A stretch of DNA of 64,000 nucleotides from Pontibacter sp. G13 (GTDB lineage Bacteria > Bacteroidota > Bacteroidia > J057). Within the stretch, counting starts at the first letter, position 1. Every line of letters starts with the position of its first letter. The translations under genes and the position numbers were made by a program. The notes under the pieces were generated by a model. That model was not told the origin of the DNA. It saw only the letters and a program-made list of their open reading frames with translations, and did no database searches. The stretch lies in contig NZ_CP134696.1 in assembly GCF_031851795.1 (NCBI RefSeq), forward strand, positions 3,926,501-3,990,500. The letters are read 5' to 3'. Below, in pieces: positions 1 to 64,000 of the stretch.

Positions 1-774
1 GATCTATTGCTGTTCTTCATTGAACGGGACGAATTGGATATTCACGATATCCCCATTGCCAAAATCACCAAAGACTTTTTGGGTTACATGCAGCAAATGC
101 GCGAGATGAATATTGAGCTCGCTGCTGAATTTATCTTGGTGGCCAGCACACTCATGCGCATCAAGGCCAAGATGTTGTTGCCAAGACCCGTATTGGATGA
201 AAAAGGAGAGGAAATAGATCCTCGGGCGGAACTCGTTGCTCGTTTGATTGAATACAAAAAATACAAATCTGTAGTCGACGATATGGCTCAGATGGAATTC
301 GATCAGGCTCAGCGCGAGGTACGACAATTTGGCAAGCAAGAGGAAAAGCTGTTTCTCCAAAGCGAGTTTCCCGAGGAGGAGTTGGTCGGCATGGATCTCT
401 ACCGAATCATGCGTACCTACAAACGGATTTGGGAGCGTCATCATGAGAAGCTCCAAAAACCTCAGCATGTGATCCGGAGATATCCCTACAATGTGGAGGA
501 GGTAAAAGGCCGGCTTCTGGAAGAAGTCGAGGAAGCGGACCGGATTGATTTCGTTTCATTTGTCCTTCAGGAGTCAGAGCGAATTTTCATGGTATTTGCC
601 TTCTTGGCGATTTTGGAGTTGGTCGCTTCGCAAAAATTGGCACTGACGCTCGGTACTGGCTACAATAATTTCTGGATAGAAAAGAAGGTAGTTGAGCCAT
701 CTGATGAAGATGAAACGGTTGCCGAAGACTGGGATGAAGACGAATCCCTGAACGAGCCCGAAAAAGAAGCCTAA
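1..774 (+). CDS. scpA: Segregation and condensation protein A (ScpA), 5' truncated
   Basis: The reading frame is open from base 1, so the start lies outside the window. The visible 257 residues begin inside the kleisin N-terminal motif (DLLLFFIERDELDIHDIPI), which in complete ScpA proteins follows a short stretch containing GPLD, so only about 15 residues should be missing. ScpA is the kleisin that bridges the Smc ATPase heads and, with ScpB, forms the condensin that organises and segregates the chromosome. The middle is helical and charged. The C-terminal winged-helix part (residues about 165-230, FVLQESERIFMVFAFLAILEL) binds the Smc head. An acidic tail (DEDETVAEDWDEDES) ends the protein. 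The family assignment is secure; the start cannot be judged. Confidence 0.93.
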   Translation, partial: DLLLFFIERDELDIHDIPIAKITKDFLGYMQQMREMNIELAAEFILVASTLMRIKAKMLLPRPVLDEKGEEIDPRAELVARLIEYKKYKSVVDDMAQMEFDQAQREVRQFGKQEEKLFLQSEFPEEELVGMDLYRIMRTYKRIWERHHEKLQKPQHVIRRYPYNVEEVKGRLLEEVEEADRIDFVSFVLQESERIFMVFAFLAILELVASQKLALTLGTGYNNFWIEKKVVEPSDEDETVAEDWDEDESLNEPEKEA

Positions 775-1209
775 TCTTCGGGTTTTCCCCTTGTAAATCT
801 TACAATGGTTTGGTTTGTTGAAATTCTCAGAACTTGCAGAATCTTGCATTTCGATCTCTGCTGGTATCTGAGCCTCACCCTATCTATCTCCGCTGATTCA
901 AGGATTTAGCCGCTAAACCCGTTCTCCTAGCCACAATTCATTACACTTCTTTCATACATTTCCGTTCACCGAATCACTTAAATTTGACGGGGTGCGGCTA
1001 TTTTGTGTCATTTTGTGTCTTTGGAGAAAAACAATTCCCCCTTATATTGGATTTAGTTATTAAGGCATTACGCCAGATACAGAAGCTAGGGGTTAGGGTT
1101 GACTCTCCCAATTTGGGATTGAGTCCCCTAATTTTTTTATACCTATCCCAACGATTCGAACGTTGATAGGTCACTTAACCCAAAGATTAACTCATTAACC
1201 CTCAACACA
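775..1209. other. Intergenic region between scpA and the GlsB-like gene
   Basis: No credible gene is visible. The stretch holds a tandem 10-mer (TTTTGTGTC repeated at 1001-1009 and 1011-1019) and a strong terminator-like hairpin at 1095-1138, which lies more than 320 bases after the scpA stop and about 70 bases before the next start. An 11-base string at 989-999 matches the end of the dispersed repeat described elsewhere in this window, but nothing else of that repeat is present. A 60-codon open frame at 984-1166 has no recognisable composition. Confidence 0.6.
1095..1138 (+). terminator. Intrinsic terminator-like hairpin far from any gene end
   Basis: The arms AGGG, GACTC and TCCCAA pair with TTGGGA, GAGTC and CCCT around a one-base loop, with a TT bulge on each side, and a run of seven T follows. 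It is too distant from scpA to be its obvious terminator. It could end an unannotated small RNA starting after 775, or act as an attenuator in the leader of the 1210 gene. Confidence 0.6.
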
Positions 1210-1449
1210 ATGAACATACTCGTATCAATTCTTGTCGGTATCGCTGCCGGATGGATCGGCGGTCAACTCATGAAAGGACGTGGTTTCGGCCTGTTCGGAA
1301 ACCTCCTGCTCGGGGTAGTAGGGGCTGTAGTTGGTGGATGGGTCCTCAACTTCTTCGGATTCTACGCGGGTAGCAGTTTGCTTCCGACTTTGGGAACATC
1401 CGTTTTGGGGGCGGTGATCATCCTGTTCATTGCGAGACTGATCCGCTAG
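1210..1449 (+). CDS. GlsB/YeaQ/YmgE family small membrane protein
   Basis: This 79-residue protein is made of three hydrophobic helices with the glycine pattern of the family: GIAAGWIGGQLMKG near residues 9-22, LLLGVVGAVVGGW near 33-45, and a last helix LGAVIILFIARLIR. Members, once called transglycosylase-associated proteins, are inner-membrane proteins linked to general stress response; their molecular function is not known. Full length for the family. It stands alone after a terminator-like hairpin, and its last 23 bases overlap the 3' end of the convergent alkB-like gene, so antisense interaction between the two messages is possible. Confidence 0.9.
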   Translation: MNILVSILVGIAAGWIGGQLMKGRGFGLFGNLLLGVVGAVVGGWVLNFFGFYAGSSLLPTLGTSVLGAVIILFIARLIR

Positions 1450-2035
1450 TCGGAGGAATGAATCGATAGGTGAGATTTATTCTTGGGCCCACTTGGCGTT
1501 TGGTCTTCGAGATTTGATGCTGCCAATGCGCCTGAGTTTTCCCTGACATATACAAAAGACTCCCATGAGCCAAGTCCAATCGGATCTTGGCTCTTTCTTT
1601 TTGGAGTTTGTGGCGTAGGTGAAATCTCCTTTCACTTCCCAAGCTGATGGATGCGATCGCGGGATCTTCCCCTAATTCGGGTTCGTCGTCACTGTGCCAT
1701 CCCATCCTGTCTTGACCATCTCGATACAGATTCAGCAATACACAATTGAAAGGAGTTTGGCACTCTTCTTCCAATTTTTCTCGCAAACCAGCCAAAACCG
1801 GATGCCAGGAATTCGGCTCCAAAGTGAGATTGGAATAGGAGTATGTACAATGAGGGTCCCCATACCAAGCAATGAGCCGAGGTTGTGGAACCCATTTCCC
1901 AAAAATCTGAATGGAAGATTGCTCCCAATGGATTTCTTCTGAAAGGATTTCCATGCAGGATGAAGCCTCTTCCATCGAAAGGAAGTGCGGATCATACCAA
2001 ATATTTCCGTCCACAATGGGCAATTTTTCCCGCAT
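1427..2035 (-). CDS. AlkB-like 2-oxoglutarate/Fe(II) dioxygenase
   Basis: A 202-residue protein of the AlkB family, which removes alkyl groups from damaged nucleic-acid bases by oxidation. The iron ligands are visible as H114 and D116 in MGWHSDDEPE and H173 in HWQHQI. The 2-oxoglutarate-binding arginines are R185 and R191 in PRINLTYR. The NLYRDGQDRMGWHSD arrangement is that of the bacterial and ALKBH2/3-like branch. The start ATG follows the psuG stop by only four bases, so it is the last gene of a three-gene minus-strand operon. Its 3' end overlaps the convergent gene at 1210-1449 by 23 bases. Substrate (DNA or RNA) is not decided by the sequence. Confidence 0.9.
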   Translation of the reverse strand: MREKLPIVDGNIWYDPHFLSMEEASSCMEILSEEIHWEQSSIQIFGKWVPQPRLIAWYGDPHCTYSYSNLTLEPNSWHPVLAGLREKLEEECQTPFNCVLLNLYRDGQDRMGWHSDDEPELGEDPAIASISLGSERRFHLRHKLQKERAKIRLDLAHGSLLYMSGKTQAHWQHQISKTKRQVGPRINLTYRFIPPTSGSVSQ

Positions 2036-2039
2036 AGGA

Positions 2040-2969
2040 CTAGGCTTGAAGACTCACAAGATGAACGGCTATTTGGGCAGCAATGGCGGCATTGTGGCAA
2101 ACCAGCTCAATATTGGATGCGAGACTCTCCCCCTTCGTCATTTCCTTGATTCGATGGAGTAGGTAAGGGGTAAGTTCCTTGCCGCTGATGGCTTTTTCAT
2201 CTGCTTCTTCGATCGCTTTCTGAATGATTGCATCCATTTTAGATTGTGGGAGGGAATATTGTTCAGGGATGGGATTGGCGATTAAGGCCCCGCCCTTTAG
2301 ACCTAAACTCCATTTTGCAGCCAGCATCTTGGCGATTTCCTCAGGGGTACTGAGCGTGTAGGGAGAATCGCTACCGCTTTCGCGACTATAAAATGCTGGA
2401 AACTCCGAAGCGCCAAGCGTTACTACCGGAACTCCATGCGTTTCGAGATATTCCAAAGTCAGCGGAATGTCCAAAATGGATTTCACACCCGCGGAGACAA
2501 CTGCCACAGAGGTCTGTGCGAGTTCCTGCAAATCCGCAGAGATGTCCATGGTCTCAGCTGCGCCTCGATGTACCCCGCCAATTCCACCTGTCGCGAAAAT
2601 GGGGATGTTGGCAAGACCAGCCCCAATCATCGTAGCGGCTACCGTAGTGGCTGCCGTTTGTCCAGATGCCAAATAGATTGAAATATCCCGTCTGCTAGCC
2701 TTCTGGACGTTTGGCTCTGTGGCGAGCCGGTGCAAAAGTTCCTCATTGAGCCCAACATGAATCTGCCCATCCAAAATGGCAATGGTAGCTGGAATGGCGC
2801 CATGTTTTCGGATGATAGATTCCACACGCTTGGCAGTCTCCACATTTTGGGGGAATGGCATGCCGTGGGAAATGATGGTGGATTCAAGCGCAACAACAGG
2901 CTGACCGTCCCGAAGCGCAGCTTCCACTTCGGGATGAATATTCAACCATCGATCGATGGAGTGAGGCAT
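2040..2969 (-). CDS. psuG: Pseudouridine-5'-phosphate glycosidase
   Basis: This 309-residue protein cleaves pseudouridine 5'-phosphate to uracil and ribose 5-phosphate (reversibly), in the cytoplasm. It carries the family hallmark VALESTIISHGMPFP at residues 26-40. K163 in SAGVKSILD is at the place of the lysine that forms the Schiff base with ribose phosphate, and K90 in VQKASRRD matches the second conserved lysine. Length is normal. No PsuK kinase or pseudouridine transporter is next to it, although these usually accompany it. It sits between a DUF2891 gene (6-base gap) and an alkB-like gene (4-base gap), so the three are probably co-transcribed. Confidence 0.95.
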   Translation of the reverse strand: MPHSIDRWLNIHPEVEAALRDGQPVVALESTIISHGMPFPQNVETAKRVESIIRKHGAIPATIAILDGQIHVGLNEELLHRLATEPNVQKASRRDISIYLASGQTAATTVAATMIGAGLANIPIFATGGIGGVHRGAAETMDISADLQELAQTSVAVVSAGVKSILDIPLTLEYLETHGVPVVTLGASEFPAFYSRESGSDSPYTLSTPEEIAKMLAAKWSLGLKGGALIANPIPEQYSLPQSKMDAIIQKAIEEADEKAISGKELTPYLLHRIKEMTKGESLASNIELVCHNAAIAAQIAVHLVSLQA

Positions 2970-2975
2970 AGGAGA

Positions 2976-4103
2976 TTATCGTTGATTGGGTTGAGTGAGG
3001 GCATACACGGCGAAGGAAGCCAACCAGTGCTCTCCTTCGTAATTTCCATCTGCGACATTGGGCAATGCAGCTTCCAAGTGTCGATTGATGGCTTCTCTCA
3101 AGGCAGAATTTGCAGGATGGCCGGCAGGCAAATTGGCAAGGATTCGCTTGAAACACCAGACTCTACTCAGATTGAGCCCATCCAAATGAACCAATTTTCC
3201 GTCTGTGCGATCTGTCACCGTTGCAGGCACCATCAATTCCTTTGGTAATTCGGGGAGAAAGTCCGAGTACCAATTGGCAAACTCATCCTGAGCCAATACG
3301 CGACTCATCAGGTCCGCTTCTACCAAGCATGGGGATAGAAAATCTGCTCCGCCCGGCTCCCAACTGGCTGGGCAATTGGCATCTTCCAGAAAGTAATCTT
3401 TGGCTCGTTGACGAATCACATTCTGCAATTCTGTATGCCCTGTTTGCTCAGCATAGTCCCAGGCAAAGCTGAGCCCGAAGGCAGTGTTGGGATGCTCACC
3501 CGTCCGAATCGCATAAGTCTGTTTGGGGAGGAAGTTGAGGTATCGCTCGATCATGACATCCACGAGAGGCTTCAGATTCGCACTCCATTTCTTGGCCATG
3601 GGATCATCCCACTGCTCCAATTCTAGGGCGAGTTTCATGAGCCAGCTCCATCCATACATGCGTTCGAATGAACTTCTGCCCGATTGATGGAGATAGGCGA
3701 CCTCCTGCTGGATATTTTCCGCGGAGAGGTTCTCGTCTAATTTCTGACGAATGGTAGAGGCGTCCTGCATATTGGGATAGTGTGCCAATAGGTGGACAAG
3801 CATCCAGTGGCCATGTACAGAAGAGTGCCAATCGAAGCAGCCATAGAATGCCGGATGAAGTGCCTTAGGTGAAAGGACCTCGGTGGAATCATTCATGACA
3901 TGACTGAGCTTGTTGGGGTATTCCGTCTGGATGCACGTTGAAGCAAGACGGGCAAAATGTTGAGCGCCCGGGGTTGTCAAGGTGAGCGCTCCGGTCGTTC
4001 CTTGCTGCTGAAGGAAGTCCGCTGAAAAGGTTTGCGACATGAGGGGATGTGTTTGACTGATTGCGAAAACACCCCAGCAAATGAGGGAAATGATCCACTT
4101 CAT
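2976..4103 (-). CDS. DUF2891 family secreted protein
   Basis: A 375-residue protein with an N-terminal signal peptide (MKWIISLICWGVFAISQ) and the DUF2891 signature HPAFYGCFDWHSSVHGHWM near residues 81-99. The family is predicted to be an all-helical (alpha/alpha) protein of unknown biochemical role; conserved His, Trp and Asp residues suggest an enzyme. The body contains further DUF2891-type stretches such as GEHPNTAFGLSFAWDYA and CPASWEPGGADFLSPCLVEA. It is the first gene of a minus-strand operon with psuG and the alkB-like gene, but a secreted product next to two cytoplasmic enzymes gives no obvious joint function. Divergent to the propeller gene at 4271. Confidence 0.88.
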   Translation of the reverse strand: MKWIISLICWGVFAISQTHPLMSQTFSADFLQQQGTTGALTLTTPGAQHFARLASTCIQTEYPNKLSHVMNDSTEVLSPKALHPAFYGCFDWHSSVHGHWMLVHLLAHYPNMQDASTIRQKLDENLSAENIQQEVAYLHQSGRSSFERMYGWSWLMKLALELEQWDDPMAKKWSANLKPLVDVMIERYLNFLPKQTYAIRTGEHPNTAFGLSFAWDYAEQTGHTELQNVIRQRAKDYFLEDANCPASWEPGGADFLSPCLVEADLMSRVLAQDEFANWYSDFLPELPKELMVPATVTDRTDGKLVHLDGLNLSRVWCFKRILANLPAGHPANSALREAINRHLEAALPNVADGNYEGEHWLASFAVYALTQPNQR

Positions 4104-4233
4104 AGGCGGTTTTTTCTAAAAATAACAATCCTGAGACTTCAATGGGGCCATTTGATGACCTAGATTTAGGCATTCTTGTAACCGGGGTCTAAACGGTTGT
4201 TGATGAATCCCGCAATTGGTTGTAAATTACTGC

Positions 4234-4253
4234 TTTCACTAAATTCAGTGAAA
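4234..4253. promoter_or_regulatory. Palindrome 17 bases before the propeller gene start
   Basis: TTTCACT and AGTGAAA face each other across AAATTC, giving a near-perfect 20-base palindrome in the divergent region between the DUF2891 gene and the gene at 4271. Placement right before the ATG suits an operator or a translation-affecting hairpin. No regulator gene is nearby. Inferred only. Confidence 0.35.
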
Positions 4254-4270
4254 CCAAATGAAACAAGCGA

Positions 4271-7200
4271 ATGATTCGTATGTTCCCAAGCTTTGTCAAA
4301 TGGTCGGTGTGCGTCCTGCTTAGCTGCTGGATGGTAATTCCCGCTCAGGCGCAACGGAAAAAAAACCGGTCTCGCTCTCAGACTACTCAAACCGCTAATC
4401 AAAAATCCTATCCAGAACATCTGTATGAAGGGATTGGCTGGCGAAACATCGGGCCGTTTCGTGGAGGTCGCTCCTGTGCGGTAACAGGTGTTCCCGGAAA
4501 ACCGCTAACCTTCTACTTTGGTTCCACTGGTGGTGGCGTCTGGAAAACGATGGATGGAGGCCAGACTTGGTCCAATATCTCTGATGGCTTTTTTGGAGGA
4601 TCCATTGGCGCAATCGCAGTCAGTGATTATGATCCCAATGTCATCTATGTCGGTGGTGGTGAAAAGACCGTTCGAGGCAATGTGTCCTTTGGCTATGGCG
4701 TCTGGAAATCTGAAGATGCTGGAAAAACCTGGAAGCAGGTTGGGTTGGAAAAAGCCAGACATGTCGGACGCATTCGGATTCACCCCAAAAATCCGGATGT
4801 AGTCTACGCGGCCGTAATGGGGGACCTCTACAAATCAACTGACGTTCGAGGCGTGTACAAATCAACCGATGGAGGAGCTACGTGGAATCGCGTGCTTTTT
4901 GCCAATGCGGATGCAGGTGCGGTAGATTTGATCCTCGATCCAGACAACCCGAGACACCTTTATGCCAGTACATGGCGAATTCGCAGAACTCCCTATAGCC
5001 TGTCTAGTGGCGGGGAAGGGTCTGCCTTGTGGAAAAGTACAGATAGTGGAGAGACATGGACTGAGATTTCCAACAACGAGGGCTTTGCTGAAGGACCTCT
5101 GGGAATCATCGGGATTGCCGTTTCTCCTGCGAATACCCAAAGACTTTATGCCCAAGTAGAGGCTCCAGAAGGGGGAATGTTCCGCTCTGATGATGCCGGA
5201 GAGACTTGGACCAAAACCAATGATAGCCGTGCGCTCCGGCAAAGAGCATGGTATTATACCCGCGTAACTGCTGATCCCGTCGATCCCGATGGGGTGTATG
5301 TGATGAATGTTCGCTACCAGCATTCGACTGATGGTGGCAAGACCTTCGAAGCGCATGTTGCGCCTCACGGTGACCATCATGATCTGTGGATCGATCCTGC
5401 CAACCCCAAGCGAATGATTATTGGGGATGATGGCGGCGCGCAAGTATCATTCGATGGAGGAAAAAACTGGAGTACTTACCACAATCAGCCTACCGCCCAA
5501 TTCTATCGGGTGACCACTGATAATCACTTCCCCTATCGGATCTACGCAGCACAGCAGGACAACTCTACCATCCGAATTGCCCACCGTTCCACAGGTGGTT
5601 CTATCACAGAAAGCGATTGGGAGGCTACAGCCGGGGGAGAAAGTGCGCACATCGCCGTAAAGCCTGATAATCCCGAGATCGTCTTGGGAGGAAGCTACGG
5701 AGGCTTTTTGACTCGAATCAATCACGAAACCGAAGAAATACAAGCCATCAACGTATGGCCTGATAATCCGATGGGGCATGGCGTGGAAGACATGAAATAC
5801 CGCTTCCAGTGGAATTTCCCGATTTTCTTCTCTGTGCATGATCCCAACAAGGTCTATACCTGCTCTAACCATATTCATGTGAGTGAGAATCTGGGTGAAT
5901 CATGGGAAACCATCAGCCCAGACCTGACGCGCAATGACTCCTCAAAGCTGGGTACTTCCGGCGGCCCGATCACCAAGGACAATACAGGAGTAGAATATTA
6001 TGCCACCATCTTTGCGGCAGCCGAATCTCACCACGAATTTGGCGTTATGTGGACAGGTTCCGATGATGGATTGATCCATGTGACTCGCGACACTTTCCAA
6101 ACTTGGCAGAATGTCACGCCTCCCGATATGCCCGAATGGATGATGATCAACAGCATTGAGATCGACCCATTCAATCCCGGCGGTGTCTACGTGGCAGGAA
6201 CGCGCTACAAATTGGGCGATTACACGCCTTATCTCTATCACACGGTAGATTATGGACAAACCTGGAGCCTGATCACCGAGGGCATCGCGGAAGAGCACTT
6301 TACCCGAGTGGTACGTGCTGATCCCAAAAAGCAAGGGATGCTGTATGCCGGAACCGAAACGGGCATGTACATCTCTTTTGACGATGGAACTAGCTGGAAG
6401 CCTTTCCAGATGAATATGCCGATTGTTCCCATCACCGATTTGACGATCAAGGACGATAACCTGATCGCAGCAACCCAAGGCCGGAGTCTTTGGCTGATTG
6501 ATGATTTGACGCCCTTGTATCAACTGCACGATTCTCTGCTGTTTGTTCATTCATTCCTCTACGCCCCAAAACCTGCCTATCGGATGCGTGGTGGGAGCCG
6601 TGGCAATTCTCTGACTGCTGGAACGAATCATCCGGGCGGAGTACCGCTGTACATTTACCTGAAGAATGAACCCACAGATACTTCCAAGATCAGCCTGACC
6701 TTCCAAGCGGCTGATGGTTCTGAGATTGTCACGATCTCCAATCAGGACAAGGATCACAAGAAGAAATTCAAGGACTTCAAGAAGGGAGTGAACTTGTTCT
6801 CATGGAATATGCGCTATCCCGGAGCCAAGAAGTTTGAGGGAATGGTCCTGTGGTGGGCAGATTTAGATGGCCCCAAAGCTGTGCCCGGCATGTACCAAGT
6901 TTCATTGGCAGTCGATGGAGACACGATGACCCAGCCTTTTGAGATTCTGGCTGATCCACGGAGTTCTGCCTCTGCTGAAGATCTCCAGGCGCAATTCGAT
7001 ATGCTATTGGGAATCCGTGATAAAGTGACCGAAACTCACCAAGCGATCATCGACATGCGAAAGGCCAAGTCCCAAATGTCTTCCTTCCTCGATCGAGCTG
7101 GCGAACGCCTGGACATGACAGATGTGAAGACGGAAGCAGAAAAGCTTCAGGGCAAAATGGATGAAATCGAGCAGGCGCTCTATCAGACGCAAAACCAAAG

Positions 7201-7444
7201 TCGTCAAGATCCGCTCAATTACCCGATACGCCTGAACAATAAGTTGGCGCATTTGACCTCGCTCGTAGGCATGGGCGATAATGCACCTACCCAACAGGCG
7301 GAAGAATTCTATGCGGAAATCACGAAAGAGATCGATCTGGAATTGGCCAAGTGGTATGCCATCAAAAACAACGATATTCCTCGTTTCAACCAATTGGTCA
7401 AGTCCAAGAATGTGGACGCCATCCAAGTGGAAAGCATTCGCTAG
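4271..7444 (+). CDS. Secreted VPS10/sortilin-like Asp-box beta-propeller protein
   Basis: A 1057-residue exported protein: signal peptide at residues 1-28 ending in AQAQ, then a long beta-propeller rich in Asp-boxes (S-x-D-x-G-x-T-W). About ten copies are visible, for example TMDGGQTW, SEDAGKTW, STDGGATW, STDSGETW, SDDAGETW, SFDGGKNW and TVDYGQTW. Such proteins are often annotated as glycosyl hydrolases of the WD40/YVTN/BNR type or VPS10-domain proteins, but Asp-boxes are structural and do not prove an enzymatic role. Residues about 900-1050 are helical (LQAQFDMLLGIRDKVTETHQ onward). No T9SS sorting tail is seen. ATG at 4280 is an alternative start. A terminator follows at 7466. Confidence 0.85.
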   Translation: MIRMFPSFVKWSVCVLLSCWMVIPAQAQRKKNRSRSQTTQTANQKSYPEHLYEGIGWRNIGPFRGGRSCAVTGVPGKPLTFYFGSTGGGVWKTMDGGQTWSNISDGFFGGSIGAIAVSDYDPNVIYVGGGEKTVRGNVSFGYGVWKSEDAGKTWKQVGLEKARHVGRIRIHPKNPDVVYAAVMGDLYKSTDVRGVYKSTDGGATWNRVLFANADAGAVDLILDPDNPRHLYASTWRIRRTPYSLSSGGEGSALWKSTDSGETWTEISNNEGFAEGPLGIIGIAVSPANTQRLYAQVEAPEGGMFRSDDAGETWTKTNDSRALRQRAWYYTRVTADPVDPDGVYVMNVRYQHSTDGGKTFEAHVAPHGDHHDLWIDPANPKRMIIGDDGGAQVSFDGGKNWSTYHNQPTAQFYRVTTDNHFPYRIYAAQQDNSTIRIAHRSTGGSITESDWEATAGGESAHIAVKPDNPEIVLGGSYGGFLTRINHETEEIQAINVWPDNPMGHGVEDMKYRFQWNFPIFFSVHDPNKVYTCSNHIHVSENLGESWETISPDLTRNDSSKLGTSGGPITKDNTGVEYYATIFAAAESHHEFGVMWTGSDDGLIHVTRDTFQTWQNVTPPDMPEWMMINSIEIDPFNPGGVYVAGTRYKLGDYTPYLYHTVDYGQTWSLITEGIAEEHFTRVVRADPKKQGMLYAGTETGMYISFDDGTSWKPFQMNMPIVPITDLTIKDDNLIAATQGRSLWLIDDLTPLYQLHDSLLFVHSFLYAPKPAYRMRGGSRGNSLTAGTNHPGGVPLYIYLKNEPTDTSKISLTFQAADGSEIVTISNQDKDHKKKFKDFKKGVNLFSWNMRYPGAKKFEGMVLWWADLDGPKAVPGMYQVSLAVDGDTMTQPFEILADPRSSASAEDLQAQFDMLLGIRDKVTETHQAIIDMRKAKSQMSSFLDRAGERLDMTDVKTEAEKLQGKMDEIEQALYQTQNQSRQDPLNYPIRLNNKLAHLTSLVGMGDNAPTQQAEEFYAEITKEIDLELAKWYAIKNNDIPRFNQLVKSKNVDAIQVESIR

Positions 7445-7465
7445 GAGGAAATTGGATCATATTTG

Positions 7466-7503
7466 AAAAAAGCTCGCTCCAACTATTTGGGGCGAGCTTT
7501 TGA
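7466..7503 (+). terminator. Intrinsic terminator of the propeller gene
   Basis: AAAAGCTCGC (7468-7477) pairs perfectly with GCGAGCTTTT (7492-7501), 20 bases after the stop codon. The dispersed repeat copy A begins about 20 bases further on. Confidence 0.85.
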
Positions 7504-7524
7504 ATTTTATTTCCTGAAGGATTT

Positions 7525-7747
7525 GGGCGTGCCCCCGCGTTTTGGGCTCAAATCCTCCGCTGGGCAATTTGAGTCGCGGGGTCAGGCTGTTCACGGGTTC
7601 GCTATGCTCCGTCCTCGCTCAACCTAGCAAGGCTAATCCTCGAAATCCTGCCAAAGATCTGATGTCACCCTCATACCTTAGGCTCTGCGAGGACTGCTCG
7701 CGAGCTCGCACCGTTCCCATCCTTCACGCCACACGAGCCAGCCGCAC
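7525..7747 (+). repeat. Dispersed structured intergenic repeat, copy A
   Basis: One of four copies of the same element. The left module opens with GGGCGTGCCC (7525-7534). CCCCGCG (7533-7539) pairs with CGCGGGG (7575-7581), enclosing a second helix CTCAAAT/ATTTGAG (7547-7553 with 7567-7573). A conserved block runs from GTCGC (7573) to GCTCCGTC (7606-7613). The copy-specific hairpin then starts at that GTC: GTCCTCGC (7611-7618) pairs with GCGAGGAC (7686-7693). The right module contains CCATCCTTCACGCC and ends in CCGCAC (7742-7747). An outer GGATTTG (7519-7525) can also pair with CAAATCC (7549-7555). No gene is inside it. Confidence 0.8.
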
Positions 7748-7855
7748 CTCAAAATCCTAGGCCGAGTGTCTCCCGAATAAATCGGAGCTTCGGGGAAGTT
7801 GACCTGTCCCTTCGATCCCCAAAATATATGCGTCCTGCGGAACCCATCCACCTGC
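7748..7855. other. Spacer between two inverted repeat copies
   Basis: About 108 bases between the right ends of copies A and E. It contains no open frame of interest and no terminator that I can see. The two elements point towards each other here. Confidence 0.5.
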
Positions 7856-8038
7856 GTGCGGAGGCCAGCGGCGGCATGAGTTGCATGGAGGGTGCGACCT
7901 TGGGAGCAGTCCCGCAGTCGCCATGAATTTCAGACCCCATCAGACTGCGGGACGGAGCGTCAGCGACCCCGGAATGGAACGACCCGGCGACGGTTATTCC
8001 AGGCGAAATTTTCATGATAGATTCGCCGGGGCATGCCC
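7856..8038 (-). repeat. Dispersed structured intergenic repeat, copy E
   Basis: Second copy in the same intergenic region, in the opposite orientation. Read on the minus strand it begins GGGCATGCCCCGGCG (from 8038 down). The outer stem is CCCGGCGA (7983-7990) with TCGCCGGG (8023-8030), a perfect 8-bp match of different sequence from copy A. The conserved block GTCGCCGGGTC to GCTCCGTC follows. The variable hairpin has 11-bp perfect arms, GTCCCGCAGTC (7909-7919) and GACTGCGGGAC (7943-7953). The right module shares TGCTC.C.AG.TCGCACC with copy A and ends in CCGCAC (7856-7861 on the complementary strand). Confidence 0.78.
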
Positions 8039-8261
8039 AAATAGCTCTACAATTAAGTCTGATTTTGGAGCATAAATCCTTGAAATATATGAATATCGGA
8101 AAACTAAGTAGACAAAGGGCATCTTCTGTGGAGCGATCATTCTCAACCAGTTGGTTGGATGGTAAGCTTGCTCATTTTCAGGAATTTGCCCAGTATATTT
8201 TGATTGGCATAGATCGGGAAAAGTCATACATTCGCGGCTTCTTGGATTGATACCACAAGCT
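8039..8261. other. Intergenic region upstream of the EamA permease
   Basis: No gene is seen. A 78-codon open frame (8014-8250) starts inside the repeat and has no recognisable protein features. The promoter of the downstream permease should lie here, but I see no clear TTG/TAnnTTTG pair. Confidence 0.4.
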
Positions 8262-9209
8262 ATGCCCACCCATTTTCGAGCACATTTAGCGTTGCTGGCT
8301 GTAGGCCTGATTTACGGCGCAAATTACACCATTGCCAAAGACTTGATGCCGGATGTGATCCAGCCCTATGGATTCATTCTGTTGCGAGTACTGGGAGCTA
8401 CGGCGTTGTTTTGGATGATGGGAATGCTCGTCTGGAAGCGCGAGCGAATCGCCTGGGAAGACGTGCCGAGATTTTTGATCTGTGCGTTTTTTGGGATTGC
8501 GACCAATCAGCTTATGTTCTTCAAAGGGCTGAATCTCACGACTCCGATCAATGCAGCGATCATCATGACGACCAACCCCATTCTGGTGATGCTGGTGGCG
8601 GCTGCGATCCTACGTGAGCGAATCACAGGCAAAAAGGCATTGGGCGTAGTGATCGGCCTTTCGGGTGCATTGCTGCTTCTGCTGACTCGGGGAGGGGTGA
8701 GCTTCGAATCCGATACGTTTGTGGGGGACTTGCTGATCTTTGTAAACGCGACTTCCTATGGATTGTATCTCGTTCTGGTAAAGCCGCTCATGCGGAAATA
8801 TGCGCCTACCACGGTGATCAAGTATGTGTTCACCCTTGGGATCGCGCTGGTGATGTTGTACCCGGGTAGTTGGACCGATTTGACTCCGGGGACATCAGTG
8901 GTGGAATTTTCCCAAGTGGATTGGCTGGGTCTGGATGTTCCGACCTATGCTGCCCTAGGGTTTGTGGTGGTATTCACGACCTTCTTTGCCTACCTCCTCA
9001 ATATCTACGCCTTGAACATCGTCTCGCCGAGTGTCGTGAGCATGTACATTTACCTCCAACCTGCGATTGCTGCGGGATTTGCGCTGGCACTGGGCAAGGA
9101 TACGCTGGATGTGTACAAGGTGGCGTCCACCTTGCTGATCTGCTTTGGGGTATTTCTGGTCAGTCAAAAACCCAAACCTGCCATTCCTCCCAAACCGGCG
9201 GCGGACTAA
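8262..9209 (+). CDS. EamA/DMT-family permease
   Basis: A 315-residue integral membrane protein with ten predicted hydrophobic helices in two homologous EamA halves (each about five helices), the layout of drug/metabolite transporter exporters. Visible marks are GLIYGANYTIAK in helix 1, the TTPINAAIIMTTNPILVML block that ends the first half, and SPSVVSMYIYLQPAIAAGFA in the second. It exports or imports small metabolites; the substrate is not evident. I start at ATG 8262 rather than at the in-frame TTG 15 bases upstream, because the hydrophobic N-terminus fits better. Its last four bases overlap the convergent dehydrogenase gene. The upstream 800 bases carry two repeat elements. Confidence 0.9.
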   Translation: MPTHFRAHLALLAVGLIYGANYTIAKDLMPDVIQPYGFILLRVLGATALFWMMGMLVWKRERIAWEDVPRFLICAFFGIATNQLMFFKGLNLTTPINAAIIMTTNPILVMLVAAAILRERITGKKALGVVIGLSGALLLLLTRGGVSFESDTFVGDLLIFVNATSYGLYLVLVKPLMRKYAPTTVIKYVFTLGIALVMLYPGSWTDLTPGTSVVEFSQVDWLGLDVPTYAALGFVVVFTTFFAYLLNIYALNIVSPSVVSMYIYLQPAIAAGFALALGKDTLDVYKVASTLLICFGVFLVSQKPKPAIPPKPAAD

Positions 9210-10141
9210 CTCGCGGCAATCTCGTCCTGAATGTGAGCGAGAATCATGTTGTTGATGTTGGACAGGGACTCAAAGGTCCAGCCTCCGATATGCGGAGTGA
9301 GGATGACGTTTTCTCTGGAGAATAGATTTTCGTACTCGGATTTTTGGCGCTCTGTCAGGGTGTGGAGCTTTTCGTTTTCGAGTACATCAATGGCAGCAGC
9401 AGTTACCTGACCTTGATCGAGCGCATGAAGCAATCCCGACAATTTGACGACGGGTCCTCTGGCCAGATTCAGGAATACAATCGGTTTCCGGAATTGGGAA
9501 AGGAATTCAGCATCGATCCATTCTCGGGTATCATCGGTGAGGGGAACGTGCATGGTCAGGATGTCGGCTTCTGCGAATAATTCTTCTAGTTGTGCTTCCT
9601 TGGCGAATTTATCGGAGAAATCCGTCAGGAATTTGTCATGAGCCAAGACCCTTGTCCCGAATCCGCTGAGCTTGCGGGCGACTGATTTTCCGGTGTGTCC
9701 GTATCCGATGATTCCGACTGTTTGTCGCCCGATTTCACGTCCTCGATTGGCTTCCCTGATCCATTCGAAGCTTTTAACCTGTTGGTTGGCGATCATCAGG
9801 TTGTTGTTGAGTGCCAGCATCATACCGACTGCTTGTTCGCCTACGGCATCGGCATTCCCCCCTTGTGTGTTGCGTACTTTGACGCCTTTTCCTTCCAGGT
9901 AATCGACAGAGATATGATCCATGCCGACGCCGGCTCTGATCACCATTTTGAGGTGAGGAGCAAGATCGGCGGCTTCAGGATCTAGGCGGATCTTGCTGTT
10001 CATGACGAGGATATTCGTCTCGGCGAGCAGGGGCAAAATCTCGGGGCGTTTGGCTTCCGGAACGTAGGTGATCTGGACGGGAAGCTGTGCCAAAGCATCC
10101 AGAAACGGTTTGGGAAAGCGGTCGATGATCAGGACATTCAT
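9206..10141 (-). CDS. D-isomer-specific 2-hydroxyacid dehydrogenase
   Basis: A 311-residue NAD(P)-dependent oxidoreductase of the SerA/D-lactate dehydrogenase superfamily. The N-terminal catalytic lobe contains VIRAGVGMDHI, and the Rossmann motif is GIIGYGHTGKSVARKL near residues 145-160. The catalytic triad region reads NLARGPVV (Arg), DVLENEKL (Glu) and TPHIGGWT (His). Without the ACT domain of long 3-phosphoglycerate dehydrogenases, it is the short form common in Bacteroidota. Substrate could be 3-phosphoglycerate or another 2-keto acid; serC, often adjacent to serA, is not here. Its start is divergent from the M28 peptidase, and its 3' end overlaps the EamA gene by four bases. Confidence 0.9.
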   Translation of the reverse strand: MNVLIIDRFPKPFLDALAQLPVQITYVPEAKRPEILPLLAETNILVMNSKIRLDPEAADLAPHLKMVIRAGVGMDHISVDYLEGKGVKVRNTQGGNADAVGEQAVGMMLALNNNLMIANQQVKSFEWIREANRGREIGRQTVGIIGYGHTGKSVARKLSGFGTRVLAHDKFLTDFSDKFAKEAQLEELFAEADILTMHVPLTDDTREWIDAEFLSQFRKPIVFLNLARGPVVKLSGLLHALDQGQVTAAAIDVLENEKLHTLTERQKSEYENLFSRENVILTPHIGGWTFESLSNINNMILAHIQDEIAAS

Positions 10142-10272
10142 GTCGCGAAAATGGGGAAATTCTGGTAAGGATGGGCCGATCCTATGAAAATTTTCGGCAC
10201 GTCTGTAGATTCAAGGATTACTTCAGCCGCTTCCCAAGGGACATGGCTATGCATTTTTCCTGATACAAACCT

Positions 10273-11592
10273 ATGAAAACTCGACTTACTGCCTTGTGCT
10301 TGACGGCCTTTTGTCTGTTGGCAATGGGCATCCTCCCCGCTCAATCATCCGATGATATGACCCGTGAAGAAGTACTGGCTTTTGCGCGAGGCGAGATCGA
10401 TACCCTTTGCTCGGAAGATTTTGCCGGAAGAGGATATACCCATGACGGCCATCGAAAGGCTGCCGGATATCTGGCACAGCGGTTTGAAGAAATCGGACTT
10501 TTGCCGATTGGGCCTGGAGACCGCTATTTTCAGCATTTTCCCATGCGGATCAATCTTGCTTCGGAGGCAGCGCTTGCACTGGATGGGGAATCGTTATCTG
10601 TAGGATCGGCGTTTATCGTCAATCGGATGAGTGGCTCTGGAGCAGTATCCGGAAAGGTGATTGATGCCGATTTTGGATTGAAGCCTTCCGAAAAAGTGCG
10701 CGGGAAAATCGTGCTTTTCAGGAATGGATGGCCTCCCAAAATTGCCAATGATTCCGAGAAAAAGGCTGAATACCCAGGGTTGCAGACAAGCACAGAGCGC
10801 ATCAAAGCGATGATGGAGTTTGAGCCTCTGGCGGTCTTGTTGGTACACGATAAACTGACAGCTGCATTTGGGCGGGATCAATTCCCATTTCCGATTTTGG
10901 ATGTTCGGTTGGATTCTCTGCCTGGGAAGATCAAATATGCAGAATTGGAGGTTACGGCAGAATTGACCGAGCTCGTCAGTCAGAATGTGGTGGGCATGAT
11001 TCCGGGTTCTTCAGAGCCAGATTCTATCCTCATGATTTCGGCACATTACGATCACTTGGGTCAATTGGGAGATGCGATTTTTACGGGCGCGAATGACAAT
11101 GCTTCTGGTACTTCAATGTTGCTATCCTTGGCCGAATACTTCGCTCAGGCTCCCAACCGTCCTCGCTACAGCATGGTGTTTGTGGCTTTTGGTGGAGAGG
11201 AGACTGGGTTGATTGGTTCTCGGTATATGGCTGTGGAGGCTCCATTGGTTCCGCTTTCGAATATTAGCTTTATATTGAATTTGGATCTGATGGGCAACGG
11301 CATTGATGGGATTATGGCAGTAGGAGGGCGAGACTTCCCCGATACATTCGAAGCTTTGGTGAAGATCAATGATGAACTTCAGGCGGTTCCGATTGTCAAA
11401 GCGAGGAAGAATGCTCCGAATAGTGATCACTATTTTTTCTTGGCGCAGGGAGTAAAGGGGTTTTTCATTTATACATTGGGCGGCCCCACGCATTATCATG
11501 ACATTTACGACAATCCCACTACCATCGAGCTTTCCCGATATGCAGAAGTCAGGTCGCTATTGATCCAATTCTTGACATATTTGCAGCGATAA
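10273..11592 (+). CDS. Secreted M28-family metallopeptidase
   Basis: A 439-residue exported zinc peptidase (aminopeptidase type). Signal peptide at residues 1-24 ends in LPAQS. The di-zinc site is complete: H258 in SAHYDHLG, D275 in GANDNASG, E309/E310 in FGGEETG, D338 in NLDLMG and H409 in HYHDIYD. A PA-like insertion occupies residues about 100-235, between the N-terminal helix and the catalytic core, as in other bacterial M28B peptidases. No sorting tail is visible, so it is probably periplasmic. A single transcription unit: divergent dehydrogenase upstream and parE about 190 bases downstream behind two palindromes. Confidence 0.93.
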   Translation: MKTRLTALCLTAFCLLAMGILPAQSSDDMTREEVLAFARGEIDTLCSEDFAGRGYTHDGHRKAAGYLAQRFEEIGLLPIGPGDRYFQHFPMRINLASEAALALDGESLSVGSAFIVNRMSGSGAVSGKVIDADFGLKPSEKVRGKIVLFRNGWPPKIANDSEKKAEYPGLQTSTERIKAMMEFEPLAVLLVHDKLTAAFGRDQFPFPILDVRLDSLPGKIKYAELEVTAELTELVSQNVVGMIPGSSEPDSILMISAHYDHLGQLGDAIFTGANDNASGTSMLLSLAEYFAQAPNRPRYSMVFVAFGGEETGLIGSRYMAVEAPLVPLSNISFILNLDLMGNGIDGIMAVGGRDFPDTFEALVKINDELQAVPIVKARKNAPNSDHYFFLAQGVKGFFIYTLGGPTHYHDIYDNPTTIELSRYAEVRSLLIQFLTYLQR

Positions 11593-11613
11593 TCTGTGAC
11601 AAGATTGAATTCT

Positions 11614-11651
11614 ATTTGCTTAAAATTTTAGCAAATTGTATACTTGTATAC
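11614..11651. promoter_or_regulatory. Two adjacent palindromes between the M28 gene and parE
   Basis: ATTTGCT/AGCAAAT arms (11614-11620 and 11630-11636) enclose TAAAATTTT, and immediately after comes GTATAC-TT-GTATAC (11638-11651). The first could serve as a weak terminator of the M28 gene. The second, with the TATACTTG that resembles a Bacteroidota -7 box, could be the parE promoter or an operator. No experimental support. Confidence 0.35.
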
Positions 11652-11783
11652 CGCCAGAATTCCTTTCCAGCCATTGAAGTTCCTAGGAATTGCTTTCTAT
11701 GATGCTTTATAGGTACACAGGAGGAGTTTTGGCTGTTTTTCTTAGCCAATAGGCAAGAGGTACCAAAACGGCAACATCACACT

Positions 11784-13667
11784 ATGGCGAACAAACCGGT
11801 CTACAACGAAGACAGTATTAAATCGCTTGATTGGCGCGAACATATCCGGCTCCGTCCGGGGATGTATATCGGTAAATTGGGCGATGGTTCCTCCGCAGAT
11901 GATGGGATCTATATCCTCGTCAAAGAGGTAATCGACAACTCGATCGATGAATATGTCATGGGTCATGGCAAAAAAATCGAAGTAGATGTCAGTGCTGGCG
12001 AAGTGAAGATCCGGGATTATGGACGCGGGATTCCGCTAGGAAAAGTGGTCGACTGTGTTTCCCGAATTAATACCGGCGGTAAATACGATTCCGAGGCGTT
12101 TAAAAAGTCCGTGGGATTGAATGGAGTCGGTACCAAAGCGGTGAATGCGCTTTCCAATTATTTCCGGGTAGAATCTGTCCGAGACGGAAAGAAAAAGATT
12201 GCGGAATTTGAAGCGGGAGAACTCACCAAGGAGCACCGTATTGCCAAGACTTCAGAAGAAAACGGAACCTCAGTCTTTTTCCGCCCGGATGAGACTGTAT
12301 TCAAGAATTACCATTTTCGCCCAGAGTACCTCAAGAACCAGATTTGGAACTACGCCTATCTGAATGCAGGACTGGCTATCCAGTACAATGGCGAGCGATA
12401 TTTCTCCAAAAATGGGTTGCTGGATCTGTTGGAGGCCAAGACCGATCCCGAGAGCATTCGCTATCCCTTGATCCACCTGAAGGGGTATGATATCGAGGTT
12501 TCCATGACGCATGGCAATGCCTATGGAGAGGAATACTATTCCTTTGTCAATGGTCAGTACACTTCTCAGGGAGGTACACATCTACAGGCATTTAGAGAGG
12601 CCGTAGTGAAGACCGTACGGGATTTTTATGGTAAAAACTTCGATACAACCGATATCCGTGCCTCCATTATTGCTGCGGTCAGTATTCGCGTTCAGGAGCC
12701 GGTTTTCGAATCGCAGACTAAAACCAAGCTGGGATCGATCAATGTCGGACCTGATGGCCCTACGGTGAGGACATTCATCAACGATTTCCTCACCAAGGAG
12801 CTGGACAATTACTTGCACAAGCATCCTGATGCAGCTGAAGCATTGTTGAAGCGAATTCAGCAATCCGAGCGTGAGCGCAAGGAAATGGCTGGTATCAAGA
12901 AATTGGCAAATAAGCGTGCAAAAAAAGCCAGTCTTCACAACAAGAAATTGCGAGACTGCCGGTTCCACCTAAACGACAAACGCCGCAATGAGAGCGACAA
13001 GTTGGGAACCACGCTGTTCATCACGGAGGGTGACTCCGCTTCGGGCTCCATCACCAAGGCGCGCGATGTGGGGACTCAGGCGGTATTTAGCCTTCGAGGA
13101 AAACCCCTGAACTGCTTTGGATTGACCAAAAAGGTGGTCTATGAAAATGAGGAGTTCAATCTGTTGCAGCACGCCTTGAATATCGAAGAAGGCATTGACG
13201 GGTTGCGCTACAATCAAGTGGTGATTGCCACGGATGCCGATGTCGATGGCATGCACATTCGGCTACTGCTCTTGACGTTCTTCTTGCAGTTTTTCCCCGA
13301 TTTGGTCCGTGGTGGACACTTGTACATCTTGGAAACTCCGTTGTTCCGTGTCCGGAATAAGAAGGAGACGATTTATTGCTATTCGGAAAAAGAAAAGCTT
13401 GCCGCAGTGGAAAAGCTGAAAGGCAAGCCTGAGATCACCCGATTCAAGGGATTGGGAGAGATTTCGCCAGATGAATTTGGCGGATTTATCGGAGAGGATA
13501 TCCGATTGCAGCCTGTGATGTTGTCCAATGAGTCTGAAATCAAGAAGCTGCTGACCTATTATATGGGGAAAAATACGCCCGACCGCCAAAAATTTATTAT
13601 TCAAAATCTGCGTTTTGAACGAGATGAGGCGGAGAAGGCAAAACCCGTTGCAGAAGCGGTCTCTTGA
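11784..13667 (+). CDS. parE: DNA topoisomerase IV subunit B
   Basis: A 627-residue ATPase subunit of a type IIA topoisomerase, which decatenates replicated chromosomes. The GHKL ATPase domain has E48 in [10 protein letters not shown], the GRGIPLGK loop and [14 protein letters not shown]. The transducer domain holds QTKTKLG near 311-317. The TOPRIM metal site is TEGDSA at 414-419 with DADVDG at 484-489. It has the short ParE-type C-terminus and lacks the GyrB insertion. In many Bacteroidota parC directly follows parE; here the next gene is an unrelated hydrolase after a terminator at 13781, so parC must be elsewhere. An alternative name would be a GyrB-like paralogue, but length and motifs favour ParE. 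Confidence 0.92.
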
Positions 13668-14152
13668 TGGCTTCGAAAATTGGAAGAAATTGAGGGATTG
13701 CGAAGTTAGGCGGAAGCAATTTTCGTCTTGTTCAAGCGACGGTGATTTAATCCATTTTTTGGGATTAAAATGAATAGAAGGGAGGGGTAAATGATGATTT
13801 TACCCCTCCTTTCTTTGTATACAAGCGATGGGGTAAAGGTCATGGGGACCCGATTCCATTTGGACTTCAGTGGATCAGGAATTTGATCAAATTCTTGAAC
13901 GACTGATGGTATGTAGCTGGTTTTCAGATGAAAACTTCGCAATTCTATCCAAGCATTCCCATGCCTTGGAATAATTGGAATGTCCTGAAAATCAGATAAA
14001 AGAATCTGGTGCCCTCTGAGTTCTTTTAGTGATTCAGATTAGGTAACATGGATCGTGATAGGATCAACCCTTGTGTTGGACCCATTCCGTTCTGTTCAGA
14101 ACTACGAAGGAAACCGTTGCCCATCTGTAGGAGGATAGAAAACGCCCTGTAT
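13668..14152. other. Intergenic region between parE and the GH3/beta-lactamase fusion gene
   Basis: It holds a hairpin TTTAATCC/GGATTAAA (13746-13753 with 13762-13769) and the terminator at 13781-13817. No gene is seen in the remaining 300 bases, which should hold the promoter of the next gene. The open frame of the next gene extends back to an ATG at 14048, but I consider that unused. Confidence 0.5.
13781..13817 (+). terminator. Intrinsic terminator after parE
   Basis: GGAGGGGTAAA (13781-13791) pairs perfectly with TTTACCCCTCC (13799-13809), followed by TTTCTTTG. It lies 114 bases after the parE stop. Confidence 0.8.
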
Positions 14153-17100
14153 ATGAATGCCCCTCGGCTGAGTCTCTACATCTTTTCATTTTGTCTGCTG
14201 CTTGTTTGTTTTGCCGGAATCTACAGTTCCCATCAAGACGAAGAAGAATCCGGACTGGCTTTTCTCGATACAGAAAGCCGCTGGGCGGATTCCACCTTTT
14301 TCAGAATGTCTACCCGAGACAAGCTGGCACAGATGATCTTGGTCGTTGCAGAGGGGGACTCTTGCAAGGAGGAGGTGGATTATGCGCTCTCCAATTGGGC
14401 GGTAGGTGGTGTGGTCTGTCAATCATTGAATCCCGAATGGCAGTACGAGCTCACCCGAGCTTGGCAGGTTCAATCCAAGCGACCATTGTTGATGGGTGTC
14501 GTGGAAAGTGATGCCATGAATCCTCTGATGGAACTGCCTCAAGGAGCACAGATAGCAGCTATTCAGGATGATAGCTTGTTGATGCAAGCGGGGGCTAACC
14601 TCGCTGGAAAGCTTCGGAAAATGGGCACTCATCTATATCTTCCAGATGCGCGGACTTCACACTTCCGTTCCTATAACCAAGGGATGATGGGAGAAAAAGT
14701 CGGCGAGTTTAGCGAGGGAATATCCCAAGGAAGAATTCTGGCCTGCCCCACTCAGACCTATCCATACTACCCCAAAGAATTTGATAGCCTCCGGTTGGAA
14801 CAGCGTTTGGAGCCTTATCGGGCATTGACCCATCATGGTGCCGCCGGAATGCTCGTTCAGCCCTCCTTGATTGATAGAATCCATCTGAATTCTCGGAAAA
14901 AGCGAATTGTCAAAACCTACCTTCATGAACGAATGGGTTTTGAAGGACTTATTATGGCCCAGCTTGTGGATTCCTTGGGGGATTATGAGGAGCAGATTTG
15001 GAAAATGGTCAAAGCTGGAACCGAAATGATTCTGGTGAATCCGAAACAAGTTCCCAAGGTTTGGTCCACGCTTTTCGATCTTTATCGAAGTGGTCAACTA
15101 CCCCCTGAGGTTTTGGATGAACAGGTGAAACGCATTCTTGCAGCGAAGGCTTGGGCAGGTGTTCCTAAAGCAAAAGCTTGGGCAGCTGTAGATCGTCCAC
15201 TACAATTTCGCTCAGGAGACGAGCACCAGCTAGAGAGAAAAATGATTCATCAACAACTGGCCATTGTCAAGGATGAAGCAGACTGGATTCCTCTTTCCGA
15301 TTTAGGAAATGGACGCACGCACCTGATAACTTTAGGTAGATCTTTTGCAGCGTTTGAGAAGCAGTTGGGATGGTATGATCATCTTGAGCAGATCAAAGTT
15401 TACCCAAGACTGCCTCGAAAGATAGACTTGGAAGGAATCGAGCCCGGAGATCGAGTGATCGTTTGTGCCAATGATTCACTCAAAGCGTGGATCGACCGCA
15501 GCCCCGATTTCTTGAAGGGATTGACTGATCTCCAACGTTCAAATCAAGTAGTATTTGTGAATCTTGGCGCCTTGGCCCAGCTAGAGGTGCTTGCCCCGTT
15601 CCAAAGCATCGTCCAAGCCTACCAAGATGGTGATCTCTATCAGGAAATGGCCAGTCAAGTCATCTATGGTGGGCTTGCAAGTCGCGGAAAAATTCCGTTG
15701 GAAATCGGTCAAGATTTTGCCTTTCTACAAGGTGAGGTAAGAGGTCAGACCAGATTGGGATACGGCAGCCCAGAGTTACAAGGGCTAAGCAGTGAGGTTT
15801 TGGCTCAAATTGATGTGATCGCGGAAGATGCAATTGCTCAGCGTGCCATGCCCGGGTGCCAAGTATTGGTGGCAAAATCAGGGCAGGTCATCTATCATAA
15901 AGCCTTTGGACATCAGACTTACGCCAAGCGGGTACCGATTAACTTGAATCATATTTACGACATCGCATCCGTGACCAAGGTAGCTGCTACCACGGTTGCC
16001 ACGATGTCGGATGTTTCTGCTGGAAAAATCGATCTCAATGCACCGCTGGGAAATTTCTTTAGTGGTCGATATGTCCGAAGTGATAGCTTGACTCTGAGGG
16101 ATACAATCAAGATGGCTAAATCTGACCTGATGCCTTCTGTGGTATCTGATACGGTGGCCCAACCGATGGTCCAGAAGGTTTCAAATGTCCCTGATCAAGA
16201 GATCAAAGTTGATACGCTCACCTATTCAGCAGATACGGTGCTCTTGGTGACCACTACACATTATCCGGCTCGCCGTTATGCAGCTCGAATTTTCGATATT
16301 CCCCTGAAAGATTTGTTGACCCACAGAAGTGGATTGCCACCAGGCCTTCCGATCATTTCATTCCTCCGGCAAAGAACGCGGAGTCGAGGGGCTGATATTC
16401 CTTACTTTGCCAAGCGACCTTCTTCCGAATATTCCATCGAGGTTGCCAATGAATTCTTTTTGAGTCGGCAGAAGCAGGATATGCTTTGGCAGAAAACCAA
16501 GTTGATTCGTCCTGGGAGAAAGATCTACGAATACAGCGATGCCAATATGGTATTGCTCCAACGTGCGCTGGATTCTTTGCATCAAGAGCCTTTGGATAAG
16601 TTTTTGGACCGTACGCTTTATGCTCCATTGGGCATGCATCGTACGATGTTCAATCCACTTGATCGATTTGAGAAGTCAGAAATTGTTCCTACAGAGCGAG
16701 ATGTCTCTTGGAGACGTCAATTGCTTCAAGGGCACGTCCACGATCCTACTGCAGCACTTCAAGGCGGAGTATCAGGGAATGCTGGCCTTTTCTCAAACGC
16801 CAACGGTCTCGCGCATCTATTTCAAATGTTGTTGAATGGAGGGACCTATGGAGGCACTCGCTATATGAGCACTTCCACGGTTAGGCAGTTTACCCGAAGG
16901 GCATCGGAAGGTCATCGAGGATTGGGATTTGACAAGCCCACCAGAAGTGGCAATTATATCATAGGAAAGTCCGCCTCTCTGAATTCTTATGGACATACCG
17001 GTTTTACCGGGACTTGCGTTTGGGTTGATCCAGACCATGATTTGGTCTACATTTTCCTTTCCAACCGCGTTCATCCCAAACCTACCAATTGGCGGATCAG

Positions 17101-17176
17101 CAGTTTGAAGGTTCGTGAATCAATTCATGAGGTGGTTTACGAAGCGATAGCTCTTGCAGAACATGCTTCGATGTAG
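14153..17176 (+). CDS. GH3-like (degenerate) / serine beta-lactamase-like hydrolase fusion protein
   Basis: About 1007 residues from the ATG at 14153, which opens a signal sequence (MNAPRLSLYIFSFCLLLVCF); the frame is open back to 14048. Residues about 30-350 align with the GH3 N-terminal barrel of beta-N-acetylglucosaminidases, but the KHFPGHG motif is replaced by PTQTYPY (from P199), and the TDA nucleophile motif by M268-A-Q270. This domain is therefore probably not catalytic. Residues about 580-1000 form a penicillin-binding/beta-lactamase-like domain with S606-V-T-K609, Y794-S-D and H948-T-G, all intact. Such fusions are known in Bacteroidota and may act in cell-wall recycling. Its stop codon directly touches the stop of the convergent hydrolase (TAGCTA). 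Confidence 0.85.
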   Translation: MNAPRLSLYIFSFCLLLVCFAGIYSSHQDEEESGLAFLDTESRWADSTFFRMSTRDKLAQMILVVAEGDSCKEEVDYALSNWAVGGVVCQSLNPEWQYELTRAWQVQSKRPLLMGVVESDAMNPLMELPQGAQIAAIQDDSLLMQAGANLAGKLRKMGTHLYLPDARTSHFRSYNQGMMGEKVGEFSEGISQGRILACPTQTYPYYPKEFDSLRLEQRLEPYRALTHHGAAGMLVQPSLIDRIHLNSRKKRIVKTYLHERMGFEGLIMAQLVDSLGDYEEQIWKMVKAGTEMILVNPKQVPKVWSTLFDLYRSGQLPPEVLDEQVKRILAAKAWAGVPKAKAWAAVDRPLQFRSGDEHQLERKMIHQQLAIVKDEADWIPLSDLGNGRTHLITLGRSFAAFEKQLGWYDHLEQIKVYPRLPRKIDLEGIEPGDRVIVCANDSLKAWIDRSPDFLKGLTDLQRSNQVVFVNLGALAQLEVLAPFQSIVQAYQDGDLYQEMASQVIYGGLASRGKIPLEIGQDFAFLQGEVRGQTRLGYGSPELQGLSSEVLAQIDVIAEDAIAQRAMPGCQVLVAKSGQVIYHKAFGHQTYAKRVPINLNHIYDIASVTKVAATTVATMSDVSAGKIDLNAPLGNFFSGRYVRSDSLTLRDTIKMAKSDLMPSVVSDTVAQPMVQKVSNVPDQEIKVDTLTYSADTVLLVTTTHYPARRYAARIFDIPLKDLLTHRSGLPPGLPIISFLRQRTRSRGADIPYFAKRPSSEYSIEVANEFFLSRQKQDMLWQKTKLIRPGRKIYEYSDANMVLLQRALDSLHQEPLDKFLDRTLYAPLGMHRTMFNPLDRFEKSEIVPTERDVSWRRQLLQGHVHDPTAALQGGVSGNAGLFSNANGLAHLFQMLLNGGTYGGTRYMSTSTVRQFTRRASEGHRGLGFDKPTRSGNYIIGKSASLNSYGHTGFTGTCVWVDPDHDLVYIFLSNRVHPKPTNWRISSLKVRESIHEVVYEAIALAEHASM

Positions 17177-18028
17177 CTAAGATGCAATGGGAAGCCCAGC
17201 CAAGAACCGTTGAACGTCTAGTGCCGAAGTTTCGGGTACTTCTTCCATGGGAATGTGCCCAGCGTCTTCGTAGATCACTAGTTGGGAGTTGGGAATGTCC
17301 TTGAGGAATTTGTACCCAAACTTTACCGGTATCCAAGAATCTTGTTCTCCCCATAGGATGAGCGTGGAGTGGGGAAGGAAAGGGAGTAAATGGCTTTTGT
17401 CCTGTAAATGCTCGTTGGCGATAGAAATAAATGCTTCAGGATTCCCTTCTCTTGAAAAAAGATCAAAGTATCTGTCTACAGTCTTTTCAGACACTTTGGC
17501 GGGATCTGCATAGACCTGTTTGATGAACATACTGACCAACGGTCTTGAGATCACGTGCTTCGCGAATTTGCCCAAGAATGGCATTCGTGCTAGCATAAAC
17601 GGTAGGGGAAGCGCGGTCTCTCGAAGATATCCTGCAGAGTTGATGAGAATCAATTGGTCTACCCTTTCTGGATGCATGAGGGTGAACTCCCATGCGAGCA
17701 ATCCTCCCAAAGAATTTCCAGCAATGTGGCATTTTTTGATTCCAAGCCTGTCAAGAAATTGCTCCAGCCAGATCAAATACCTTCGGACACTGTATGTGTG
17801 GTCGCTGCTAGACCCAGAAAGTCCAAACCCCGGCAAATCCAATCGTATCACCCTGAATTGACCCTTTAGCTCTTCCGCCCATTGGTCAAATGTGTGAAGG
17901 GATGAAAATGCCCCGTGCAATAGGACAACGACATCGCCCTGTCCTTCATCTCGATAATGGACGAGGGCTTGGTCCAATACAAGAAATCTAGATTGATCGT
18001 TGGTGTAGTCTCTTAGGTAAGTGCTCAT
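17177..18028 (-). CDS. Alpha/beta-fold hydrolase
   Basis: A 283-residue soluble hydrolase with the full catalytic triad: nucleophile S106 in AGNSLGG, D230 in GEQDSW and H258 in DAGHIPMEE. The oxyanion-hole strand is VVLLHGAFSS at residues 34-43. The lid region (residues about 135-190) is rich in hydrophobic residues, which suits an ester or lipid-like substrate, but the family is too broad for a substrate call. No signal peptide, so cytoplasmic. The stop codon abuts the stop of the convergent fusion gene with no spacer, so neither gene has its own terminator between them. Confidence 0.9.
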   Translation of the reverse strand: MSTYLRDYTNDQSRFLVLDQALVHYRDEGQGDVVVLLHGAFSSLHTFDQWAEELKGQFRVIRLDLPGFGLSGSSSDHTYSVRRYLIWLEQFLDRLGIKKCHIAGNSLGGLLAWEFTLMHPERVDQLILINSAGYLRETALPLPFMLARMPFLGKFAKHVISRPLVSMFIKQVYADPAKVSEKTVDRYFDLFSREGNPEAFISIANEHLQDKSHLLPFLPHSTLILWGEQDSWIPVKFGYKFLKDIPNSQLVIYEDAGHIPMEEVPETSALDVQRFLAGLPIAS

Positions 18029-18287
18029 TCCCGGCTAGTCGGTTCCCAAATCTATCTCACAGAGGGTTGCAAAATGTGTGTTAGACAGACCCATTCCTGT
18101 AAGAATTGTTATGGACAATGGATGAAAACTTTTGCGGTTGAGCATCAATGAATGTGGGAGGGATGTGAAATAGGACCAACCTTCACGGTCAGTATTTGAT
18201 TTGAAAATCTACAAATGCTACAACATCAGGAGAGCATGATTCTCTCTGGATTGGATCTACTCCAAGATGTTATTTCATCCCATTTAT

Positions 18288-19091
18288 CTAAAATCCGAAA
18301 TAGAATTGTAAGAAGCTACTGAAAATATTGAAGGGAAGCCATTCCCCAATACCGGGCCCTACATTTGGGATGAAAGAGGATTCTTGGTATTGAATACCGA
18401 TAGATGCCCCAAATTCTGTGGACTTATAGGTTCGCCGTTTCATGCCAAAATACAATTGACTATGTAAGCCCCCTGAAGCCAGGTTGACTCTCCAGGCGGT
18501 ATTGGCCGCGAATGCGTATCCAAATCTTACCCCGCCAAATGGACTGATGACGCCTGTTCCAATCGTTTGTGTTGCTTCTAGGTAAACAGGGACAATTGTT
18601 CCTGTGCTGAAAGATTGGTAGCCGATTCCTCCTCCGATGCTTGTTTGAGATTGGAATCTGTAGCCTACATTCCCAGAAATGGATACACCGAGGGCATTCC
18701 ATTCCCCAACAGCAGCTGGCACCGAAAAAAAGCGAAAGTCAATGGTGGCGAACGCACGGTTTCGGGGGATCTTGATGATGTTTCTATTAAAATTATAGCT
18801 CCGGTTGAGTTGCTGGAGTCTTCCTTCCTGAACTTCAATGGAGGCAATTTTGTCCTGTTCGATGATGTAAAGGCTTTCGTTGGCGAGCTGGAGGTGAATT
18901 GCCTCACCGGGGATTTGGCGGACAATGGTACCTCTGATCACCTGACCATCCTTTAGATGGATTTCATGCTCATAAGTGTAGGGGAAATTCTGTCCAAGTG
19001 AAGGTATTGCTCCCCAAAGCCAAATGAGTCCCAGCAGGAGTATCCATTTTGGGTGGTGGATCATGGAAGGATTGTGTGAAAGGTTGTTCAT
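18288..19091 (-). CDS. Outer-membrane beta-barrel protein with N-terminal KDGxxxRGxIV domain (paralogue 2)
   Basis: A 267-residue exported protein. After a signal peptide (ILLLGLIWLWGAIPSLGQ) comes a small beta domain with LKDGQVIRGTIVRQIPGEAI and YIIEQDKIASIEV. The C-terminal 170 residues alternate polar and aromatic residues as in an eight-stranded outer-membrane barrel and end in LQFYFGF, with an aromatic last residue. It is a tandem paralogue of the upstream gene and overlaps it by four bases (ATGA), so the two are translationally coupled. The start could also be the Met ten codons on (MIHHPKW). Function unknown. Confidence 0.75.
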   Translation of the reverse strand: MNNLSHNPSMIHHPKWILLLGLIWLWGAIPSLGQNFPYTYEHEIHLKDGQVIRGTIVRQIPGEAIHLQLANESLYIIEQDKIASIEVQEGRLQQLNRSYNFNRNIIKIPRNRAFATIDFRFFSVPAAVGEWNALGVSISGNVGYRFQSQTSIGGGIGYQSFSTGTIVPVYLEATQTIGTGVISPFGGVRFGYAFAANTAWRVNLASGGLHSQLYFGMKRRTYKSTEFGASIGIQYQESSFIPNVGPGIGEWLPFNIFSSFLQFYFGF

Positions 19092-19915
19092 ATTCGGACA
19101 GAGAGTTTCCAGATGATGTTTTGATAAAGCCGGAATCCAGTAATTCGGGCGGGTTCAAGTTCCACCCAATTGCCTGATGGATCGAAGAAGAAACGTTCAA
19201 CGTTGTAATCCGCAAAGCTTTGTTGGGCATGATATCCCACACTGAGAATCCATGCGGACTTTTTCGCCGAGAAAATGGCAATTCCTACTGATGCTTCAAT
19301 ATTCCACAATGCGCGGTATTCGAAGTATTCCGGATCGGGGGCAGTGGCGAACCCATATCCTCCCTGAAAGTGGTAGTAAATGCTCTTGGGCCGATAATTC
19401 AAAAACCCATGATTGGATAGGAAAATGGGGAAGATATTGCCCGGAGGATAAGGAGAAATGCCGAATCCAAGCCCTGGATTGAACCATTTGTTGATGTGCA
19501 ACCCTGCTTCCACTTGCATATTGGGAACCATTTCCGGTCCAAATTCCCCATTCTTGAAGGCGATACTTCCCGAAATCATCGAGAACATGGGACCCTCTGG
19601 ATATTGATAAGGGATGAATGCCTTCTTGTATTTGGGTTTGAACCTTCTGAATCTATTCGCCTCGACCGTAATTTTCTGAATCTCATGCTGCTGAAAAGTA
19701 AAATCTCCATCTATGGGGATTCTGAGGACAATGTGAGATCCAACTACCTGTTCCACGATGTTACCTCTTAGTACACTTCCGTTTTTTAGTAGGACCACAT
19801 GCTCTGTCTGCGATTGAAACTGCGCATGTAGATGAAGTGGCATGACCATCATGAGGCCCGCGATTAAGCAAAGAAACGGTATGAATGTATGAAAAGGACT
19901 ACTGAGTGAATTCAT
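19088..19915 (-). CDS. Outer-membrane beta-barrel protein with N-terminal KNGxxxRGxIV domain (paralogue 1)
   Basis: A 275-residue exported protein and first gene of a coupled pair. A signal peptide (LCLIAGLMMVMPLHLHAQ) is followed by the beta-rich domain LLKNGSVLRGNIVEQVVGS and FQQHEIQKITVEA, matching the paralogue downstream. The rest resembles a barrel with GLGFGISPYPPGNIFPIFLS and a final WKLSVRI. The N-terminal motif, a short strand-turn-strand describing a KDG.v.G.I pattern, occurs in many Bacteroidota exported proteins of unknown role. Divergent from the LVIVD lipoprotein, with a 217-base intergenic region that holds a candidate promoter. Confidence 0.75.
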   Translation of the reverse strand: MNSLSSPFHTFIPFLCLIAGLMMVMPLHLHAQFQSQTEHVVLLKNGSVLRGNIVEQVVGSHIVLRIPIDGDFTFQQHEIQKITVEANRFRRFKPKYKKAFIPYQYPEGPMFSMISGSIAFKNGEFGPEMVPNMQVEAGLHINKWFNPGLGFGISPYPPGNIFPIFLSNHGFLNYRPKSIYYHFQGGYGFATAPDPEYFEYRALWNIEASVGIAIFSAKKSAWILSVGYHAQQSFADYNVERFFFDPSGNWVELEPARITGFRLYQNIIWKLSVRI

Positions 19916-19972
19916 AGAAGCGGCTGGAGGTTATGGGGGTTCATGATATCAATAAATTACGAATTTAGGTTT

Positions 19973-20001
19973 TTGGTAAGGTATTTATTTTTATACCTTT
20001 C
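19973..20001 (+). promoter_or_regulatory. Candidate Bacteroidota promoter for the LVIVD lipoprotein
   Basis: TTG at 19973-19975 and TACCTTTC at 19994-20001 lie 18 bases apart, close to the TTG/TAnnTTTG consensus of the phylum's primary sigma factor (last base C instead of G). The same bases form a hairpin AAGGTAT/ATACCTT (19978-19984 with 19993-19999). Start codon 131 bases downstream. Confidence 0.35.
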
Positions 20002-20132
20002 ATCTCACCAAGATGTCGCTATTTAGCGTTTGGAACTACCCCCAATTGACAATCTATATATACCGATCCCACATCTACCCAGGGCATTGGTGTATAGATC
20101 TTATTTGTAATCCTAACAGCTAACCCGTTTTT

Positions 20133-21434
20133 ATGAAAACCCAGCCTTTCTTCTCCAAATTCGCGATGGTTGCTGGTTTTTGTTCATTTCTGCTTCTACA
20201 GGGATGTATCAAAGATTCATGTGATATGACCATCCAATATCGGGAGTATACCCCGGTGTACTTGACCCAAGCCGAGTTTCTCGAAACTGTGGGGGTAGAA
20301 GCTCCACGTGAAATGGCCGAACCCGGTAAGATTTATGTGAAGGATGACTTCTTGTTTGTCAATGAGTTGGGCCGTGGGGTTCACATTTTCGACAACAAAA
20401 ATCCTCAGAGTCCACAGGCGATCGCATTCTTGAATGTACCCGGTGCATCTGAGGTTGCTTTTACCTGTGATCAACTGATTGTCGATGCCAGTACGGACTT
20501 GATGGTGTTCGATTTGACAACACCTAGCCAACCCGTCTTGGCGAGCCACTTGCCTAATGTTTTGCCTCAGCGATTGATCTTTAATGGATATACCGCTGAC
20601 CCAAGCAAAGGAAGAATTATCTCTTGGGAATCTCGCATTCGCGAAGGCAACTATGAGTGTAATCAAGAGATTCCCACCATTTGGGAGATGAACGCTGTGG
20701 ATCCTCAGACTGCTGCTGAAGAAGGAAACAACACCCGTACCATGGCTCCTGCTTCTATCGGAAAAGGTGGCTCACTCTCCCGATTCGCATTGTTGGGAGA
20801 CAAAATGTATGTAGTCTCTACTACAGAGCTTTCCACTTACCGTCTGTCTGACTGCGGGGTATCTCACAAGATCGGAACGGAAAACCTGTTCTTCGGAATT
20901 GGAGAGGCCGAAATGGTTTCCACCATGAATGATATCCTCATGATCGGCGGAACAGAAGGGGTCGCTTTCTTTGGTACCGAATCTGACCACCCTGAATTTC
21001 TTTCTACCTTCCAGCACATGCAAGCGTGTGATCCAGTCGTAGGCGCGGACGGAATTGCCTATGTGACCTTGAGAGATGGAGAAGGTTCTCCATGTGGCAA
21101 TAATTTCACCAACCAATTGGACGTCCTAAGCCTTGAGAATCCTCGCAATCCAGTGTTGATGAGAAGCTTTGACATGACGAATCCTCATGGATTGGGAATT
21201 GAAGGCAATACGCTCTTCATTGCTGATGGCCGCGACGGAGTCAAAGTGTTTGATGCAACAAATCCCTTCGAAGTAGGGGACAAATTATTGAAAGTGTTGC
21301 CGGGTATGAAAGCAGTTGATGTGATTCCATTCAATGGTATTCTGTATACCGTTGGAGAGTCTGGTGTGTCAATGTACGATTACAGCGATTTGGACAATAT
21401 TTCTTTGTTGTCTGAGATTCCAGCTGTGCGATAA
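20133..21434 (+). CDS. LVIVD-repeat lipoprotein
   Basis: A 433-residue lipoprotein: signal sequence with lipobox LLLQG-C25. The remainder is a beta-propeller built of LVIVD-type repeats, seen as GRGVHIFDNKNPQSPQAIAF, LMVFDLTTPSQPVLA, LDVLSLENPRNPVLM and GVKVFDATNPFEVGD. Each blade ends in a V-x-V-F-D-(A/L/N)-(T/K)-(N/T)-P phrase. The family is common on Bacteroidota cell surfaces, with unknown ligand. Four cysteine-containing loops (CDQ, CNQ, DCG, PCG) might form disulfides. First of a run of exported proteins on this strand; terminator at 21454. Confidence 0.85.
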   Translation: MKTQPFFSKFAMVAGFCSFLLLQGCIKDSCDMTIQYREYTPVYLTQAEFLETVGVEAPREMAEPGKIYVKDDFLFVNELGRGVHIFDNKNPQSPQAIAFLNVPGASEVAFTCDQLIVDASTDLMVFDLTTPSQPVLASHLPNVLPQRLIFNGYTADPSKGRIISWESRIREGNYECNQEIPTIWEMNAVDPQTAAEEGNNTRTMAPASIGKGGSLSRFALLGDKMYVVSTTELSTYRLSDCGVSHKIGTENLFFGIGEAEMVSTMNDILMIGGTEGVAFFGTESDHPEFLSTFQHMQACDPVVGADGIAYVTLRDGEGSPCGNNFTNQLDVLSLENPRNPVLMRSFDMTNPHGLGIEGNTLFIADGRDGVKVFDATNPFEVGDKLLKVLPGMKAVDVIPFNGILYTVGESGVSMYDYSDLDNISLLSEIPAVR

Positions 21435-21453
21435 CATATCCAATTTCCCCATA

Positions 21454-21499
21454 AGCCTGTATATTGCCTAGCTCGGTTGGGTGATATACAGGCTTTTTT
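21454..21499 (+). terminator. Intrinsic terminator after the LVIVD lipoprotein
   Basis: AGCCTGTATAT (21454-21464) pairs with ATATACAGGCT (21484-21494), followed by a run of T to 21499. Confidence 0.88.
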
Positions 21500-21567
21500 C
21501 CTATTGTCTCGAAAAGTGAATTGGGGTAAATTGGACACATCATTTGTATATGCTCATTTCGAAAGCT

Positions 21568-22149
21568 ATGACATCTCGTAATTTTCTTTCAGGTATTCTG
21601 CCGTTTTTGGTAATGATGTTGGGTATGGGGCTTGTAGGTTGCCAAGGCGGTGATGACACGGCTTCCATCAAAGAAAAGGAGGCGGCGTACAGAGCAGCTA
21701 CCTCAGGCGCTCAAAATATGGACCCCGCTGAGAAGCAGGCCATCCAGCGAGATTTGGCTGAGGCTTACATGGCTTACAGTGCAGAGCATCCGACTGATCC
21801 CCAAGCTCCAGAATATCTGTACCGCGCTGGTGAAATGTTTGAAACCAATTTGGCAGACTTTCAGAAAGCGATTGACGTATTTGACCAGATCACCACAAAG
21901 TATCCAGATACCAAGAGAGCTCCTGACGCGTTGTTCCGAAAGGCTTATATCTATCACAACTACTTTCAGAACTTTGAAGAGGCTAAGGCGCTTTTTTCCT
22001 CATTCATTGAGACTTACCCAGATGACGAATTGGTGCCTAGTGCTGAATTCGAAATCAAATATATGGGAGTTCCCAATGATGAATTGTTGGACAAGATCCG
22101 TAAAGACTCTTCCGTTCAGGAGGAATCAGATGAGTTCTCTGGAAGCTGA
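21568..22149 (+). CDS. TPR-repeat lipoprotein (BamD/CpoB-like)
   Basis: About 193 residues from the ATG at 21568; ATG 21550 and TTG 21544 are possible earlier starts. The lipobox is GLVG-C25, followed by a low-complexity linker (QGGDDTAS). Then two or three tetratricopeptide repeats follow, in the pattern of outer-membrane TPR proteins: PQAPEYLYRAGEMFETN, KAIDVFDQITTKYPDTK and RAPDALFRKAYIYHNYF. The last ends with SFIETYPDDELVPSAEFEI. Probably periplasmic-facing and a protein-protein adaptor. It resembles BamD and the CpoB C-terminal repeats but is shorter than BamD, and I would not name it as such. An acidic tail ends in EESDEFSGS. Confidence 0.8.
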   Translation: MTSRNFLSGILPFLVMMLGMGLVGCQGGDDTASIKEKEAAYRAATSGAQNMDPAEKQAIQRDLAEAYMAYSAEHPTDPQAPEYLYRAGEMFETNLADFQKAIDVFDQITTKYPDTKRAPDALFRKAYIYHNYFQNFEEAKALFSSFIETYPDDELVPSAEFEIKYMGVPNDELLDKIRKDSSVQEESDEFSGS

Positions 22150-22324
22150 TTACTTGCAAGTGGACATTGTATTGAGCCATTTTGCATGATCTACAGCTCG
22201 GAAAGTTCAGCTTGAAGATTCCTTTGGGATTGACAGACCACCTTGTTGTGGCAATGATCCCGCGGCAAAATTCTACCAATACTTTGGTCCAGCTACTTAG
22301 GGCTTGTGCCTTATTTCCTGATAT

Positions 22325-23047
22325 ATGTATAAATCCTCTATCTTCTGTATTTCCTTTGCTTTGATCTGCTTCGGTATGTGTTGGGGTTGCTCTGAAACCC
22401 CTGTGGCTCGACCGGAACCAGAATATGCTTATCTAAACCTCCTGAATGCCTATGATCAGGCTGAAGACGGAATAGATATTCGACTGTCGACCTTTGGTGC
22501 AACTCGCCAGATGGCCTCTGAACTTTCGGTACTCTCTTCATGGCCAGGAGATGGGCATACCGCTATTACCCTCCCTGAAGACACTGCTGGAGATCTATAC
22601 ATGCTCTTGTATGATTCGGATGCGGATACCCTTCTCCATGATACTGTATATCTAGATCGGGGGGTTTATGACCTTACGCCGGATGAAGCGTTTTCCATGA
22701 CGCTGGTAAGCGAGCAAGGTAGAGCATCTTTGGTGAAAATTGAGGATGGATTGCTAGAGCTATCTGGCAACACCTCTGCCTACAGATTCCTCAATCTGGC
22801 CCAAAGCTTTTCATCCGTTAGTCTGGTTTCTAGCCGTGAAGGTGTAACAGTACCTAGAAAGGGCTTTTTGACATATTCATCTTTCGATACGTTGAGTGCC
22901 CAATCCTACAACTTCTACTTTGTGGACGATTTCACAAATCAGAAAATTGACTCCATTAGTAATCTCGACCTTCAACCTCGCCAACACTACAGCTTTTTCT
23001 TGACAATGGTCGATGGTGTGCCTACTGGATCATATGCTTTGTATTAA
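22325..23047 (+). CDS. DUF4397-like lipoprotein
   Basis: A 240-residue lipoprotein with lipobox MCWG-C22. The mature part has two beta-sandwich-like segments beginning YAYLNLLNAYDQAEDGIDIR and YRFLNLAQSFSSVSLVSS. This repeat of a F-x-N-x-x opening with a following V/I-x-V phrase is the pattern of DUF4397 domains, which are surface adhesive modules of unknown function. The match is by eye and moderate. The gene overlaps nothing; the next gene's ATG is 28 bases after its stop, so the two are likely co-transcribed. Confidence 0.65.
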   Translation: MYKSSIFCISFALICFGMCWGCSETPVARPEPEYAYLNLLNAYDQAEDGIDIRLSTFGATRQMASELSVLSSWPGDGHTAITLPEDTAGDLYMLLYDSDADTLLHDTVYLDRGVYDLTPDEAFSMTLVSEQGRASLVKIEDGLLELSGNTSAYRFLNLAQSFSSVSLVSSREGVTVPRKGFLTYSSFDTLSAQSYNFYFVDDFTNQKIDSISNLDLQPRQHYSFFLTMVDGVPTGSYALY

Positions 23048-23075
23048 CCGGAACGATCTAATTAAGTGGACTTCT

Positions 23076-23717
23076 ATGGGTAAGAGATGGTATTTGACCT
23101 TGTGTCTTTTGGGAATGTGCTTGCAGGGATTTGGCCAAACAGGCACTGTTGGAAGAGTGGAAATTGGTGCAAGCTTTCTGGACTTGGGTCAGCTACAGTC
23201 CGCCATGGAGCAAGCAAACTTTGGGTCTCCTCAGGAGAACCTTGCCGCTTTTGGTTTTAGTGTAAGCCATTATCACGAGCGGATTGTCTTGGGGGGTGAA
23301 CTCTATAATTTCATGTCTTCCAAGACTTATTCCACTGACCTCAATCTTTCCCTGTTGAGATACAATTGGCTCATGGGCGAATTTGGGTATGTGATTATCG
23401 GCAAAGGTGATCCCTTGCGAATTTATCCCACTATCGGGGTCGGATACGGCTGGGCGTCATTGCTCAACCGTGAGCTGACCGAAAGTGAGGGAATTAAGCA
23501 TCGTGCCAATGGGTTGGTGCTTGATGGAGCAATCCATGCAACCATGACCAATGAAATCGCTGATGACCCTGGAAAAAAAATTGAGTGGGGAATTGTTTTG
23601 GGCTACATGTACAGTGCTGAAAACATGTGGAACTTCTCCCTCAATGAAAGCACCATGGTTCAAGGTGGTCCCGGTGGCCCTTACTTGAGATTGACCATGG
23701 GGCTAGGATTCTGGTAG
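23076..23717 (+). CDS. Exported outer-membrane beta-barrel-like protein
   Basis: About 213 residues from the ATG at 23076 with a signal peptide (LTLCLLGMCLQGFGQ). An in-frame earlier start inside the preceding gene (23013) would break the signal peptide, so I reject it. The body has alternating strands, turns with GVGYGWASLL and VLGYMYSAEN, and ends in RLTMGLGFW with a terminal aromatic, the usual outer-membrane barrel signature. No known family is recognised. It probably belongs to a unit with the DUF4397-like lipoprotein upstream and the sugar transferase downstream (30-base gap). Confidence 0.7.
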   Translation: MGKRWYLTLCLLGMCLQGFGQTGTVGRVEIGASFLDLGQLQSAMEQANFGSPQENLAAFGFSVSHYHERIVLGGELYNFMSSKTYSTDLNLSLLRYNWLMGEFGYVIIGKGDPLRIYPTIGVGYGWASLLNRELTESEGIKHRANGLVLDGAIHATMTNEIADDPGKKIEWGIVLGYMYSAENMWNFSLNESTMVQGGPGGPYLRLTMGLGFW

Positions 23718-23747
23718 CATTTGGCAATCCATTACTATTCACTCGGT

Positions 23748-24338
23748 ATGTGGTACAGATTCCGCGATATACTGATGGCTTCTTTCGGACTAATGATCTT
23801 AAGTCCGGTTTTTCTGGCCATTGTGATATTGCTGAAGCTGACTCAGGACCGAGTGTTTTTTTTTCAAACAAGACCGGGGTTGAATGGGATTCCCTTTAGA
23901 TTGATCAAATTCAGCACCATGCGAGATGCGCTCCCAGGAGATCCGGAAGAAGCCCACCAAATTGCCCGACTGACCCGATGGGGCAAAAGGATAAGACAGG
24001 CTTCACTCGACGAACTTCCTCAATTGATCAATGTCCTGAAGGGCGATATGAGCATTGTGGGTCCACGCCCCTTGTTGATGGAGTATCTATCCCTTTATTC
24101 TGAAAAGGAGCTACGGAGACATCTGGTACCTCCAGGTATTACCGGTTGGGCGCAGATTCATGGCCGAAATCGAATTTCCTTCAAAGAGCGTTTCGCCTAC
24201 GATATCTGGTATGTAGACCATAGATCCTTTTGGCTTGATCTGAAAATCATCTTCAAGACCTTCGGTCGCGTGTTCACCAAAGCTGATGTATTTGCTGATC
24301 AGGACACCATTTCTCCCAAATTCGACGGAACAAACTGA
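23748..24338 (+). CDS. Phosphoglycosyl transferase (bacterial sugar transferase, PglC/WcaJ catalytic type)
   Basis: A 196-residue monotopic membrane enzyme that attaches a phosphosugar from a UDP-sugar to undecaprenyl phosphate, the first step of surface glycan synthesis. A single re-entrant hydrophobic segment (ILMASFGLMILSPVFLAIVI) is followed by the core with KFSTMRDALPGD, SLDELPQLINVLKGDMSIV, VGPRPLLMEYL and PGITGWAQIHGRN. The size is that of the small PglC-like forms without the extra N-terminal helices of WcaJ. It stands alone inside a lipoprotein cluster, 6 kb from the nucleotide-sugar operon at 30.4-35.3 kb. ATG 23748 is preferred to the TTG at 23721. Confidence 0.92.
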   Translation: MWYRFRDILMASFGLMILSPVFLAIVILLKLTQDRVFFFQTRPGLNGIPFRLIKFSTMRDALPGDPEEAHQIARLTRWGKRIRQASLDELPQLINVLKGDMSIVGPRPLLMEYLSLYSEKELRRHLVPPGITGWAQIHGRNRISFKERFAYDIWYVDHRSFWLDLKIIFKTFGRVFTKADVFADQDTISPKFDGTN

Positions 24339-24359
24339 CCCCTTCCTAAACTCGCTTTC

Positions 24360-26414
24360 ATGATGAGGAAATACCTGCTCGGGATGCTCGCCTTGTGTAT
24401 CCCTTTTTTGTCCGTGGCCCAAAGGACCTCTGCGCCGGACTACTCCTATTTTGGAGGCGTGCATACCCCCAATGGAAACCTTCACATCTTGGTGATCTTT
24501 ATCCGATACACGGATCAAGACCTGATGAAAGGAGCGAAATCATGGCCTAATTCGAGCGAACTGGGCGTTCTTCCTTCCTTTGCCACGGGAGATCCAAGCG
24601 ATTTTTTCTATAGCGATCCGTCAGAAATCGGCGTCCCTCCCAGAAAGCAAAATATCAGCGATTACTACTGGGAAATGTCAGGGGGGAAATTCAAGATCAC
24701 CGCAGATGTGTATCCTAGGCAAGTCCCCATTCCTTATGAGAGAGAAAGCGGAGGAAATTTTTTCAGTCGCCAAAAACGATTGAATCAGGAGGCGATCAAT
24801 TGGATTGCGGAGAATGACCCTGATTTTGATTGGGGGAAATACGATCGACGGAAAAATAACCCCTTTTACAAATTCGATAATAGCCAATCCGAGCCAGATA
24901 GTATTTTAGATTACGTGGTGTTTATGCATCGATCCCCAGGAGCCACGGGCATGGGTTCAAGTGGTAACCTCGAGATTCCAAACTCTCCCTATTCCATTAA
25001 ATCCGGCCACACTGGTATTCGAAACTATCGGGATCGAAAGCACAACTGGGACTATTTCACCCATGAGTTTGCCCATAACCTCCATTCTAGCCCTCATTAC
25101 ATGGGGGCCAATAGCGCCGACGGCGATCGATACTATGTGAACAAAGGCTGGGGAATGATGTCGGGGTGGCACAATCCGTTTTTCACTGCGAATGCTTGGG
25201 AATGTTGGTGGCTTGGGTGGATGGAGCCCCAGCAACCCGATTCAGACGGCATTTATTTACTCAAAGATTTTGCTACTCAACACGACGCGATTCGAATTCC
25301 CATCCCCGGTACACAAGAAGCCATTTGGCTAGAAAATCACCAGACCGAAAGCCTCTGGGATCAGAAATTCTATTTCAACGATTCCACCAAACCACATCCT
25401 AGGGTAGGCCCTGGATTGTATGCATACACCTTGGCCGCTCCTGGCAATGAACGCGAAAAGGGGCGATTGAATCCTTTTACGAGGCATCATGCCAACCTCA
25501 TGCGGGTGTACAACGGTGAAGGAAACAGGGATTATCGCTTCACCGGGGAGGAAGAAAAAGACCCTTGGGGAAATATGTTTCCGGTATTTGCAAAGGGAGC
25601 AGCCAATCCCTTAGCTGGGCAAAATGATTTTCAGTTCATTCGTGCAGACAGAAATGGAGATGGCAAAATCCAAGTGGGAATGGTGCACGGCAATAAGGAT
25701 GGTAAATCAGGGGAATGTTGGGAGGTGTGGTTCACGCGGGAAAATGGAGAAAACGTTTATTCTGGACGCACCACCGGTGATTTGGATGATCCGTTTCTTC
25801 CCGGTCAAACGATTGGATTGTCTGGAGTCATGCCTGTTCTGAATTACCCACAATTTTCTAAAAAGTCTCAAACGCTTTCTCCGACGCTATTAAATGGAAT
25901 TCAGATCCAAGTGTTGGAGCAACTTCCAGATGGGACCTTGAAGTTGGAGATTCGATTACATGCGTGGAAGATTACCAATGAGCAACGCTGGTGCGGAAAT
26001 ATCCTCATTTCGGATCTGGATACGGTTCCATTGACGATAGAGCGAAAAGGGGAATTGACCATCGATTTGGGAGGTACTCCGGATAGAATCGATCTGCATC
26101 CCGAGACTGGCACTTTCACCAATCCTACTAGGTGTCAATTGTCAGGGAAGAAGAAATGGATCATTCGGAAGAAAGGAAAAGTGATCGTGGATGCGTTTGC
26201 GACGATCGAATTGGGAGACCAGGCGAGTTTGCTGGTCGAAAAGAAAGGAACGTTGCACCTCAAAAAAGGCGCTAGGTTGATGGTTGGGCCTGAGGCTAAG
26301 CTATGGATTGAGCAAGGGGGTAAACTCATCCTGGAGGAAGGTGCTGAAATCATCCATCATTCGCCAGAAAAGGCATTTCACGATCCCAAAGCCAAAATCA
26401 TCGACCGTTCTTGA
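24360..26414 (+). CDS. Secreted M6-like metalloprotease with repetitive C-terminus
   Basis: A 684-residue exported protein. Signal peptide at residues 1-20, then an M6 (immune inhibitor A-like) domain opening with LHILVIFIRYTDQD and ISDYYWEMSGGKFKITADVYP. The zinc motif is H235-E-F-A-H239 followed by NLHSSPH, in which the usual Asp or His third ligand is uncertain (H242 and H246 are candidates). Residues about 600-680 are a series of short G-x-L-x-L/I phrases (KGTLHLKKGARLMVGPEAKL) like a beta-helix stalk. No typical T9SS sorting tail is present. A bidirectional terminator lies after the stop. Extracellular protein degradation is the likely role. Confidence 0.8.
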   Translation: MMRKYLLGMLALCIPFLSVAQRTSAPDYSYFGGVHTPNGNLHILVIFIRYTDQDLMKGAKSWPNSSELGVLPSFATGDPSDFFYSDPSEIGVPPRKQNISDYYWEMSGGKFKITADVYPRQVPIPYERESGGNFFSRQKRLNQEAINWIAENDPDFDWGKYDRRKNNPFYKFDNSQSEPDSILDYVVFMHRSPGATGMGSSGNLEIPNSPYSIKSGHTGIRNYRDRKHNWDYFTHEFAHNLHSSPHYMGANSADGDRYYVNKGWGMMSGWHNPFFTANAWECWWLGWMEPQQPDSDGIYLLKDFATQHDAIRIPIPGTQEAIWLENHQTESLWDQKFYFNDSTKPHPRVGPGLYAYTLAAPGNEREKGRLNPFTRHHANLMRVYNGEGNRDYRFTGEEEKDPWGNMFPVFAKGAANPLAGQNDFQFIRADRNGDGKIQVGMVHGNKDGKSGECWEVWFTRENGENVYSGRTTGDLDDPFLPGQTIGLSGVMPVLNYPQFSKKSQTLSPTLLNGIQIQVLEQLPDGTLKLEIRLHAWKITNEQRWCGNILISDLDTVPLTIERKGELTIDLGGTPDRIDLHPETGTFTNPTRCQLSGKKKWIIRKKGKVIVDAFATIELGDQASLLVEKKGTLHLKKGARLMVGPEAKLWIEQGGKLILEEGAEIIHHSPEKAFHDPKAKIIDRS

Positions 26415-26445
26415 CCCATATTTGGAGATCTTCCATTCAACATAA

Positions 26446-26480
26446 AACGGGCTCCCTCAATGAATGAGGAAGCCCGTTAT
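26446..26480. terminator. Bidirectional terminator between the M6-like protease and ilvE
   Basis: ACGGGCT and CCTCA pair with TGAGG and AGCCCGT across a short loop (26447-26477). It lies between the stops of convergent genes and has T or A runs on both sides. Confidence 0.75.
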
Positions 26481-26498
26481 GTTTGATGGATGGGGGAA

Positions 26499-27566
26499 TT
26501 AGACAGGAACTACCCATCCATGCTCGTCAGCAACTTTCAGCGTTTTAATGTCGCTCAAGCGGCCTTTCACCCAATTGCTGATTTCACGCTCGGAAACAGG
26601 AGGCAGAACGATATCAGATCCTTGGAATCCAATCTTGGCGATATGGGTAATAGTCGCTGCAGTTCCAGATCCAAATGCATCTTTGAGGCGGCCTTCTCTG
26701 TAGGCGGCCTGAATTTCGAAGATGCTAACCGCGCGCTCCTCTACCTTGTAACCAGCTTCTTTCAGCAAAGTGATCACAGAGTGGCGGGTGATGCCTGCAA
26801 GAATGGTACCCGTCAAAGACGGAACTACGATGGTATCATCGATTTGGAAGAATACGTTCATCGTACCGCATTCCTCGATATAGGTGTGCTCTTGAGCATC
26901 CAACCAGAGGACATTATGGTATCCTTGCTGTTTTGCGAGGCGGTCAGGCAACAGTGCGGCTGCGTAATTGCCAGCAGCTTTGGCAGCACCGGTACCACCC
27001 TTGGCAGCGCGTACAAACTCAGTTGTTGCGAGCAAATTCACCGGCTCAGCGTAGTATGGTCCTACTGGGCAAGTGAAAATAGTCAATACATAATTTTCGG
27101 AAGCTTTGACCCCGATGTATTCGTCCACGGCAAAATAGAGTGGGCGAATGTAGAGTGAGCCCTGTTCCGGGGAAGGAATCCATTCGCGATCCAAGTCGAT
27201 GAGGGCCTTGAGGCCATTCATGAAGAGATCTTGAGGAATAGGTTCCATGCACAGACGTGCGCCAGATTCGTTGAGGCGTCTCAAATTCTCTTCAGGACGG
27301 AACAAGAGGGGTTCACCATTTGGTCCCAAATGGGCTTTCATCCCCTCGAAAATTGCCTGGCCATAGTTTAGCGCAGAGATGCTCGGTTCAAACGCCATCG
27401 CACCGTAAGGCACGATTTCTGGGGTCTCCCATTTTCCATCTGTGAATCGCGCGATAAACATGTGATCACTGAATGCGCGACCAAAAGGAATATTGTTCAT
27501 GTCGATGCTTTCGAGCTTCGACTTGTCTATTTTGGTGATATTGAGATCGTTGTGAACTGCTTGCAT
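26499..27566 (-). CDS. ilvE: Branched-chain amino-acid aminotransferase
   Basis: A 355-residue fold-type IV PLP enzyme that makes or degrades leucine, isoleucine and valine with 2-oxoglutarate/glutamate. The PLP-binding lysine is K196 in TGAAKAAGNYAA. Other family marks are ALNYGQAIFEGMKAH (residues 65-79), LYIRPLYFA, and ECGTMNVFF preceding the C-terminal FGSGTAATITHI. It is of the longer type II form (about 350 residues). Last gene of a minus-strand run after the small secreted protein, which ends 34 bases before its start; a bidirectional terminator follows its stop. Confidence 0.95.
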   Translation of the reverse strand: MQAVHNDLNITKIDKSKLESIDMNNIPFGRAFSDHMFIARFTDGKWETPEIVPYGAMAFEPSISALNYGQAIFEGMKAHLGPNGEPLLFRPEENLRRLNESGARLCMEPIPQDLFMNGLKALIDLDREWIPSPEQGSLYIRPLYFAVDEYIGVKASENYVLTIFTCPVGPYYAEPVNLLATTEFVRAAKGGTGAAKAAGNYAAALLPDRLAKQQGYHNVLWLDAQEHTYIEECGTMNVFFQIDDTIVVPSLTGTILAGITRHSVITLLKEAGYKVEERAVSIFEIQAAYREGRLKDAFGSGTAATITHIAKIGFQGSDIVLPPVSEREISNWVKGRLSDIKTLKVADEHGWVVPV

Positions 27567-27600
27567 AAGATCAGGTTAGTGAAGTGGTTTGAGGGAGGAA

Positions 27601-27996
27601 TTAATCAGCGTAGAAGCTGGATTTGTATTCAGTCCCTTTAAACATCAAGAAGAAATCATACCGTTCTCCCACCTTCAGGGGCTTCTTGGGGATCAGGAAC
27701 TTGTCTTTAATGTTTTCCTGTCGTCCGTCTGAAGTGGAGGTGGTGTAGGCACGTTCAGTGACTTGACCCTTGATCCAAAGCTTTTTTCCGTTAGGTCCAA
27801 TCAAGTGAAGCTCCACAAATCCGGGGGCATTCACTTCATAGTTAATCTGGTAATAGTCCCCGATATCCTGCGTGCTATTCACATACAGTCTAGCAGCTCG
27901 GGTGAGACTAGTTGAAGAACTCTGGGCGAACCCTGCGACTGGGGCAGTCAAAGCAAGGGAAAACAGAAACAATGCGAATGCAAAGGTCTTTCTCAT
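27601..27996 (-). CDS. Small secreted protein of unknown function
   Basis: About 131 residues from the ATG at 27996, which opens a good signal peptide (MRKTFAFALFLFSLALTAP then GFAQ). The mature part is beta-rich (LYVNSTQDIGDYYQINYEV, GFVELHLIGPNGKKLWIKG), with a shape like an immunoglobulin-type or fibronectin-type domain. It ends GTEYKSSFYAD. I do not recognise a named family. It lies 61 bases after the kdtA stop and 34 bases before ilvE, so it may share their transcript, though a function tied to either is not apparent. Confidence 0.7.
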   Translation of the reverse strand: MRKTFAFALFLFSLALTAPVAGFAQSSSTSLTRAARLYVNSTQDIGDYYQINYEVNAPGFVELHLIGPNGKKLWIKGQVTERAYTTSTSDGRQENIKDKFLIPKKPLKVGERYDFFLMFKGTEYKSSFYAD

Positions 27997-28057
27997 AACC
28001 TGAAAAATAAGCATTAAACGAAAGCCAATCAACTAGATTTTGGGCTGAACGAGACAT

Positions 28058-29302
28058 TCACAGCAATCCCTGTTGACGGCAAAAATTCATGATCAAGTCA
28101 GTCGCGCCTGCACGAGTCTGGATGAATTGCTGATTCGTCCTACGGATCTCTGCCCGTTTTTGATCATCATTTTTCCAATTCAAGATCATTTGGCGCATAG
28201 ATTCGGCATCTTTCACCACAAAACCGCCTCCTGCATCTTTCAGATCTGTAGCTTCCGGAAATCGCTTGATCTTCGGTCCGTACAGCACAGGAGGCCCAAA
28301 AACGGCTGGCTCTAATATATTATGTAGCCCAGTCCTCCATGCCCCTCCTACGTACGCCACATCTGCATATCCATAGAGCTGCGAAAGCATACCAATATTG
28401 TCTATCCAGAGAATTCGGTCAGACGGCTTCCATTGATCCCGTTCGGAGTATTTGAGCGAAATGTGCGGGTACTGATCCACCCAATCTTGAATGTGTGCTG
28501 CATGGATTTCGTGGGGAGCGATGATGAGATTGATATCCTCGGACTCCAAAATAGGACCCAGTGCATCAAATAAGATCGATTCATCTTTGGGCCAGCTACT
28601 TCCCACCACAATTGTAAATCGATTTTGGATGAACTTGGCGACAGGAGGAATCTCCTGAAAATCTTGTGCATTTGAAGATACCCGGTCAAAACGAGTATCG
28701 GCGCTTACACTTATTTCGGAGGTGCCTGCGAATGACTGAATCAATTCTAGTGAGGATTGATCCTGTGTGAAAATATGGCGAAACCCTCGAAATGCGGTCT
28801 GGTAAAGATCTTTGAAGACGGGGTTGAAAAAGCCGCTTGATTCTTGGACCCTTGCAGCGACCAAAAGGGTGGGAATATGCCTGCTTTCGAGTTCGAAGAG
28901 GAAATTGAGCCAAAGCTCATACTTGATGAAAAAAGCCAGTTTCGGCTGGAAATAGTCCAGAAAGGCATTCGCATTCTTGGGTGTATCTAGCGGGAGATAC
29001 ATGACATGATCTGCGAATCGGTATTGCTTTCTGACCTCAAAACCCGATGGAGAAAAGAACGTGACCAGAATTCGATACTGCGGATATTCCCGTTTGATCT
29101 GATCTATCAGATTTCGTCCTTGCTCAAACTCTCCCAATGAGGCGCAATGGAACCATATCCAGGAACCACCCTGTTGAGGGGGAAGCGCTGTCTCCCATGC
29201 TTTTCTGCCTTGAACCCATTTTTGGGCTTTTTCTGAAAATAGACTTGAGACCTGAATCAATGCACGATAACCAGTGATGCCCAAGTCGTAGAGCATTTTC
29301 AT
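28058..29302 (-). CDS. waaA: 3-deoxy-D-manno-octulosonic acid (Kdo) transferase
   Basis: A 414-residue GT30 glycosyltransferase that transfers Kdo from CMP-Kdo onto lipid A precursor at the inner membrane. It has an N-terminal membrane anchor/helix (MLYDLGITGYRALIQV). The catalytic glutamate region is CASLGEFEQGRN (E58), and the family motif HNILEPAVFGPPVLYGP is near residues 330-345. Length is normal for KdtA. The gene follows a barrel protein by 18 bases, so it is likely in an operand run of envelope genes. Bacteroidota make Kdo-containing lipid A, consistent with this gene. An alternative start is the Met two codons further in. Confidence 0.94.
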   Translation of the reverse strand: MKMLYDLGITGYRALIQVSSLFSEKAQKWVQGRKAWETALPPQQGGSWIWFHCASLGEFEQGRNLIDQIKREYPQYRILVTFFSPSGFEVRKQYRFADHVMYLPLDTPKNANAFLDYFQPKLAFFIKYELWLNFLFELESRHIPTLLVAARVQESSGFFNPVFKDLYQTAFRGFRHIFTQDQSSLELIQSFAGTSEISVSADTRFDRVSSNAQDFQEIPPVAKFIQNRFTIVVGSSWPKDESILFDALGPILESEDINLIIAPHEIHAAHIQDWVDQYPHISLKYSERDQWKPSDRILWIDNIGMLSQLYGYADVAYVGGAWRTGLHNILEPAVFGPPVLYGPKIKRFPEATDLKDAGGGFVVKDAESMRQMILNWKNDDQKRAEIRRTNQQFIQTRAGATDLIMNFCRQQGLL

Positions 29303-29320
29303 GCGAGTTGGAATTGCAAA

Positions 29321-30097
29321 TTAGTAGAGATAGCTCTGATTCGGGGCCTTGGTGTAGATTGGGAATGACCAGCGAAAAAAGAATCCAGAGAGGAAATCTT
29401 TTTGGAGATCATGTTCTACCTGCCCTGTCTGGAAATTGATAGGACGTTGATTGTAGGTGAAGTTCTGGGAAAACTTGAATCCCGCGGCGAAGTTCACTCT
29501 ACCATTGTTGGAGAAAAACCGATACCCAATGGCTTGCGATGCGCCGAATCCTCTACTGAGTTTGTCGTAGCCTTTGGCGTACTCACCGGTAATGGGGGTG
29601 GTCGTCTCTTGAGGGGTGGCGATCCCGATTTTGTGTTGGATAAATTGACCACCCAATTCGATCATCAACCCTGAGTTGGGATTGTGATTGGGGTTGAGGG
29701 GGAAAATTTTTCCCACAAAAAAAGGCACAACGTATCCAGTTGCTCCAATTCTGACCTCAGCAAGGTTGCCATTATCTGCGATGACGAAGTCTTCGGCAAT
29801 CATGAGATTTTCCAGAAAGTCTTCATCCTTAAAGGATTCAGAAAATAATATTTGCACGCCCGCTCCTACATACCAATTGGATCGCAATTTGAAGGAGTAT
29901 TCCAGTCCCATCAAAGAGGTGTAGCCGAATCGATCGGCAAAATTACCAGCGGGAATCATCCCATGATAGGACACGTCCAGAACGTGGATTTGTATAGTGG
30001 AATCCTTGATACTTGACTGTGCCTGCACTTGGTATGCGCATGCAAGAAGTAAGGTCAAAAGACAGAAAGTACGATTCAGGGCAGAAAAATCCGGCAT
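29321..30097 (-). CDS. Outer-membrane beta-barrel protein
   Basis: A 258-residue exported protein with signal peptide (FCLLTLLLACAYQVQAQ). The body shows ten or so alternating strands, such as LEYSFKLRSNWYVGAGV, IELGGQFIQHKIGI and GRVNFAAGFKFSQNF, typical of a small porin-like or OmpW/PorT-like barrel. The precise family is not clear. It is the first gene of a minus-strand run leading to kdtA, and is divergent from the sugar-operon start at 30434 with 336 bases between. Confidence 0.7.
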   Translation of the reverse strand: MPDFSALNRTFCLLTLLLACAYQVQAQSSIKDSTIQIHVLDVSYHGMIPAGNFADRFGYTSLMGLEYSFKLRSNWYVGAGVQILFSESFKDEDFLENLMIAEDFVIADNGNLAEVRIGATGYVVPFFVGKIFPLNPNHNPNSGLMIELGGQFIQHKIGIATPQETTTPITGEYAKGYDKLSRGFGASQAIGYRFFSNNGRVNFAAGFKFSQNFTYNQRPINFQTGQVEHDLQKDFLSGFFFRWSFPIYTKAPNQSYLY

Positions 30098-30187
30098 ATT
30101 CGCAAATAATGAAGAAACGGTCAGAATGCGAGCGGGAGAGTGTGAGGGGTGATAGACAGTCTGCTAGTTTCTTCGAAACGAAAACTG

Positions 30188-30215
30188 TTTGGGTAAAAAT
30201 ACAATCGTAATTTTG
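30188..30215 (+). promoter_or_regulatory. Candidate promoter P1 of the nucleotide-sugar operon
   Basis: TTTG at 30188-30191 and TAATTTTG at 30208-30215 match the Bacteroidota -33 and -7 boxes, with a spacing of 16 bases, slightly short of the usual 19-21. Confidence 0.35.
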
Positions 30216-30308
30216 ATTTGTAAAGACTTGTGGGGAGGTTGCGATTACCGCTTACGTCAAAAGTATATCGGTTGGCGTCGTGGATCGTCTCGCTTGAATA
30301 AATACTTG

Positions 30309-30316
30309 TAGCTTTG
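30309..30316 (+). promoter_or_regulatory. Candidate promoter P2 (-7 box) of the nucleotide-sugar operon
   Basis: TAGCTTTG exactly fits TAnnTTTG. The -33 position (near 30288) lacks a TTG, so the match is partial. It lies about 118 bases upstream of the ATG. Confidence 0.35.
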
Positions 30317-30433
30317 TCGTTATCGGTACATCAGCAAGGACAACACGATTCGCGGATTCATTTTTTAGTCAGTTAGCGAAATATTCCACTACTCTCAACC
30401 ACAGTTGCTGAATAACCAAAAAGTACCTTTTGT

Positions 30434-31582
30434 ATGAACATCAGGATGGTGGATACCGTCGGGCAATACGGCCATATTCAATCTGAAATTGATACGGCAG
30501 TATTGGAGGTTGTGAGATCTGGTGCCTATATTAATGGACCATCAGTCAAGCAATTCAAGCAAAACCTCTCTGAATACCTTGACGGCGCTGCAGTAATCCC
30601 TTGTGCCAATGGAACCGATGCGCTTCAAGTTGCGCTCATGGCACTAGATTTGGAGCCGGGTGATGAGGTGATTACTCCTTCATTCACATTTGTGGCTACC
30701 GTTGAAGTGATCGAATTGCTGGGACTTATTCCTGTCTACGCAGATGTAGATCCGGAGACCTTCAATATGTCTCCTGCAGCCATTGAAGAGGCCATTACTC
30801 CCAAGACCAAAGTGATCATTCCCGTTCACTTGTTTGGGCAAGTAGCTGATATGGAGCCGATCATGGAGATAGCTGCCCAGCATAAGCTCGCTGTAGTAGA
30901 AGATACCGCGCAGGCCATTGGTGCGACCTATACATTCTCGGATGGGCGTACGATGATGGCAGGAACGATTGGAGATATTGGAACCACGTCTTTCTATCCA
31001 AGCAAAAACTTGGGCGCTTTTGGAGACGGTGGAGCAATTTTCAGTCGAAACGAACAACTCGCTGAAAAAATACAGACCATCTGCAACCACGGTTCTCGGG
31101 TGAAATACTACCACGAGTCAATCGGAGTCAACAGCCGTCTGGATTCCATTCAAGCAGCCATTCTGGACATCAAACTGAAACATCTCAACGAGTACAATGC
31201 CGCTCGGCAAGAGGCCGCGAAACGGTATGACGAAATGTTGAAAGATGTCCAAGGGATTCAATTGCCAAAATGGAAGGAAAACGGAAGTCACGTTTTCCAT
31301 CAATATACCCTGCGCATCTTGGGCGGACGATCTGTTCGGGATGCACTCAAGCAGAGTCTCGCTGATGCTGGTATCCCCAGCATGGTTTATTATCCAGTGT
31401 GCATCCATTTACAGGGTGCTTACCAAACCGATCGTTTCGGCAACGGTTCTCTGCCCATCTCGGAGCAGATGACAGAGGAAGTGCTGAGTTTGCCGATGCA
31501 TACGGAACTGGATGAGGCGCAACAGCGATTCATCACTGATACTTTGAAAGAACAATTACCTACGTTTGAGATAACCCACTAA
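30434..31582 (+). CDS. DegT/DnrJ/EryC1-family nucleotide-sugar aminotransferase
   Basis: A 382-residue PLP enzyme of fold type I that converts a keto-sugar nucleotide to the amino-sugar. The PLP lysine is K191 in FYPSKNLGAFGDGGA, and VVEDTAQAIGATY (D157) holds the pyridine nitrogen. The opening MNIRMVDTVGQY and GPSVKQFKQNLSEYL are typical of the WbpE/WlbC-type and PseC-like group, so the substrate may be a 3-keto or 4-keto UDP-sugar. The first gene of a tightly spaced operon with ugd (11 bases apart). Nothing in the sequence fixes the sugar. Confidence 0.93.
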   Translation: MNIRMVDTVGQYGHIQSEIDTAVLEVVRSGAYINGPSVKQFKQNLSEYLDGAAVIPCANGTDALQVALMALDLEPGDEVITPSFTFVATVEVIELLGLIPVYADVDPETFNMSPAAIEEAITPKTKVIIPVHLFGQVADMEPIMEIAAQHKLAVVEDTAQAIGATYTFSDGRTMMAGTIGDIGTTSFYPSKNLGAFGDGGAIFSRNEQLAEKIQTICNHGSRVKYYHESIGVNSRLDSIQAAILDIKLKHLNEYNAARQEAAKRYDEMLKDVQGIQLPKWKENGSHVFHQYTLRILGGRSVRDALKQSLADAGIPSMVYYPVCIHLQGAYQTDRFGNGSLPISEQMTEEVLSLPMHTELDEAQQRFITDTLKEQLPTFEITH

Positions 31583-31593
31583 ATCCCATTTCA

Positions 31594-32934
31594 ATGAAAG
31601 TTGCTGTAGTAGGAACAGGATATGTAGGGCTGGTTACTGGAACTTGCTTTTCTGAGGCAGGAAATGATGTAATCTGCGTGGACAACAACCAGGAAAAACT
31701 GGCCATGCTCCGCGACGGGCAAGTACCAATCTATGAGCCCGGTCTTGAAACCCTGTTTGATCGCAACACAAAAGAGGGCCGCCTCTCTTTCACCGACTCC
31801 CTTGCAGATGCTGTTGATTTTGCCGAGATCATCTTTTTGGCGCTACCAACCCCACCTACTGAAGACGGTTCTGCCGATTTGAAGTACGTATTGGGCGTAG
31901 CCAATGAGATCGGTAAGCTTATTACTGAATACAAAGTCGTCGTTAACAAGAGCACCGTGCCTGTTGGGACTGCAGACAAAGTTCGCGATGCGATCTCTGC
32001 TGTAACAGACGTGCCTTTCGACGTTGTTTCAAACCCTGAATTCTTGCGCGAAGGATTCGCTGTACAAGACTTCATGAAGCCTGAGCGTATCGTGCTGGGT
32101 TCTCGTTCCGAGCCTGCAATTGATGCAATGCGCCGTCTTTACAAGCCATTCGTCATGTCTGGCAACCCAATCATCTTCATGGATGAGCGCAGTGCTGAGG
32201 TTACCAAATACGCCGCTAACTCTTTCTTGGCCACCAAGATTTCCTTCATGAACGAAATCGCCAACCTTTGTGAAAAGGTAGGTGCTGACGTGGACCAAGT
32301 TCGTCGTGGAATGGGTACTGATTCTCGTATCGGTAAGCGCTTCTTGTTCCCAGGTGTGGGATACGGTGGTTCTTGCTTCCCGAAAGACGTTTCCGCATTG
32401 TTCAAAACCTCTCAGGAGTACGAATACATGTTCAAGATTCTGGATTCCGTCATGAATGTGAACGAGATCCAAAAAGGAATCTTGGTGGACAAGGTCAGAG
32501 ACTTCTACCAGACTACAGATCTGAGTGGCAAAACCTTTGGCGTTTGGGGCTTGGCCTTTAAGCCGAATACCGATGATATCCGCGAAGCTCCGGCTTTGGT
32601 CATCATCAAGCGCTTGTTAGAAATGGGTGCAACCGTTAAGGCTTATGATCCAGAAGCGATGGAATCTGTGCAGAAATACACAGACCTCGACATTGAATTC
32701 GTTGATAGTCAGTACCAAGCTGTCGAAGGCGTAGATGCGATGCTTCTGATCACTGAGTGGAATGAGTTCCGTACGCCTGACTTTGACCGGATTAAGTCTT
32801 CCATGAAAGCGCCGGTAATTTTCGACGGAAGGAATGTGTATGAATTGGATACGATGCGTAATTTAGGCTTCGTCTACCATTCTATCGGCCGAGCTTCAGT
32901 AGCTGACGTCGAAAAAATTCCATCCAATGAGTAA
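31594..32934 (+). CDS. ugd: UDP-glucose 6-dehydrogenase
   Basis: A 446-residue NAD-dependent enzyme that oxidises UDP-glucose twice to UDP-glucuronate. The Rossmann motif [14 protein letters not shown] is at residues 3-16, K205 lies in [10 protein letters not shown], and the catalytic cysteine is C261 in [13 protein letters not shown]. Normal length for the family. Its stop overlaps the start of the next gene by eight bases, and the next enzyme uses its product, so the two form a UDP-xylose module. Codon use (many CGT, GCT, and AAG-rich stretches) looks favourable for strong expression. Confidence 0.96.
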
Positions 32935-33886
32935 CAAACAAAAGGTATTGGTTACAGGTGGTGCGGGCTTTTTGGGCTCGCACCTCTGTGACCGTTTTTT
33001 GGATGAGGGATTCGAGGTGATCGCCATGGACAATCTGATCACTGGAAGCCTCTCCAATATTGCACACTTATTTGGTCGGGACGGGTTCACATTCGTAAAA
33101 CACGATGTGACTAACTACACTTTCGTAGAAGGTAACCTCGATTATATTCTTCATTTTGCCTCTCCCGCCAGTCCTATTGATTACCTAAAATTGCCAATTC
33201 AGACTCTCAAAGTCGGAGCATTAGGTACTCACAAAATCTTGGGTCTCGCCAAGGAGAAAAAAGCTAGAGTGTTGATCGCTAGTACTTCCGAGGTTTATGG
33301 TGATCCCTTGGAACACCCGCAGACGGAAGATTACTGGGGAAATGTGAATCCCATTGGGTTCCGTGGTGTGTACGATGAAGCCAAGCGATTCATGGAGGCT
33401 ATGACCATGGCTTACCATCGCTATCATGGGGTGGAGACTCGGATCGTTCGTATTTTTAATACCTTCGGTCCAAGAATGCGCTTGGAAGACGGACGCGCAC
33501 TTCCAGCCTTTGCTAGCCAAGCGATCAACGGAGAAGATATTACCGTATTTGGAGACGGAAGCCAGACCCGGAGCTTCACCTATGTAGATGATCTCATCGA
33601 GGGAATCTATCGTCTTCTTTTCAGTGAAGAAGTCAATCCAGTCAACATCGGTAATCCCCAAGAAATATCTATTCTGGATTTTGCCAAAGAAATCATCGAA
33701 CTTACAGGCTCTTCAAGCAAGATCGCTTTCAAAGATCTGCCGAAAGATGATCCAAAGGTTCGTAGACCAGATATTTCAAAAGCAAAAGAAGTATTGGGAT
33801 GGGAGCCTCAAGTGGAGCGTCGTGCTGGCTTGAAGGTTACATTGGAATACTTCAAAGAGCAAATTCATGGGGTTCCGCAGACTTAA
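32927..33886 (+). CDS. uxs: UDP-glucuronate decarboxylase (UDP-xylose synthase)
   Basis: A 319-residue short-chain dehydrogenase/epimerase enzyme that decarboxylates UDP-glucuronate to UDP-xylose. The NAD motif is [12 protein letters not shown] (residues 9-20). The diagnostic UXS stretch [20 protein letters not shown] covers residues 77-96, and the catalytic pair is Y149 and K153 in YDEAKR, with SEVYGDP before it. ARNA-type C-4 specificity is excluded by the absence of a formyltransferase domain. It overlaps ugd by eight bases and the epimerase gene by 20 bases, so all three should be translated together. Confidence 0.94.
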
Positions 33887-34418
33887 GACCTCTCTGCAAG
33901 ACGTTTATTTGATCGAACCGAAGATATTTGGGGATGATCGTGGATTCTTTCTTGAATTGTACAATGCGAACAAGTTCAAGGATATTGGCCTCGGCCATCT
34001 CAATTTTGTACAAGATAACCTCTCATTCTCCCGCAAAGGGGCATTGAGAGGTTTACATTTTCAAAGACCGCCTCATGCGCAAGGAAAGCTGGTCTCTGTG
34101 CTACAGGGAAAAGTGTTGGACGTCGCCGTGGACCTGCGCAAAAACTCACCTACTTTTGGTCAATCCGTCTGTGTAGAACTGGATTCCGAAAAACGGAATA
34201 TGCTCTACATCCCTGAAGGCTTTGCACATGGATTTCAGGTCATTTCGGATGAGTGCCTATTTCTTTACAAATGCACCAATTTTTATCATCCCGAAGCCGA
34301 TGCTGGTTTGGCTTGGGATGATCCTACCTTGAACATTCCTTGGTTGGATATTCCTCCTGTTCTGTCCCAAAAGGACCAAAACCACCCACATTTGGCTGAA
34401 TTTGATAGCCCATTCTAG
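33867..34418 (+). CDS. rmlC: dTDP-4-dehydrorhamnose 3,5-epimerase
   Basis: A 183-residue cupin enzyme of dTDP-L-rhamnose synthesis. The signature [19 protein letters not shown] is at residues 15-33. The active-site H64 is in ALRGLHFQ, and [19 protein letters not shown] and [10 protein letters not shown] are also present. Its start lies inside the 3' end of uxs (20-base overlap), which is unusual but the ATG fits the family N-terminus. Neither rmlB nor rmlD is in the window; only rmlA follows, so the pathway is completed elsewhere or the gene makes a different 3,5-epimerised sugar. Confidence 0.93.
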
Positions 34419-34453
34419 TGTACAACCATGTTTAACCCTCCAACTCTGTCCAG

Positions 34454-35329
34454 ATGAAAGGTATAATCTTAGCAGGTGGCTCCGGTACGCGCCTACATCC
34501 GTTGACGATCCCCGTCAGCAAGCAATTGATGCCCGTGTATGACAAGCCGATGATCTATTATCCTTTGTCTACACTCCTGTCCGCGGGCATTCGAGATATC
34601 CTGATCATTTCCACGCCTAGGGATCTTCCTTTTTTCAAGGAACTGCTAGGCTCCGGTGAAGAGTTGGGAGTATCCTTTTCCTATGAGGTTCAGGCAAATC
34701 CAGAAGGGTTGGCACAGGCCTTTATCATTGGCGCTCCATTCGTAGGAGATGATGATGCCGCTCTGATTCTCGGAGATAATATCTTTTACGGGGAACGATT
34801 GGAGGAAACCTTGGTAGAATCTCGAGATCGAGTCACGAATTCTCGTGGAGGACTTGTATTTGCCTACCATGTGGCCAATCCTACTGCTTACGGTGTGGTC
34901 GAATTTGATCAACAGCAGAAGGCGATCTCCATTGAGGAAAAGCCCGAGATTCCAAAATCCTCGTATGCTGTCCCAGGCATTTATTTCTATGATAATTCTG
35001 TGGTGGAAATTGCTAAAGGTCTTAAGCCTTCAGCTCGAGGGGAATTGGAGATCACGGATGTAAACAGAATCTTTCTGGATGCCAACAAATTGCATGTGTC
35101 CATTTTGGGCAGAGGAACAGCATGGTTGGATACTGGCACCCACGAATCACTCCTCCAGGCAGGCAATTTTGTCCAAATTATCGAAAAACGGCAGGGATTG
35201 AAGATTGGATGCATCGAGGAGGTGGCCTACCGAAAAGGATTCATGGATGCCAAGCAATTGGAGGAGAGAGCAAAGTCTCTTCTGAAATCTGGATACGGAC
35301 AATATTTGATGGGTCTGTTGGAAGAATAA
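34454..35329 (+). CDS. rmlA: Glucose-1-phosphate thymidylyltransferase
   Basis: A 291-residue nucleotidyltransferase that makes dTDP-glucose from dTTP and glucose 1-phosphate. Signature [16 protein letters not shown] is at residues 3-18, the conserved [20 protein letters not shown] follows, and [10 protein letters not shown] holds a metal-binding Asp. Full length, in the short RmlA form. The ATG sits 36 bases after the rmlC stop. It ends the nucleotide-sugar operon, as a large membrane protein follows about 100 bases later. Confidence 0.96.
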
Positions 35330-35426
35330 TGGACGGTTTTGCCAACTCAGGTTTTTGATAGTAGATTAGGGCGATTGTAACTTTTACATGGCTTGAGTGG
35401 CATCGCCCGCTCTATTCTTCTGAACT

Positions 35427-37964
35427 ATGGAAAACCCGAGAAAGTCTTTATTGGCGTCCATTAATTGGAGGTCAATCATCCCACACGTCGCGATCATCCT
35501 AGGATTCTTCCTAGTGGTGGTTGCCTATTTCAGCCCCCTGATTTTTGAGAATAAGGTCGTCGATCAGCACGATATTGTCCAGTATCAAGGGATGGCGAAA
35601 GAATCCGTCGATTTCCGGGAACAGACAGGAGAAGAACCTCTTTGGGTAAGCACACTTTTCAGTGGGATGCCTGCTTTTCAGACAAGTATCCATTTCCCAA
35701 ACAACTGGTTTACAAAAATCAATCTCTTCCTTTGGGCGGGACTCCCTAGACCTGCCAACTACGTATTCCTATATTTCATTGGGTTTTACTTCCTGATGGG
35801 TACCATGGGATTCAATCCTTGGCAGAGCGGGATCGGGGCGTTAGCGTTTGCGCTGAGTTCCTATTTCTTCATTATTCTCGACGCAGGGCACACTTCCAAG
35901 GCGAATGCCATTGCCTATATGGCGCCAATTATTGGCGGAATATTGATGACCTACAAGGGAAAATATTTAGTCGGAGGGATCGTGACAGCCTTGGCCCTCG
36001 CGCTTGAATTGACGGTCAATCACTTCCAGATCACTTATTATCTCGCGATAACTATCGGAATTCTGGCTATTGCCTTTTTCGTAGATGCTACTGTCAAACA
36101 ACAACTCCCGAATTTCTTCAAAGCTTCTGCGATTTTGATTTTCGCAGCGATCTTAGGAGTTGGACCCAACTTGGGAAGGTTGATTACCACCTACGAATAT
36201 TCTGAAATGACCATGCGTGGTCCTTCCGAGCTGTCAACAGGAGGGAAGCAGGAAAGTGGTCTCGATCCCGAATATGCCTTGAGATGGAGTTACGGTAAGA
36301 TGGAAACCTTCACGCTCTTGATTCCTAATTTCAATGGAGGTGGAAGTGCCGTTCAGGTTCCCAAAAATTCAGAAACCTACAAAACACTCAAGCAGTACGC
36401 TGCTCAAAATCCACAAGTCGGGCAACTCGTAGATGGATTCCCTGCATACTGGGGACCGCAAGGCAGTACTTCTGGGCCCGTATATATTGGAGCGATCATT
36501 TGCTTCTTGTTTGTTCTATCCCTCTTGGTGGTTCGTGGCCCTGTATTTTGGTGGCTGCTGGTATCCACAATTCTTTTCATCATGCTTTCTTGGGGGAAAA
36601 ACTTCATGGGCTTCACCATGCTGTTTTTCGATTATTTCCCGATGTACAACAAGTTTCGGGCTGTCTCCATGATGCTGGTCATCGCCGAACTTACCATGCC
36701 AATCATGGCAATGTTGGCTTTGAAGAAAATCATGGACGCCGATGCTAAAACCGTATTGAAGGAAAACCTCGCCAAAAAGGTGTTGATCGCTGCCGGGATC
36801 ACCGGTGGAATTGCTTTGCTATTCGGTCTTTTCGCGACCTCATTCTTTTCCTTCACCAAGGAGAATGATGTATTCGGGGCTTCTGGCCCCCTCTTGGATC
36901 TGGCAATGGACTTCCGGAAGGATATGTTCGTTTCGGATGCCTTCCGTTCGTTTGGATTTATTGCTGCCGCTGCAGGATTGATTTGGGCTTATCTGACCGG
37001 CAAGGTCAAACCTCAGCTCGTTTACGCTGGATTGGCAGTCTTGATTTTGGTAGACATGATTCCTGTGAACATGCGCTATCTCAATGACCATTCCTACAAA
37101 TCCAAACGGGCGTACGAGGCGACCTTCAATCCGACTCCAGCCAATCAGGCCATTCTTCAGGATAATGATCCGAACTTCCGGGTACTCAACATTTCATCGA
37201 ATACCTTTAATGATGCGATGACTTCATACTTCCACAAATCTATCGGTGGATATCATGCCGCCAAGCTAGGAAGGTACAATGATGTCATTCAGCGTCATCT
37301 GGCTCGTGAAATGGGGCAATTGCAGGGATCTTTCCAAGCGATTCAGGCGAATCCTTCCGATTCGACAATCCGAGCAGAGATGTCCAAGCTCAAGGTATTG
37401 AACATGCTCAATATGAAATACCTGATCTTGAATCCCAATGGCGCACCTTTCCAAAACCCCGTGCCAATGGGCAACGCATGGTTTGTGGACAATGTGCAGT
37501 GGGTCAATAGCCCTGACGAAGAAATTGCTGCGCTTGGTTCGCCGCGAGTTTCTTTCTACAATACTGCCATTGTGGATCAGGCTTATGATGGAGGTGCTTT
37601 CAAGCAGCAATTGGAAGGAGTGAATCCTTCGAAGGGTACTATCCGATTGACGGAGTTCAAGCCCAATCACATCACCTACCAAACTCAAAATGCCGGCGAA
37701 GGAATTGCCATCTTCTCAGAGGTGTACTACAATTCTGGCAAAGGCTGGAATGCATACATTGATGGTGAGCTTGTGCCACACTTTAGAGCCAACTACATTT
37801 TGCGAGGCTTGCGCATTCCTGCTGGATCTCATCAAGTTGAGTTTAAGTTTGAACCTAAATCCTATTTCATGGGAGAAACGCTCGACTTGATCTTCTCAAT
37901 CCTCCTGATGTTGGGCCTCTTTGGCGTGATATTCATCAGCTATCGAAACAGGTCCAAGGAGTAA
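35427..37964 (+). CDS. YfhO-family large membrane protein
   Basis: An 845-residue integral membrane protein with about twelve hydrophobic helices and a long soluble C-terminal part (residues 560-810) before a last helix. It resembles YfhO (GT-C fold glycosyltransferase-like) proteins: FSPLIFENKVVDQHDIVQY after helix 1, LWVSTLFSGMPAFQT, and GHTSKANAIAYMAPIIGG. In Firmicutes YfhO is linked to glycosylation of wall or lipid polymers; the bacteroidal members are uncharacterised. Position after a nucleotide-sugar operon suits a role in glycan assembly. A terminator follows at 37985. Confidence 0.85.
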   Translation: MENPRKSLLASINWRSIIPHVAIILGFFLVVVAYFSPLIFENKVVDQHDIVQYQGMAKESVDFREQTGEEPLWVSTLFSGMPAFQTSIHFPNNWFTKINLFLWAGLPRPANYVFLYFIGFYFLMGTMGFNPWQSGIGALAFALSSYFFIILDAGHTSKANAIAYMAPIIGGILMTYKGKYLVGGIVTALALALELTVNHFQITYYLAITIGILAIAFFVDATVKQQLPNFFKASAILIFAAILGVGPNLGRLITTYEYSEMTMRGPSELSTGGKQESGLDPEYALRWSYGKMETFTLLIPNFNGGGSAVQVPKNSETYKTLKQYAAQNPQVGQLVDGFPAYWGPQGSTSGPVYIGAIICFLFVLSLLVVRGPVFWWLLVSTILFIMLSWGKNFMGFTMLFFDYFPMYNKFRAVSMMLVIAELTMPIMAMLALKKIMDADAKTVLKENLAKKVLIAAGITGGIALLFGLFATSFFSFTKENDVFGASGPLLDLAMDFRKDMFVSDAFRSFGFIAAAAGLIWAYLTGKVKPQLVYAGLAVLILVDMIPVNMRYLNDHSYKSKRAYEATFNPTPANQAILQDNDPNFRVLNISSNTFNDAMTSYFHKSIGGYHAAKLGRYNDVIQRHLAREMGQLQGSFQAIQANPSDSTIRAEMSKLKVLNMLNMKYLILNPNGAPFQNPVPMGNAWFVDNVQWVNSPDEEIAALGSPRVSFYNTAIVDQAYDGGAFKQQLEGVNPSKGTIRLTEFKPNHITYQTQNAGEGIAIFSEVYYNSGKGWNAYIDGELVPHFRANYILRGLRIPAGSHQVEFKFEPKSYFMGETLDLIFSILLMLGLFGVIFISYRNRSKE

Positions 37965-37984
37965 GACCTGCCTGTCGACCTAAG

Positions 37985-38018
37985 AATCCCCACTCGTTTT
38001 GGCGAGTGGGGATTTTTT
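37985..38018 (+). terminator. Intrinsic terminator after the YfhO-like gene
   Basis: AATCCCCACTCG (37985-37996) pairs perfectly with CGAGTGGGGATT (38003-38014), followed by T to 38018. Confidence 0.92.
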
Positions 38019-38174
38019 GTATGGGACGAAGTGACCAAAATCAATGCCTGTCCTGATGGTCAACAATCCAGAATTGGCCAACAGGTACGACTTTAGGGGT
38101 ATCACAGGGGGACCTTAGAGCTTGCTGGAAAGCGGTGGGTCCAGCTGGGTGTTGAAAACCAATTAATCCCCATC

Positions 38175-39053
38175 ATGAAGAAGATTTTTGTTCCTACCGA
38201 TTTTTCCACTTGTGCATATTACGCATCTGATGTAGCGATGGCGCTCGCAGACAAGGTGCTGGCTGAGGTTCACTTCTACACGAGAGTGGATGTTCATCCT
38301 CTTTGGGATGGGATGTCTCCCAATGCACGCAAAGATTTTCCTGAATCTTTTTCGAAGATCCAGGAGGTGAAATCTCACTTTCGGGATCTCCGTGAAAGAT
38401 ACAAGGACTCCAAGGTGAGGATTGTGACCACCTATTCTCATGGAGATATGATGGGGGTCATCAATCGATACGTGGACAAAGAGGATGTCTTCATGGTTGT
38501 GATGGGAAGTAGTGGTTCCTCTGGACTCAAAGAGGTGATTCTGGGTTCCAATGCCCAGAAAGTTGTCAAGAATGCTTCTTGTCCCGTCATGGTGATCAAG
38601 CACCCACCGCTCAACATGGATTTCAAAAACATCGTGTTCGCTTCTGACTTTCGTCCCGAGGCAAAGGAATCCTTCAAGCAGTTGATTGAGTTTGCAGCCC
38701 CTTTCGGAGCGCATATCCACCTGCTGTACATCGAGGCGCCGTCTTCCTTCAACGATGCAGAGGCTGATCAGCGAGGCAATATGGATGAGTTCGAGCGTAT
38801 GTGCTGGAAGCTTCCATGTACCAAGCATACGTTTGGAGATCTCAATATCGAGATGGGAATCACCCATTTTGCGACCGATACACAAGCTGACCTAATTGCT
38901 GTTTGCAATTATGGCCGACCAGCTTTGCAGAAAATATTCACAGGCAGCATTACTGAGGCATTGGTGAATCACCTCGAATTGCCTGTCCTGACCATGAATA
39001 CCAGAGCAACCAATTCTTGGGTCCAATTGACAGAAGAGGACTTGCAAGCATAG
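38175..39053 (+). CDS. Tandem universal stress protein
   Basis: A 292-residue protein with two UspA domains. The first (residues 1-145) starts KKIFVPTDFSTCAYYASDVA and has the ATP-binding pattern VMGSSGSSGLKEVILGSNAQ with SCPVMVI. The second (residues 150-275) starts KNIVFASDFRPEAKESFKQ and ends LIAVCNYGRPALQKIF with LPVLTMNT, where the phosphate loop is poorly conserved. So the first domain may bind ATP and the second probably not. Cytoplasmic stress-associated role. A terminator lies at 39085, and repeat copy C follows. Confidence 0.9.
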   Translation: MKKIFVPTDFSTCAYYASDVAMALADKVLAEVHFYTRVDVHPLWDGMSPNARKDFPESFSKIQEVKSHFRDLRERYKDSKVRIVTTYSHGDMMGVINRYVDKEDVFMVVMGSSGSSGLKEVILGSNAQKVVKNASCPVMVIKHPPLNMDFKNIVFASDFRPEAKESFKQLIEFAAPFGAHIHLLYIEAPSSFNDAEADQRGNMDEFERMCWKLPCTKHTFGDLNIEMGITHFATDTQADLIAVCNYGRPALQKIFTGSITEALVNHLELPVLTMNTRATNSWVQLTEEDLQA

Positions 39054-39084
39054 GCTTATCCGCCAGTACACATGTGAATCATCT

Positions 39085-39119
39085 AGAGGCTTCCTGATTT
39101 TGGGAAGCCTCTTTGGGTT
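39085..39119 (+). terminator. Intrinsic terminator after the Usp gene
   Basis: AGAGGCTTCC (39085-39094) pairs with GGAAGCCTCT (39103-39112), followed by TTGGGTTTT. Confidence 0.85.
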
Positions 39120-39173
39120 TTGGGGATAGCCAAAGAAAGGTAAGGCTGAATTACATCCCTCATCCCTGAAGGG

Positions 39174-39384
39174 GTGCGGCTGGTATGGGGCGGTGTGAGG
39201 CACCTGGAGGATTCAGTCGATGAGGAAAAGCGTGCGAGATAAGAATCAGTTTGCCGAGATAAAACAGAATGCCTGATGATAGAATGATGATCATCGACCG
39301 AGCGAACAGCGAGTCCGGAAGACGCCGACTCGGCGACCAAGATTACTAGAGGGGCACGTTTGGCTTGCACGCCGAGGCACACCC
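39174..39384 (-). repeat. Dispersed structured intergenic repeat, copy C
   Basis: On the minus strand it begins GGGTGTGCC (39384-39376) and the outer stem is CTCGGCG (39329-39335) with CGCCGAG (39370-39376). The conserved block runs GTCGCCGAGTC to GCTCGGTC (39303-39296). The copy-specific hairpin uses GTCGATGA (39216-39223) and TCATCGAC (39291-39298) as arms, with a larger loop of about 67 bases. The right module, very like copy B, reads GGTGCCTCACACC, then ACCAGCCGCAC up to CCGCAC (39174-39179 on the complement). Confidence 0.8.
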
Positions 39385-39403
39385 ATCTGGAGAAACCCCA
39401 AAT

Positions 39404-39433
39404 GAAAAAGCCCCACCCAAAATTTGGGCAGGG
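39404..39433 (-). terminator. Intrinsic terminator after the PLDc_N gene
   Basis: On the minus strand CCCTGCCCAAA pairs with TTTGGGTGGGG with one mismatched position, followed by CTTTTTC. Confidence 0.65.
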
Positions 39434-39460
39434 AATGATTTTATTTCGACACGTTCAAAC

Positions 39461-39631
39461 CTAGCTTCTATCTCCAAACAAGATCCAGCAAATCGGTCCT
39501 AGGACTGGGAAAAAGAAGATCCCGAGTGTCCAGAGAATTTTCGCGGATGTGGACTGCGGTGAACGCCAGACGTAGATAAGGGCTCCGATGGTGATCAAAA
39601 ACCACACAACCCCGATGATGAACTTGAACAT
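39461..39631 (-). CDS. Small PLDc_N-domain membrane protein
   Basis: A 56-residue protein from the ATG at 39631. It has two hydrophobic helices, VVWFLITIGALIYVWRS and ILWTLGIFFFPVLGPICWIL, ending FGDRS. This is the phospholipase D N-terminal (PLDc_N) domain that in cardiolipin synthases anchors the enzyme in the membrane; here it stands alone without the nuclease domain. Such free-standing forms are common and unexplained. I prefer this start to the TTG 39 bases upstream, whose additional residues have no family likeness. Confidence 0.8.
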   Translation of the reverse strand: MFKFIIGVVWFLITIGALIYVWRSPQSTSAKILWTLGIFFFPVLGPICWILFGDRS

Positions 39632-39774
39632 AATGTGGTTATTTTTCCCAGAATGAACGCCAGTAACCAAGGAGGTTGGAATTCCTACTGGGGAGAGTTG
39701 CGATAAACGGAGTTGCGCAATCCCTTTTCAGCCCTTAATTTCTGACTTGAAATTTAATAAAGAAACTCGCTTTC

Positions 39775-40671
39775 ATGCTCCACACCATAGATTTGCAGTT
39801 TTTCGTCGACCACGCCATTGCCGCATTTGTGGTCGAGACTTCCGCGGGACCTGTCTTGATCGAGAGTGGTCCTCATTCGGTCTTTCCGCATCTGAAGGAC
39901 AGACTTGGAGAGTTGGGCTATCAGCCATCCGACATCAAGCATGTGTTGCTTACTCATATCCATTTTGATCATGCTGGCGCAGCCTGGGCGTTTGCCAAAG
40001 AAGGGGCTACCACATACGTTCATCCCAAAGGATACAAGCATCTACACGATCCAGAGAAGCTCTACAACTCTGCCAAGCGCATCTACGGCGACCAAATGGA
40101 GCATTTGTGGGGTCTGATGGAAGGTATTCCTGAATCTCAGCTCGTCGCTGTGGAAGATGAGCAAACGCTGGAAATTGGAGATACGAAATTCAAGGCTTGG
40201 TTCACGCCCGGTCATGCCAGCCATCATATCGCCTGGCAGTGGGGCGATCAATTGTTTACTGGGGATGTAGCGGGCTGCAAAATTGAGGGAGGTCCCATCT
40301 CACCACCCTGCCCGCCGCCTGATATCGACATTGAAGCTTGGATGAGTTCCATTCAACGGATTCGAGATTTGGCTCCCAAAACCCTGCATCTGACGCATTT
40401 TGGGGAAATTCATGATGTGGAAGGGCACCTGAATGGGCTGGTGAAAATCTTGGAAGATTGGAAGGCTTGGATGAAGACCCCTTTTGAAGCAGGCAAATCT
40501 GTCCCTGAGATCGTCCCAGAATTCAAGGCTTATGCTGCCGCACAATTGAAGGAGGCGGGACTGGATGATCAAGCAATCGCCCGGTATGAAGCCGCCAATC
40601 CCGCTTGGATGAGCGTGGCGGGTTTGATGCGATACTGGAAGAAAAAAACAGAGGCTGAAGCTACTCTGTAG
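39775..40671 (+). CDS. Metallo-beta-lactamase-fold hydrolase
   Basis: A 298-residue protein with a complete di-metal site: H61-I-H63-F-D65-H66 in LLTHIHFDHAGAA, H147 in TPGHASHH, D164 in FTGDVAG and the last His in LHLTHFGE. Similar to glyoxalase II-type and quorum-quenching-like MBL hydrolases of Bacteroidota; the substrate is not known. A C-terminal helical tail (residues about 215-298, VKILEDWKAWMKTPF onward) distinguishes it from short members. Cytoplasmic. Its 3' end overlaps the convergent gene at 40661 by 11 bases. Confidence 0.88.
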   Translation: MLHTIDLQFFVDHAIAAFVVETSAGPVLIESGPHSVFPHLKDRLGELGYQPSDIKHVLLTHIHFDHAGAAWAFAKEGATTYVHPKGYKHLHDPEKLYNSAKRIYGDQMEHLWGLMEGIPESQLVAVEDEQTLEIGDTKFKAWFTPGHASHHIAWQWGDQLFTGDVAGCKIEGGPISPPCPPPDIDIEAWMSSIQRIRDLAPKTLHLTHFGEIHDVEGHLNGLVKILEDWKAWMKTPFEAGKSVPEIVPEFKAYAAAQLKEAGLDDQAIARYEAANPAWMSVAGLMRYWKKKTEAEATL

Positions 40672-41149
40672 CATGGGTGGCAGCGTGGGTAATTTCCAAT
40701 TCCTGCTTTTTCAGGAGAATGCCTAGCTGCTTTCGCATGAGCGCAATCCACTCCCCTTTTTGGAGCTCAGAGAGCGGTTCTGCTTGAGGTTGTTTGATCC
40801 ATTTCGCCAATAGGTGATTGGGAGACTCAAACATACCGCCCATGCCATGAAACGCGATCTGTCTGGCATGCAGGTCTTCCGCCTTGTACCAAATGGTCTC
40901 AAGGTCAGGTTCAAGCATCTCCCAAAGATCCTGTTCGATCTTTGGGAGATGTGCTTTTAGATCATCCGAATCGAGGTAGGCAGCGGTGAGTTGCTTGCGG
41001 GACCAAGACGTTAGATGGCTGGAGGTCTCCTCGATCTTGTTGGTCAGACTGGCCTTCACCCGAGCTCGCTTTCTCGACTCTCGCTGATAGAAGTAGGCAA
41101 GCGTCACAAATACCAGCCCTACGATTCCGATGAAATAAAAGGTGTACAT
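40661..41149 (-). CDS. Membrane-anchored protein of unknown function
   Basis: A 162-residue protein with one N-terminal membrane helix (FYFIGIVGLVFVTLAYFY) followed by a basic stretch (RESRKRARVKA) and a helical, mostly charged cytoplasmic domain (ETSSHLTSWSRKQLTAAYL and LDSDDLKAHLPKIEQDLWE). I recognise no family. The basic stretch after the helix puts the rest in the cytoplasm. The gene is separated by 17 bases from the Nudix gene upstream and probably shares its transcript. Its last 11 bases overlap the MBL hydrolase gene. Confidence 0.65.
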   Translation of the reverse strand: MYTFYFIGIVGLVFVTLAYFYQRESRKRARVKASLTNKIEETSSHLTSWSRKQLTAAYLDSDDLKAHLPKIEQDLWEMLEPDLETIWYKAEDLHARQIAFHGMGGMFESPNHLLAKWIKQPQAEPLSELQKGEWIALMRKQLGILLKKQELEITHAATHATE

Positions 41150-41166
41150 ACCGTATGGGTTAATGA

Positions 41167-41694
41167 CTATGAGTTGAGTTGGACCTTGGCCGAGTTTTCT
41201 GTTTGTGTTTCAAAATACTGCTTGAGCATTTGAGTATGGGCTTCAAAGGCGAGCTCGATGGGAGTTCGTTGAATCCCGATCTCCAAGACCTCTTCATTGG
41301 CTTTGAAATCGGGAATCATGCTTGAATCTATTGGTTCAGCGATACTGAATATAAGCAAATAGCTCCCCGATTGCACGCTGACGGCTTGCTGAATGCTAAA
41401 GGTCGATGCAGGCAATACCAATCCGGTTTCCTCCCGCAATTCCCTCGCAGTGCCCTCTTGCCAAGTTTCATTCGCTTCGAGAAACCCACCCGGAAATGCC
41501 CAAGATCCATATCCTGATTCTTCCCCGCGTTTGACGAGGAGCACGCCGTCATCTACGGGTACGATGGCTAGGACCACTGGCAATGGATTCCGATAGGTCG
41601 TATGTTGGCAGGCAAGGCACAAAGTACTTGTGGCAGTGAGCGAGGTGAGTCGGTCGCTGCCACATGCTTCGCAGAATTTGGGTAGGTGGGTCAT
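41167..41694 (-). CDS. Nudix hydrolase with N-terminal zinc ribbon
   Basis: About 175 residues from the ATG at 41694 (a TTG 36 bases earlier is less likely). An N-terminal zinc ribbon C8-E-A-C11 and C26-L-A-C29 precedes the Nudix domain. The Nudix box is GGFLEANETWQEGTARELREETG with the required glycine, E, R-E-L-x-E-E pattern, given here in fragments GGFLEANE and RELREETG. Zn-ribbon Nudix proteins of this kind include NudC-like NADH pyrophosphatases and DUF-type hydrolases that remove oxidised or toxic nucleotides. The exact substrate is open. Confidence 0.9.
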   Translation of the reverse strand: MTHLPKFCEACGSDRLTSLTATSTLCLACQHTTYRNPLPVVLAIVPVDDGVLLVKRGEESGYGSWAFPGGFLEANETWQEGTARELREETGLVLPASTFSIQQAVSVQSGSYLLIFSIAEPIDSSMIPDFKANEEVLEIGIQRTPIELAFEAHTQMLKQYFETQTENSAKVQLNS

Positions 41695-41803
41695 AGGCTT
41701 GAAAGATTTTGCGCAATGTGTTTCCAACAATCTCTGGAAACATTCTGTTCCGTCTACGTTTTTTTGTAAGTTATTTCTAGCACCCTTACCTAATCATACG
41801 ACT

Positions 41804-42250
41804 ATGGAGACGGTATCGTCTAACAAAGCCAAAATGCTAGGGGGGAATTTTGCCTTGCTGTTTGTCGGGGTCGGAATTGCATCTTCCGCCTGCTTTTCAG
41901 GGGTTCTGCACATGGCGTTTGAAAGTGTATGGCACTTCATCGCCGCAGGACTGATCATCCCAACCGCGATATTCAAGCTCGGTCAACAGGTAGGTTTACG
42001 TGTCTATGTAGATAGAGAGGAACCCATCGTGGTCGGAATCATGCACGCAGTCTTGTGCTTGGGCTTATTTGCCAGCCTCATTTTTGCAGTGGATGCATGG
42101 GTACTCGAGGAAAGCTTGATGGAGGCGGAAGTCTTGATCAAGTTGGGGACTCGGGCGCTTAGGACCATGATTTTGGGGCTCGTTCCTACTATCGCATTGG
42201 GAGCGATTTTCGGAGCGCATTTAGGGCTTCGTGATATCGCAGAAGAATAA
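41804..42250 (+). CDS. Four-helix membrane protein of unknown function
   Basis: A 148-residue protein from the ATG at 41804; the open frame extends upstream to 41630 across the Nudix start and that part is not protein-like. Four hydrophobic helices are seen: NFALLFVGVGIASSACFSG, FIAAGLIIPTAIFKLGQQVG, VGIMHAVLCLGLFASLIFAV and TMILGLVPTIALGAIFG. No family is recognised. It is divergent from the Nudix gene and followed by a terminator at 42274. Confidence 0.7.
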   Translation: METVSSNKAKMLGGNFALLFVGVGIASSACFSGVLHMAFESVWHFIAAGLIIPTAIFKLGQQVGLRVYVDREEPIVVGIMHAVLCLGLFASLIFAVDAWVLEESLMEAEVLIKLGTRALRTMILGLVPTIALGAIFGAHLGLRDIAEE

Positions 42251-42273
42251 GACCTGCTGGTCGAATAACAGAT

Positions 42274-42311
42274 GGGGCAATCTCACTTTATGGGATTTGC
42301 CCACTTTTTTT
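42274..42311 (+). terminator. Intrinsic terminator after the four-helix membrane protein
   Basis: GGGCAATC pairs with GATTTGCCC (one bulged T), followed by a run of T from 42304 on. Confidence 0.75.
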
Positions 42312-42350
42312 GTTCAGATTGACCGCTTGGATTCTTGAGGATATCTGCTT

Positions 42351-42533
42351 GGGTGTGCCCTCGCGTGTTTGAAGTCGATATCTGCCTGGAGAAATGAGTC
42401 GCGAGGTCGGTCCCTTACGTACTCGCTGCCGCTCGGTCTTGGATCTGGGGGCGAGATATCGCCGCCACCAGATCCAAGACGCCTCCTATCGTCGGCCACT
42501 TCAGGCACCTCACACCACACATTCCAGCCGCAC
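42351..42533 (+). repeat. Dispersed structured intergenic repeat, copy B
   Basis: GGGTGTGCCC opens the element. The outer stem is CCTCGCG (42359-42365) with CGCGAGG (42400-42406). GATATC occurs at 42340, 42377 and 42455 and could form an additional pairing. The conserved block runs GTCGCGAGGTC to GCTCGGTC (42431-42438). The copy-specific hairpin is the longest: 13-bp perfect arms GTCTTGGATCTGG (42436-42448) and CCAGATCCAAGAC (42468-42480), with an inner GGCGA-GATA-TCGCC. The right module reads GGCACCTCACACC, then TTCCAGCCGCAC, nearly identical to copy C, ending in CCGCAC at 42528-42533. Confidence 0.82.
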
Positions 42534-42547
42534 ATTTTACGCAACCC

Positions 42548-42577
42548 CAAAAAAATAGGCTGCCCTAAGGACAGCCT
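42548..42577 (-). terminator. Intrinsic terminator after pheS
   Basis: On the minus strand AGGCTG and CAGCCT pair around a loop, followed by a run of seven T (A run at 42549-42555 on the plus strand). It is about 30 bases after the pheS stop. Confidence 0.8.
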
Positions 42578-42607
42578 CAATGCTATTTGAAAGCCATAAA
42601 AGGCTCA

Positions 42608-43630
42608 TTATCCAATTCGCTCAAATTGCTTCAAGAAGCGGATATCGTTCTGAGAGTACAGACGAAGATCCGGTACGCGATACAGCAACTGGGCAATTCG
42701 CTCCACACCCATTCCGAAAGCATATCCAGAATATACCTCTGGGTCAATACCGCAATTGCGGAGGACATTCGGGTCCACCATTCCACAACCCATGATCTCT
42801 ACCCAGCCAGTACCCTTGGTGATTCGGTAGTCATCCTCGGTTTCCAGCCCCCAGTAGACATCCATCTCCGCGCTGATCTCGGTAAATGGGAAGTAAGAAG
42901 GTCGCAGTTTGATTCGCGCTTGATCGCCAAAAATCTCAGAAGAGAAGTACTGCAAGGTCTGCTTCATATCGGCAAAGCTGATGCCTTTGTCGATTACCAA
43001 GCCTTCTACCTGATGGAAGAAGCAGTGAGCCCGAGCCGAAATCGCTTCGTTACGGTATACACGGCCTGGAGAGAGTACCTTGATCGGTGGCTCTGAATCC
43101 TCCATCACGCGTACTTGCACGGAAGAAGTGTGCGTACGAAGTAGATAATCGGGATTGCGCTGGACAAAGAAGGTGTCCTGCATATCTCGAGCGGGGTGAT
43201 TGTCGGGAAAGTTGAGGGCAGAGAAATTGTGCCAATCATCTTCGATCTCGGGACCTTCCGCTACGGTAAATCCAAGGCGTTCAAAGATGCTGACAATCCG
43301 GTTCAATACGGTTGTCAGAGGATGACGTGCGCCCTGAACGTGGGCATCACCAGGAAGGGTCAAGTCATGAGGACGATCCGAAGAGACGGATTGTGCCTTC
43401 AATGATGCTTGAAATTCATTGAGACGCTCGGTTGCGCGAGTCTTGAGTTGGTTGAGGGTTTGTCCTACCAACTTCTTTTGATCCCCGGGAAGGGCCTTGA
43501 ACTCGCCAAACAACTGGTTGATCTCCCCTTTCTTGTTGGTGAATTTGCGCTTGAAGGATTCGAGGTCGTCCTCGATGGAAACCTGGAAGGCATTCACCTC
43601 CTCGAGCAATTGCTTGATTTTCTCTTGCAT
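42608..43630 (-). CDS. pheS: Phenylalanyl-tRNA synthetase alpha subunit
   Basis: About 340 residues from the ATG at 43630; an in-frame GTG 12 bases upstream is the alternative. Class II aminoacyl-tRNA synthetase catalytic subunit that charges tRNA-Phe together with PheT. An N-terminal coiled coil (residues about 1-85) binds tRNA. The catalytic motifs are visible as HPARDMQDTFF (motif 2 region), RTHTSSVQVR, and FGMGVERIAQLLY with GVERIA as motif 3. pheT is not in the window, as is frequent in this phylum. The stop is followed by a terminator. Confidence 0.95.
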   Translation of the reverse strand: MQEKIKQLLEEVNAFQVSIEDDLESFKRKFTNKKGEINQLFGEFKALPGDQKKLVGQTLNQLKTRATERLNEFQASLKAQSVSSDRPHDLTLPGDAHVQGARHPLTTVLNRIVSIFERLGFTVAEGPEIEDDWHNFSALNFPDNHPARDMQDTFFVQRNPDYLLRTHTSSVQVRVMEDSEPPIKVLSPGRVYRNEAISARAHCFFHQVEGLVIDKGISFADMKQTLQYFSSEIFGDQARIKLRPSYFPFTEISAEMDVYWGLETEDDYRITKGTGWVEIMGCGMVDPNVLRNCGIDPEVYSGYAFGMGVERIAQLLYRVPDLRLYSQNDIRFLKQFERIG

Positions 43631-43690
43631 AGTGATTCTCACCTGAGCGACAAAGGTACGAGGAAATTGAAAAATGCGGAACCCAAAATG

Positions 43691-43721
43691 AAAAAGCCCA
43701 ACGGATTCCGTCGGGCTTTTT
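43691..43721. terminator. Bidirectional terminator between the GHKL gene and pheS
   Basis: AAAAAGCCC (43691-43699) pairs with GGGCTTTTT (43713-43721). It lies downstream of the minus-strand GHKL ATPase gene stop. Confidence 0.85.
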
Positions 43722-43738
43722 GCAAATTTTTAAGAGGA

Positions 43739-45493
43739 TTAGCCTCTTTTCTTCAATTCTTCGAGCATCCAGTTCAATTGGACACGTGCATCCGAGATCA
43801 TCGCCTTGTAGGAGACAAATTTGATGTCAGCCTTGGCACGTTGGTGAACAAGTCCTTGGCTCAAGGCTCCACCAATCACGAGGACATCGATATCTCTCCC
43901 CGGCAAGTACTTGGCTAGATCAGCTTGGTACTCCTTGGACAGGCGGCGGTCAAGCAACTCGACTGGCTCCTCAGGATGTTTGAGATACAGGAGAATGAAT
44001 CCCTTGTTGAAATCTTGCAGCAATAGCAGATTGGGAAGATCTGTGTCTTGATCGAAATTTCGACTCAAGTACATCTCCACCACTTGAGACAACTCGGGGT
44101 TGGTACTGGCCATGGAAAATTGGTTTCCAAGTACCCACAAGTTATTGGACAATGCCTGAAGGATCTGGGAAACTTGAGCCTCCGGATTGAAGACGAGCTT
44201 TTCCAATTCATTCAAGACGGTAATCCGATGGGCGGTTTGCTGAGTGATCAGCGCAACATCGATCATTCCAAACTGGGAGAATGCCGTAGCCATTTTGGAG
44301 ACTTCCCCTTGGCGAGCTTCTTCCAAGTCTTGCATCACGGTCCAGTAGTCATTTTCAGCAAAAGACTCGAACATGATGGAGAGGACAGAGACGATACGGC
44401 TTTCGCTCTCGCCATAGAACTTTTTGAGGACCTTGTCCAACACGCGCTTGGCATGTGCCCGGCGAAATTCTGGGAGATTGTCTAGCCAATTTTCAAGACG
44501 GCGCTTCAAGCGGGTTTTGGAAAGTGTGACTTCGCGGTCGTACACTTCGCCCAACGCCTGCTCCAGCAGTGGTCTGATTTTATGTTTGAGCTCGAGGTAG
44601 AGCTTGCTGTTGTCAATGATGGAACCCCAATCAGCGGTTACGTCCTGCTCCAAGGAGTCGGCAAGTACCTCACCATAGATTCGCTTGAGCAGTTTTGGAG
44701 GAACATCTTCGGTTTCGTCGATTCCAAAGTATTGGGGGTTTCCAACGATTTTTCCGCCCACACGGAAGGCAACTCCGCTTTGAGGCAAGGATTTGCGACC
44801 ATCGGAAATGGTAAATCTCAGGGTTGCGGTTTCGCCTTCATCCAATTGGATCGTATGCTCGAAAGAATCGCCTGGAATGTCTTCGATATCGATCCATTCC
44901 TCGTTGACAGCGATTCGGAAATCCGCTCGTCTACCGTATTCCAAGACCAAGATACGCTTGAGCTTGTCGGCATTGGGGAAGGTGAAGTTTTGGTTGATAC
45001 CACGAAGAACGATCTCGGTTCCGTTGAGATTGGGGTCGCAAGGTTTGGTCGAAATGGGGAGATTTACCTGTACCAGATCGTTGTGTGTTTTGACGAGATC
45101 GTCTCGCCAAATCCGGAGGGTAGTTTCGGTGCCTCTGGCTCTTGTGCGAAGCTCCATGAGTGAAGCGACCATCAAGCCTGCGAATTTGCCAATCCCTTTG
45201 CGGCCTTTTACGACACGCTTGCGCTTGGGGGTAAGTTCCCCTTTCCGGGAGACCCGGCTGGAAGCAATATTGAGATACTCGTTCCGCACTTCAGCTTCGG
45301 TCATGCCGGAGCCGTTGTCGAGGATGACAATCGGATCTGTAGTCAATGGCTTTGGCAAGGTAATCTCCACCTGTCCGGCGTCTGCATCGAATGCATTGTC
45401 GATGAGCTCTTTGATAGCCAGTTCAGTAGAACGGTAGTTTTCTCCCAAAAGCGAGGCTAGCTTGGGATCTACCTTGAAATTCGCATTACTCAT
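43739..45493 (-). CDS. GHKL-type ATPase with nuclease-like C-terminal domain
   Basis: A 584-residue protein. Residues 1-240 carry a Bergerat ATP-binding fold: E29 and N33 in KELIDNAFDADA, DNGSGM at 59-64 and the lid GRKGIGKFAGL at 97-107. The middle is helical with an ATPase-linked transducer. The last 100 residues look like a PD-(D/E)XK nuclease of the Shedu or ELKRP-type fused to such ATPases: LPNLLLLQDF, FILLYLKHP, EYQADLAKYL, IDVLVIGG and FVSYKAMISDA. Two residues usually acidic in the active site are N488 and Y503, so the nuclease may be inactive. The ATPase is likely functional. Homologues of this architecture are associated with DNA-repair or defence roles; no neighbour supports a specific system. 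The nuclease reading is by eye. Confidence 0.7.
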   Translation of the reverse strand: MSNANFKVDPKLASLLGENYRSTELAIKELIDNAFDADAGQVEITLPKPLTTDPIVILDNGSGMTEAEVRNEYLNIASSRVSRKGELTPKRKRVVKGRKGIGKFAGLMVASLMELRTRARGTETTLRIWRDDLVKTHNDLVQVNLPISTKPCDPNLNGTEIVLRGINQNFTFPNADKLKRILVLEYGRRADFRIAVNEEWIDIEDIPGDSFEHTIQLDEGETATLRFTISDGRKSLPQSGVAFRVGGKIVGNPQYFGIDETEDVPPKLLKRIYGEVLADSLEQDVTADWGSIIDNSKLYLELKHKIRPLLEQALGEVYDREVTLSKTRLKRRLENWLDNLPEFRRAHAKRVLDKVLKKFYGESESRIVSVLSIMFESFAENDYWTVMQDLEEARQGEVSKMATAFSQFGMIDVALITQQTAHRITVLNELEKLVFNPEAQVSQILQALSNNLWVLGNQFSMASTNPELSQVVEMYLSRNFDQDTDLPNLLLLQDFNKGFILLYLKHPEEPVELLDRRLSKEYQADLAKYLPGRDIDVLVIGGALSQGLVHQRAKADIKFVSYKAMISDARVQLNWMLEELKKRG

Positions 45494-45529
45494 TCAGGAA
45501 AATCGCTTGGTATCCGACCCAACAAAATC

Positions 45530-45569
45530 GTGCATACCCAAGAGGGTTGAGAGGGTAGGGGATATGCAC
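45530..45569. promoter_or_regulatory. Inverted repeat upstream of the GHKL ATPase gene
   Basis: GTGCATA (45530-45536) and TATGCAC (45563-45569) are complementary across 26 bases, 40-70 bases before the start of the minus-strand GHKL gene. A possible operator; unconfirmed. Confidence 0.3.
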
Positions 45570-45664
45570 CTGTGGAATCTAATGTATCTGCAAAAATACA
45601 AAGGGGGCGGGAAGTCCTCTCCACGAAAGGCGAGGTATTTTCAACAAAATTTTTGTGGAAAAAT

Positions 45665-45699
45665 AAAAGCGGGGGACCTTGACTGGTCCCCCGCTTTTT
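45665..45699 (-). terminator. Intrinsic terminator after the coiled-coil envelope protein
   Basis: AAAAGCGGGGGACC (45665-45678) pairs perfectly with GGTCCCCCGCTTTT (45685-45698). It is 28 bases downstream of the minus-strand gene's stop. Confidence 0.92.
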
Positions 45700-45725
45700 A
45701 CATCATCGTTTTAGAAACTCCTCAA

Positions 45726-48146
45726 TTAATTTTTGATGATGGGCTGTACGTTCTGCAAGTTCACTTTGCCTTCCCCCTCGCAGAGGATGTCAGCTTTGAA
45801 CTGCAAGTAGATCGTCTGGTTGAAGCGGTGAGAGACAGAGCTGAACTTCAGGGTTGGGATGATGGTCATCATCTGAAGTTCGACATTGCTGTCGTTCACT
45901 GCCAATACCTTGGAATTGATCACATTTCCAGAAGGATCAAGCGTTACGGAGAACGCAGCCTGAGCCAATCCACAGAATCCCGCTTCTTTGAGACGCTGAC
46001 CGATCACTTCCTTCATTTTGCTGTCTCCACCTACGTAGTTACGAGGTCCGAATTTCGGGCCGGGTACGTTGGCGTGTGCAGGCGTCTGAGGCTGTGAAGG
46101 AGCAGAGATTTGCTCGCTCGTTGCTGGAGCACCAGTGTTAGATTGCTGCTGTCCAGTACTTGGCACTTGCTGATCAGGCTCTTGCTGTGGCTGCTGCTGA
46201 GATGCACGCAATGCCTCAGCTTGCTGGCGTAGATTCTCGTCGATGTATTCCTCTTGATTGGCATTTGGATCTACGATGTCCAAATCTGCCCAAGACTGAT
46301 CGCTTCCGGCGTTGGTCAAGTTTGGATTGACGCGGGTCGGAGTTGAAGTAGCTGGAGTAGAAGAAGAAGGCGTAGTTCCTGTGGAACCGCTGCTGATCAC
46401 GGTCGCTCCACCAGTAGTAGGGGTAGTTCCGTTGACTCTGTCTTCCAACTGCTGGATCTTCACCATCAACGCTTGGATCAACAATGCTTGCTGATCGCTA
46501 TCTGCTTCAGCTGTCACGCCTTGCATCAAGCTAGTCAACTCATCAGCGCTGGAAGCAGTCAGGCTTCCGGAGTTCATCAGTTCGATTTGACGCTGGCGGA
46601 GTTGTGATTCCATATTCTGCTCACGCAATGCGCGATCAAGGATGATCTGTTGCTCGCGAGCTTGCTGATCTGCTTGCAGGCGGTCGACTTCCTGCTTCTT
46701 GTATTCCAAGTCAGCGATGCGTTGCTCAGCTTCTTGCTGCAGACGGATGATCTCGTCCATCATGCGTTGGTAAGCATCTTGTTCGCGCAACTGCTCTTCT
46801 TCGACTCTGCGGCGATCGTCTTCCATTCGACGAAGCTCTTGATCTTCGCGGTGTTGAGCGATACGCTCTTCCTGCATGATCTTGCGTTCCTCGAGGGAGA
46901 AGAGTTGTTGGTTGGCACGTTCAGCTTCCATTTGAGTTTGACGGATTTGGTCCATCAACGCACGCTGATTTTCCTCCATTTGGCGGAGATCGTTTTCGAT
47001 GCTCGACAATTCTGAATTCAGACGATCTTCTTCGCTTTGTTCCTCTGGAACAACTTGCTGATCGCCACGGTCAGAGTAGCCCTGGTCGTCATTGGAGGAG
47101 CTTTCATCGAAGAAGAGACCACCACCAGAACCATCGTCGTCGTTGGAAGCGTAAGACTCTTCTTGCTGTTGGCGCATTTCTTCAGCTTCACGCTCGCGAC
47201 GCTCTCTCTCGCGCTGCTCACGCTGTTGAGCGAGAATTTGCTCACGCTCATACTCCTTTTGCTGGCGCATCTCAGCCATTTGAGCTCTCAATGCCTCGAG
47301 TTCAGCTTGCTTTTTTGCTCGTTCCTCATCGGCTTCCGCTTGCGCGCGCGCTTTGGCAGCTGCGATTTCGGCATCGGACATTTGAGGGACAGCCGGAGTT
47401 GCAGGAGCTTGCTGGGTAGTTTCTGGTACTTGCTGCTCTTGGACAGGGGTAGATTCTACGACTGTTTCTTGGGCAGCAGGTTGTTGAGTTTCTTCAGCAG
47501 GAGTTTCCGCGGGGGTCTCTGCAGGAGTTTCAGTCGCAGGGGTAGTGTTTTCGGCTACCACTTCTTTTTGCGGCTGAGTAGTTTCTTGAGCTTCGGGTTG
47601 AGAGGTTACTACAGCAGCTTCTTCGCTGGGGGTTTCTGTAGCAGGTTGCTCCGTAGCGGGAGGCGTGGAGTTTTCGGCCAAGGCAGGAGCCTGACCTACA
47701 CGGTTTCCTTCAGTATCCAACAATTCATTGTTGAAGATTTCGATAGGAACGTATTCGTTGTCGCGACCTTCTTCGCAGTCCACATTGGGCTTGATTTCGA
47801 AGTATACGGTCTTGGCGCCTTTGAAAGAGGCTGCATCCCAACGGACATTTTTGACGATGTCAGCAGCAGAAAGCTTGAAACAGTCATTCTTCCCGGTAAG
47901 CGGATTCACCTTCAATACATTGCCAGAGGGGTCGATTTTGACCTCCAGATAAATGCGGTCATTTCCGCAGCATCTGGTTTTTTCCTCCAACTCAGCATAG
48001 ATATATCCCTTGACAGTGTTTTTGTTGTTGTCAAAGATGAAGGTCTTCGTGTCTGCCAGGAGCTCTGTTACATCAATTCCACCCTGCGCCCAAGACGGAA
48101 CACATTGGCCGAATATGAGTGCTAAGAGCAGTAATCGGAGTTTCAT
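45726..48146 (-). CDS. Exported coiled-coil protein with TonB-C-like domains at both ends
   Basis: An 806-residue exported protein with signal peptide (MKLRLLLLALIFGQCVPSWAQ). Residues 30-120 form a small alpha/beta domain (IYLEVKIDPSGNVLKVNPLT, IVKNVRWDAASFKGAKTVYF) similar to the TonB C-terminal fold. Residues 150-270 are a Pro/Thr/Glu/Gln-rich low-complexity linker, and 270-560 a long charged coiled coil (runs of Glu, Arg, Gln). A second TonB-C-like domain lies at 715-806 (AAFSVTLDPSGNVINSKVLA, MTIIPTLKFSS). Two copies of that domain on either side of a rod suggests a periplasm-spanning link. An antisense 362-codon frame over it is a low-complexity artefact. Confidence 0.7.
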   Translation of the reverse strand: MKLRLLLLALIFGQCVPSWAQGGIDVTELLADTKTFIFDNNKNTVKGYIYAELEEKTRCCGNDRIYLEVKIDPSGNVLKVNPLTGKNDCFKLSAADIVKNVRWDAASFKGAKTVYFEIKPNVDCEEGRDNEYVPIEIFNNELLDTEGNRVGQAPALAENSTPPATEQPATETPSEEAAVVTSQPEAQETTQPQKEVVAENTTPATETPAETPAETPAEETQQPAAQETVVESTPVQEQQVPETTQQAPATPAVPQMSDAEIAAAKARAQAEADEERAKKQAELEALRAQMAEMRQQKEYEREQILAQQREQRERERREREAEEMRQQQEESYASNDDDGSGGGLFFDESSSNDDQGYSDRGDQQVVPEEQSEEDRLNSELSSIENDLRQMEENQRALMDQIRQTQMEAERANQQLFSLEERKIMQEERIAQHREDQELRRMEDDRRRVEEEQLREQDAYQRMMDEIIRLQQEAEQRIADLEYKKQEVDRLQADQQAREQQIILDRALREQNMESQLRQRQIELMNSGSLTASSADELTSLMQGVTAEADSDQQALLIQALMVKIQQLEDRVNGTTPTTGGATVISSGSTGTTPSSSTPATSTPTRVNPNLTNAGSDQSWADLDIVDPNANQEEYIDENLRQQAEALRASQQQPQQEPDQQVPSTGQQQSNTGAPATSEQISAPSQPQTPAHANVPGPKFGPRNYVGGDSKMKEVIGQRLKEAGFCGLAQAAFSVTLDPSGNVINSKVLAVNDSNVELQMMTIIPTLKFSSVSHRFNQTIYLQFKADILCEGEGKVNLQNVQPIIKN

Positions 48147-48254
48147 AATATTGAGGATTTAGTGACGGTTCATGAGCACCGTGAATGCCTGCGATAATTT
48201 AGACATTTCACGGATGAAAACCAGCGATACCACACGACTTTAGTTCAAATTGTC

Positions 48255-48283
48255 GGAAAAACCTGATAATCATCGGGTTTTCC
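48255..48283 (-). terminator. Intrinsic terminator after dusB
   Basis: On the minus strand GGAAAACC and GAT pair with ATC and GGTTTTTCC around a small loop. It lies about 60 bases after the dusB stop. Confidence 0.65.
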
Positions 48284-48342
48284 CCATCTACCCTTCAGGT
48301 AAATTCTTTATTCGCAAAGCGCAAATGGCTCATTTTCAGGGC

Positions 48343-49461
48343 CTATTTCGCGTTTTTGAGGTCTTGCAATGCCGGTACCTTCAACCATTCCTTCACAGAA
48401 TCTCCAGAACGGATTGGGCCGAGATTGATGAATTTTGCGGATTTGGTACCTTCCATTCCGCCGATCTGAGCGGAATTCGGATCATCTGGGTTAAATGTTT
48501 CACCGACGATGTCAAGCGTTTCCAAGATTTCTTGGACATCATTGGAGTTCACCAGTTTCATCCGATACGGCTTGAAATTCGGGATTCCCTTGAAGTAAGC
48601 CGTATAGTGTCTCCGCATTTCAAACAAGGTCAATCGTTCCCCTTTCCACTCCATCGACATCAGAAAATGTCGCTTACACACGTCCACACGTTCCTGGATC
48701 GTAGGAGGAGCCAGCGTCTCTCCGGTTTCGAAGAAGTGCTTGATCTCCCGGAAGATCCAAGGATATCCGATACTAGCTCGGCCGATCATGATGCCTTGAA
48801 CCGGATAGGTTTCACGCATCAAAAGGGCCTTTTGGGGAGAATCGACGTCTCCATTCCCGAAAATGGGAATCTCGATATCTGGATGGGCTGCGACTTCCCC
48901 GATTTGGGTCCAGTCGGCCTCTCCTTTGTACATCTGCTTGCGAGTTCGACCGTGGATGGACAACGCCTTGATTCCAGCATCCTGTAGCCTCAATGCCACT
49001 TCCTGAATGCGGATGGTTTTCTCATCCCAGCCGAGGCGGGTTTTGGCGGTAACGGGCAGATCCGTGGACTGGACAATCTCACGAGTGAGGGATTCCATCT
49101 TGCAGATATCCTTGAGGATACCGGCTCCTGCACCTTTACCTGCGACTTTTTTGACTGGACAGCCATAGTTGATGTCCAAAAATTCTGGTTGAGCCTGCTC
49201 CACAATCCTCGCGCACATGCGCATGGATTCGATCTCACTTCCAAAAATCTGGATGCCGACAGGACGTTCTTCGTCGTAGATATCCAATTTTTGAACGCTC
49301 TTGTCCGCGGAGCGTATGAGTCCCTCAGAACTGATAAACTCCGTATAGACCACATCTGCCCCGAATTCTTTACAGAGTACACGGAACGGTGGGTCGCTCA
49401 CATCCTCCATGGGTGCCAAAAGCAATGGGAATGATCCTACATCGACCTTATCAATCTTCAC
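48343..49461 (-). CDS. dusB: tRNA-dihydrouridine synthase B
   Basis: About 372 residues from a GTG at 49461, which gives an N-terminus VKIDKVDVGSFPLLLAPMED like other DusB proteins; the open frame also starts at a GTG at 49509. A flavin (FMN) enzyme that reduces uridines in tRNA. The catalytic cysteine is in DINYGCPVKKVAGKGAGAG, and the FMN-binding GNGDVDSP and IMIGRASIGYPWIF are also present. The C-terminal helical tRNA-binding domain is normal. The last 25 residues are an extra tail beyond the core. It stands alone with its own terminator. Confidence 0.93.
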   Translation of the reverse strand: MKIDKVDVGSFPLLLAPMEDVSDPPFRVLCKEFGADVVYTEFISSEGLIRSADKSVQKLDIYDEERPVGIQIFGSEIESMRMCARIVEQAQPEFLDINYGCPVKKVAGKGAGAGILKDICKMESLTREIVQSTDLPVTAKTRLGWDEKTIRIQEVALRLQDAGIKALSIHGRTRKQMYKGEADWTQIGEVAAHPDIEIPIFGNGDVDSPQKALLMRETYPVQGIMIGRASIGYPWIFREIKHFFETGETLAPPTIQERVDVCKRHFLMSMEWKGERLTLFEMRRHYTAYFKGIPNFKPYRMKLVNSNDVQEILETLDIVGETFNPDDPNSAQIGGMEGTKSAKFINLGPIRSGDSVKEWLKVPALQDLKNAK

Positions 49462-49632
49462 CACAATTGTCGCATTTGGGGTCAAAAATACGAAAATATT
49501 TTCAGCCACTCATTAGGGAGATTTCCCTTAGGACATTTTTCCATACCACTTTCGAAGAATTCTCTTCAAAATGTCCTTACTTCGTATGAAGGCTCGGCGA
49601 TCGGGCATCCCTCCAATCCCTAAATTTTTCTC

Positions 49633-50583
49633 TTGCAATTGATTCAATCCATCCGACAGCTCGCGCAATCACAGGCTTGGTTCACTGTGTTGCTCGCTTT
49701 TTTCCTGTATCTCCTCTGCACAATGGTGCTGATGGGAACATTCATGTTGACGATGACGGAAGGAATAGGGATCGATCTTCAAGCGATTTTGACGGGAGCG
49801 TGGGATCAGTCGCCCAATGCCAAAGGCATATTCCAGCTGACGCAATTCTTCAATCAGGCCTTTACGTGGGGAGCTGCGGCATTTCTGACTGCACTCGTTT
49901 TGGGGAATCCTAAGAAAGAACTGGCTTTATCCGCTCCCAAATCCTCCTTTCCTTTTGGGCCATTGATCATCAGCATCCTTGCAGCGCTGATCTTGGTGGT
50001 TTCCATGCCGTTGGTGGAAGCCTGTACCCTCCGGCCTGACCAGGTGAGTTTACCCGATTGGCTGAAGGATTGGGAATTCCAGATGAAACAGAACGAGGAG
50101 CGAACCCAGATGATCTTAGGGAGGTTGTTCCTTGATGAAAGCTGGGGGATGCTTTTGGTGAATCTGGTCGTTTTTGCACTGATGCCCGCGATCTGTGAGG
50201 AGCTGTTTTTCAGAGGAGTTATTCAGAACCAGTTGTCCAAACGCTTTTCTCCCCAGTTGGCGATCATTTTAACCGGATTCGTCTTCAGCGCTGTTCATTT
50301 CCAGATATATGGATTGTTTTCTCGGGCGCTGCTTGGGATCTTGTTAGGGTTTTTTGTGTACCAAAGTGGCAGTCTGATTCCGGGGATTGTGGCGCATTTT
50401 TGCTTCAATGGCATTCAGGTTATTGGCGCATTTGTAGCGGCCCAATCGGGGAGTGTGTCGGTGGAGGAATTATTTGAGCCGAGTGCCCAATCTGTAGGAA
50501 TGCTAAGCGTTTCTGCGGGATTGATGGGCCTTTTGTTATTTTTGTTCATTCGGACAACCTCCAAATTGGATCAAGATTTATGA
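49633..50583 (+). CDS. CPBP-family intramembrane protease (first copy)
   Basis: A 316-residue membrane protein with about eight helices, starting at a TTG as no ATG exists before the first helix. The CPBP (Abi/CAAX-like) active-site motifs are E189-E190-L-F-F-R194 in AICEELFFRG, FSAVHF, and HFCFNG in the last part. Members cleave membrane proteins or modify prenylated peptides and are often linked to bacteriocin immunity. Its stop overlaps the start of cdsA by four bases (ATGA), so they are translationally coupled and a role in membrane quality control is possible. Confidence 0.88.
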   Translation: MQLIQSIRQLAQSQAWFTVLLAFFLYLLCTMVLMGTFMLTMTEGIGIDLQAILTGAWDQSPNAKGIFQLTQFFNQAFTWGAAAFLTALVLGNPKKELALSAPKSSFPFGPLIISILAALILVVSMPLVEACTLRPDQVSLPDWLKDWEFQMKQNEERTQMILGRLFLDESWGMLLVNLVVFALMPAICEELFFRGVIQNQLSKRFSPQLAIILTGFVFSAVHFQIYGLFSRALLGILLGFFVYQSGSLIPGIVAHFCFNGIQVIGAFVAAQSGSVSVEELFEPSAQSVGMLSVSAGLMGLLLFLFIRTTSKLDQDL

Positions 50584-51413
50584 ATCGAAACCTTATACTC
50601 AGAATCATTACCGCCGTTGCAGGGGTAGGGCTCATCATCCCTGCACTGGTATGGTCCCCTTACGGAATATGGTTTTTTTGCGCGTTGCTGTCCACTGCTG
50701 GGCTGTGGGAATATTTGGGGATTTCTGGGGTTTCGACAAAACGCTATCGGATTCCTAGCTTGATTGCGGGCATCCTGATTTGGCTATTAGTGCTGTTTCA
50801 GCTTTCCTCAGATCTGGTAGGTGTGGGGCAGATTCCGGATAAATTAATCTGGGTGGGAGCGATTCTGATACTTCCATTGGTGGAATTATTTGCCTTATTT
50901 AACTCTCAGGAGAAGCACCCGATGGAGACCGTTTCCAGTGTGGCAATGGCCTTCATTTATTGTTTTCTCCCCTTCTTCTTACTGTATGATCTTTCTATCC
51001 CCAAAATCGCTGCAGAATACGATTTTTGGCTTCCCTTGGGAATCCTGATTTTAACTTGGGCTTTGGACACAATGGCATATTTTTCTGGTCGCTTTTTCGG
51101 CAAGCATCCATTGTTTCCCCGTATTAGCCCCAAGAAAACCTGGGAAGGCGCGATAGGTGGAGCTATTTTTTGCTTGGCCTTCGGATACGGCCTTCAATAT
51201 TTTTTGCAACCAGATAGCTACAATTGGATAATCATCTCTGGGATCATCTGTGTGTTCAGCCAGTTCGGTGACTTGGTGGAATCGATGTATAAGCGGAGTG
51301 TAGATTTGAAGGATTCGGGTTCACTATTGCCGGGACATGGAGGGATCTTGGATAGGTTCGACGGAATGTACCTGTCGCTGCCGTTCCTATATTTGTATTT
51401 TTCCCTCCTATAA
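50580..51413 (+). CDS. cdsA: Phosphatidate cytidylyltransferase
   Basis: A 277-residue membrane enzyme that makes CDP-diacylglycerol from CTP and phosphatidic acid, the entry to phospholipid synthesis. Seven or eight hydrophobic helices are followed by the signature MYKRSVDLKDSGSLLPGHGG and LDRFD near residues 239-262, which holds the metal and CTP site. Normal family length. Overlaps the CPBP protease by four bases. No terminator is seen directly downstream; the next gene starts 144 bases later. Confidence 0.95.
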   Translation: MNRNLILRIITAVAGVGLIIPALVWSPYGIWFFCALLSTAGLWEYLGISGVSTKRYRIPSLIAGILIWLLVLFQLSSDLVGVGQIPDKLIWVGAILILPLVELFALFNSQEKHPMETVSSVAMAFIYCFLPFFLLYDLSIPKIAAEYDFWLPLGILILTWALDTMAYFSGRFFGKHPLFPRISPKKTWEGAIGGAIFCLAFGYGLQYFLQPDSYNWIIISGIICVFSQFGDLVESMYKRSVDLKDSGSLLPGHGGILDRFDGMYLSLPFLYLYFSLL

Positions 51414-51557
51414 ATTGGTAAAATATCAACAATTCTGGCCGGAATTTAGCAGGTTTAAGAAGTTGATTGTCAGTGTTGGAATTCTCTGGGAGCATTATCT
51501 AAATTAGGTTTTTGTTCAAGAACCATCACAAAATCATCTGTCTAACATCAGTCAATT

Positions 51558-52829
51558 ATGGCAGAAGCTAAGGCTAACATATCGATTATGGAGAAACCCT
51601 CCCCATTGGACTCCATGATCGCCCGATTCAACGAGGCTGCGGATATCATCAACCTCGATCAGCGCTACAGAGACATCATCAGCGTTCCTGAGCGTGTGGT
51701 TACGGTCAATTTGCCCGTCAAATTGGATGATGGCAGTACGCGCGTATTTGAAGGATACCGGGTGATTCATTCAACTGTAATGGGTCCTTCCAAGGGCGGG
51801 ATTCGCTATGCCCCATTCGTAGATCTTGACGAAGTGAAGGCATTGGCAGGTTGGATGACCTTTAAATGTGCACTCGTAGGATTGCCCTACGGTGGCGCCA
51901 AAGGCGGAATTACCCTGAATCCCAAAGTACGGAGCATCGACGAACTCGAGCGTATCACCCGTTCTTACACCCGTGCTCTGAAAGATGTATTTGGCGAGGA
52001 TTCTGATATCCCTGCTCCTGACATGGGAACCAGCAATCGCGAGATGGCTTGGATTTTCCATGAGTACTCTCGGATCTATGGTTACACACCCGGTGTTGTG
52101 ACTGGCAAGCCCCTACACTTGGGTGGCTCCAAAGGCCGTGTTGCAGCTACAGGTTGGGGAACCATGCTTGCGACCATGCAAGCCATCGAAAAAATGAACT
52201 GGGAGCCTGAAAAAAGCTCCTGTGCCGTTCAAGGTTTCGGTAATGTGGGTTCATGGGCCGCTAAATTGCTGGCCGACCAAGGGGTGAAGATTGTTGCAAT
52301 CAGTGACCACACCGGTGGGTACTACAACAAAGAAGGTCTGAAAGTCCGTGAAGCGGTTGCCTATGTAAAAGAACATGGTACACTCGAAGGATATACAGGT
52401 GGAGAAAGAATCACCAACGAGGAGTTGATTACCCTAGATGTGGATATCCTCGTGCCCGCAGCGATTGAGAACGTCATCACCATCGAAAATGCCGAGCAAA
52501 TTCAGGCAAAATTGATCGTGGAAGGCGCCAATGGCCCGATTGCTTCCGATGCGGATAAAATCGTCGATGAAAAAGGCATCTTGGTTGTGCCGGATATCTT
52601 GGCGAACGCAGGAGGGGTGTCTGTTTCCTATCTCGAATGGGTGCAGAACCGAAGAGGGCACTACTATCCAGAAGAGGAGATTCGCGAGAAAACGGCTCCG
52701 ATCTTGATGGATGCCTTTGAGCGTGTCTACCAAACTCACAAAAAGTACAAATGCTCCATGCGTATCGCAGCCTATGTACAGGCGATCGAGCGCTTGGCTA
52801 CAGGGATCGATTTGGAAGGTAACTTCTAA
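51558..52829 (+). CDS. gdhA: Glutamate dehydrogenase (Glu/Leu/Phe/Val family)
   Basis: A 423-residue enzyme that reversibly deaminates glutamate to 2-oxoglutarate with NAD or NADP. The catalytic lysine is K115 in PYGGAKGG, with K79 and K103 (GPSKGGIRY, MTFKCAL) in the substrate pocket. The Rossmann motif QGFGNVGSW is near residue 225. The size and the N-terminus are of the hexameric GDH50 type with the NAD preference of RocG/GudB-like enzymes, but the coenzyme cannot be fixed from the sequence. A terminator lies at 52873. Confidence 0.95.
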   Translation: MAEAKANISIMEKPSPLDSMIARFNEAADIINLDQRYRDIISVPERVVTVNLPVKLDDGSTRVFEGYRVIHSTVMGPSKGGIRYAPFVDLDEVKALAGWMTFKCALVGLPYGGAKGGITLNPKVRSIDELERITRSYTRALKDVFGEDSDIPAPDMGTSNREMAWIFHEYSRIYGYTPGVVTGKPLHLGGSKGRVAATGWGTMLATMQAIEKMNWEPEKSSCAVQGFGNVGSWAAKLLADQGVKIVAISDHTGGYYNKEGLKVREAVAYVKEHGTLEGYTGGERITNEELITLDVDILVPAAIENVITIENAEQIQAKLIVEGANGPIASDADKIVDEKGILVVPDILANAGGVSVSYLEWVQNRRGHYYPEEEIREKTAPILMDAFERVYQTHKKYKCSMRIAAYVQAIERLATGIDLEGNF

Positions 52830-52872
52830 ATTGAGCATCCTCATAAGATTGATTCTCATCAAGCAAGAAATG

Positions 52873-52900
52873 AAGGCTGTCCGCAAGGGCGGCCTTTTGT
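52873..52900 (+). terminator. Intrinsic terminator after glutamate dehydrogenase
   Basis: AAGGCTGTCC (52873-52882) pairs with GGGCGGCCTT (52887-52896) around GCAA, followed by TTGT. Confidence 0.78.
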
Positions 52901-53021
52901 CGTTTTGGTCCTTCTTCATGGTGAAAGGGCGATTTCAAAGGTGCAAGAACCTCCTCAGAATACAATTGAACTATCCGCAGGTAATTCCAATATTTGATAT
53001 AATGCAAATATTGTATTTTGT

Positions 53022-56000
53022 ATGCGTCAGATATTTTGTGTTTGCTTGTTCACTTGGCTCCTGTTCTCCTTTTCCGCTGGCAATGCTCAGGGATTGATTT
53101 CCTATACGTATTCCTATTCCGAGAATCTGGGGAATCCAGCTGGAGTTAATTCGGAAGGAGATGATGTAGTGGACGGCACTTGGGCGGTTGCAATGCCGGG
53201 GCTTCAGTTCCAAAACACGTGGTCTGCGGGGCATGCCTTGCCCATTGACTTCGACTTCTTCGGAACGGAAGTGGATAGCTTCTGGGTGAGCGCAAATGGG
53301 ATGTTGACCTTCAGTTCCCCTTCGGGTTCCCCGAGTAACTCCGCCACGAATTTGCCCTCTGGCGGACTTCCCAATTTGTCCATTGCTTGTTTTTGGGAAT
53401 CATTTACCTCCAATATCCCCACTGGGTCTAATGACATGGTGGTCACAAAATCTTTTGGTACAAGTCCCAACAGACAATTTTGGATCAAGTGGGCTTCCTT
53501 CGAATGGGCTTCTTCAAGCTTTGTTTTCGCTTCCATCGTTTTGGAGGAATCGACGGATAAAGTCTACATCGTGGATATGTACACCAGCCCTACTGCTACA
53601 ACGCTTGATCCGGTGGTGGGCTTACAAAAGAATTCCTCATTCGCAGTAGGCGCATCGAGTGCAGAAGCTGTTTTCGCGGGTCTGGGCTCGAGCGAAGTGG
53701 ACAATAGTTATTTCACCTTTGAACCCTATGAAATTCCTCCCCATGATCTTGTGCCGACTGATTTGCTCTCCCCGGCTAGTGGTGGGTGCGGCTTGGGGAT
53801 GACGCCTGTTTCGATTAGGGTGGCCAATTTGGGTCAACTACCCGCTACCAATATGAAGGCTAGATTCCGAGTGGATGAGGGCGCTTGGATCACGGAAACG
53901 ATCCCTGGGACCATCCAAGCAGGAGATAGCGTGCTGTTTACGTTCCAGCAAATGGCAGATTTGTCTACGCCAGGAGATCGTGAGCTAACCATTGCTTTAT
54001 TTCTGAATGGAGATGGCAACATTCACAATGATACACTGAATGCGGTCATTCCTCATTATCTGTTGATCGATCAGTTTCCCTATCAAGAAGATTTCGAGTC
54101 GGGGGCAGCAGGATGGCGGTCTGGTGGTACCAATAGCAGTTGGGAATTGGCTGAACCCAATGGGAATTTTATTCAAGGGGCTGCTTCCGGGGTAAATGCA
54201 TGGGTCACCGGGGCGATTTCTCAACACAACAGTTTTGAGCATTCGTGGGTGGAAAGTCCATGCTTCGATCTGAGCAACGCTCCTCAAGATTGTTGGATTG
54301 GAATGCAGGTCTATTGGGAAAGTGAGTTTGGCTGGGATGGTGCTGTATTTCAGGTTTCTTCGGATGGAGGAGCAAATTGGGAGACACTGGGTACTTCCCA
54401 TGAATCTGATTGGTACAATTCTCAACAAATTAACAGTTCTCCCGGTGGATCCATTTTTGGGTGGAGTGGCCATGGAACTTCCAACACGCATGCCAAGGTC
54501 TGGAAGCCTGTGACGCATGCCTTGCCTCAATCGGTCATTGGCCAGCCGGAAGTAAGATTTAGAATGGTCTTTGCCTCTGCTGGTGGCCAGAACTTCGATG
54601 GGTTTGCCTTTGATCAATTTGTCATCGGAGAACCACCATCGGATCCTGATTTGGAAAGTGGGTTTGTGTGTAATGAGACCTTGATAGATGCCTTTTCCGG
54701 AACTAATCAAGTGCTTTGGTCCACGGGGGATACGACCTCACAGATTACTCTTACACATACCGGAGAGGCTGACATATTGGATAGTATGATTACTGTCCGA
54801 GTAGAAAATGAACTGGGCCTATTCAAACGGGATACCATCATCTTCAGTATCAGTGTGCCGACGGTGGCGACTTTGGATACGGCTTTTCATATCGATTGTC
54901 ATGGAGGATCTACTGGAGCGATTCTATTGGGAATTAAGGGAGGAAAAGCGCCATTTACCTATGAATGGAGCAATGGGATGACCACCCAAAACTTAGACCA
55001 AGTAAAGGCTGGAACATATTCGGGAACTGGGGCGGATGCGACCGGTTGTCCCTTTGTGTTGCCAGAGGTGATCTTGACTCAAAACCCGCCCATTACCGTT
55101 GAGACGACTGCCACGCCTGTCACCTGTTATGGTGATGCTGATGGCTCTGTTTTCGTGTTTGCTTCTGGTGGAGCGGGGGATTTTTCCTATCAATGGAATC
55201 ATGGCCCGACGGATTCGCAGCTGGACAATGTCTCCAGTGGAGCTTATTCAGTAACTGTCCTAGATGGGCTGGGATGCTTGAAAATTAGGGAGATAGAAGT
55301 GCCTCAACCAGATAGTTTAACCATGGACCTGATCGCATATGATCCCAATCCTTGCCCTGGAGACATGGAGGGAAGGTTGAAGATGGCGGTTTCCGGAGGG
55401 GTAGAGCCCTATACGTACGCATGGTCCCATGGAGTTATCTCAAGGACGGCGGCGGGGCTTCCTGTGGGATCATACTACTTGACAGTGGTGGATTCGCAGG
55501 GCTGTGCTCGGACTTCGCAGTGGATGGAGGTAGGATATATTCAAGATGAACCGGTCGCTGACTTTTCCATCAATCAGACAGGAGAAATGGTCGAATTGAT
55601 GGACGCATCTCAGCATGGGGATTCTTTATGGTGGAGTCTAGGGGACGGAAATATGTCCACAGACAGTATGCCCATCCACACGTATGCGCAAGGAGGTATT
55701 TACGAAATCACGCAGTATGTCCAGAATGGATGCGGTACAGACTCTGCCTCTCAGAACATTTCCATTCAATCTGTAGGGATTCTACCGACCCTTGACCAAG
55801 GACTTGCGCGGGTCGTTCCCAATCCATCAGAAGGTCGATTCATTCTGTTTTTGGAGGATCGACAATTGCTGGGGGGCAAAATCAGCTTGATGGGTACAGA
55901 CGGCCGAACGCTTTGGCAGGGATATATTCCGGATTATTTACCGGATGACAAATGGCCTATTGACTTGCGAGGACGAATAAATCAAGGAATTTACTTGTTG

Positions 56001-56051
56001 CAGGTCGAAACATCTGTGGGGAATTGGATCTCGCGGGTGATTATTCGCTGA
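53022..56051 (+). CDS. Large T9SS-exported surface protein with SprB repeats and PKD domain
   Basis: A 1009-residue secreted protein. Signal peptide 1-22 (ending GNAQ). Residues about 350-545 look like a MAM-type or laminin-G-like domain (PYQEDFESGAAGW to FDGFAFDQFVIG). Three SprB repeats follow at about 620-680, 695-755 and 770-830, seen in FHIDCHGGSTGAILLGIKGG, VTCYGDADGSVFVFASGG and PNPCPGDMEGRLKMAVSGG. A PKD domain is at about 845-905 (WWSLGDGNMST). The C-terminal T9SS type A sorting domain begins ARVVPNPSEGRFILFL (about 935). SprB is the gliding adhesin family; here it is likely a surface adhesin. Confidence 0.88.
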   Translation: MRQIFCVCLFTWLLFSFSAGNAQGLISYTYSYSENLGNPAGVNSEGDDVVDGTWAVAMPGLQFQNTWSAGHALPIDFDFFGTEVDSFWVSANGMLTFSSPSGSPSNSATNLPSGGLPNLSIACFWESFTSNIPTGSNDMVVTKSFGTSPNRQFWIKWASFEWASSSFVFASIVLEESTDKVYIVDMYTSPTATTLDPVVGLQKNSSFAVGASSAEAVFAGLGSSEVDNSYFTFEPYEIPPHDLVPTDLLSPASGGCGLGMTPVSIRVANLGQLPATNMKARFRVDEGAWITETIPGTIQAGDSVLFTFQQMADLSTPGDRELTIALFLNGDGNIHNDTLNAVIPHYLLIDQFPYQEDFESGAAGWRSGGTNSSWELAEPNGNFIQGAASGVNAWVTGAISQHNSFEHSWVESPCFDLSNAPQDCWIGMQVYWESEFGWDGAVFQVSSDGGANWETLGTSHESDWYNSQQINSSPGGSIFGWSGHGTSNTHAKVWKPVTHALPQSVIGQPEVRFRMVFASAGGQNFDGFAFDQFVIGEPPSDPDLESGFVCNETLIDAFSGTNQVLWSTGDTTSQITLTHTGEADILDSMITVRVENELGLFKRDTIIFSISVPTVATLDTAFHIDCHGGSTGAILLGIKGGKAPFTYEWSNGMTTQNLDQVKAGTYSGTGADATGCPFVLPEVILTQNPPITVETTATPVTCYGDADGSVFVFASGGAGDFSYQWNHGPTDSQLDNVSSGAYSVTVLDGLGCLKIREIEVPQPDSLTMDLIAYDPNPCPGDMEGRLKMAVSGGVEPYTYAWSHGVISRTAAGLPVGSYYLTVVDSQGCARTSQWMEVGYIQDEPVADFSINQTGEMVELMDASQHGDSLWWSLGDGNMSTDSMPIHTYAQGGIYEITQYVQNGCGTDSASQNISIQSVGILPTLDQGLARVVPNPSEGRFILFLEDRQLLGGKISLMGTDGRTLWQGYIPDYLPDDKWPIDLRGRINQGIYLLQVETSVGNWISRVIIR

Positions 56052-56123
56052 TATTTCTTCGAAAATGACTCTGCCCATTCAAGTGTAGGACATTTTGGGA
56101 ATGGAACTATTTAGGAAATAATT

Positions 56124-56158
56124 GGCAGCTCATTTTGGCAAAACCTAAATGAGCTGCC
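56124..56158 (+). promoter_or_regulatory. Perfect 12-bp hairpin ending at the start codon of the SBBP gene
   Basis: GGCAGCTCATTT (56124-56135) is perfectly complementary to AAATGAGCTGCC (56147-56158), with an 11-base loop, and the ATG begins at 56159. No T run follows, so it is not an ordinary terminator. It would mask the ribosome-binding region of the 56159 gene. It could be a translation control element or an mRNA-stabilising end of the upstream transcript. Confidence 0.6.
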
Positions 56159-58891
56159 ATGTCTGTCACTCGTTGTCTACTCCTTTGCCTAGCATTTTTT
56201 CCCTGTACATTCCCTTTCGCGCAAACCCCATCCAGCAATCATGTATGGTTTGAGGAGAATCTCGGACAGTGGGACGAATCCATCCAATATTTGACCCGGC
56301 TCCCCAATCGTCATGTCCGGTTTGTGGAAGAAGGTGTGAGTCTTGCTCTTATCCGAGAAATTCCCTCTTCGACTCCTTCCCACAAAAACATTCACCATCC
56401 CGATCTAGATCCCCGTTGGTTCAAGGAGCCTGTCAACAGGCGTGAAGCCAAGGTGATTACTTGGACTCCTCAAACACCCCACCTTCCTACAGCTTGGAGG
56501 GCGGATTCAATTTTGCCAGAGGTCGTTCATTATTTGATTGGGGAAGATTCAGCCGATTGGGTACAAGGGGTTCATCGATACAGACGGCTTCGCAAGCAGG
56601 ATGTATGGCCACAGATAGATTGGGTGTTTTACGAGTCCGATTCGGGGCTTCTGGCCTATGACCTCTGGGTGAATCCCGGGGGTAAACCTTCGGATATCTC
56701 TTTTTCCTACGATGGGGCTGACAGTCTCCATATTCTTGCATCGGGAGATCTGGAGATCCATACAGAATGGGGAATTGTCCTAGACCAAGCGCCTATCGCT
56801 TACCAGTTACAAGGGACGGATACCGTATTCATTGCTTCGAGCTTCGTTTTGCGAGATGATTTGAGTGTTGGCTTTCATATCAACGGGGATTGGGATCGGT
56901 CCAAGGAACTGATCATTGACCCTCTGACCCTGAATTGGAGTACGTTTTTCCACCATAGCGATTCAGATGATTACCTAATGGGAATCGCGAAAGATGCTGC
57001 AGGCTACCTGTATGCATGTGGATACACCAAATCGACGATGTTTCCGGTTGCGCCTGGCATCTATCAAGCGTCATTCTCTGGAGTCCTAGATGGTTACATC
57101 GCCAAATTCACTGCGAATGGATCAGCGCTGCTTTTCGCTACATACCTAGGCGGTTCTTCATGGGAGATTCCGATAGGCATTCACCTCGATGCCCAAGGAG
57201 ATATCTCCATTGCCGGGTACACACAATCTTCCGATTTTCCTACTACTTCCGGAGTGATTCAACCAGCATGGGCTGGGGGTCAGCTGGATGGTTTTATGGC
57301 TACCCTGTCTGCGTCGGGCAGTCAGTTGGTGAATTCAAGCTATTTCGGCGGTGGGAGTAGAGATTATCTGTATGGAATGGATGTGGATGCGTCCGGAAAC
57401 TGGATTCTGGCGGGCTATACCTATTCCTCAGATTTTCCTGTGACAATCGGTGCTTATCAAACTGCACTGGCTGGAGATGGAGATGCTTGGGTGGCCAAAT
57501 TTTCTCCAGATTTGTCTTCCACCCATTTTTGCTCCTTCATTGGCGGAAGTTATGCAGAATTGGCCTCTTCGGTATTGGCACTCCCCAATGGCCAAATAGG
57601 CGTGGTGGGAAGTACGGGATCCGCTGATTTTCCCGTGACATCGGGTGCATTCCAAACCATACTTTCAGTCGCTCCCGGTTATTCTCCTACCGATGGATTC
57701 GTCAGTATCCTACATTCATCTGGAAGTCAATTGATCGCTTCGACCTATTTGGGGGGAACAGATTACGACGAGGTGGAGGATATTGAGCAAGACTTGAATG
57801 GAGATCTGGTTCTAGTGGGAAGGACAGGGTCCACAGATTTCCCTACAACAGCTGGAGTCATTCTTCCTGCGAATGACCCTAGCCTGGGGAGTCAGAGCGG
57901 TTTTGTGGCAAAAATCTCAAGCGACCTATCCAATCTTTCTTGGGCGACTTGCTTGGGGGGGAGTTTGGGGGATTTTCTGACAGATGTGGAGGTGAATCTC
58001 AATGGGGAACCGCTAGTGGTGGGAGCATCAAGTTCGACTAACTATCCGGTTACATTTGGAAGTCCCTCACTGGGAGGGAATTATGATGTGGTGCTTTCGC
58101 TTTTGAATGCAAGTGGGACAGGATTGCTGGAATCTAGATTCATTGGAGGCATGGAGAATGAATACCCTCGATCGGCCGCTAGTCTTCAATATGATGGTTA
58201 TTCCGCGACCTTAGCCATGACCACCCATAGTACCAATATGCCCATGGTTGGCTCGCCTTATCAAGGGGTCAAGACAAACGGGTCTAACGATGCACCCTGG
58301 CTGGCTGCCATCGATTTGAACGCTGTCCTAGATGCTGAAAAATGGGAAGTGGACGTGCATTGGGATAAGACAAATCTTGCGGGGCAGGTCGAAGCACAGG
58401 CGCCTGAAAGCTGGGATTTAGATCGGGTGATCTTGGAAAGAATGGGCGAGTCTGAAATTATTTGGGAGCAAATCGTAGAGGAATCCGCAGGTTCGAGTAA
58501 TTGGAACTGGACAGATCAAACAATCGGAAACTCAGGAGAAAGAAGCTGGTATTACCGAGTCAAGGGATTCGAAAAAAATGGCACCATGAGATTGAGTGAA
58601 GCCAAATGGTTGAACATTCCTCCTGCCTATCAACAAGGAAAATGGACCATTGGTCCTAATCCTGTCCATCATTCTCTGTCAATTTCAGCGGAGGGAATTA
58701 CTGCTTTACATGTGCGATTGGAAATGATCGACATGCTGGGGAGCGTGGTAGCTACACGACGTTGTGAGGTCTCTAAAGACGGTGCATTTCATACCCAATG
58801 GGCCATATCCCAATTATCAGCAGGAGTGTATGGACTCACGATTAGAGATAATCGCAGTGTTTTGATGCAAACATTGATTCAGGTCCATTGA
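56159..58891 (+). CDS. T9SS-exported SBBP-repeat protein
   Basis: A 910-residue secreted protein. Signal peptide 1-21 (FPCTFPFAQ). An N-terminal domain opens with FEENLGQWDESIQYLTR as in the common SBBP-repeat protein family. Beta-propeller repeats (SBBP) occupy about 265-720, with phrases such as YLYACGYTKSTMFPV, ISIAGYTQSSDFPTTSG, WILAGYTYSSDFPVT and LVLVGRTGSTDFPTT. A short fibronectin-like stretch is followed by a T9SS type A sorting domain starting IGPNPVHHSLSISAE. Unknown ligand. The preceding hairpin ends at its ATG. Its last bases overlap the next gene's possible TTG start. Confidence 0.88.
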   Translation: MSVTRCLLLCLAFFPCTFPFAQTPSSNHVWFEENLGQWDESIQYLTRLPNRHVRFVEEGVSLALIREIPSSTPSHKNIHHPDLDPRWFKEPVNRREAKVITWTPQTPHLPTAWRADSILPEVVHYLIGEDSADWVQGVHRYRRLRKQDVWPQIDWVFYESDSGLLAYDLWVNPGGKPSDISFSYDGADSLHILASGDLEIHTEWGIVLDQAPIAYQLQGTDTVFIASSFVLRDDLSVGFHINGDWDRSKELIIDPLTLNWSTFFHHSDSDDYLMGIAKDAAGYLYACGYTKSTMFPVAPGIYQASFSGVLDGYIAKFTANGSALLFATYLGGSSWEIPIGIHLDAQGDISIAGYTQSSDFPTTSGVIQPAWAGGQLDGFMATLSASGSQLVNSSYFGGGSRDYLYGMDVDASGNWILAGYTYSSDFPVTIGAYQTALAGDGDAWVAKFSPDLSSTHFCSFIGGSYAELASSVLALPNGQIGVVGSTGSADFPVTSGAFQTILSVAPGYSPTDGFVSILHSSGSQLIASTYLGGTDYDEVEDIEQDLNGDLVLVGRTGSTDFPTTAGVILPANDPSLGSQSGFVAKISSDLSNLSWATCLGGSLGDFLTDVEVNLNGEPLVVGASSSTNYPVTFGSPSLGGNYDVVLSLLNASGTGLLESRFIGGMENEYPRSAASLQYDGYSATLAMTTHSTNMPMVGSPYQGVKTNGSNDAPWLAAIDLNAVLDAEKWEVDVHWDKTNLAGQVEAQAPESWDLDRVILERMGESEIIWEQIVEESAGSSNWNWTDQTIGNSGERSWYYRVKGFEKNGTMRLSEAKWLNIPPAYQQGKWTIGPNPVHHSLSISAEGITALHVRLEMIDMLGSVVATRRCEVSKDGAFHTQWAISQLSAGVYGLTIRDNRSVLMQTLIQVH

Positions 58892-59484
58892 CTGAGCTAC
58901 TGGTTTTTTGGGTAATTTTCGGGCAAAACAACAGATTCTTGGAAGTATCAAAAACATTGCAGCAATCCCAGTGCTGGGTAGATAAATTGGTGGTGGGACT
59001 CAATCTATGCCCGTTTGCCAAGCCCGTTATACAGCAAAATCAGCTGAAGTGGGTAGAGACCCAAACAGAGGATATGGATGAATTGTGGGATCTGTGTAAG
59101 GAAGAGGTGGCTCTTTTGATGGCAGCTAGTCCCAAAGAAGTTGAAACCACGCTGATCGTACATCCCCGAGCATTGCTTGATTTTGAGATGTTTTGGGATT
59201 TTGTTCAGCAGTTTGAGGACGCGTTGGCTTTATCGGGGATGGATGAATCGGTCCAATTGGCCAGTTTTCATCCCGATTATTTGTTTGAAGGAGAAGATCC
59301 CCAAGACCCATCCCATTTTACCAATCGGTCTCCCCACCCGATGATCCATTTGCTCAGAGTTGCTTCTGTGGAGCAGGTAGTTGAACAATTTCCTGATACT
59401 TTGGGCATTCCGGAGGAAAATGTGAAAAGGTTGCAAGAAATGGGTTTGAAGGAAGTCCAAGATTTACGAGATTCCTGTTTATAA
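58888..59484 (+). CDS. DUF1415 family protein
   Basis: Up to 198 residues. The family core opens CWVDKLVVGLNLCPFAKPV (about residues 29-47) and includes FHPDYLFEGEDPQDPSHF and TNRSPHPMIHLLRVASV, the classic DUF1415 pattern of conserved Cys, His and Arg. Function unknown; the conserved residues hint at a metal or phosphate-binding enzyme. The start is unclear: the frame opens with a TTG at 58888 that overlaps the upstream stop (TTGA), but the first 17 residues are hydrophobic and atypical. A TTG at 58939 is a better family fit. No ATG is available. Confidence 0.8.
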   Translation: MTELLVFWVIFGQNNRFLEVSKTLQQSQCWVDKLVVGLNLCPFAKPVIQQNQLKWVETQTEDMDELWDLCKEEVALLMAASPKEVETTLIVHPRALLDFEMFWDFVQQFEDALALSGMDESVQLASFHPDYLFEGEDPQDPSHFTNRSPHPMIHLLRVASVEQVVEQFPDTLGIPEENVKRLQEMGLKEVQDLRDSCL

Positions 59485-59486
59485 GG

Positions 59487-59527
59487 AATTTGTCACAATT
59501 CCTCGCCACAAGACAATTTGCCACAAT
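59487..59527. promoter_or_regulatory. Direct repeats upstream of the second CPBP protease
   Basis: AATTTGTCACAAT (59487-59499) and AATTTGCCACAAT (59515-59527) are near-identical 13-mers, 28 bases apart from start to start, with another CCACAA between them. Spacing close to three helical turns suggests paired binding sites of one regulator. Unproven. Confidence 0.35.
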
Positions 59528-59600
59528 CGAAAACCTCTTGCCGGGGGTTGGACGTTATTAGGTTAATCGATTCAATTTCCGGTACCTAATCCATTCTCGT

Positions 59601-60551
59601 ATGCAATACGGTAAAATCCTCTTATTCCTCATCTTGTCCTTTGGCTTGAGCATTTTCGGGTCATTCATACCCGGTTGGTTTCTGGATGCGGACAGCCTCT
59701 TCTTGCCTTTCTCCAAAATGCTGATGTACTGCTGGGGCCCTGCTGCCGCTGCGATCATTGTACACAAGTTTATCTATGGTGGCTCTATGGCCCGCTACGG
59801 TTGGAACCGAAAGCACTACTCCTTCAGATGGATTTTGGGAACGATATTCTTGCCGCTTCTCGTTGTGGCTGGGACCGTTGCCTACACTTTCCTATTTGGC
59901 GGTGTCTTGCATATTCCCGGGTTTGGCGAGGTGATCTTTGGAGGTGAGGGATTTGTAGGCCGATACATGGATGCTCAAACAGAATTCGGGCATTCATGGT
60001 GGAATGAGGTTCAGATGCCACCAGAAGGATGGATGTTGGCTGGGATTCTTTTGGTTCTGGGCATCGTTGCAGGAACGACCTTCAATCTGCTATTCAATGT
60101 CGGTGAAGAGGTCGGCTGGAGAGGATTTATGCTAGTCGAGACAAAATCGATGGGTTTTTGGGGAAGTAATTTCTTCATTGGAAGCGTATGGGGACTATGG
60201 TTCTTGCCATTGGCAGCGCTCATGGGAGATGAGGGATCTTTGGCTTATGGACTGATCAGTAAATCCTCTGTGGATTTGTTCCCTATCCTTCAATTCATGG
60301 CCTATTACATTTGTATGGCTCCGCTACTTGCTTATTTCTCCATCAAATCTCGGAGTATTTATGCTTCCGCGACCATCAATGGGGTAATGTCTTGGGTAGG
60401 AGGATTGGCAGGGTTCTTCATTGTAGACGCTCACCCGATCTTTGCCGGTACTCATGGACTGACTGGTTTGATGACCATCATCACCATTTTGGGGGTCATT
60501 CTGTATCTAGACAAAGACTTTGTGAAGAATTATGACAAGTGGGTTTACTAG
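59601..60551 (+). CDS. CPBP-family intramembrane protease (second copy)
   Basis: A 316-residue membrane protein with about eight helices. CPBP motif 1 is visible as NVGEEVGWRGFML, motif 2 resembles SVWGLWFLP, where the usual His is replaced (W-x-L-W-F-L-P), and motif 3 is SATINGVMSW. Loss of the histidine in motif 2 makes proteolytic activity uncertain. It may be a transporter-like or immunity-type member. It is not closely similar to the 49633 copy. Direct repeats upstream and a terminator downstream make it a single-gene unit. Confidence 0.85.
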   Translation: MQYGKILLFLILSFGLSIFGSFIPGWFLDADSLFLPFSKMLMYCWGPAAAAIIVHKFIYGGSMARYGWNRKHYSFRWILGTIFLPLLVVAGTVAYTFLFGGVLHIPGFGEVIFGGEGFVGRYMDAQTEFGHSWWNEVQMPPEGWMLAGILLVLGIVAGTTFNLLFNVGEEVGWRGFMLVETKSMGFWGSNFFIGSVWGLWFLPLAALMGDEGSLAYGLISKSSVDLFPILQFMAYYICMAPLLAYFSIKSRSIYASATINGVMSWVGGLAGFFIVDAHPIFAGTHGLTGLMTIITILGVILYLDKDFVKNYDKWVY

Positions 60552-60579
60552 GATTTGTGCCTACTTGTAGATGATATCT

Positions 60580-60609
60580 GGCCACGTTCCTTTGGGATGT
60601 GGCCTTTTT
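60580..60609 (+). terminator. Intrinsic terminator after the second CPBP gene
   Basis: GGCCAC and TTCC pair with GG and GTGGCC in the 60580-60604 hairpin, followed by a T run to 60609. Confidence 0.82.
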
Positions 60610-60666
60610 GTATTTCCGCCGCAGATAGCCAACAGTATTCAGCTTTATCAGGGGAACAGCAGATAC

Positions 60667-60698
60667 AAAAAAAGGCAGCCGGATCACGGCTGCCTTTT
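60667..60698 (-). terminator. Intrinsic terminator after the SCP2-like gene
   Basis: AAAAGGCAGCCG (60670-60681) pairs perfectly with CGGCTGCCTTTT (60687-60698). The A run on the plus side gives a T run on the minus strand. Confidence 0.88.
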
Positions 60699-60718
60699 GG
60701 ATATGCTTGAATGGGAAA

Positions 60719-61021
60719 TTAGCTGAACATGGAGCTCAGTTTCATTGCTACTCCCATGTCTCCATCAATTTTCATTTTTCCACCCATGAAGGCTGCCATT
60801 GGGTTTAGGTCCCCATTGATCATCTCCTGGAAGTCATCATATTGGATGTTGATGGTGCAATCAGCATCCAAATCCTGATTGTGTACTTGGGTGGGATCTT
60901 GAGTGCCATCCAAGAAGATTACGCCTGCTCCATCTGCAAAGGAAAACTTGATGGTAGAGCCCAAAGCGTCAGCAGCTTCGGCCATTTTCTTTACGTTAGC
61001 GGTGGTTGCATCAAGACTCAT
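60719..61021 (-). CDS. SCP2 sterol-binding-like domain protein
   Basis: A 100-residue protein from the ATG at 61021. The SCP2 fold is suggested by DCTINIQYDDFQEMINGDL and NPMAAFMGGKMKIDGDMGVAMKLSSMF. It is a single-domain small lipid-binding form, as in many bacteria, where it may carry fatty acids or hydrophobic ligands. An upstream in-frame start (61081) would add 20 residues lacking family likeness. Convergent with the second CPBP gene and divergent from the sirtuin gene by 204 bases. Confidence 0.85.
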   Translation of the reverse strand: MSLDATTANVKKMAEAADALGSTIKFSFADGAGVIFLDGTQDPTQVHNQDLDADCTINIQYDDFQEMINGDLNPMAAFMGGKMKIDGDMGVAMKLSSMFS

Positions 61022-61225
61022 AATGCTTATTTTCAAAAGTAAATGGATGAATTGATCGAATTTACGTACTTCGATCTCCACCTGAAAGGGAAAATATGGT
61101 TTTTTCTATATTTTCCTCTCAAATGGTATTTCGTACATTTTTGCGACTTTGTGGAGGCTTTTTGCTTTGATAAATAACGCTAACTTTAAGCGCTCAAATC
61201 CATTCATTCTTCGAATTTTCACACA

Positions 61226-61951
61226 ATGGCCCTCGATTCCCCTCAACCCAAAATTGTTGTACTCACCGGCGCTGGAGTCAGTGCGGATTCCGGTATTCAG
61301 ACGTTTCGTGGTGCAGGTGGATTGTGGGAAGGCCATGATGTAACTGAAGTCGCCTCTCCAGAAGGCTTTGCGGCCAATCCTGAATTGGTTTTGCGCTTTT
61401 ACAACGAACGTAGAGCCCAGATGAAAGCCTGCGAGCCTAATGCTGGACATTTGGCTTTGGTCGAGCTTGAGCAAGCATTTGATGTCTTGATCGTCACTCA
61501 AAATGTGGATAATCTCCATGAACGGGCTGGGTCCTCCGCCATTATTCATCTACATGGCGAGCTTTCAAAGGCTCGTAGCGTGAAGAATGAGCACTTGGTG
61601 GTAGATATGGAGGGCGATATTCAACTGGGAGACCTTGGGGAAGATGGTGAGCAGCTACGGCCTCACATCGTTTGGTTTGGGGAAGCAGTTCCCGAAATCT
61701 ATCGAGCCGCAGAACAGATGGCTCAGGCGGACATCATTATCATCATAGGTACCTCACTGGCCGTTTATCCTGCGGCTGGCCTAGTGGATTACGCGCAACC
61801 AAGCGTGCCGATTTTCGTGGTTGACCCCAATGAGGTGCCGATGTACACTGCCAATGAGGTCATCCATATTCAGGAGAAAGGCGCTGTAGGTGTTCCCAAA
61901 CTTGTACAGGAGCTACTAAGTGCCAAAGACTCTGAATCATCGTCCTCTTGA
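61226..61951 (+). CDS. cobB: Sirtuin-type NAD-dependent protein deacylase (zinc-cysteine-less)
   Basis: A 241-residue class III-like sirtuin. NAD site GAGVSADSGIQTFRGAGG at residues 15-32, QNVDNLHERAG at 92-102 and the catalytic H110 in IHLHGEL. Y59 and R62 in FYNERR form the YxxR pair that in CobB and SIRT5 prefers succinyl or malonyl lysine. The usual four zinc cysteines (two CxxC) are absent: the stretch after H110 reads KARSVKNEHLVVDMEGDIQL. This variant is known in Bacteroidota. C-terminal tail ends ESSSS. Its last 15 bases overlap the convergent TPR gene. Confidence 0.9.
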   Translation: MALDSPQPKIVVLTGAGVSADSGIQTFRGAGGLWEGHDVTEVASPEGFAANPELVLRFYNERRAQMKACEPNAGHLALVELEQAFDVLIVTQNVDNLHERAGSSAIIHLHGELSKARSVKNEHLVVDMEGDIQLGDLGEDGEQLRPHIVWFGEAVPEIYRAAEQMAQADIIIIIGTSLAVYPAAGLVDYAQPSVPIFVVDPNEVPMYTANEVIHIQEKGAVGVPKLVQELLSAKDSESSSS

Positions 61952-63478
61952 AGCCTGCTGAGAGGGCTTTAGCTGCTGAATAGCTACCTTGCAGCGGTTT
62001 TCTAGGCCTGACTGGTAGAAGTAGTCATCGTAGTCGAGCGCTTGCTTGTAGGCTGCTCTAGCGAGGTCGAACTCATTGGCCTCGCGATGAATTTCCCCCC
62101 TGTAATAGCATGAATACGCCTGCATGTATCGAGTTTCCTCGGTACTGGGCATTCGTACACAAGCTTGATAGGCTCCCTTGGCTTCCTCAATTTTCCCTTG
62201 AGAATGATAGATGCGTCCAAGCCGGTATTGAATTTCCTGTTGCTTATGCTGTGGGATATTGGGGAATTGGTTCTGGATTTCTGATAGCAATGTGATTGCC
62301 TCAGGATAATAGCCACCGTCAAAGAAATTACGTGCCCTGAAAATCTGAATCTCCAGCGGAGAAGGAGGCGTTTCCAGGAATTTGGCTGCCATGAACTGTG
62401 CGTATTCGTCCTGATCAAATCCATTCCCCTTTTTGTTGGAAACGACTTTGAATAAAGGCAATGCGGCTTTGTAATTGCCGTGGATCGTCAAGCAGATTCC
62501 CAGCCGATAGGTAGCATCGTTTTTGAATAGCTGGCCTTGGTAGGCCTGCAGGAACGTCGCCAAGTATCTTTGGGCAAGAATGTGTTGATTCTGAAAGTAA
62601 TAGGTCTTTCCCAGCAATAAGTCCCAAAACGGGATGAAGAAGGATCCGTCATTGAGATACACATGTCTATCCTCAAGGATTTCCAGGGCTTTGTCGCTAT
62701 TTTTTAAGGATAGCCAAGCTGATGCTTCAAAATAATCGGTGAGGATATTGCGGGGGGTTTTGAGCTTTTTTCTTTTGAAAGCGATCTCTTCCAGCAATTC
62801 TTCGGTTTGATTGAGCATGGTGCGTTTTACGTACCAAAGCAAAATTTGCGATTCTTGCTTGAGGAGTGTTCCCCGATTATTGGCATCCTGAAGTTGTTCA
62901 AGCCCTCGGTCGATGTTTCCTGAGAATCCCAACAGTTGAGTAAGCCATTGGTACTTTTGAGGGACTGCCCCCAACATGACGTTGATGATGCCCAAAGATT
63001 TCCGTTGGTCTACCTGGTCAGGCCACCGCTTGGCATTTTTGCGGATGAGGTTTCGACCACTTCTCGCCAGTCGAACTGCTGTCAAGTAGTTGTGACTCAT
63101 GAATTCAGCAGCAGCTCTCTTGCCGTACATCTCTCCAATAATGACACGTTTGAGCGGGTCAGAATCAGGCGCGTGCTCGGCAAGCTCCAGCCAATCATCC
63201 CAATTTTTTCTAATCTCACGAAGGTAAACTTCATCTTGAGTGGCTAGAAACTGATAGCTGTGAAGGGTAGTGGCGTAATATGCCTTGATCGGGGAATTGG
63301 ACAACCTATCTATTTCTTGCTGCGCAGCTTCCAGCTTAAACTGGCTCAATGCATCCTCAATGGTGGGAGATTGGACAATTTGTTCATTCGTCTTGGCCGC
63401 TATGGTGTTGATTTGGCCAATCCAAAGCGAATGTAGGAGTATTAGCTGTACAAGAAATCGGAGGTCGAAAACAGGCAT
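61937..63478 (-). CDS. Exported TPR-repeat protein
   Basis: About 513 residues from the ATG at 63478, which opens a signal peptide (FLVQLILLHSLWIGQIN). A helical repeat protein: the N-terminal half (residues about 30-340) is an all-helical, TTC39/Iml2-like arrangement (MYGKRAAAEFMSHNYL, KYQWLTQLLGFSGN). The C-terminal half holds clear TPRs such as QQEIQYRLGRIYHSQGKIEEAKGAY and YYRGEIHREANEFDLARAAY, shown here in shortened form. Role unknown; likely a periplasmic scaffold. The 3' end overlaps the sirtuin gene by 15 bases. Confidence 0.78.
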   Translation of the reverse strand: MPVFDLRFLVQLILLHSLWIGQINTIAAKTNEQIVQSPTIEDALSQFKLEAAQQEIDRLSNSPIKAYYATTLHSYQFLATQDEVYLREIRKNWDDWLELAEHAPDSDPLKRVIIGEMYGKRAAAEFMSHNYLTAVRLARSGRNLIRKNAKRWPDQVDQRKSLGIINVMLGAVPQKYQWLTQLLGFSGNIDRGLEQLQDANNRGTLLKQESQILLWYVKRTMLNQTEELLEEIAFKRKKLKTPRNILTDYFEASAWLSLKNSDKALEILEDRHVYLNDGSFFIPFWDLLLGKTYYFQNQHILAQRYLATFLQAYQGQLFKNDATYRLGICLTIHGNYKAALPLFKVVSNKKGNGFDQDEYAQFMAAKFLETPPSPLEIQIFRARNFFDGGYYPEAITLLSEIQNQFPNIPQHKQQEIQYRLGRIYHSQGKIEEAKGAYQACVRMPSTEETRYMQAYSCYYRGEIHREANEFDLARAAYKQALDYDDYFYQSGLENRCKVAIQQLKPSQQASRGR

Positions 63479-63643
63479 GAATGGGAAATTGTAACAGGGT
63501 TCCCCTAGATGGGAAAAATGCTGTGTCGGCAAAAGTTGACTGAACTCTTTAAAAATAAGAAATTTATCTGTGGGAGGTCAGATGATCTATTCCAAATGTG
63601 TGAGCAGGAGTGTATTTCATGCTGAATGACTGATCGGTCTACA

Positions 63644-63682
63644 TAAAAAAAGCAGGCAATCTGTTTAGATTGCCTGCTTTTT
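63644..63682 (-). terminator. Intrinsic terminator after the zinc-ribbon gene
   Basis: AAAAAGCAGGCAATC (63647-63661) pairs perfectly with GATTGCCTGCTTTTT (63668-63682). On the minus strand it follows the stop at 63700. Confidence 0.92.
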
Positions 63683-63699
63683 GATGGTGGAAAGTCTCG

Positions 63700-64000
63700 T
63701 TAGGCGCTCTCCTTGGTAGATAGCTCTTCCTTGACTTCGTCAAAGAAACCTTCATCTACCAGAATTCTACCGCAGTTTTCGCAGTGAATCAGGCGAGTTC
63801 TACGCTTCAATTCGATATGAATCTGTGGAGGAATGACAGAGAAGCACCCACCACAAGCTGTACGGTCAGTGGAAACTACCGCCAAACCATTACGCATATT
63901 CAATCGAATCTTGCGATATCCATTCAGGATACGGCCTTCGATTCCTTTAGAAGCTTCTTCGATTTTCTCAAGCAATCTTTTTTCCTCTTGCTTGGTGTCC
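63700..64000 (-). CDS. C4-type zinc-ribbon protein (DUF164/CT398-like), 5' truncated
   Basis: The frame is open through the right window edge, so only the C-terminal 100 residues are seen. They contain a coiled-coil end (EEKRLLEKIEEA) and a C4 zinc ribbon: CGGC in TACGGCFSVIPP and CENC in LIHCENCGRIL. This is the zf-RING_7 ribbon of the DUF164/CT398 family, whose members have a long N-terminal coiled coil and are thought to bind nucleic acid or secretion components. The function in Bacteroidota is unknown. The stop is followed by a perfect terminator at 63644. Confidence 0.85.
   Translation of the reverse strand, partial: DTKQEEKRLLEKIEEASKGIEGRILNGYRKIRLNMRNGLAVVSTDRTACGGCFSVIPPQIHIELKRRTRLIHCENCGRILVDEGFFDEVKEELSTKESA

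Follow-up and report, generated by a model that had tools for sequence, protein, structure and literature searches.

A GH3-serine hydrolase fusion protein of the Bacteroidota whose GH3 catalytic site has been lost

The window analysed here, a stretch of 64,000 nucleotides of Pontibacter sp. G13 (contig NZ_CP134696.1, positions 3,926,501 to 3,990,500 of the forward strand), carries at 14153-17176 on the plus strand a gene encoding a 1007-residue protein, in the position and frame given by the first-pass annotation. A longer open reading frame, from 14048, is possible; the ATG at 14153 yields an N-terminus resembling those of the orthologues. Taken together, the open reading frame, Pfam, AlphaFold and VIA-align describe the product as a degenerate GH3 barrel, a GH3 second domain and a serine hydrolase, all features below lying on the plus strand. 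An AlphaFold2 model, computed from a 40-row alignment (mean pLDDT 86.6), places these parts in the order helix 3-28, strands and helices alternating as in a barrel up to about residue 334, an alpha/beta second domain and the hydrolase. The N-terminal hydrophobic helix (residues 3-28; 14159-14236), recognised in the model and by hydropathy, is a probable membrane anchor. All eight orthologues with a complete N-terminus have such a hydrophobic stretch and none of the eight matches a lipobox, while three of four scanned relatives outside the family that also lack the GH3 motifs have a lipobox-like match. From its sequence, this protein is likely to be tethered to the membrane.

The GH3 barrel (about residues 36-340; 14258-15172) matches PF00933 with an E-value of 6e-11 (42.8 bits against a cut-off of 27), the best stretch, residues 217-330, being the end of the barrel. 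The GH3 second domain follows (about residues 365-540; 15245-15772); it has no Pfam match in this protein, whereas a canonical paralogue matches PF01915 there, and was delimited by a fold match to NagZ that extends up to residue 532. The beta-lactamase-fold serine hydrolase occupies residues 545-1000 (15785-17152) and matches PF00144 over residues 557-976 (E = 1.9e-44). In structural comparisons, the best Foldseek match was NagZ/YbbD of B. subtilis (3bmx, 4gyj). VIA-align superposed residues 38-532 on 3bmx with Z 31.5, an rmsd of 4.5 and 16% identity over 484 aligned residues, so that both this match and PF00933 indicate a GH3 fold. Residues 535-1007 gave as their top hydrolase match EstG of Caulobacter (7u1c; Z 37.2, rmsd 2.6, 336 aligned), followed by family VIII carboxylesterases. 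EstG is the closest solved fold for this half, at 23% identity, and the matched chain has no GH3 part. Compared with the canonical fusion L088, the Z score of the NagZ match drops from 52.5 to 31.5, while that of the EstG match is steady (37.6 versus 37.2).

In the order of its three domains, the protein resembles RmNag3 from Rhodothermus marinus, which according to the accessible part of its paper (PMC6987092) is the only characterised enzyme of the architecture, is active as a beta-N-acetylglucosaminidase and is likened by its authors to the NagZ/AmiE set-up of B. subtilis. The GH3 residues on which such an enzyme depends are lost in the protein described here. A paralogue in the same genome (L041, C1:5105232-5108057) has the same domain order and retains KHFPGHG, DSH and TDALNM intact. 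A further GH3 gene (L005) lies on a 92.9-kb contig of this genome.

The GH3 site includes a Lys-His pair that binds the sugar, an Asp-His acid/base dyad and a nucleophile aspartate; a D318N mutant of NagZ is named in PDB titles. The intact L041 aligns to B. subtilis NagZ (3bmx) at 282 bits, and its KHFPGHG, DSH and TDA correspond, counted along that alignment, to NagZ 221-227, 232-234 and 317-319, which maps the key positions K221-H222, D232/H234 and D318. Aligned to NagZ and L041, residues 199-205 of the protein (14747-14767) read PTQTYPY in place of KHFPGHG, the lysine being replaced by T200, the first histidine by Q201 and the second by Y205. The Asp-His loop that should follow is deleted, as is the arginine of the RSF motif. 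MAQ at 268-270 (14954-14962) occupies the nucleophile segment, with Q270 at the position of D318. The first-pass annotation had read PTQTYPY and MAQ in just these places, and the alignment bears it out.

We compared nine orthologues from one Bacteroidota family with 11 canonical paralogues of that family. The Lys-His pair, the Asp-His dyad and the RSF arginine are gone in all nine and all present in all 11, and the canonical motifs are intact in 66 of 66 canonical rows among the best 80 matches of a scan of GTDB contigs. Because the residues are missing from every orthologue and kept in every canonical paralogue, the sequences indicate that the GH3 catalytic site was lost, and not by chance. 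The loss is common to the nine proteins; the particular replacements are not. Where the canonical enzymes are invariant, the columns of the nine read TTRSKGGQW (lysine), QDFPED--E (histidine) and YYHYFY--W (second histidine), and those of D232, H234 and the RSF arginine contain only gaps. One row does have a lysine in the lysine column, but without the histidine. The nucleophile column, QEEEDPTDR, has aspartate in two of nine and glutamate in three, and the two orthologues with the aspartate lack the rest of the site. Conservation of the same substitutions among homologues, which the first-pass annotation had proposed to look for, is thus not what the column shows. Nor has the domain been kept at full length, as that annotation supposed: in five places, within or close to the catalytic motifs and substrate loops, 3-10 residues have been deleted, and the barrel measures 301-309 residues in the six orthologues with the most complete barrel as against 342-344 in the five canonical proteins listed. 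About 38 residues, mostly of catalytic loops, have been trimmed from the barrel relative to NagZ and the intact same-genome fusion. Of 60 GH3 positions with at least 95% conservation among 77 intact fusions, 18 are retained in the protein described here and between 14 and 22 in the orthologues.

A substitute aspartate nucleophile elsewhere in the barrel, the one finding that would have overturned the first-pass reading, was sought by sequence and secondary structure in the orthologous and canonical rows, and none was found. Within residues 36-340, aspartate or glutamate occurs in at least seven of the nine rows at columns 46, 140, 211, 216, 273 and 291; most canonical enzymes likewise have an acid at 46, 211, 216 and 291, whereas 140 and 273 are not acidic throughout. 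The best conserved of these acids, D211 and that at 291, both match non-catalytic acids of the active enzymes. A large alignment suggested D211 as the dyad aspartate. This candidate was rejected: the family alignment pairs D211, ungapped, with the aspartate of NHDQKRLD, and in the model a helix starts directly after D211, with no histidine. There is likewise no conserved polar pocket in the nine barrels, where the only H, K, R, Y, S, T, N, Q or C residues kept in at least eight rows are Q60 and K332, both of which are invariant in active enzymes as well.

The hydrolase half presents the opposite picture. SVTK (606-609; 15968-15979, with Ser606 and Lys609), YSD (794-796; 16532-16540) and HTG (948-950; 16994-17002), representing the SxxK, Tyr and H/K-T-G motifs, are all present, as first annotated. 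S606, T608 and K609 are invariant in eight orthologues and in the 40-row alignment. Of the 45 hydrolase positions at least 95% conserved in the 77 intact fusions, 44 are retained here and 43-45 in each of the nine rows. The first-pass reading of a lost GH3 site beside an intact serine-hydrolase site is thus supported. A single position, 876 (16778-16780), differs between groups, being His in 70 of 77 canonical proteins and Asn in 17 of 19 rows of the clade lacking the GH3 motifs; this asparagine may possibly mark a change of substrate. An insert of about 77 residues (637-713; 16061-16291), specific to the lineage and modelled with low confidence (pLDDT about 45-58), interrupts the hydrolase. 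Inserts of 62-85 residues occur in the nine orthologues, in five relatives that lack the GH3 domain and in L083; the remaining rows that were listed have 9 residues there. The best named profile for this half is PBP4B (NCBIfam NF002968), at 171.8 bits and hence far below its curated cut-off of 385; PBP4B (YfeW)/AmiE-type hydrolases are its nearest named relatives, from which it differs by the lineage-specific insert. We read this half as a PBP4B/AmiE-type serine hydrolase that probably acts on cell-wall fragments.

Orthologues were found in nine of the 13 genomes of the family that were examined, representing eight genera, and in none of nine other genomes of the order. A sample of 395 genomes of the phylum, including that of the window, gave no other match of comparable strength (best 2e-74). 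At a contig end of G009, a fragment (L162) that is 56% identical to residues 910-1000 may belong to a tenth orthologue. Eight of the nine genomes also carry the intact fusion (L041, L047-L053), which was not confirmed in the ninth, G007. The scan of GTDB contigs took the best 80 matches to this protein, so that the proportions of intact and dead sites among them are no measure of prevalence: of 76 loci aligned, 66 have intact motifs, nine have lost them and one, L159, is partial and was excluded from both counts. L080, L081 and L082, which share their contigs with G003 and G006, and L100, for which only a 397-residue frame is available, were left out of this alignment.

A tree was built from 60 rows and 575 columns of the second domain and the hydrolase, excluding the GH3 domain and mostly empty columns; of the scan's 66 canonical rows it included 23, and L044 and L159 were omitted. 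The nine orthologues, five GH3-less proteins and five others with a dead GH3 (L083, L084, L098, L119 and L129) lie past one branch of length 0.49 with 100/100 support, and no row with an intact GH3 falls within that clade. Within a 97/94 clade, the orthologues, supported by themselves at 95/75, have the five GH3-less rows as their sister group. Another set of dead proteins, L105, L139, L152 and L156, forms a 100/99 group joined to canonical Cytophagales rows (100/99); we call these Cytophagales-type. The metagenome-assembled bins from which several of the names derive may be wrong. Two changes of state suffice on this tree, and a single dead clade was rejected (p-AU 0.001, the group having been named after the tree was seen). 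As judged from these sequences, the Cytophagales lost the GH3 motifs independently of the clade that includes our protein. The five genomes outside the family with a dead member of that clade each carry a fusion with KHFPGHG and DSH as well, the nucleophile pattern being matched in three of five. In the four Cytophagales-type genomes a second full-length fusion was not seen, the full-length fusion found in each being the one with the dead GH3; apart from it, every one of these genomes encodes a GH3 frame of 378-455 residues with KHFPGHG and DSH or DTH. The GH3-less sisters (L039, L042, L043, L045 and L046) are about 700 residues long, keep the N-terminal hydrophobic helix, the second domain and the hydrolase, and have YSC instead of YSD. 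A second GH3-less group (L040, L054 and L055), placed apart in the tree, has HSG for HTG and YSG for YSD.

The three domains have diverged at different rates. Over the same eight genomes (28 pairs), the mean identity of the GH3 domain is 26% among the orthologues versus 59% among the canonical proteins, that of the second domain 31% versus 47% and that of the hydrolase 48% versus 55%, the orthologues being the lower in 28 of 28 pairs for each domain. Codons of the orthologous GH3 domains differ at 0.49 of second and 0.71 of third positions. The latter value is near saturation, so that dN/dS cannot be estimated for these proteins; the lower value at second positions indicates some constraint on the barrel. 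For one close Cytophagales-type pair with a dead GH3, L105 and L152, dN/dS is 0.053 in the GH3 domain, 0.113 in the second domain and 0.008 in the hydrolase, rough figures since the synonymous distance ranges from 0.41 to 0.82 between domains. Some of the canonical control pairs were saturated. The dead GH3 domain is under strong purifying selection in the Cytophagales and so has some role there. That pair represents the other dead group and is no proof that selection acts on the barrel encoded in the window.

A ParE/GyrB-like gene lies directly upstream of the gene described here (11784-13667), as parE does in four genomes (that of the window, G004, G006 and G007), and no cell-wall recycling cluster was found in the neighbourhoods of the orthologues. 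By eye, an inverted repeat resembling a terminator (13780-13820) separates the parE-like gene from the fusion gene, and two genes of unknown function at 18288-19915 on the minus strand have similar N-terminal halves. In the accessible part of one account (PMC5061867), yfeW (PBP4B) belongs to the murQ operon of E. coli, and murQRP of B. subtilis is followed by amiE and nagZ, whose products break down muropeptides one after the other. In Thermomicrobium, the gene of a relative with 33% identity to part of the hydrolase has nagA and anmK on either side and lies close to murQ and a beta-N-acetylhexosaminidase gene; the genome of the window has one AnmK. No recycling genes lie beside a PBP4B of Priestia or a serine hydrolase of Enterococcus, although a MurR/RpiR-type regulator lies about 7 kb away in Priestia; their absence is weak evidence against a cell-wall context. 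With modest confidence, we regard cell-wall fragments as a likelier substrate than glucan.

The explanation we favour, at about even confidence, is that the protein arose by divergence of a paralogue of the RmNag3-type fusion of Bacteroidota, in which the dead GH3 domain would be a scaffold, a spacer or a remnant and the hydrolase would cut substrates derived from peptidoglycan. That fusion amounts to a NagZ joined to a PBP4B/AmiE-like hydrolase; in the present protein the barrel has lost its sugar-binding and catalytic residues and loops and is still predicted to fold. Such a barrel might hold the membrane-anchored hydrolase out into the periplasm, or it might be in the course of being lost, as has happened in the GH3-less sisters. 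Ser606, with Lys609 and Tyr794, would form an acyl-enzyme on peptidoglycan-derived substrates, the bond cut being most likely the MurNAc-L-Ala amide or a bond of the peptide stem, with no prior removal of GlcNAc. Several observations weigh against this explanation: the parE neighbourhood of the gene, the reported glucan substrate of EstG and the acidic residue at the nucleophile column in five of nine orthologues. In addition, the barrel is kept in nine genomes of eight genera, although nothing would require a mere remnant to be kept.

That the barrel is functionless and decays passively, only the serine hydrolase being of consequence, seems to us unlikely. It is true that the barrel diverges fastest, has suffered loop deletions and has vanished from the GH3-less relatives; yet it can still be aligned at 26% mean identity, and the difference between second and third codon positions speaks for some constraint. 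The nine orthologues also have no frameshift, an argument that is blunted by the downstream hydrolase, which would itself select against frameshifts. If the barrel does serve, it might do so by binding carbohydrate, as a module that keeps glycan chains or muropeptides in place for the hydrolase, much as the first-pass annotation suggested. Its retention, its predicted folding with good confidence and the low dN/dS of the one Cytophagales pair, whose dead GH3 has a role, would fit this. The divergence of the barrel, far faster than that of the hydrolase, the absence of a conserved polar pocket in nine orthologues, the deletion of the RSF arginine and substrate loops, the loss of the Lys-His pair and a sister group that manages without any barrel speak against it, and we consider it quite improbable, though the barrel might bind through a different face, or in a subset of the orthologues. 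A glycosidase with a rearranged active site is scarcely credible: the acids found at the nucleophile column in five of nine rows are accompanied by no new conserved acid in the barrel, and the dyad loop and substrate arginine are deleted in all nine.

Doubts of another kind concern the hydrolase, which could act outside peptidoglycan, for instance on an ester of a periplasmic glycan as EstG does, leaving the barrel as a leftover. EstG and the family VIII carboxylesterases are indeed its top structural matches, and in the accessible part of the relevant paper (PMC11389396) the substrate of EstG is reported as a cyclic glucose hexamer and EstG and BglX are described jointly as enzymes of periplasmic glucan metabolism. 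On the other hand, the nearest profile is that of PBP4B and relatives lie in muropeptide-recycling clusters, and we hold such a substrate to be rather unlikely.

RmNag3-type fusions were already known. The form with a dead GH3 domain appears to be new, no published description of it having been found in one open-licence library; of most interest is that the loss came about repeatedly and independently. A broader and distinctly tentative interpretation is that Bacteroidota have at least twice turned a two-headed muropeptide enzyme into a hydrolase with a pseudo-GH3 domain maintained by selection, the barrel having been exapted for regulation or positioning, and that one genome may hold an intact fusion, a dead fusion and a barrel-less protein. 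The architecture is widespread in Bacteroidota, and annotation based on PF00933 alone would make such proteins glucosidases or hexosaminidases. For the intact fusion, GH3 activity is the sole activity that we found described in the accessible part of the source. That one head has been lost more than once, with the other staying fixed, suggests two separable activities, and the natural versions with a dead barrel or with none provide a means of examining what the hydrolase gains from the GH3 half.
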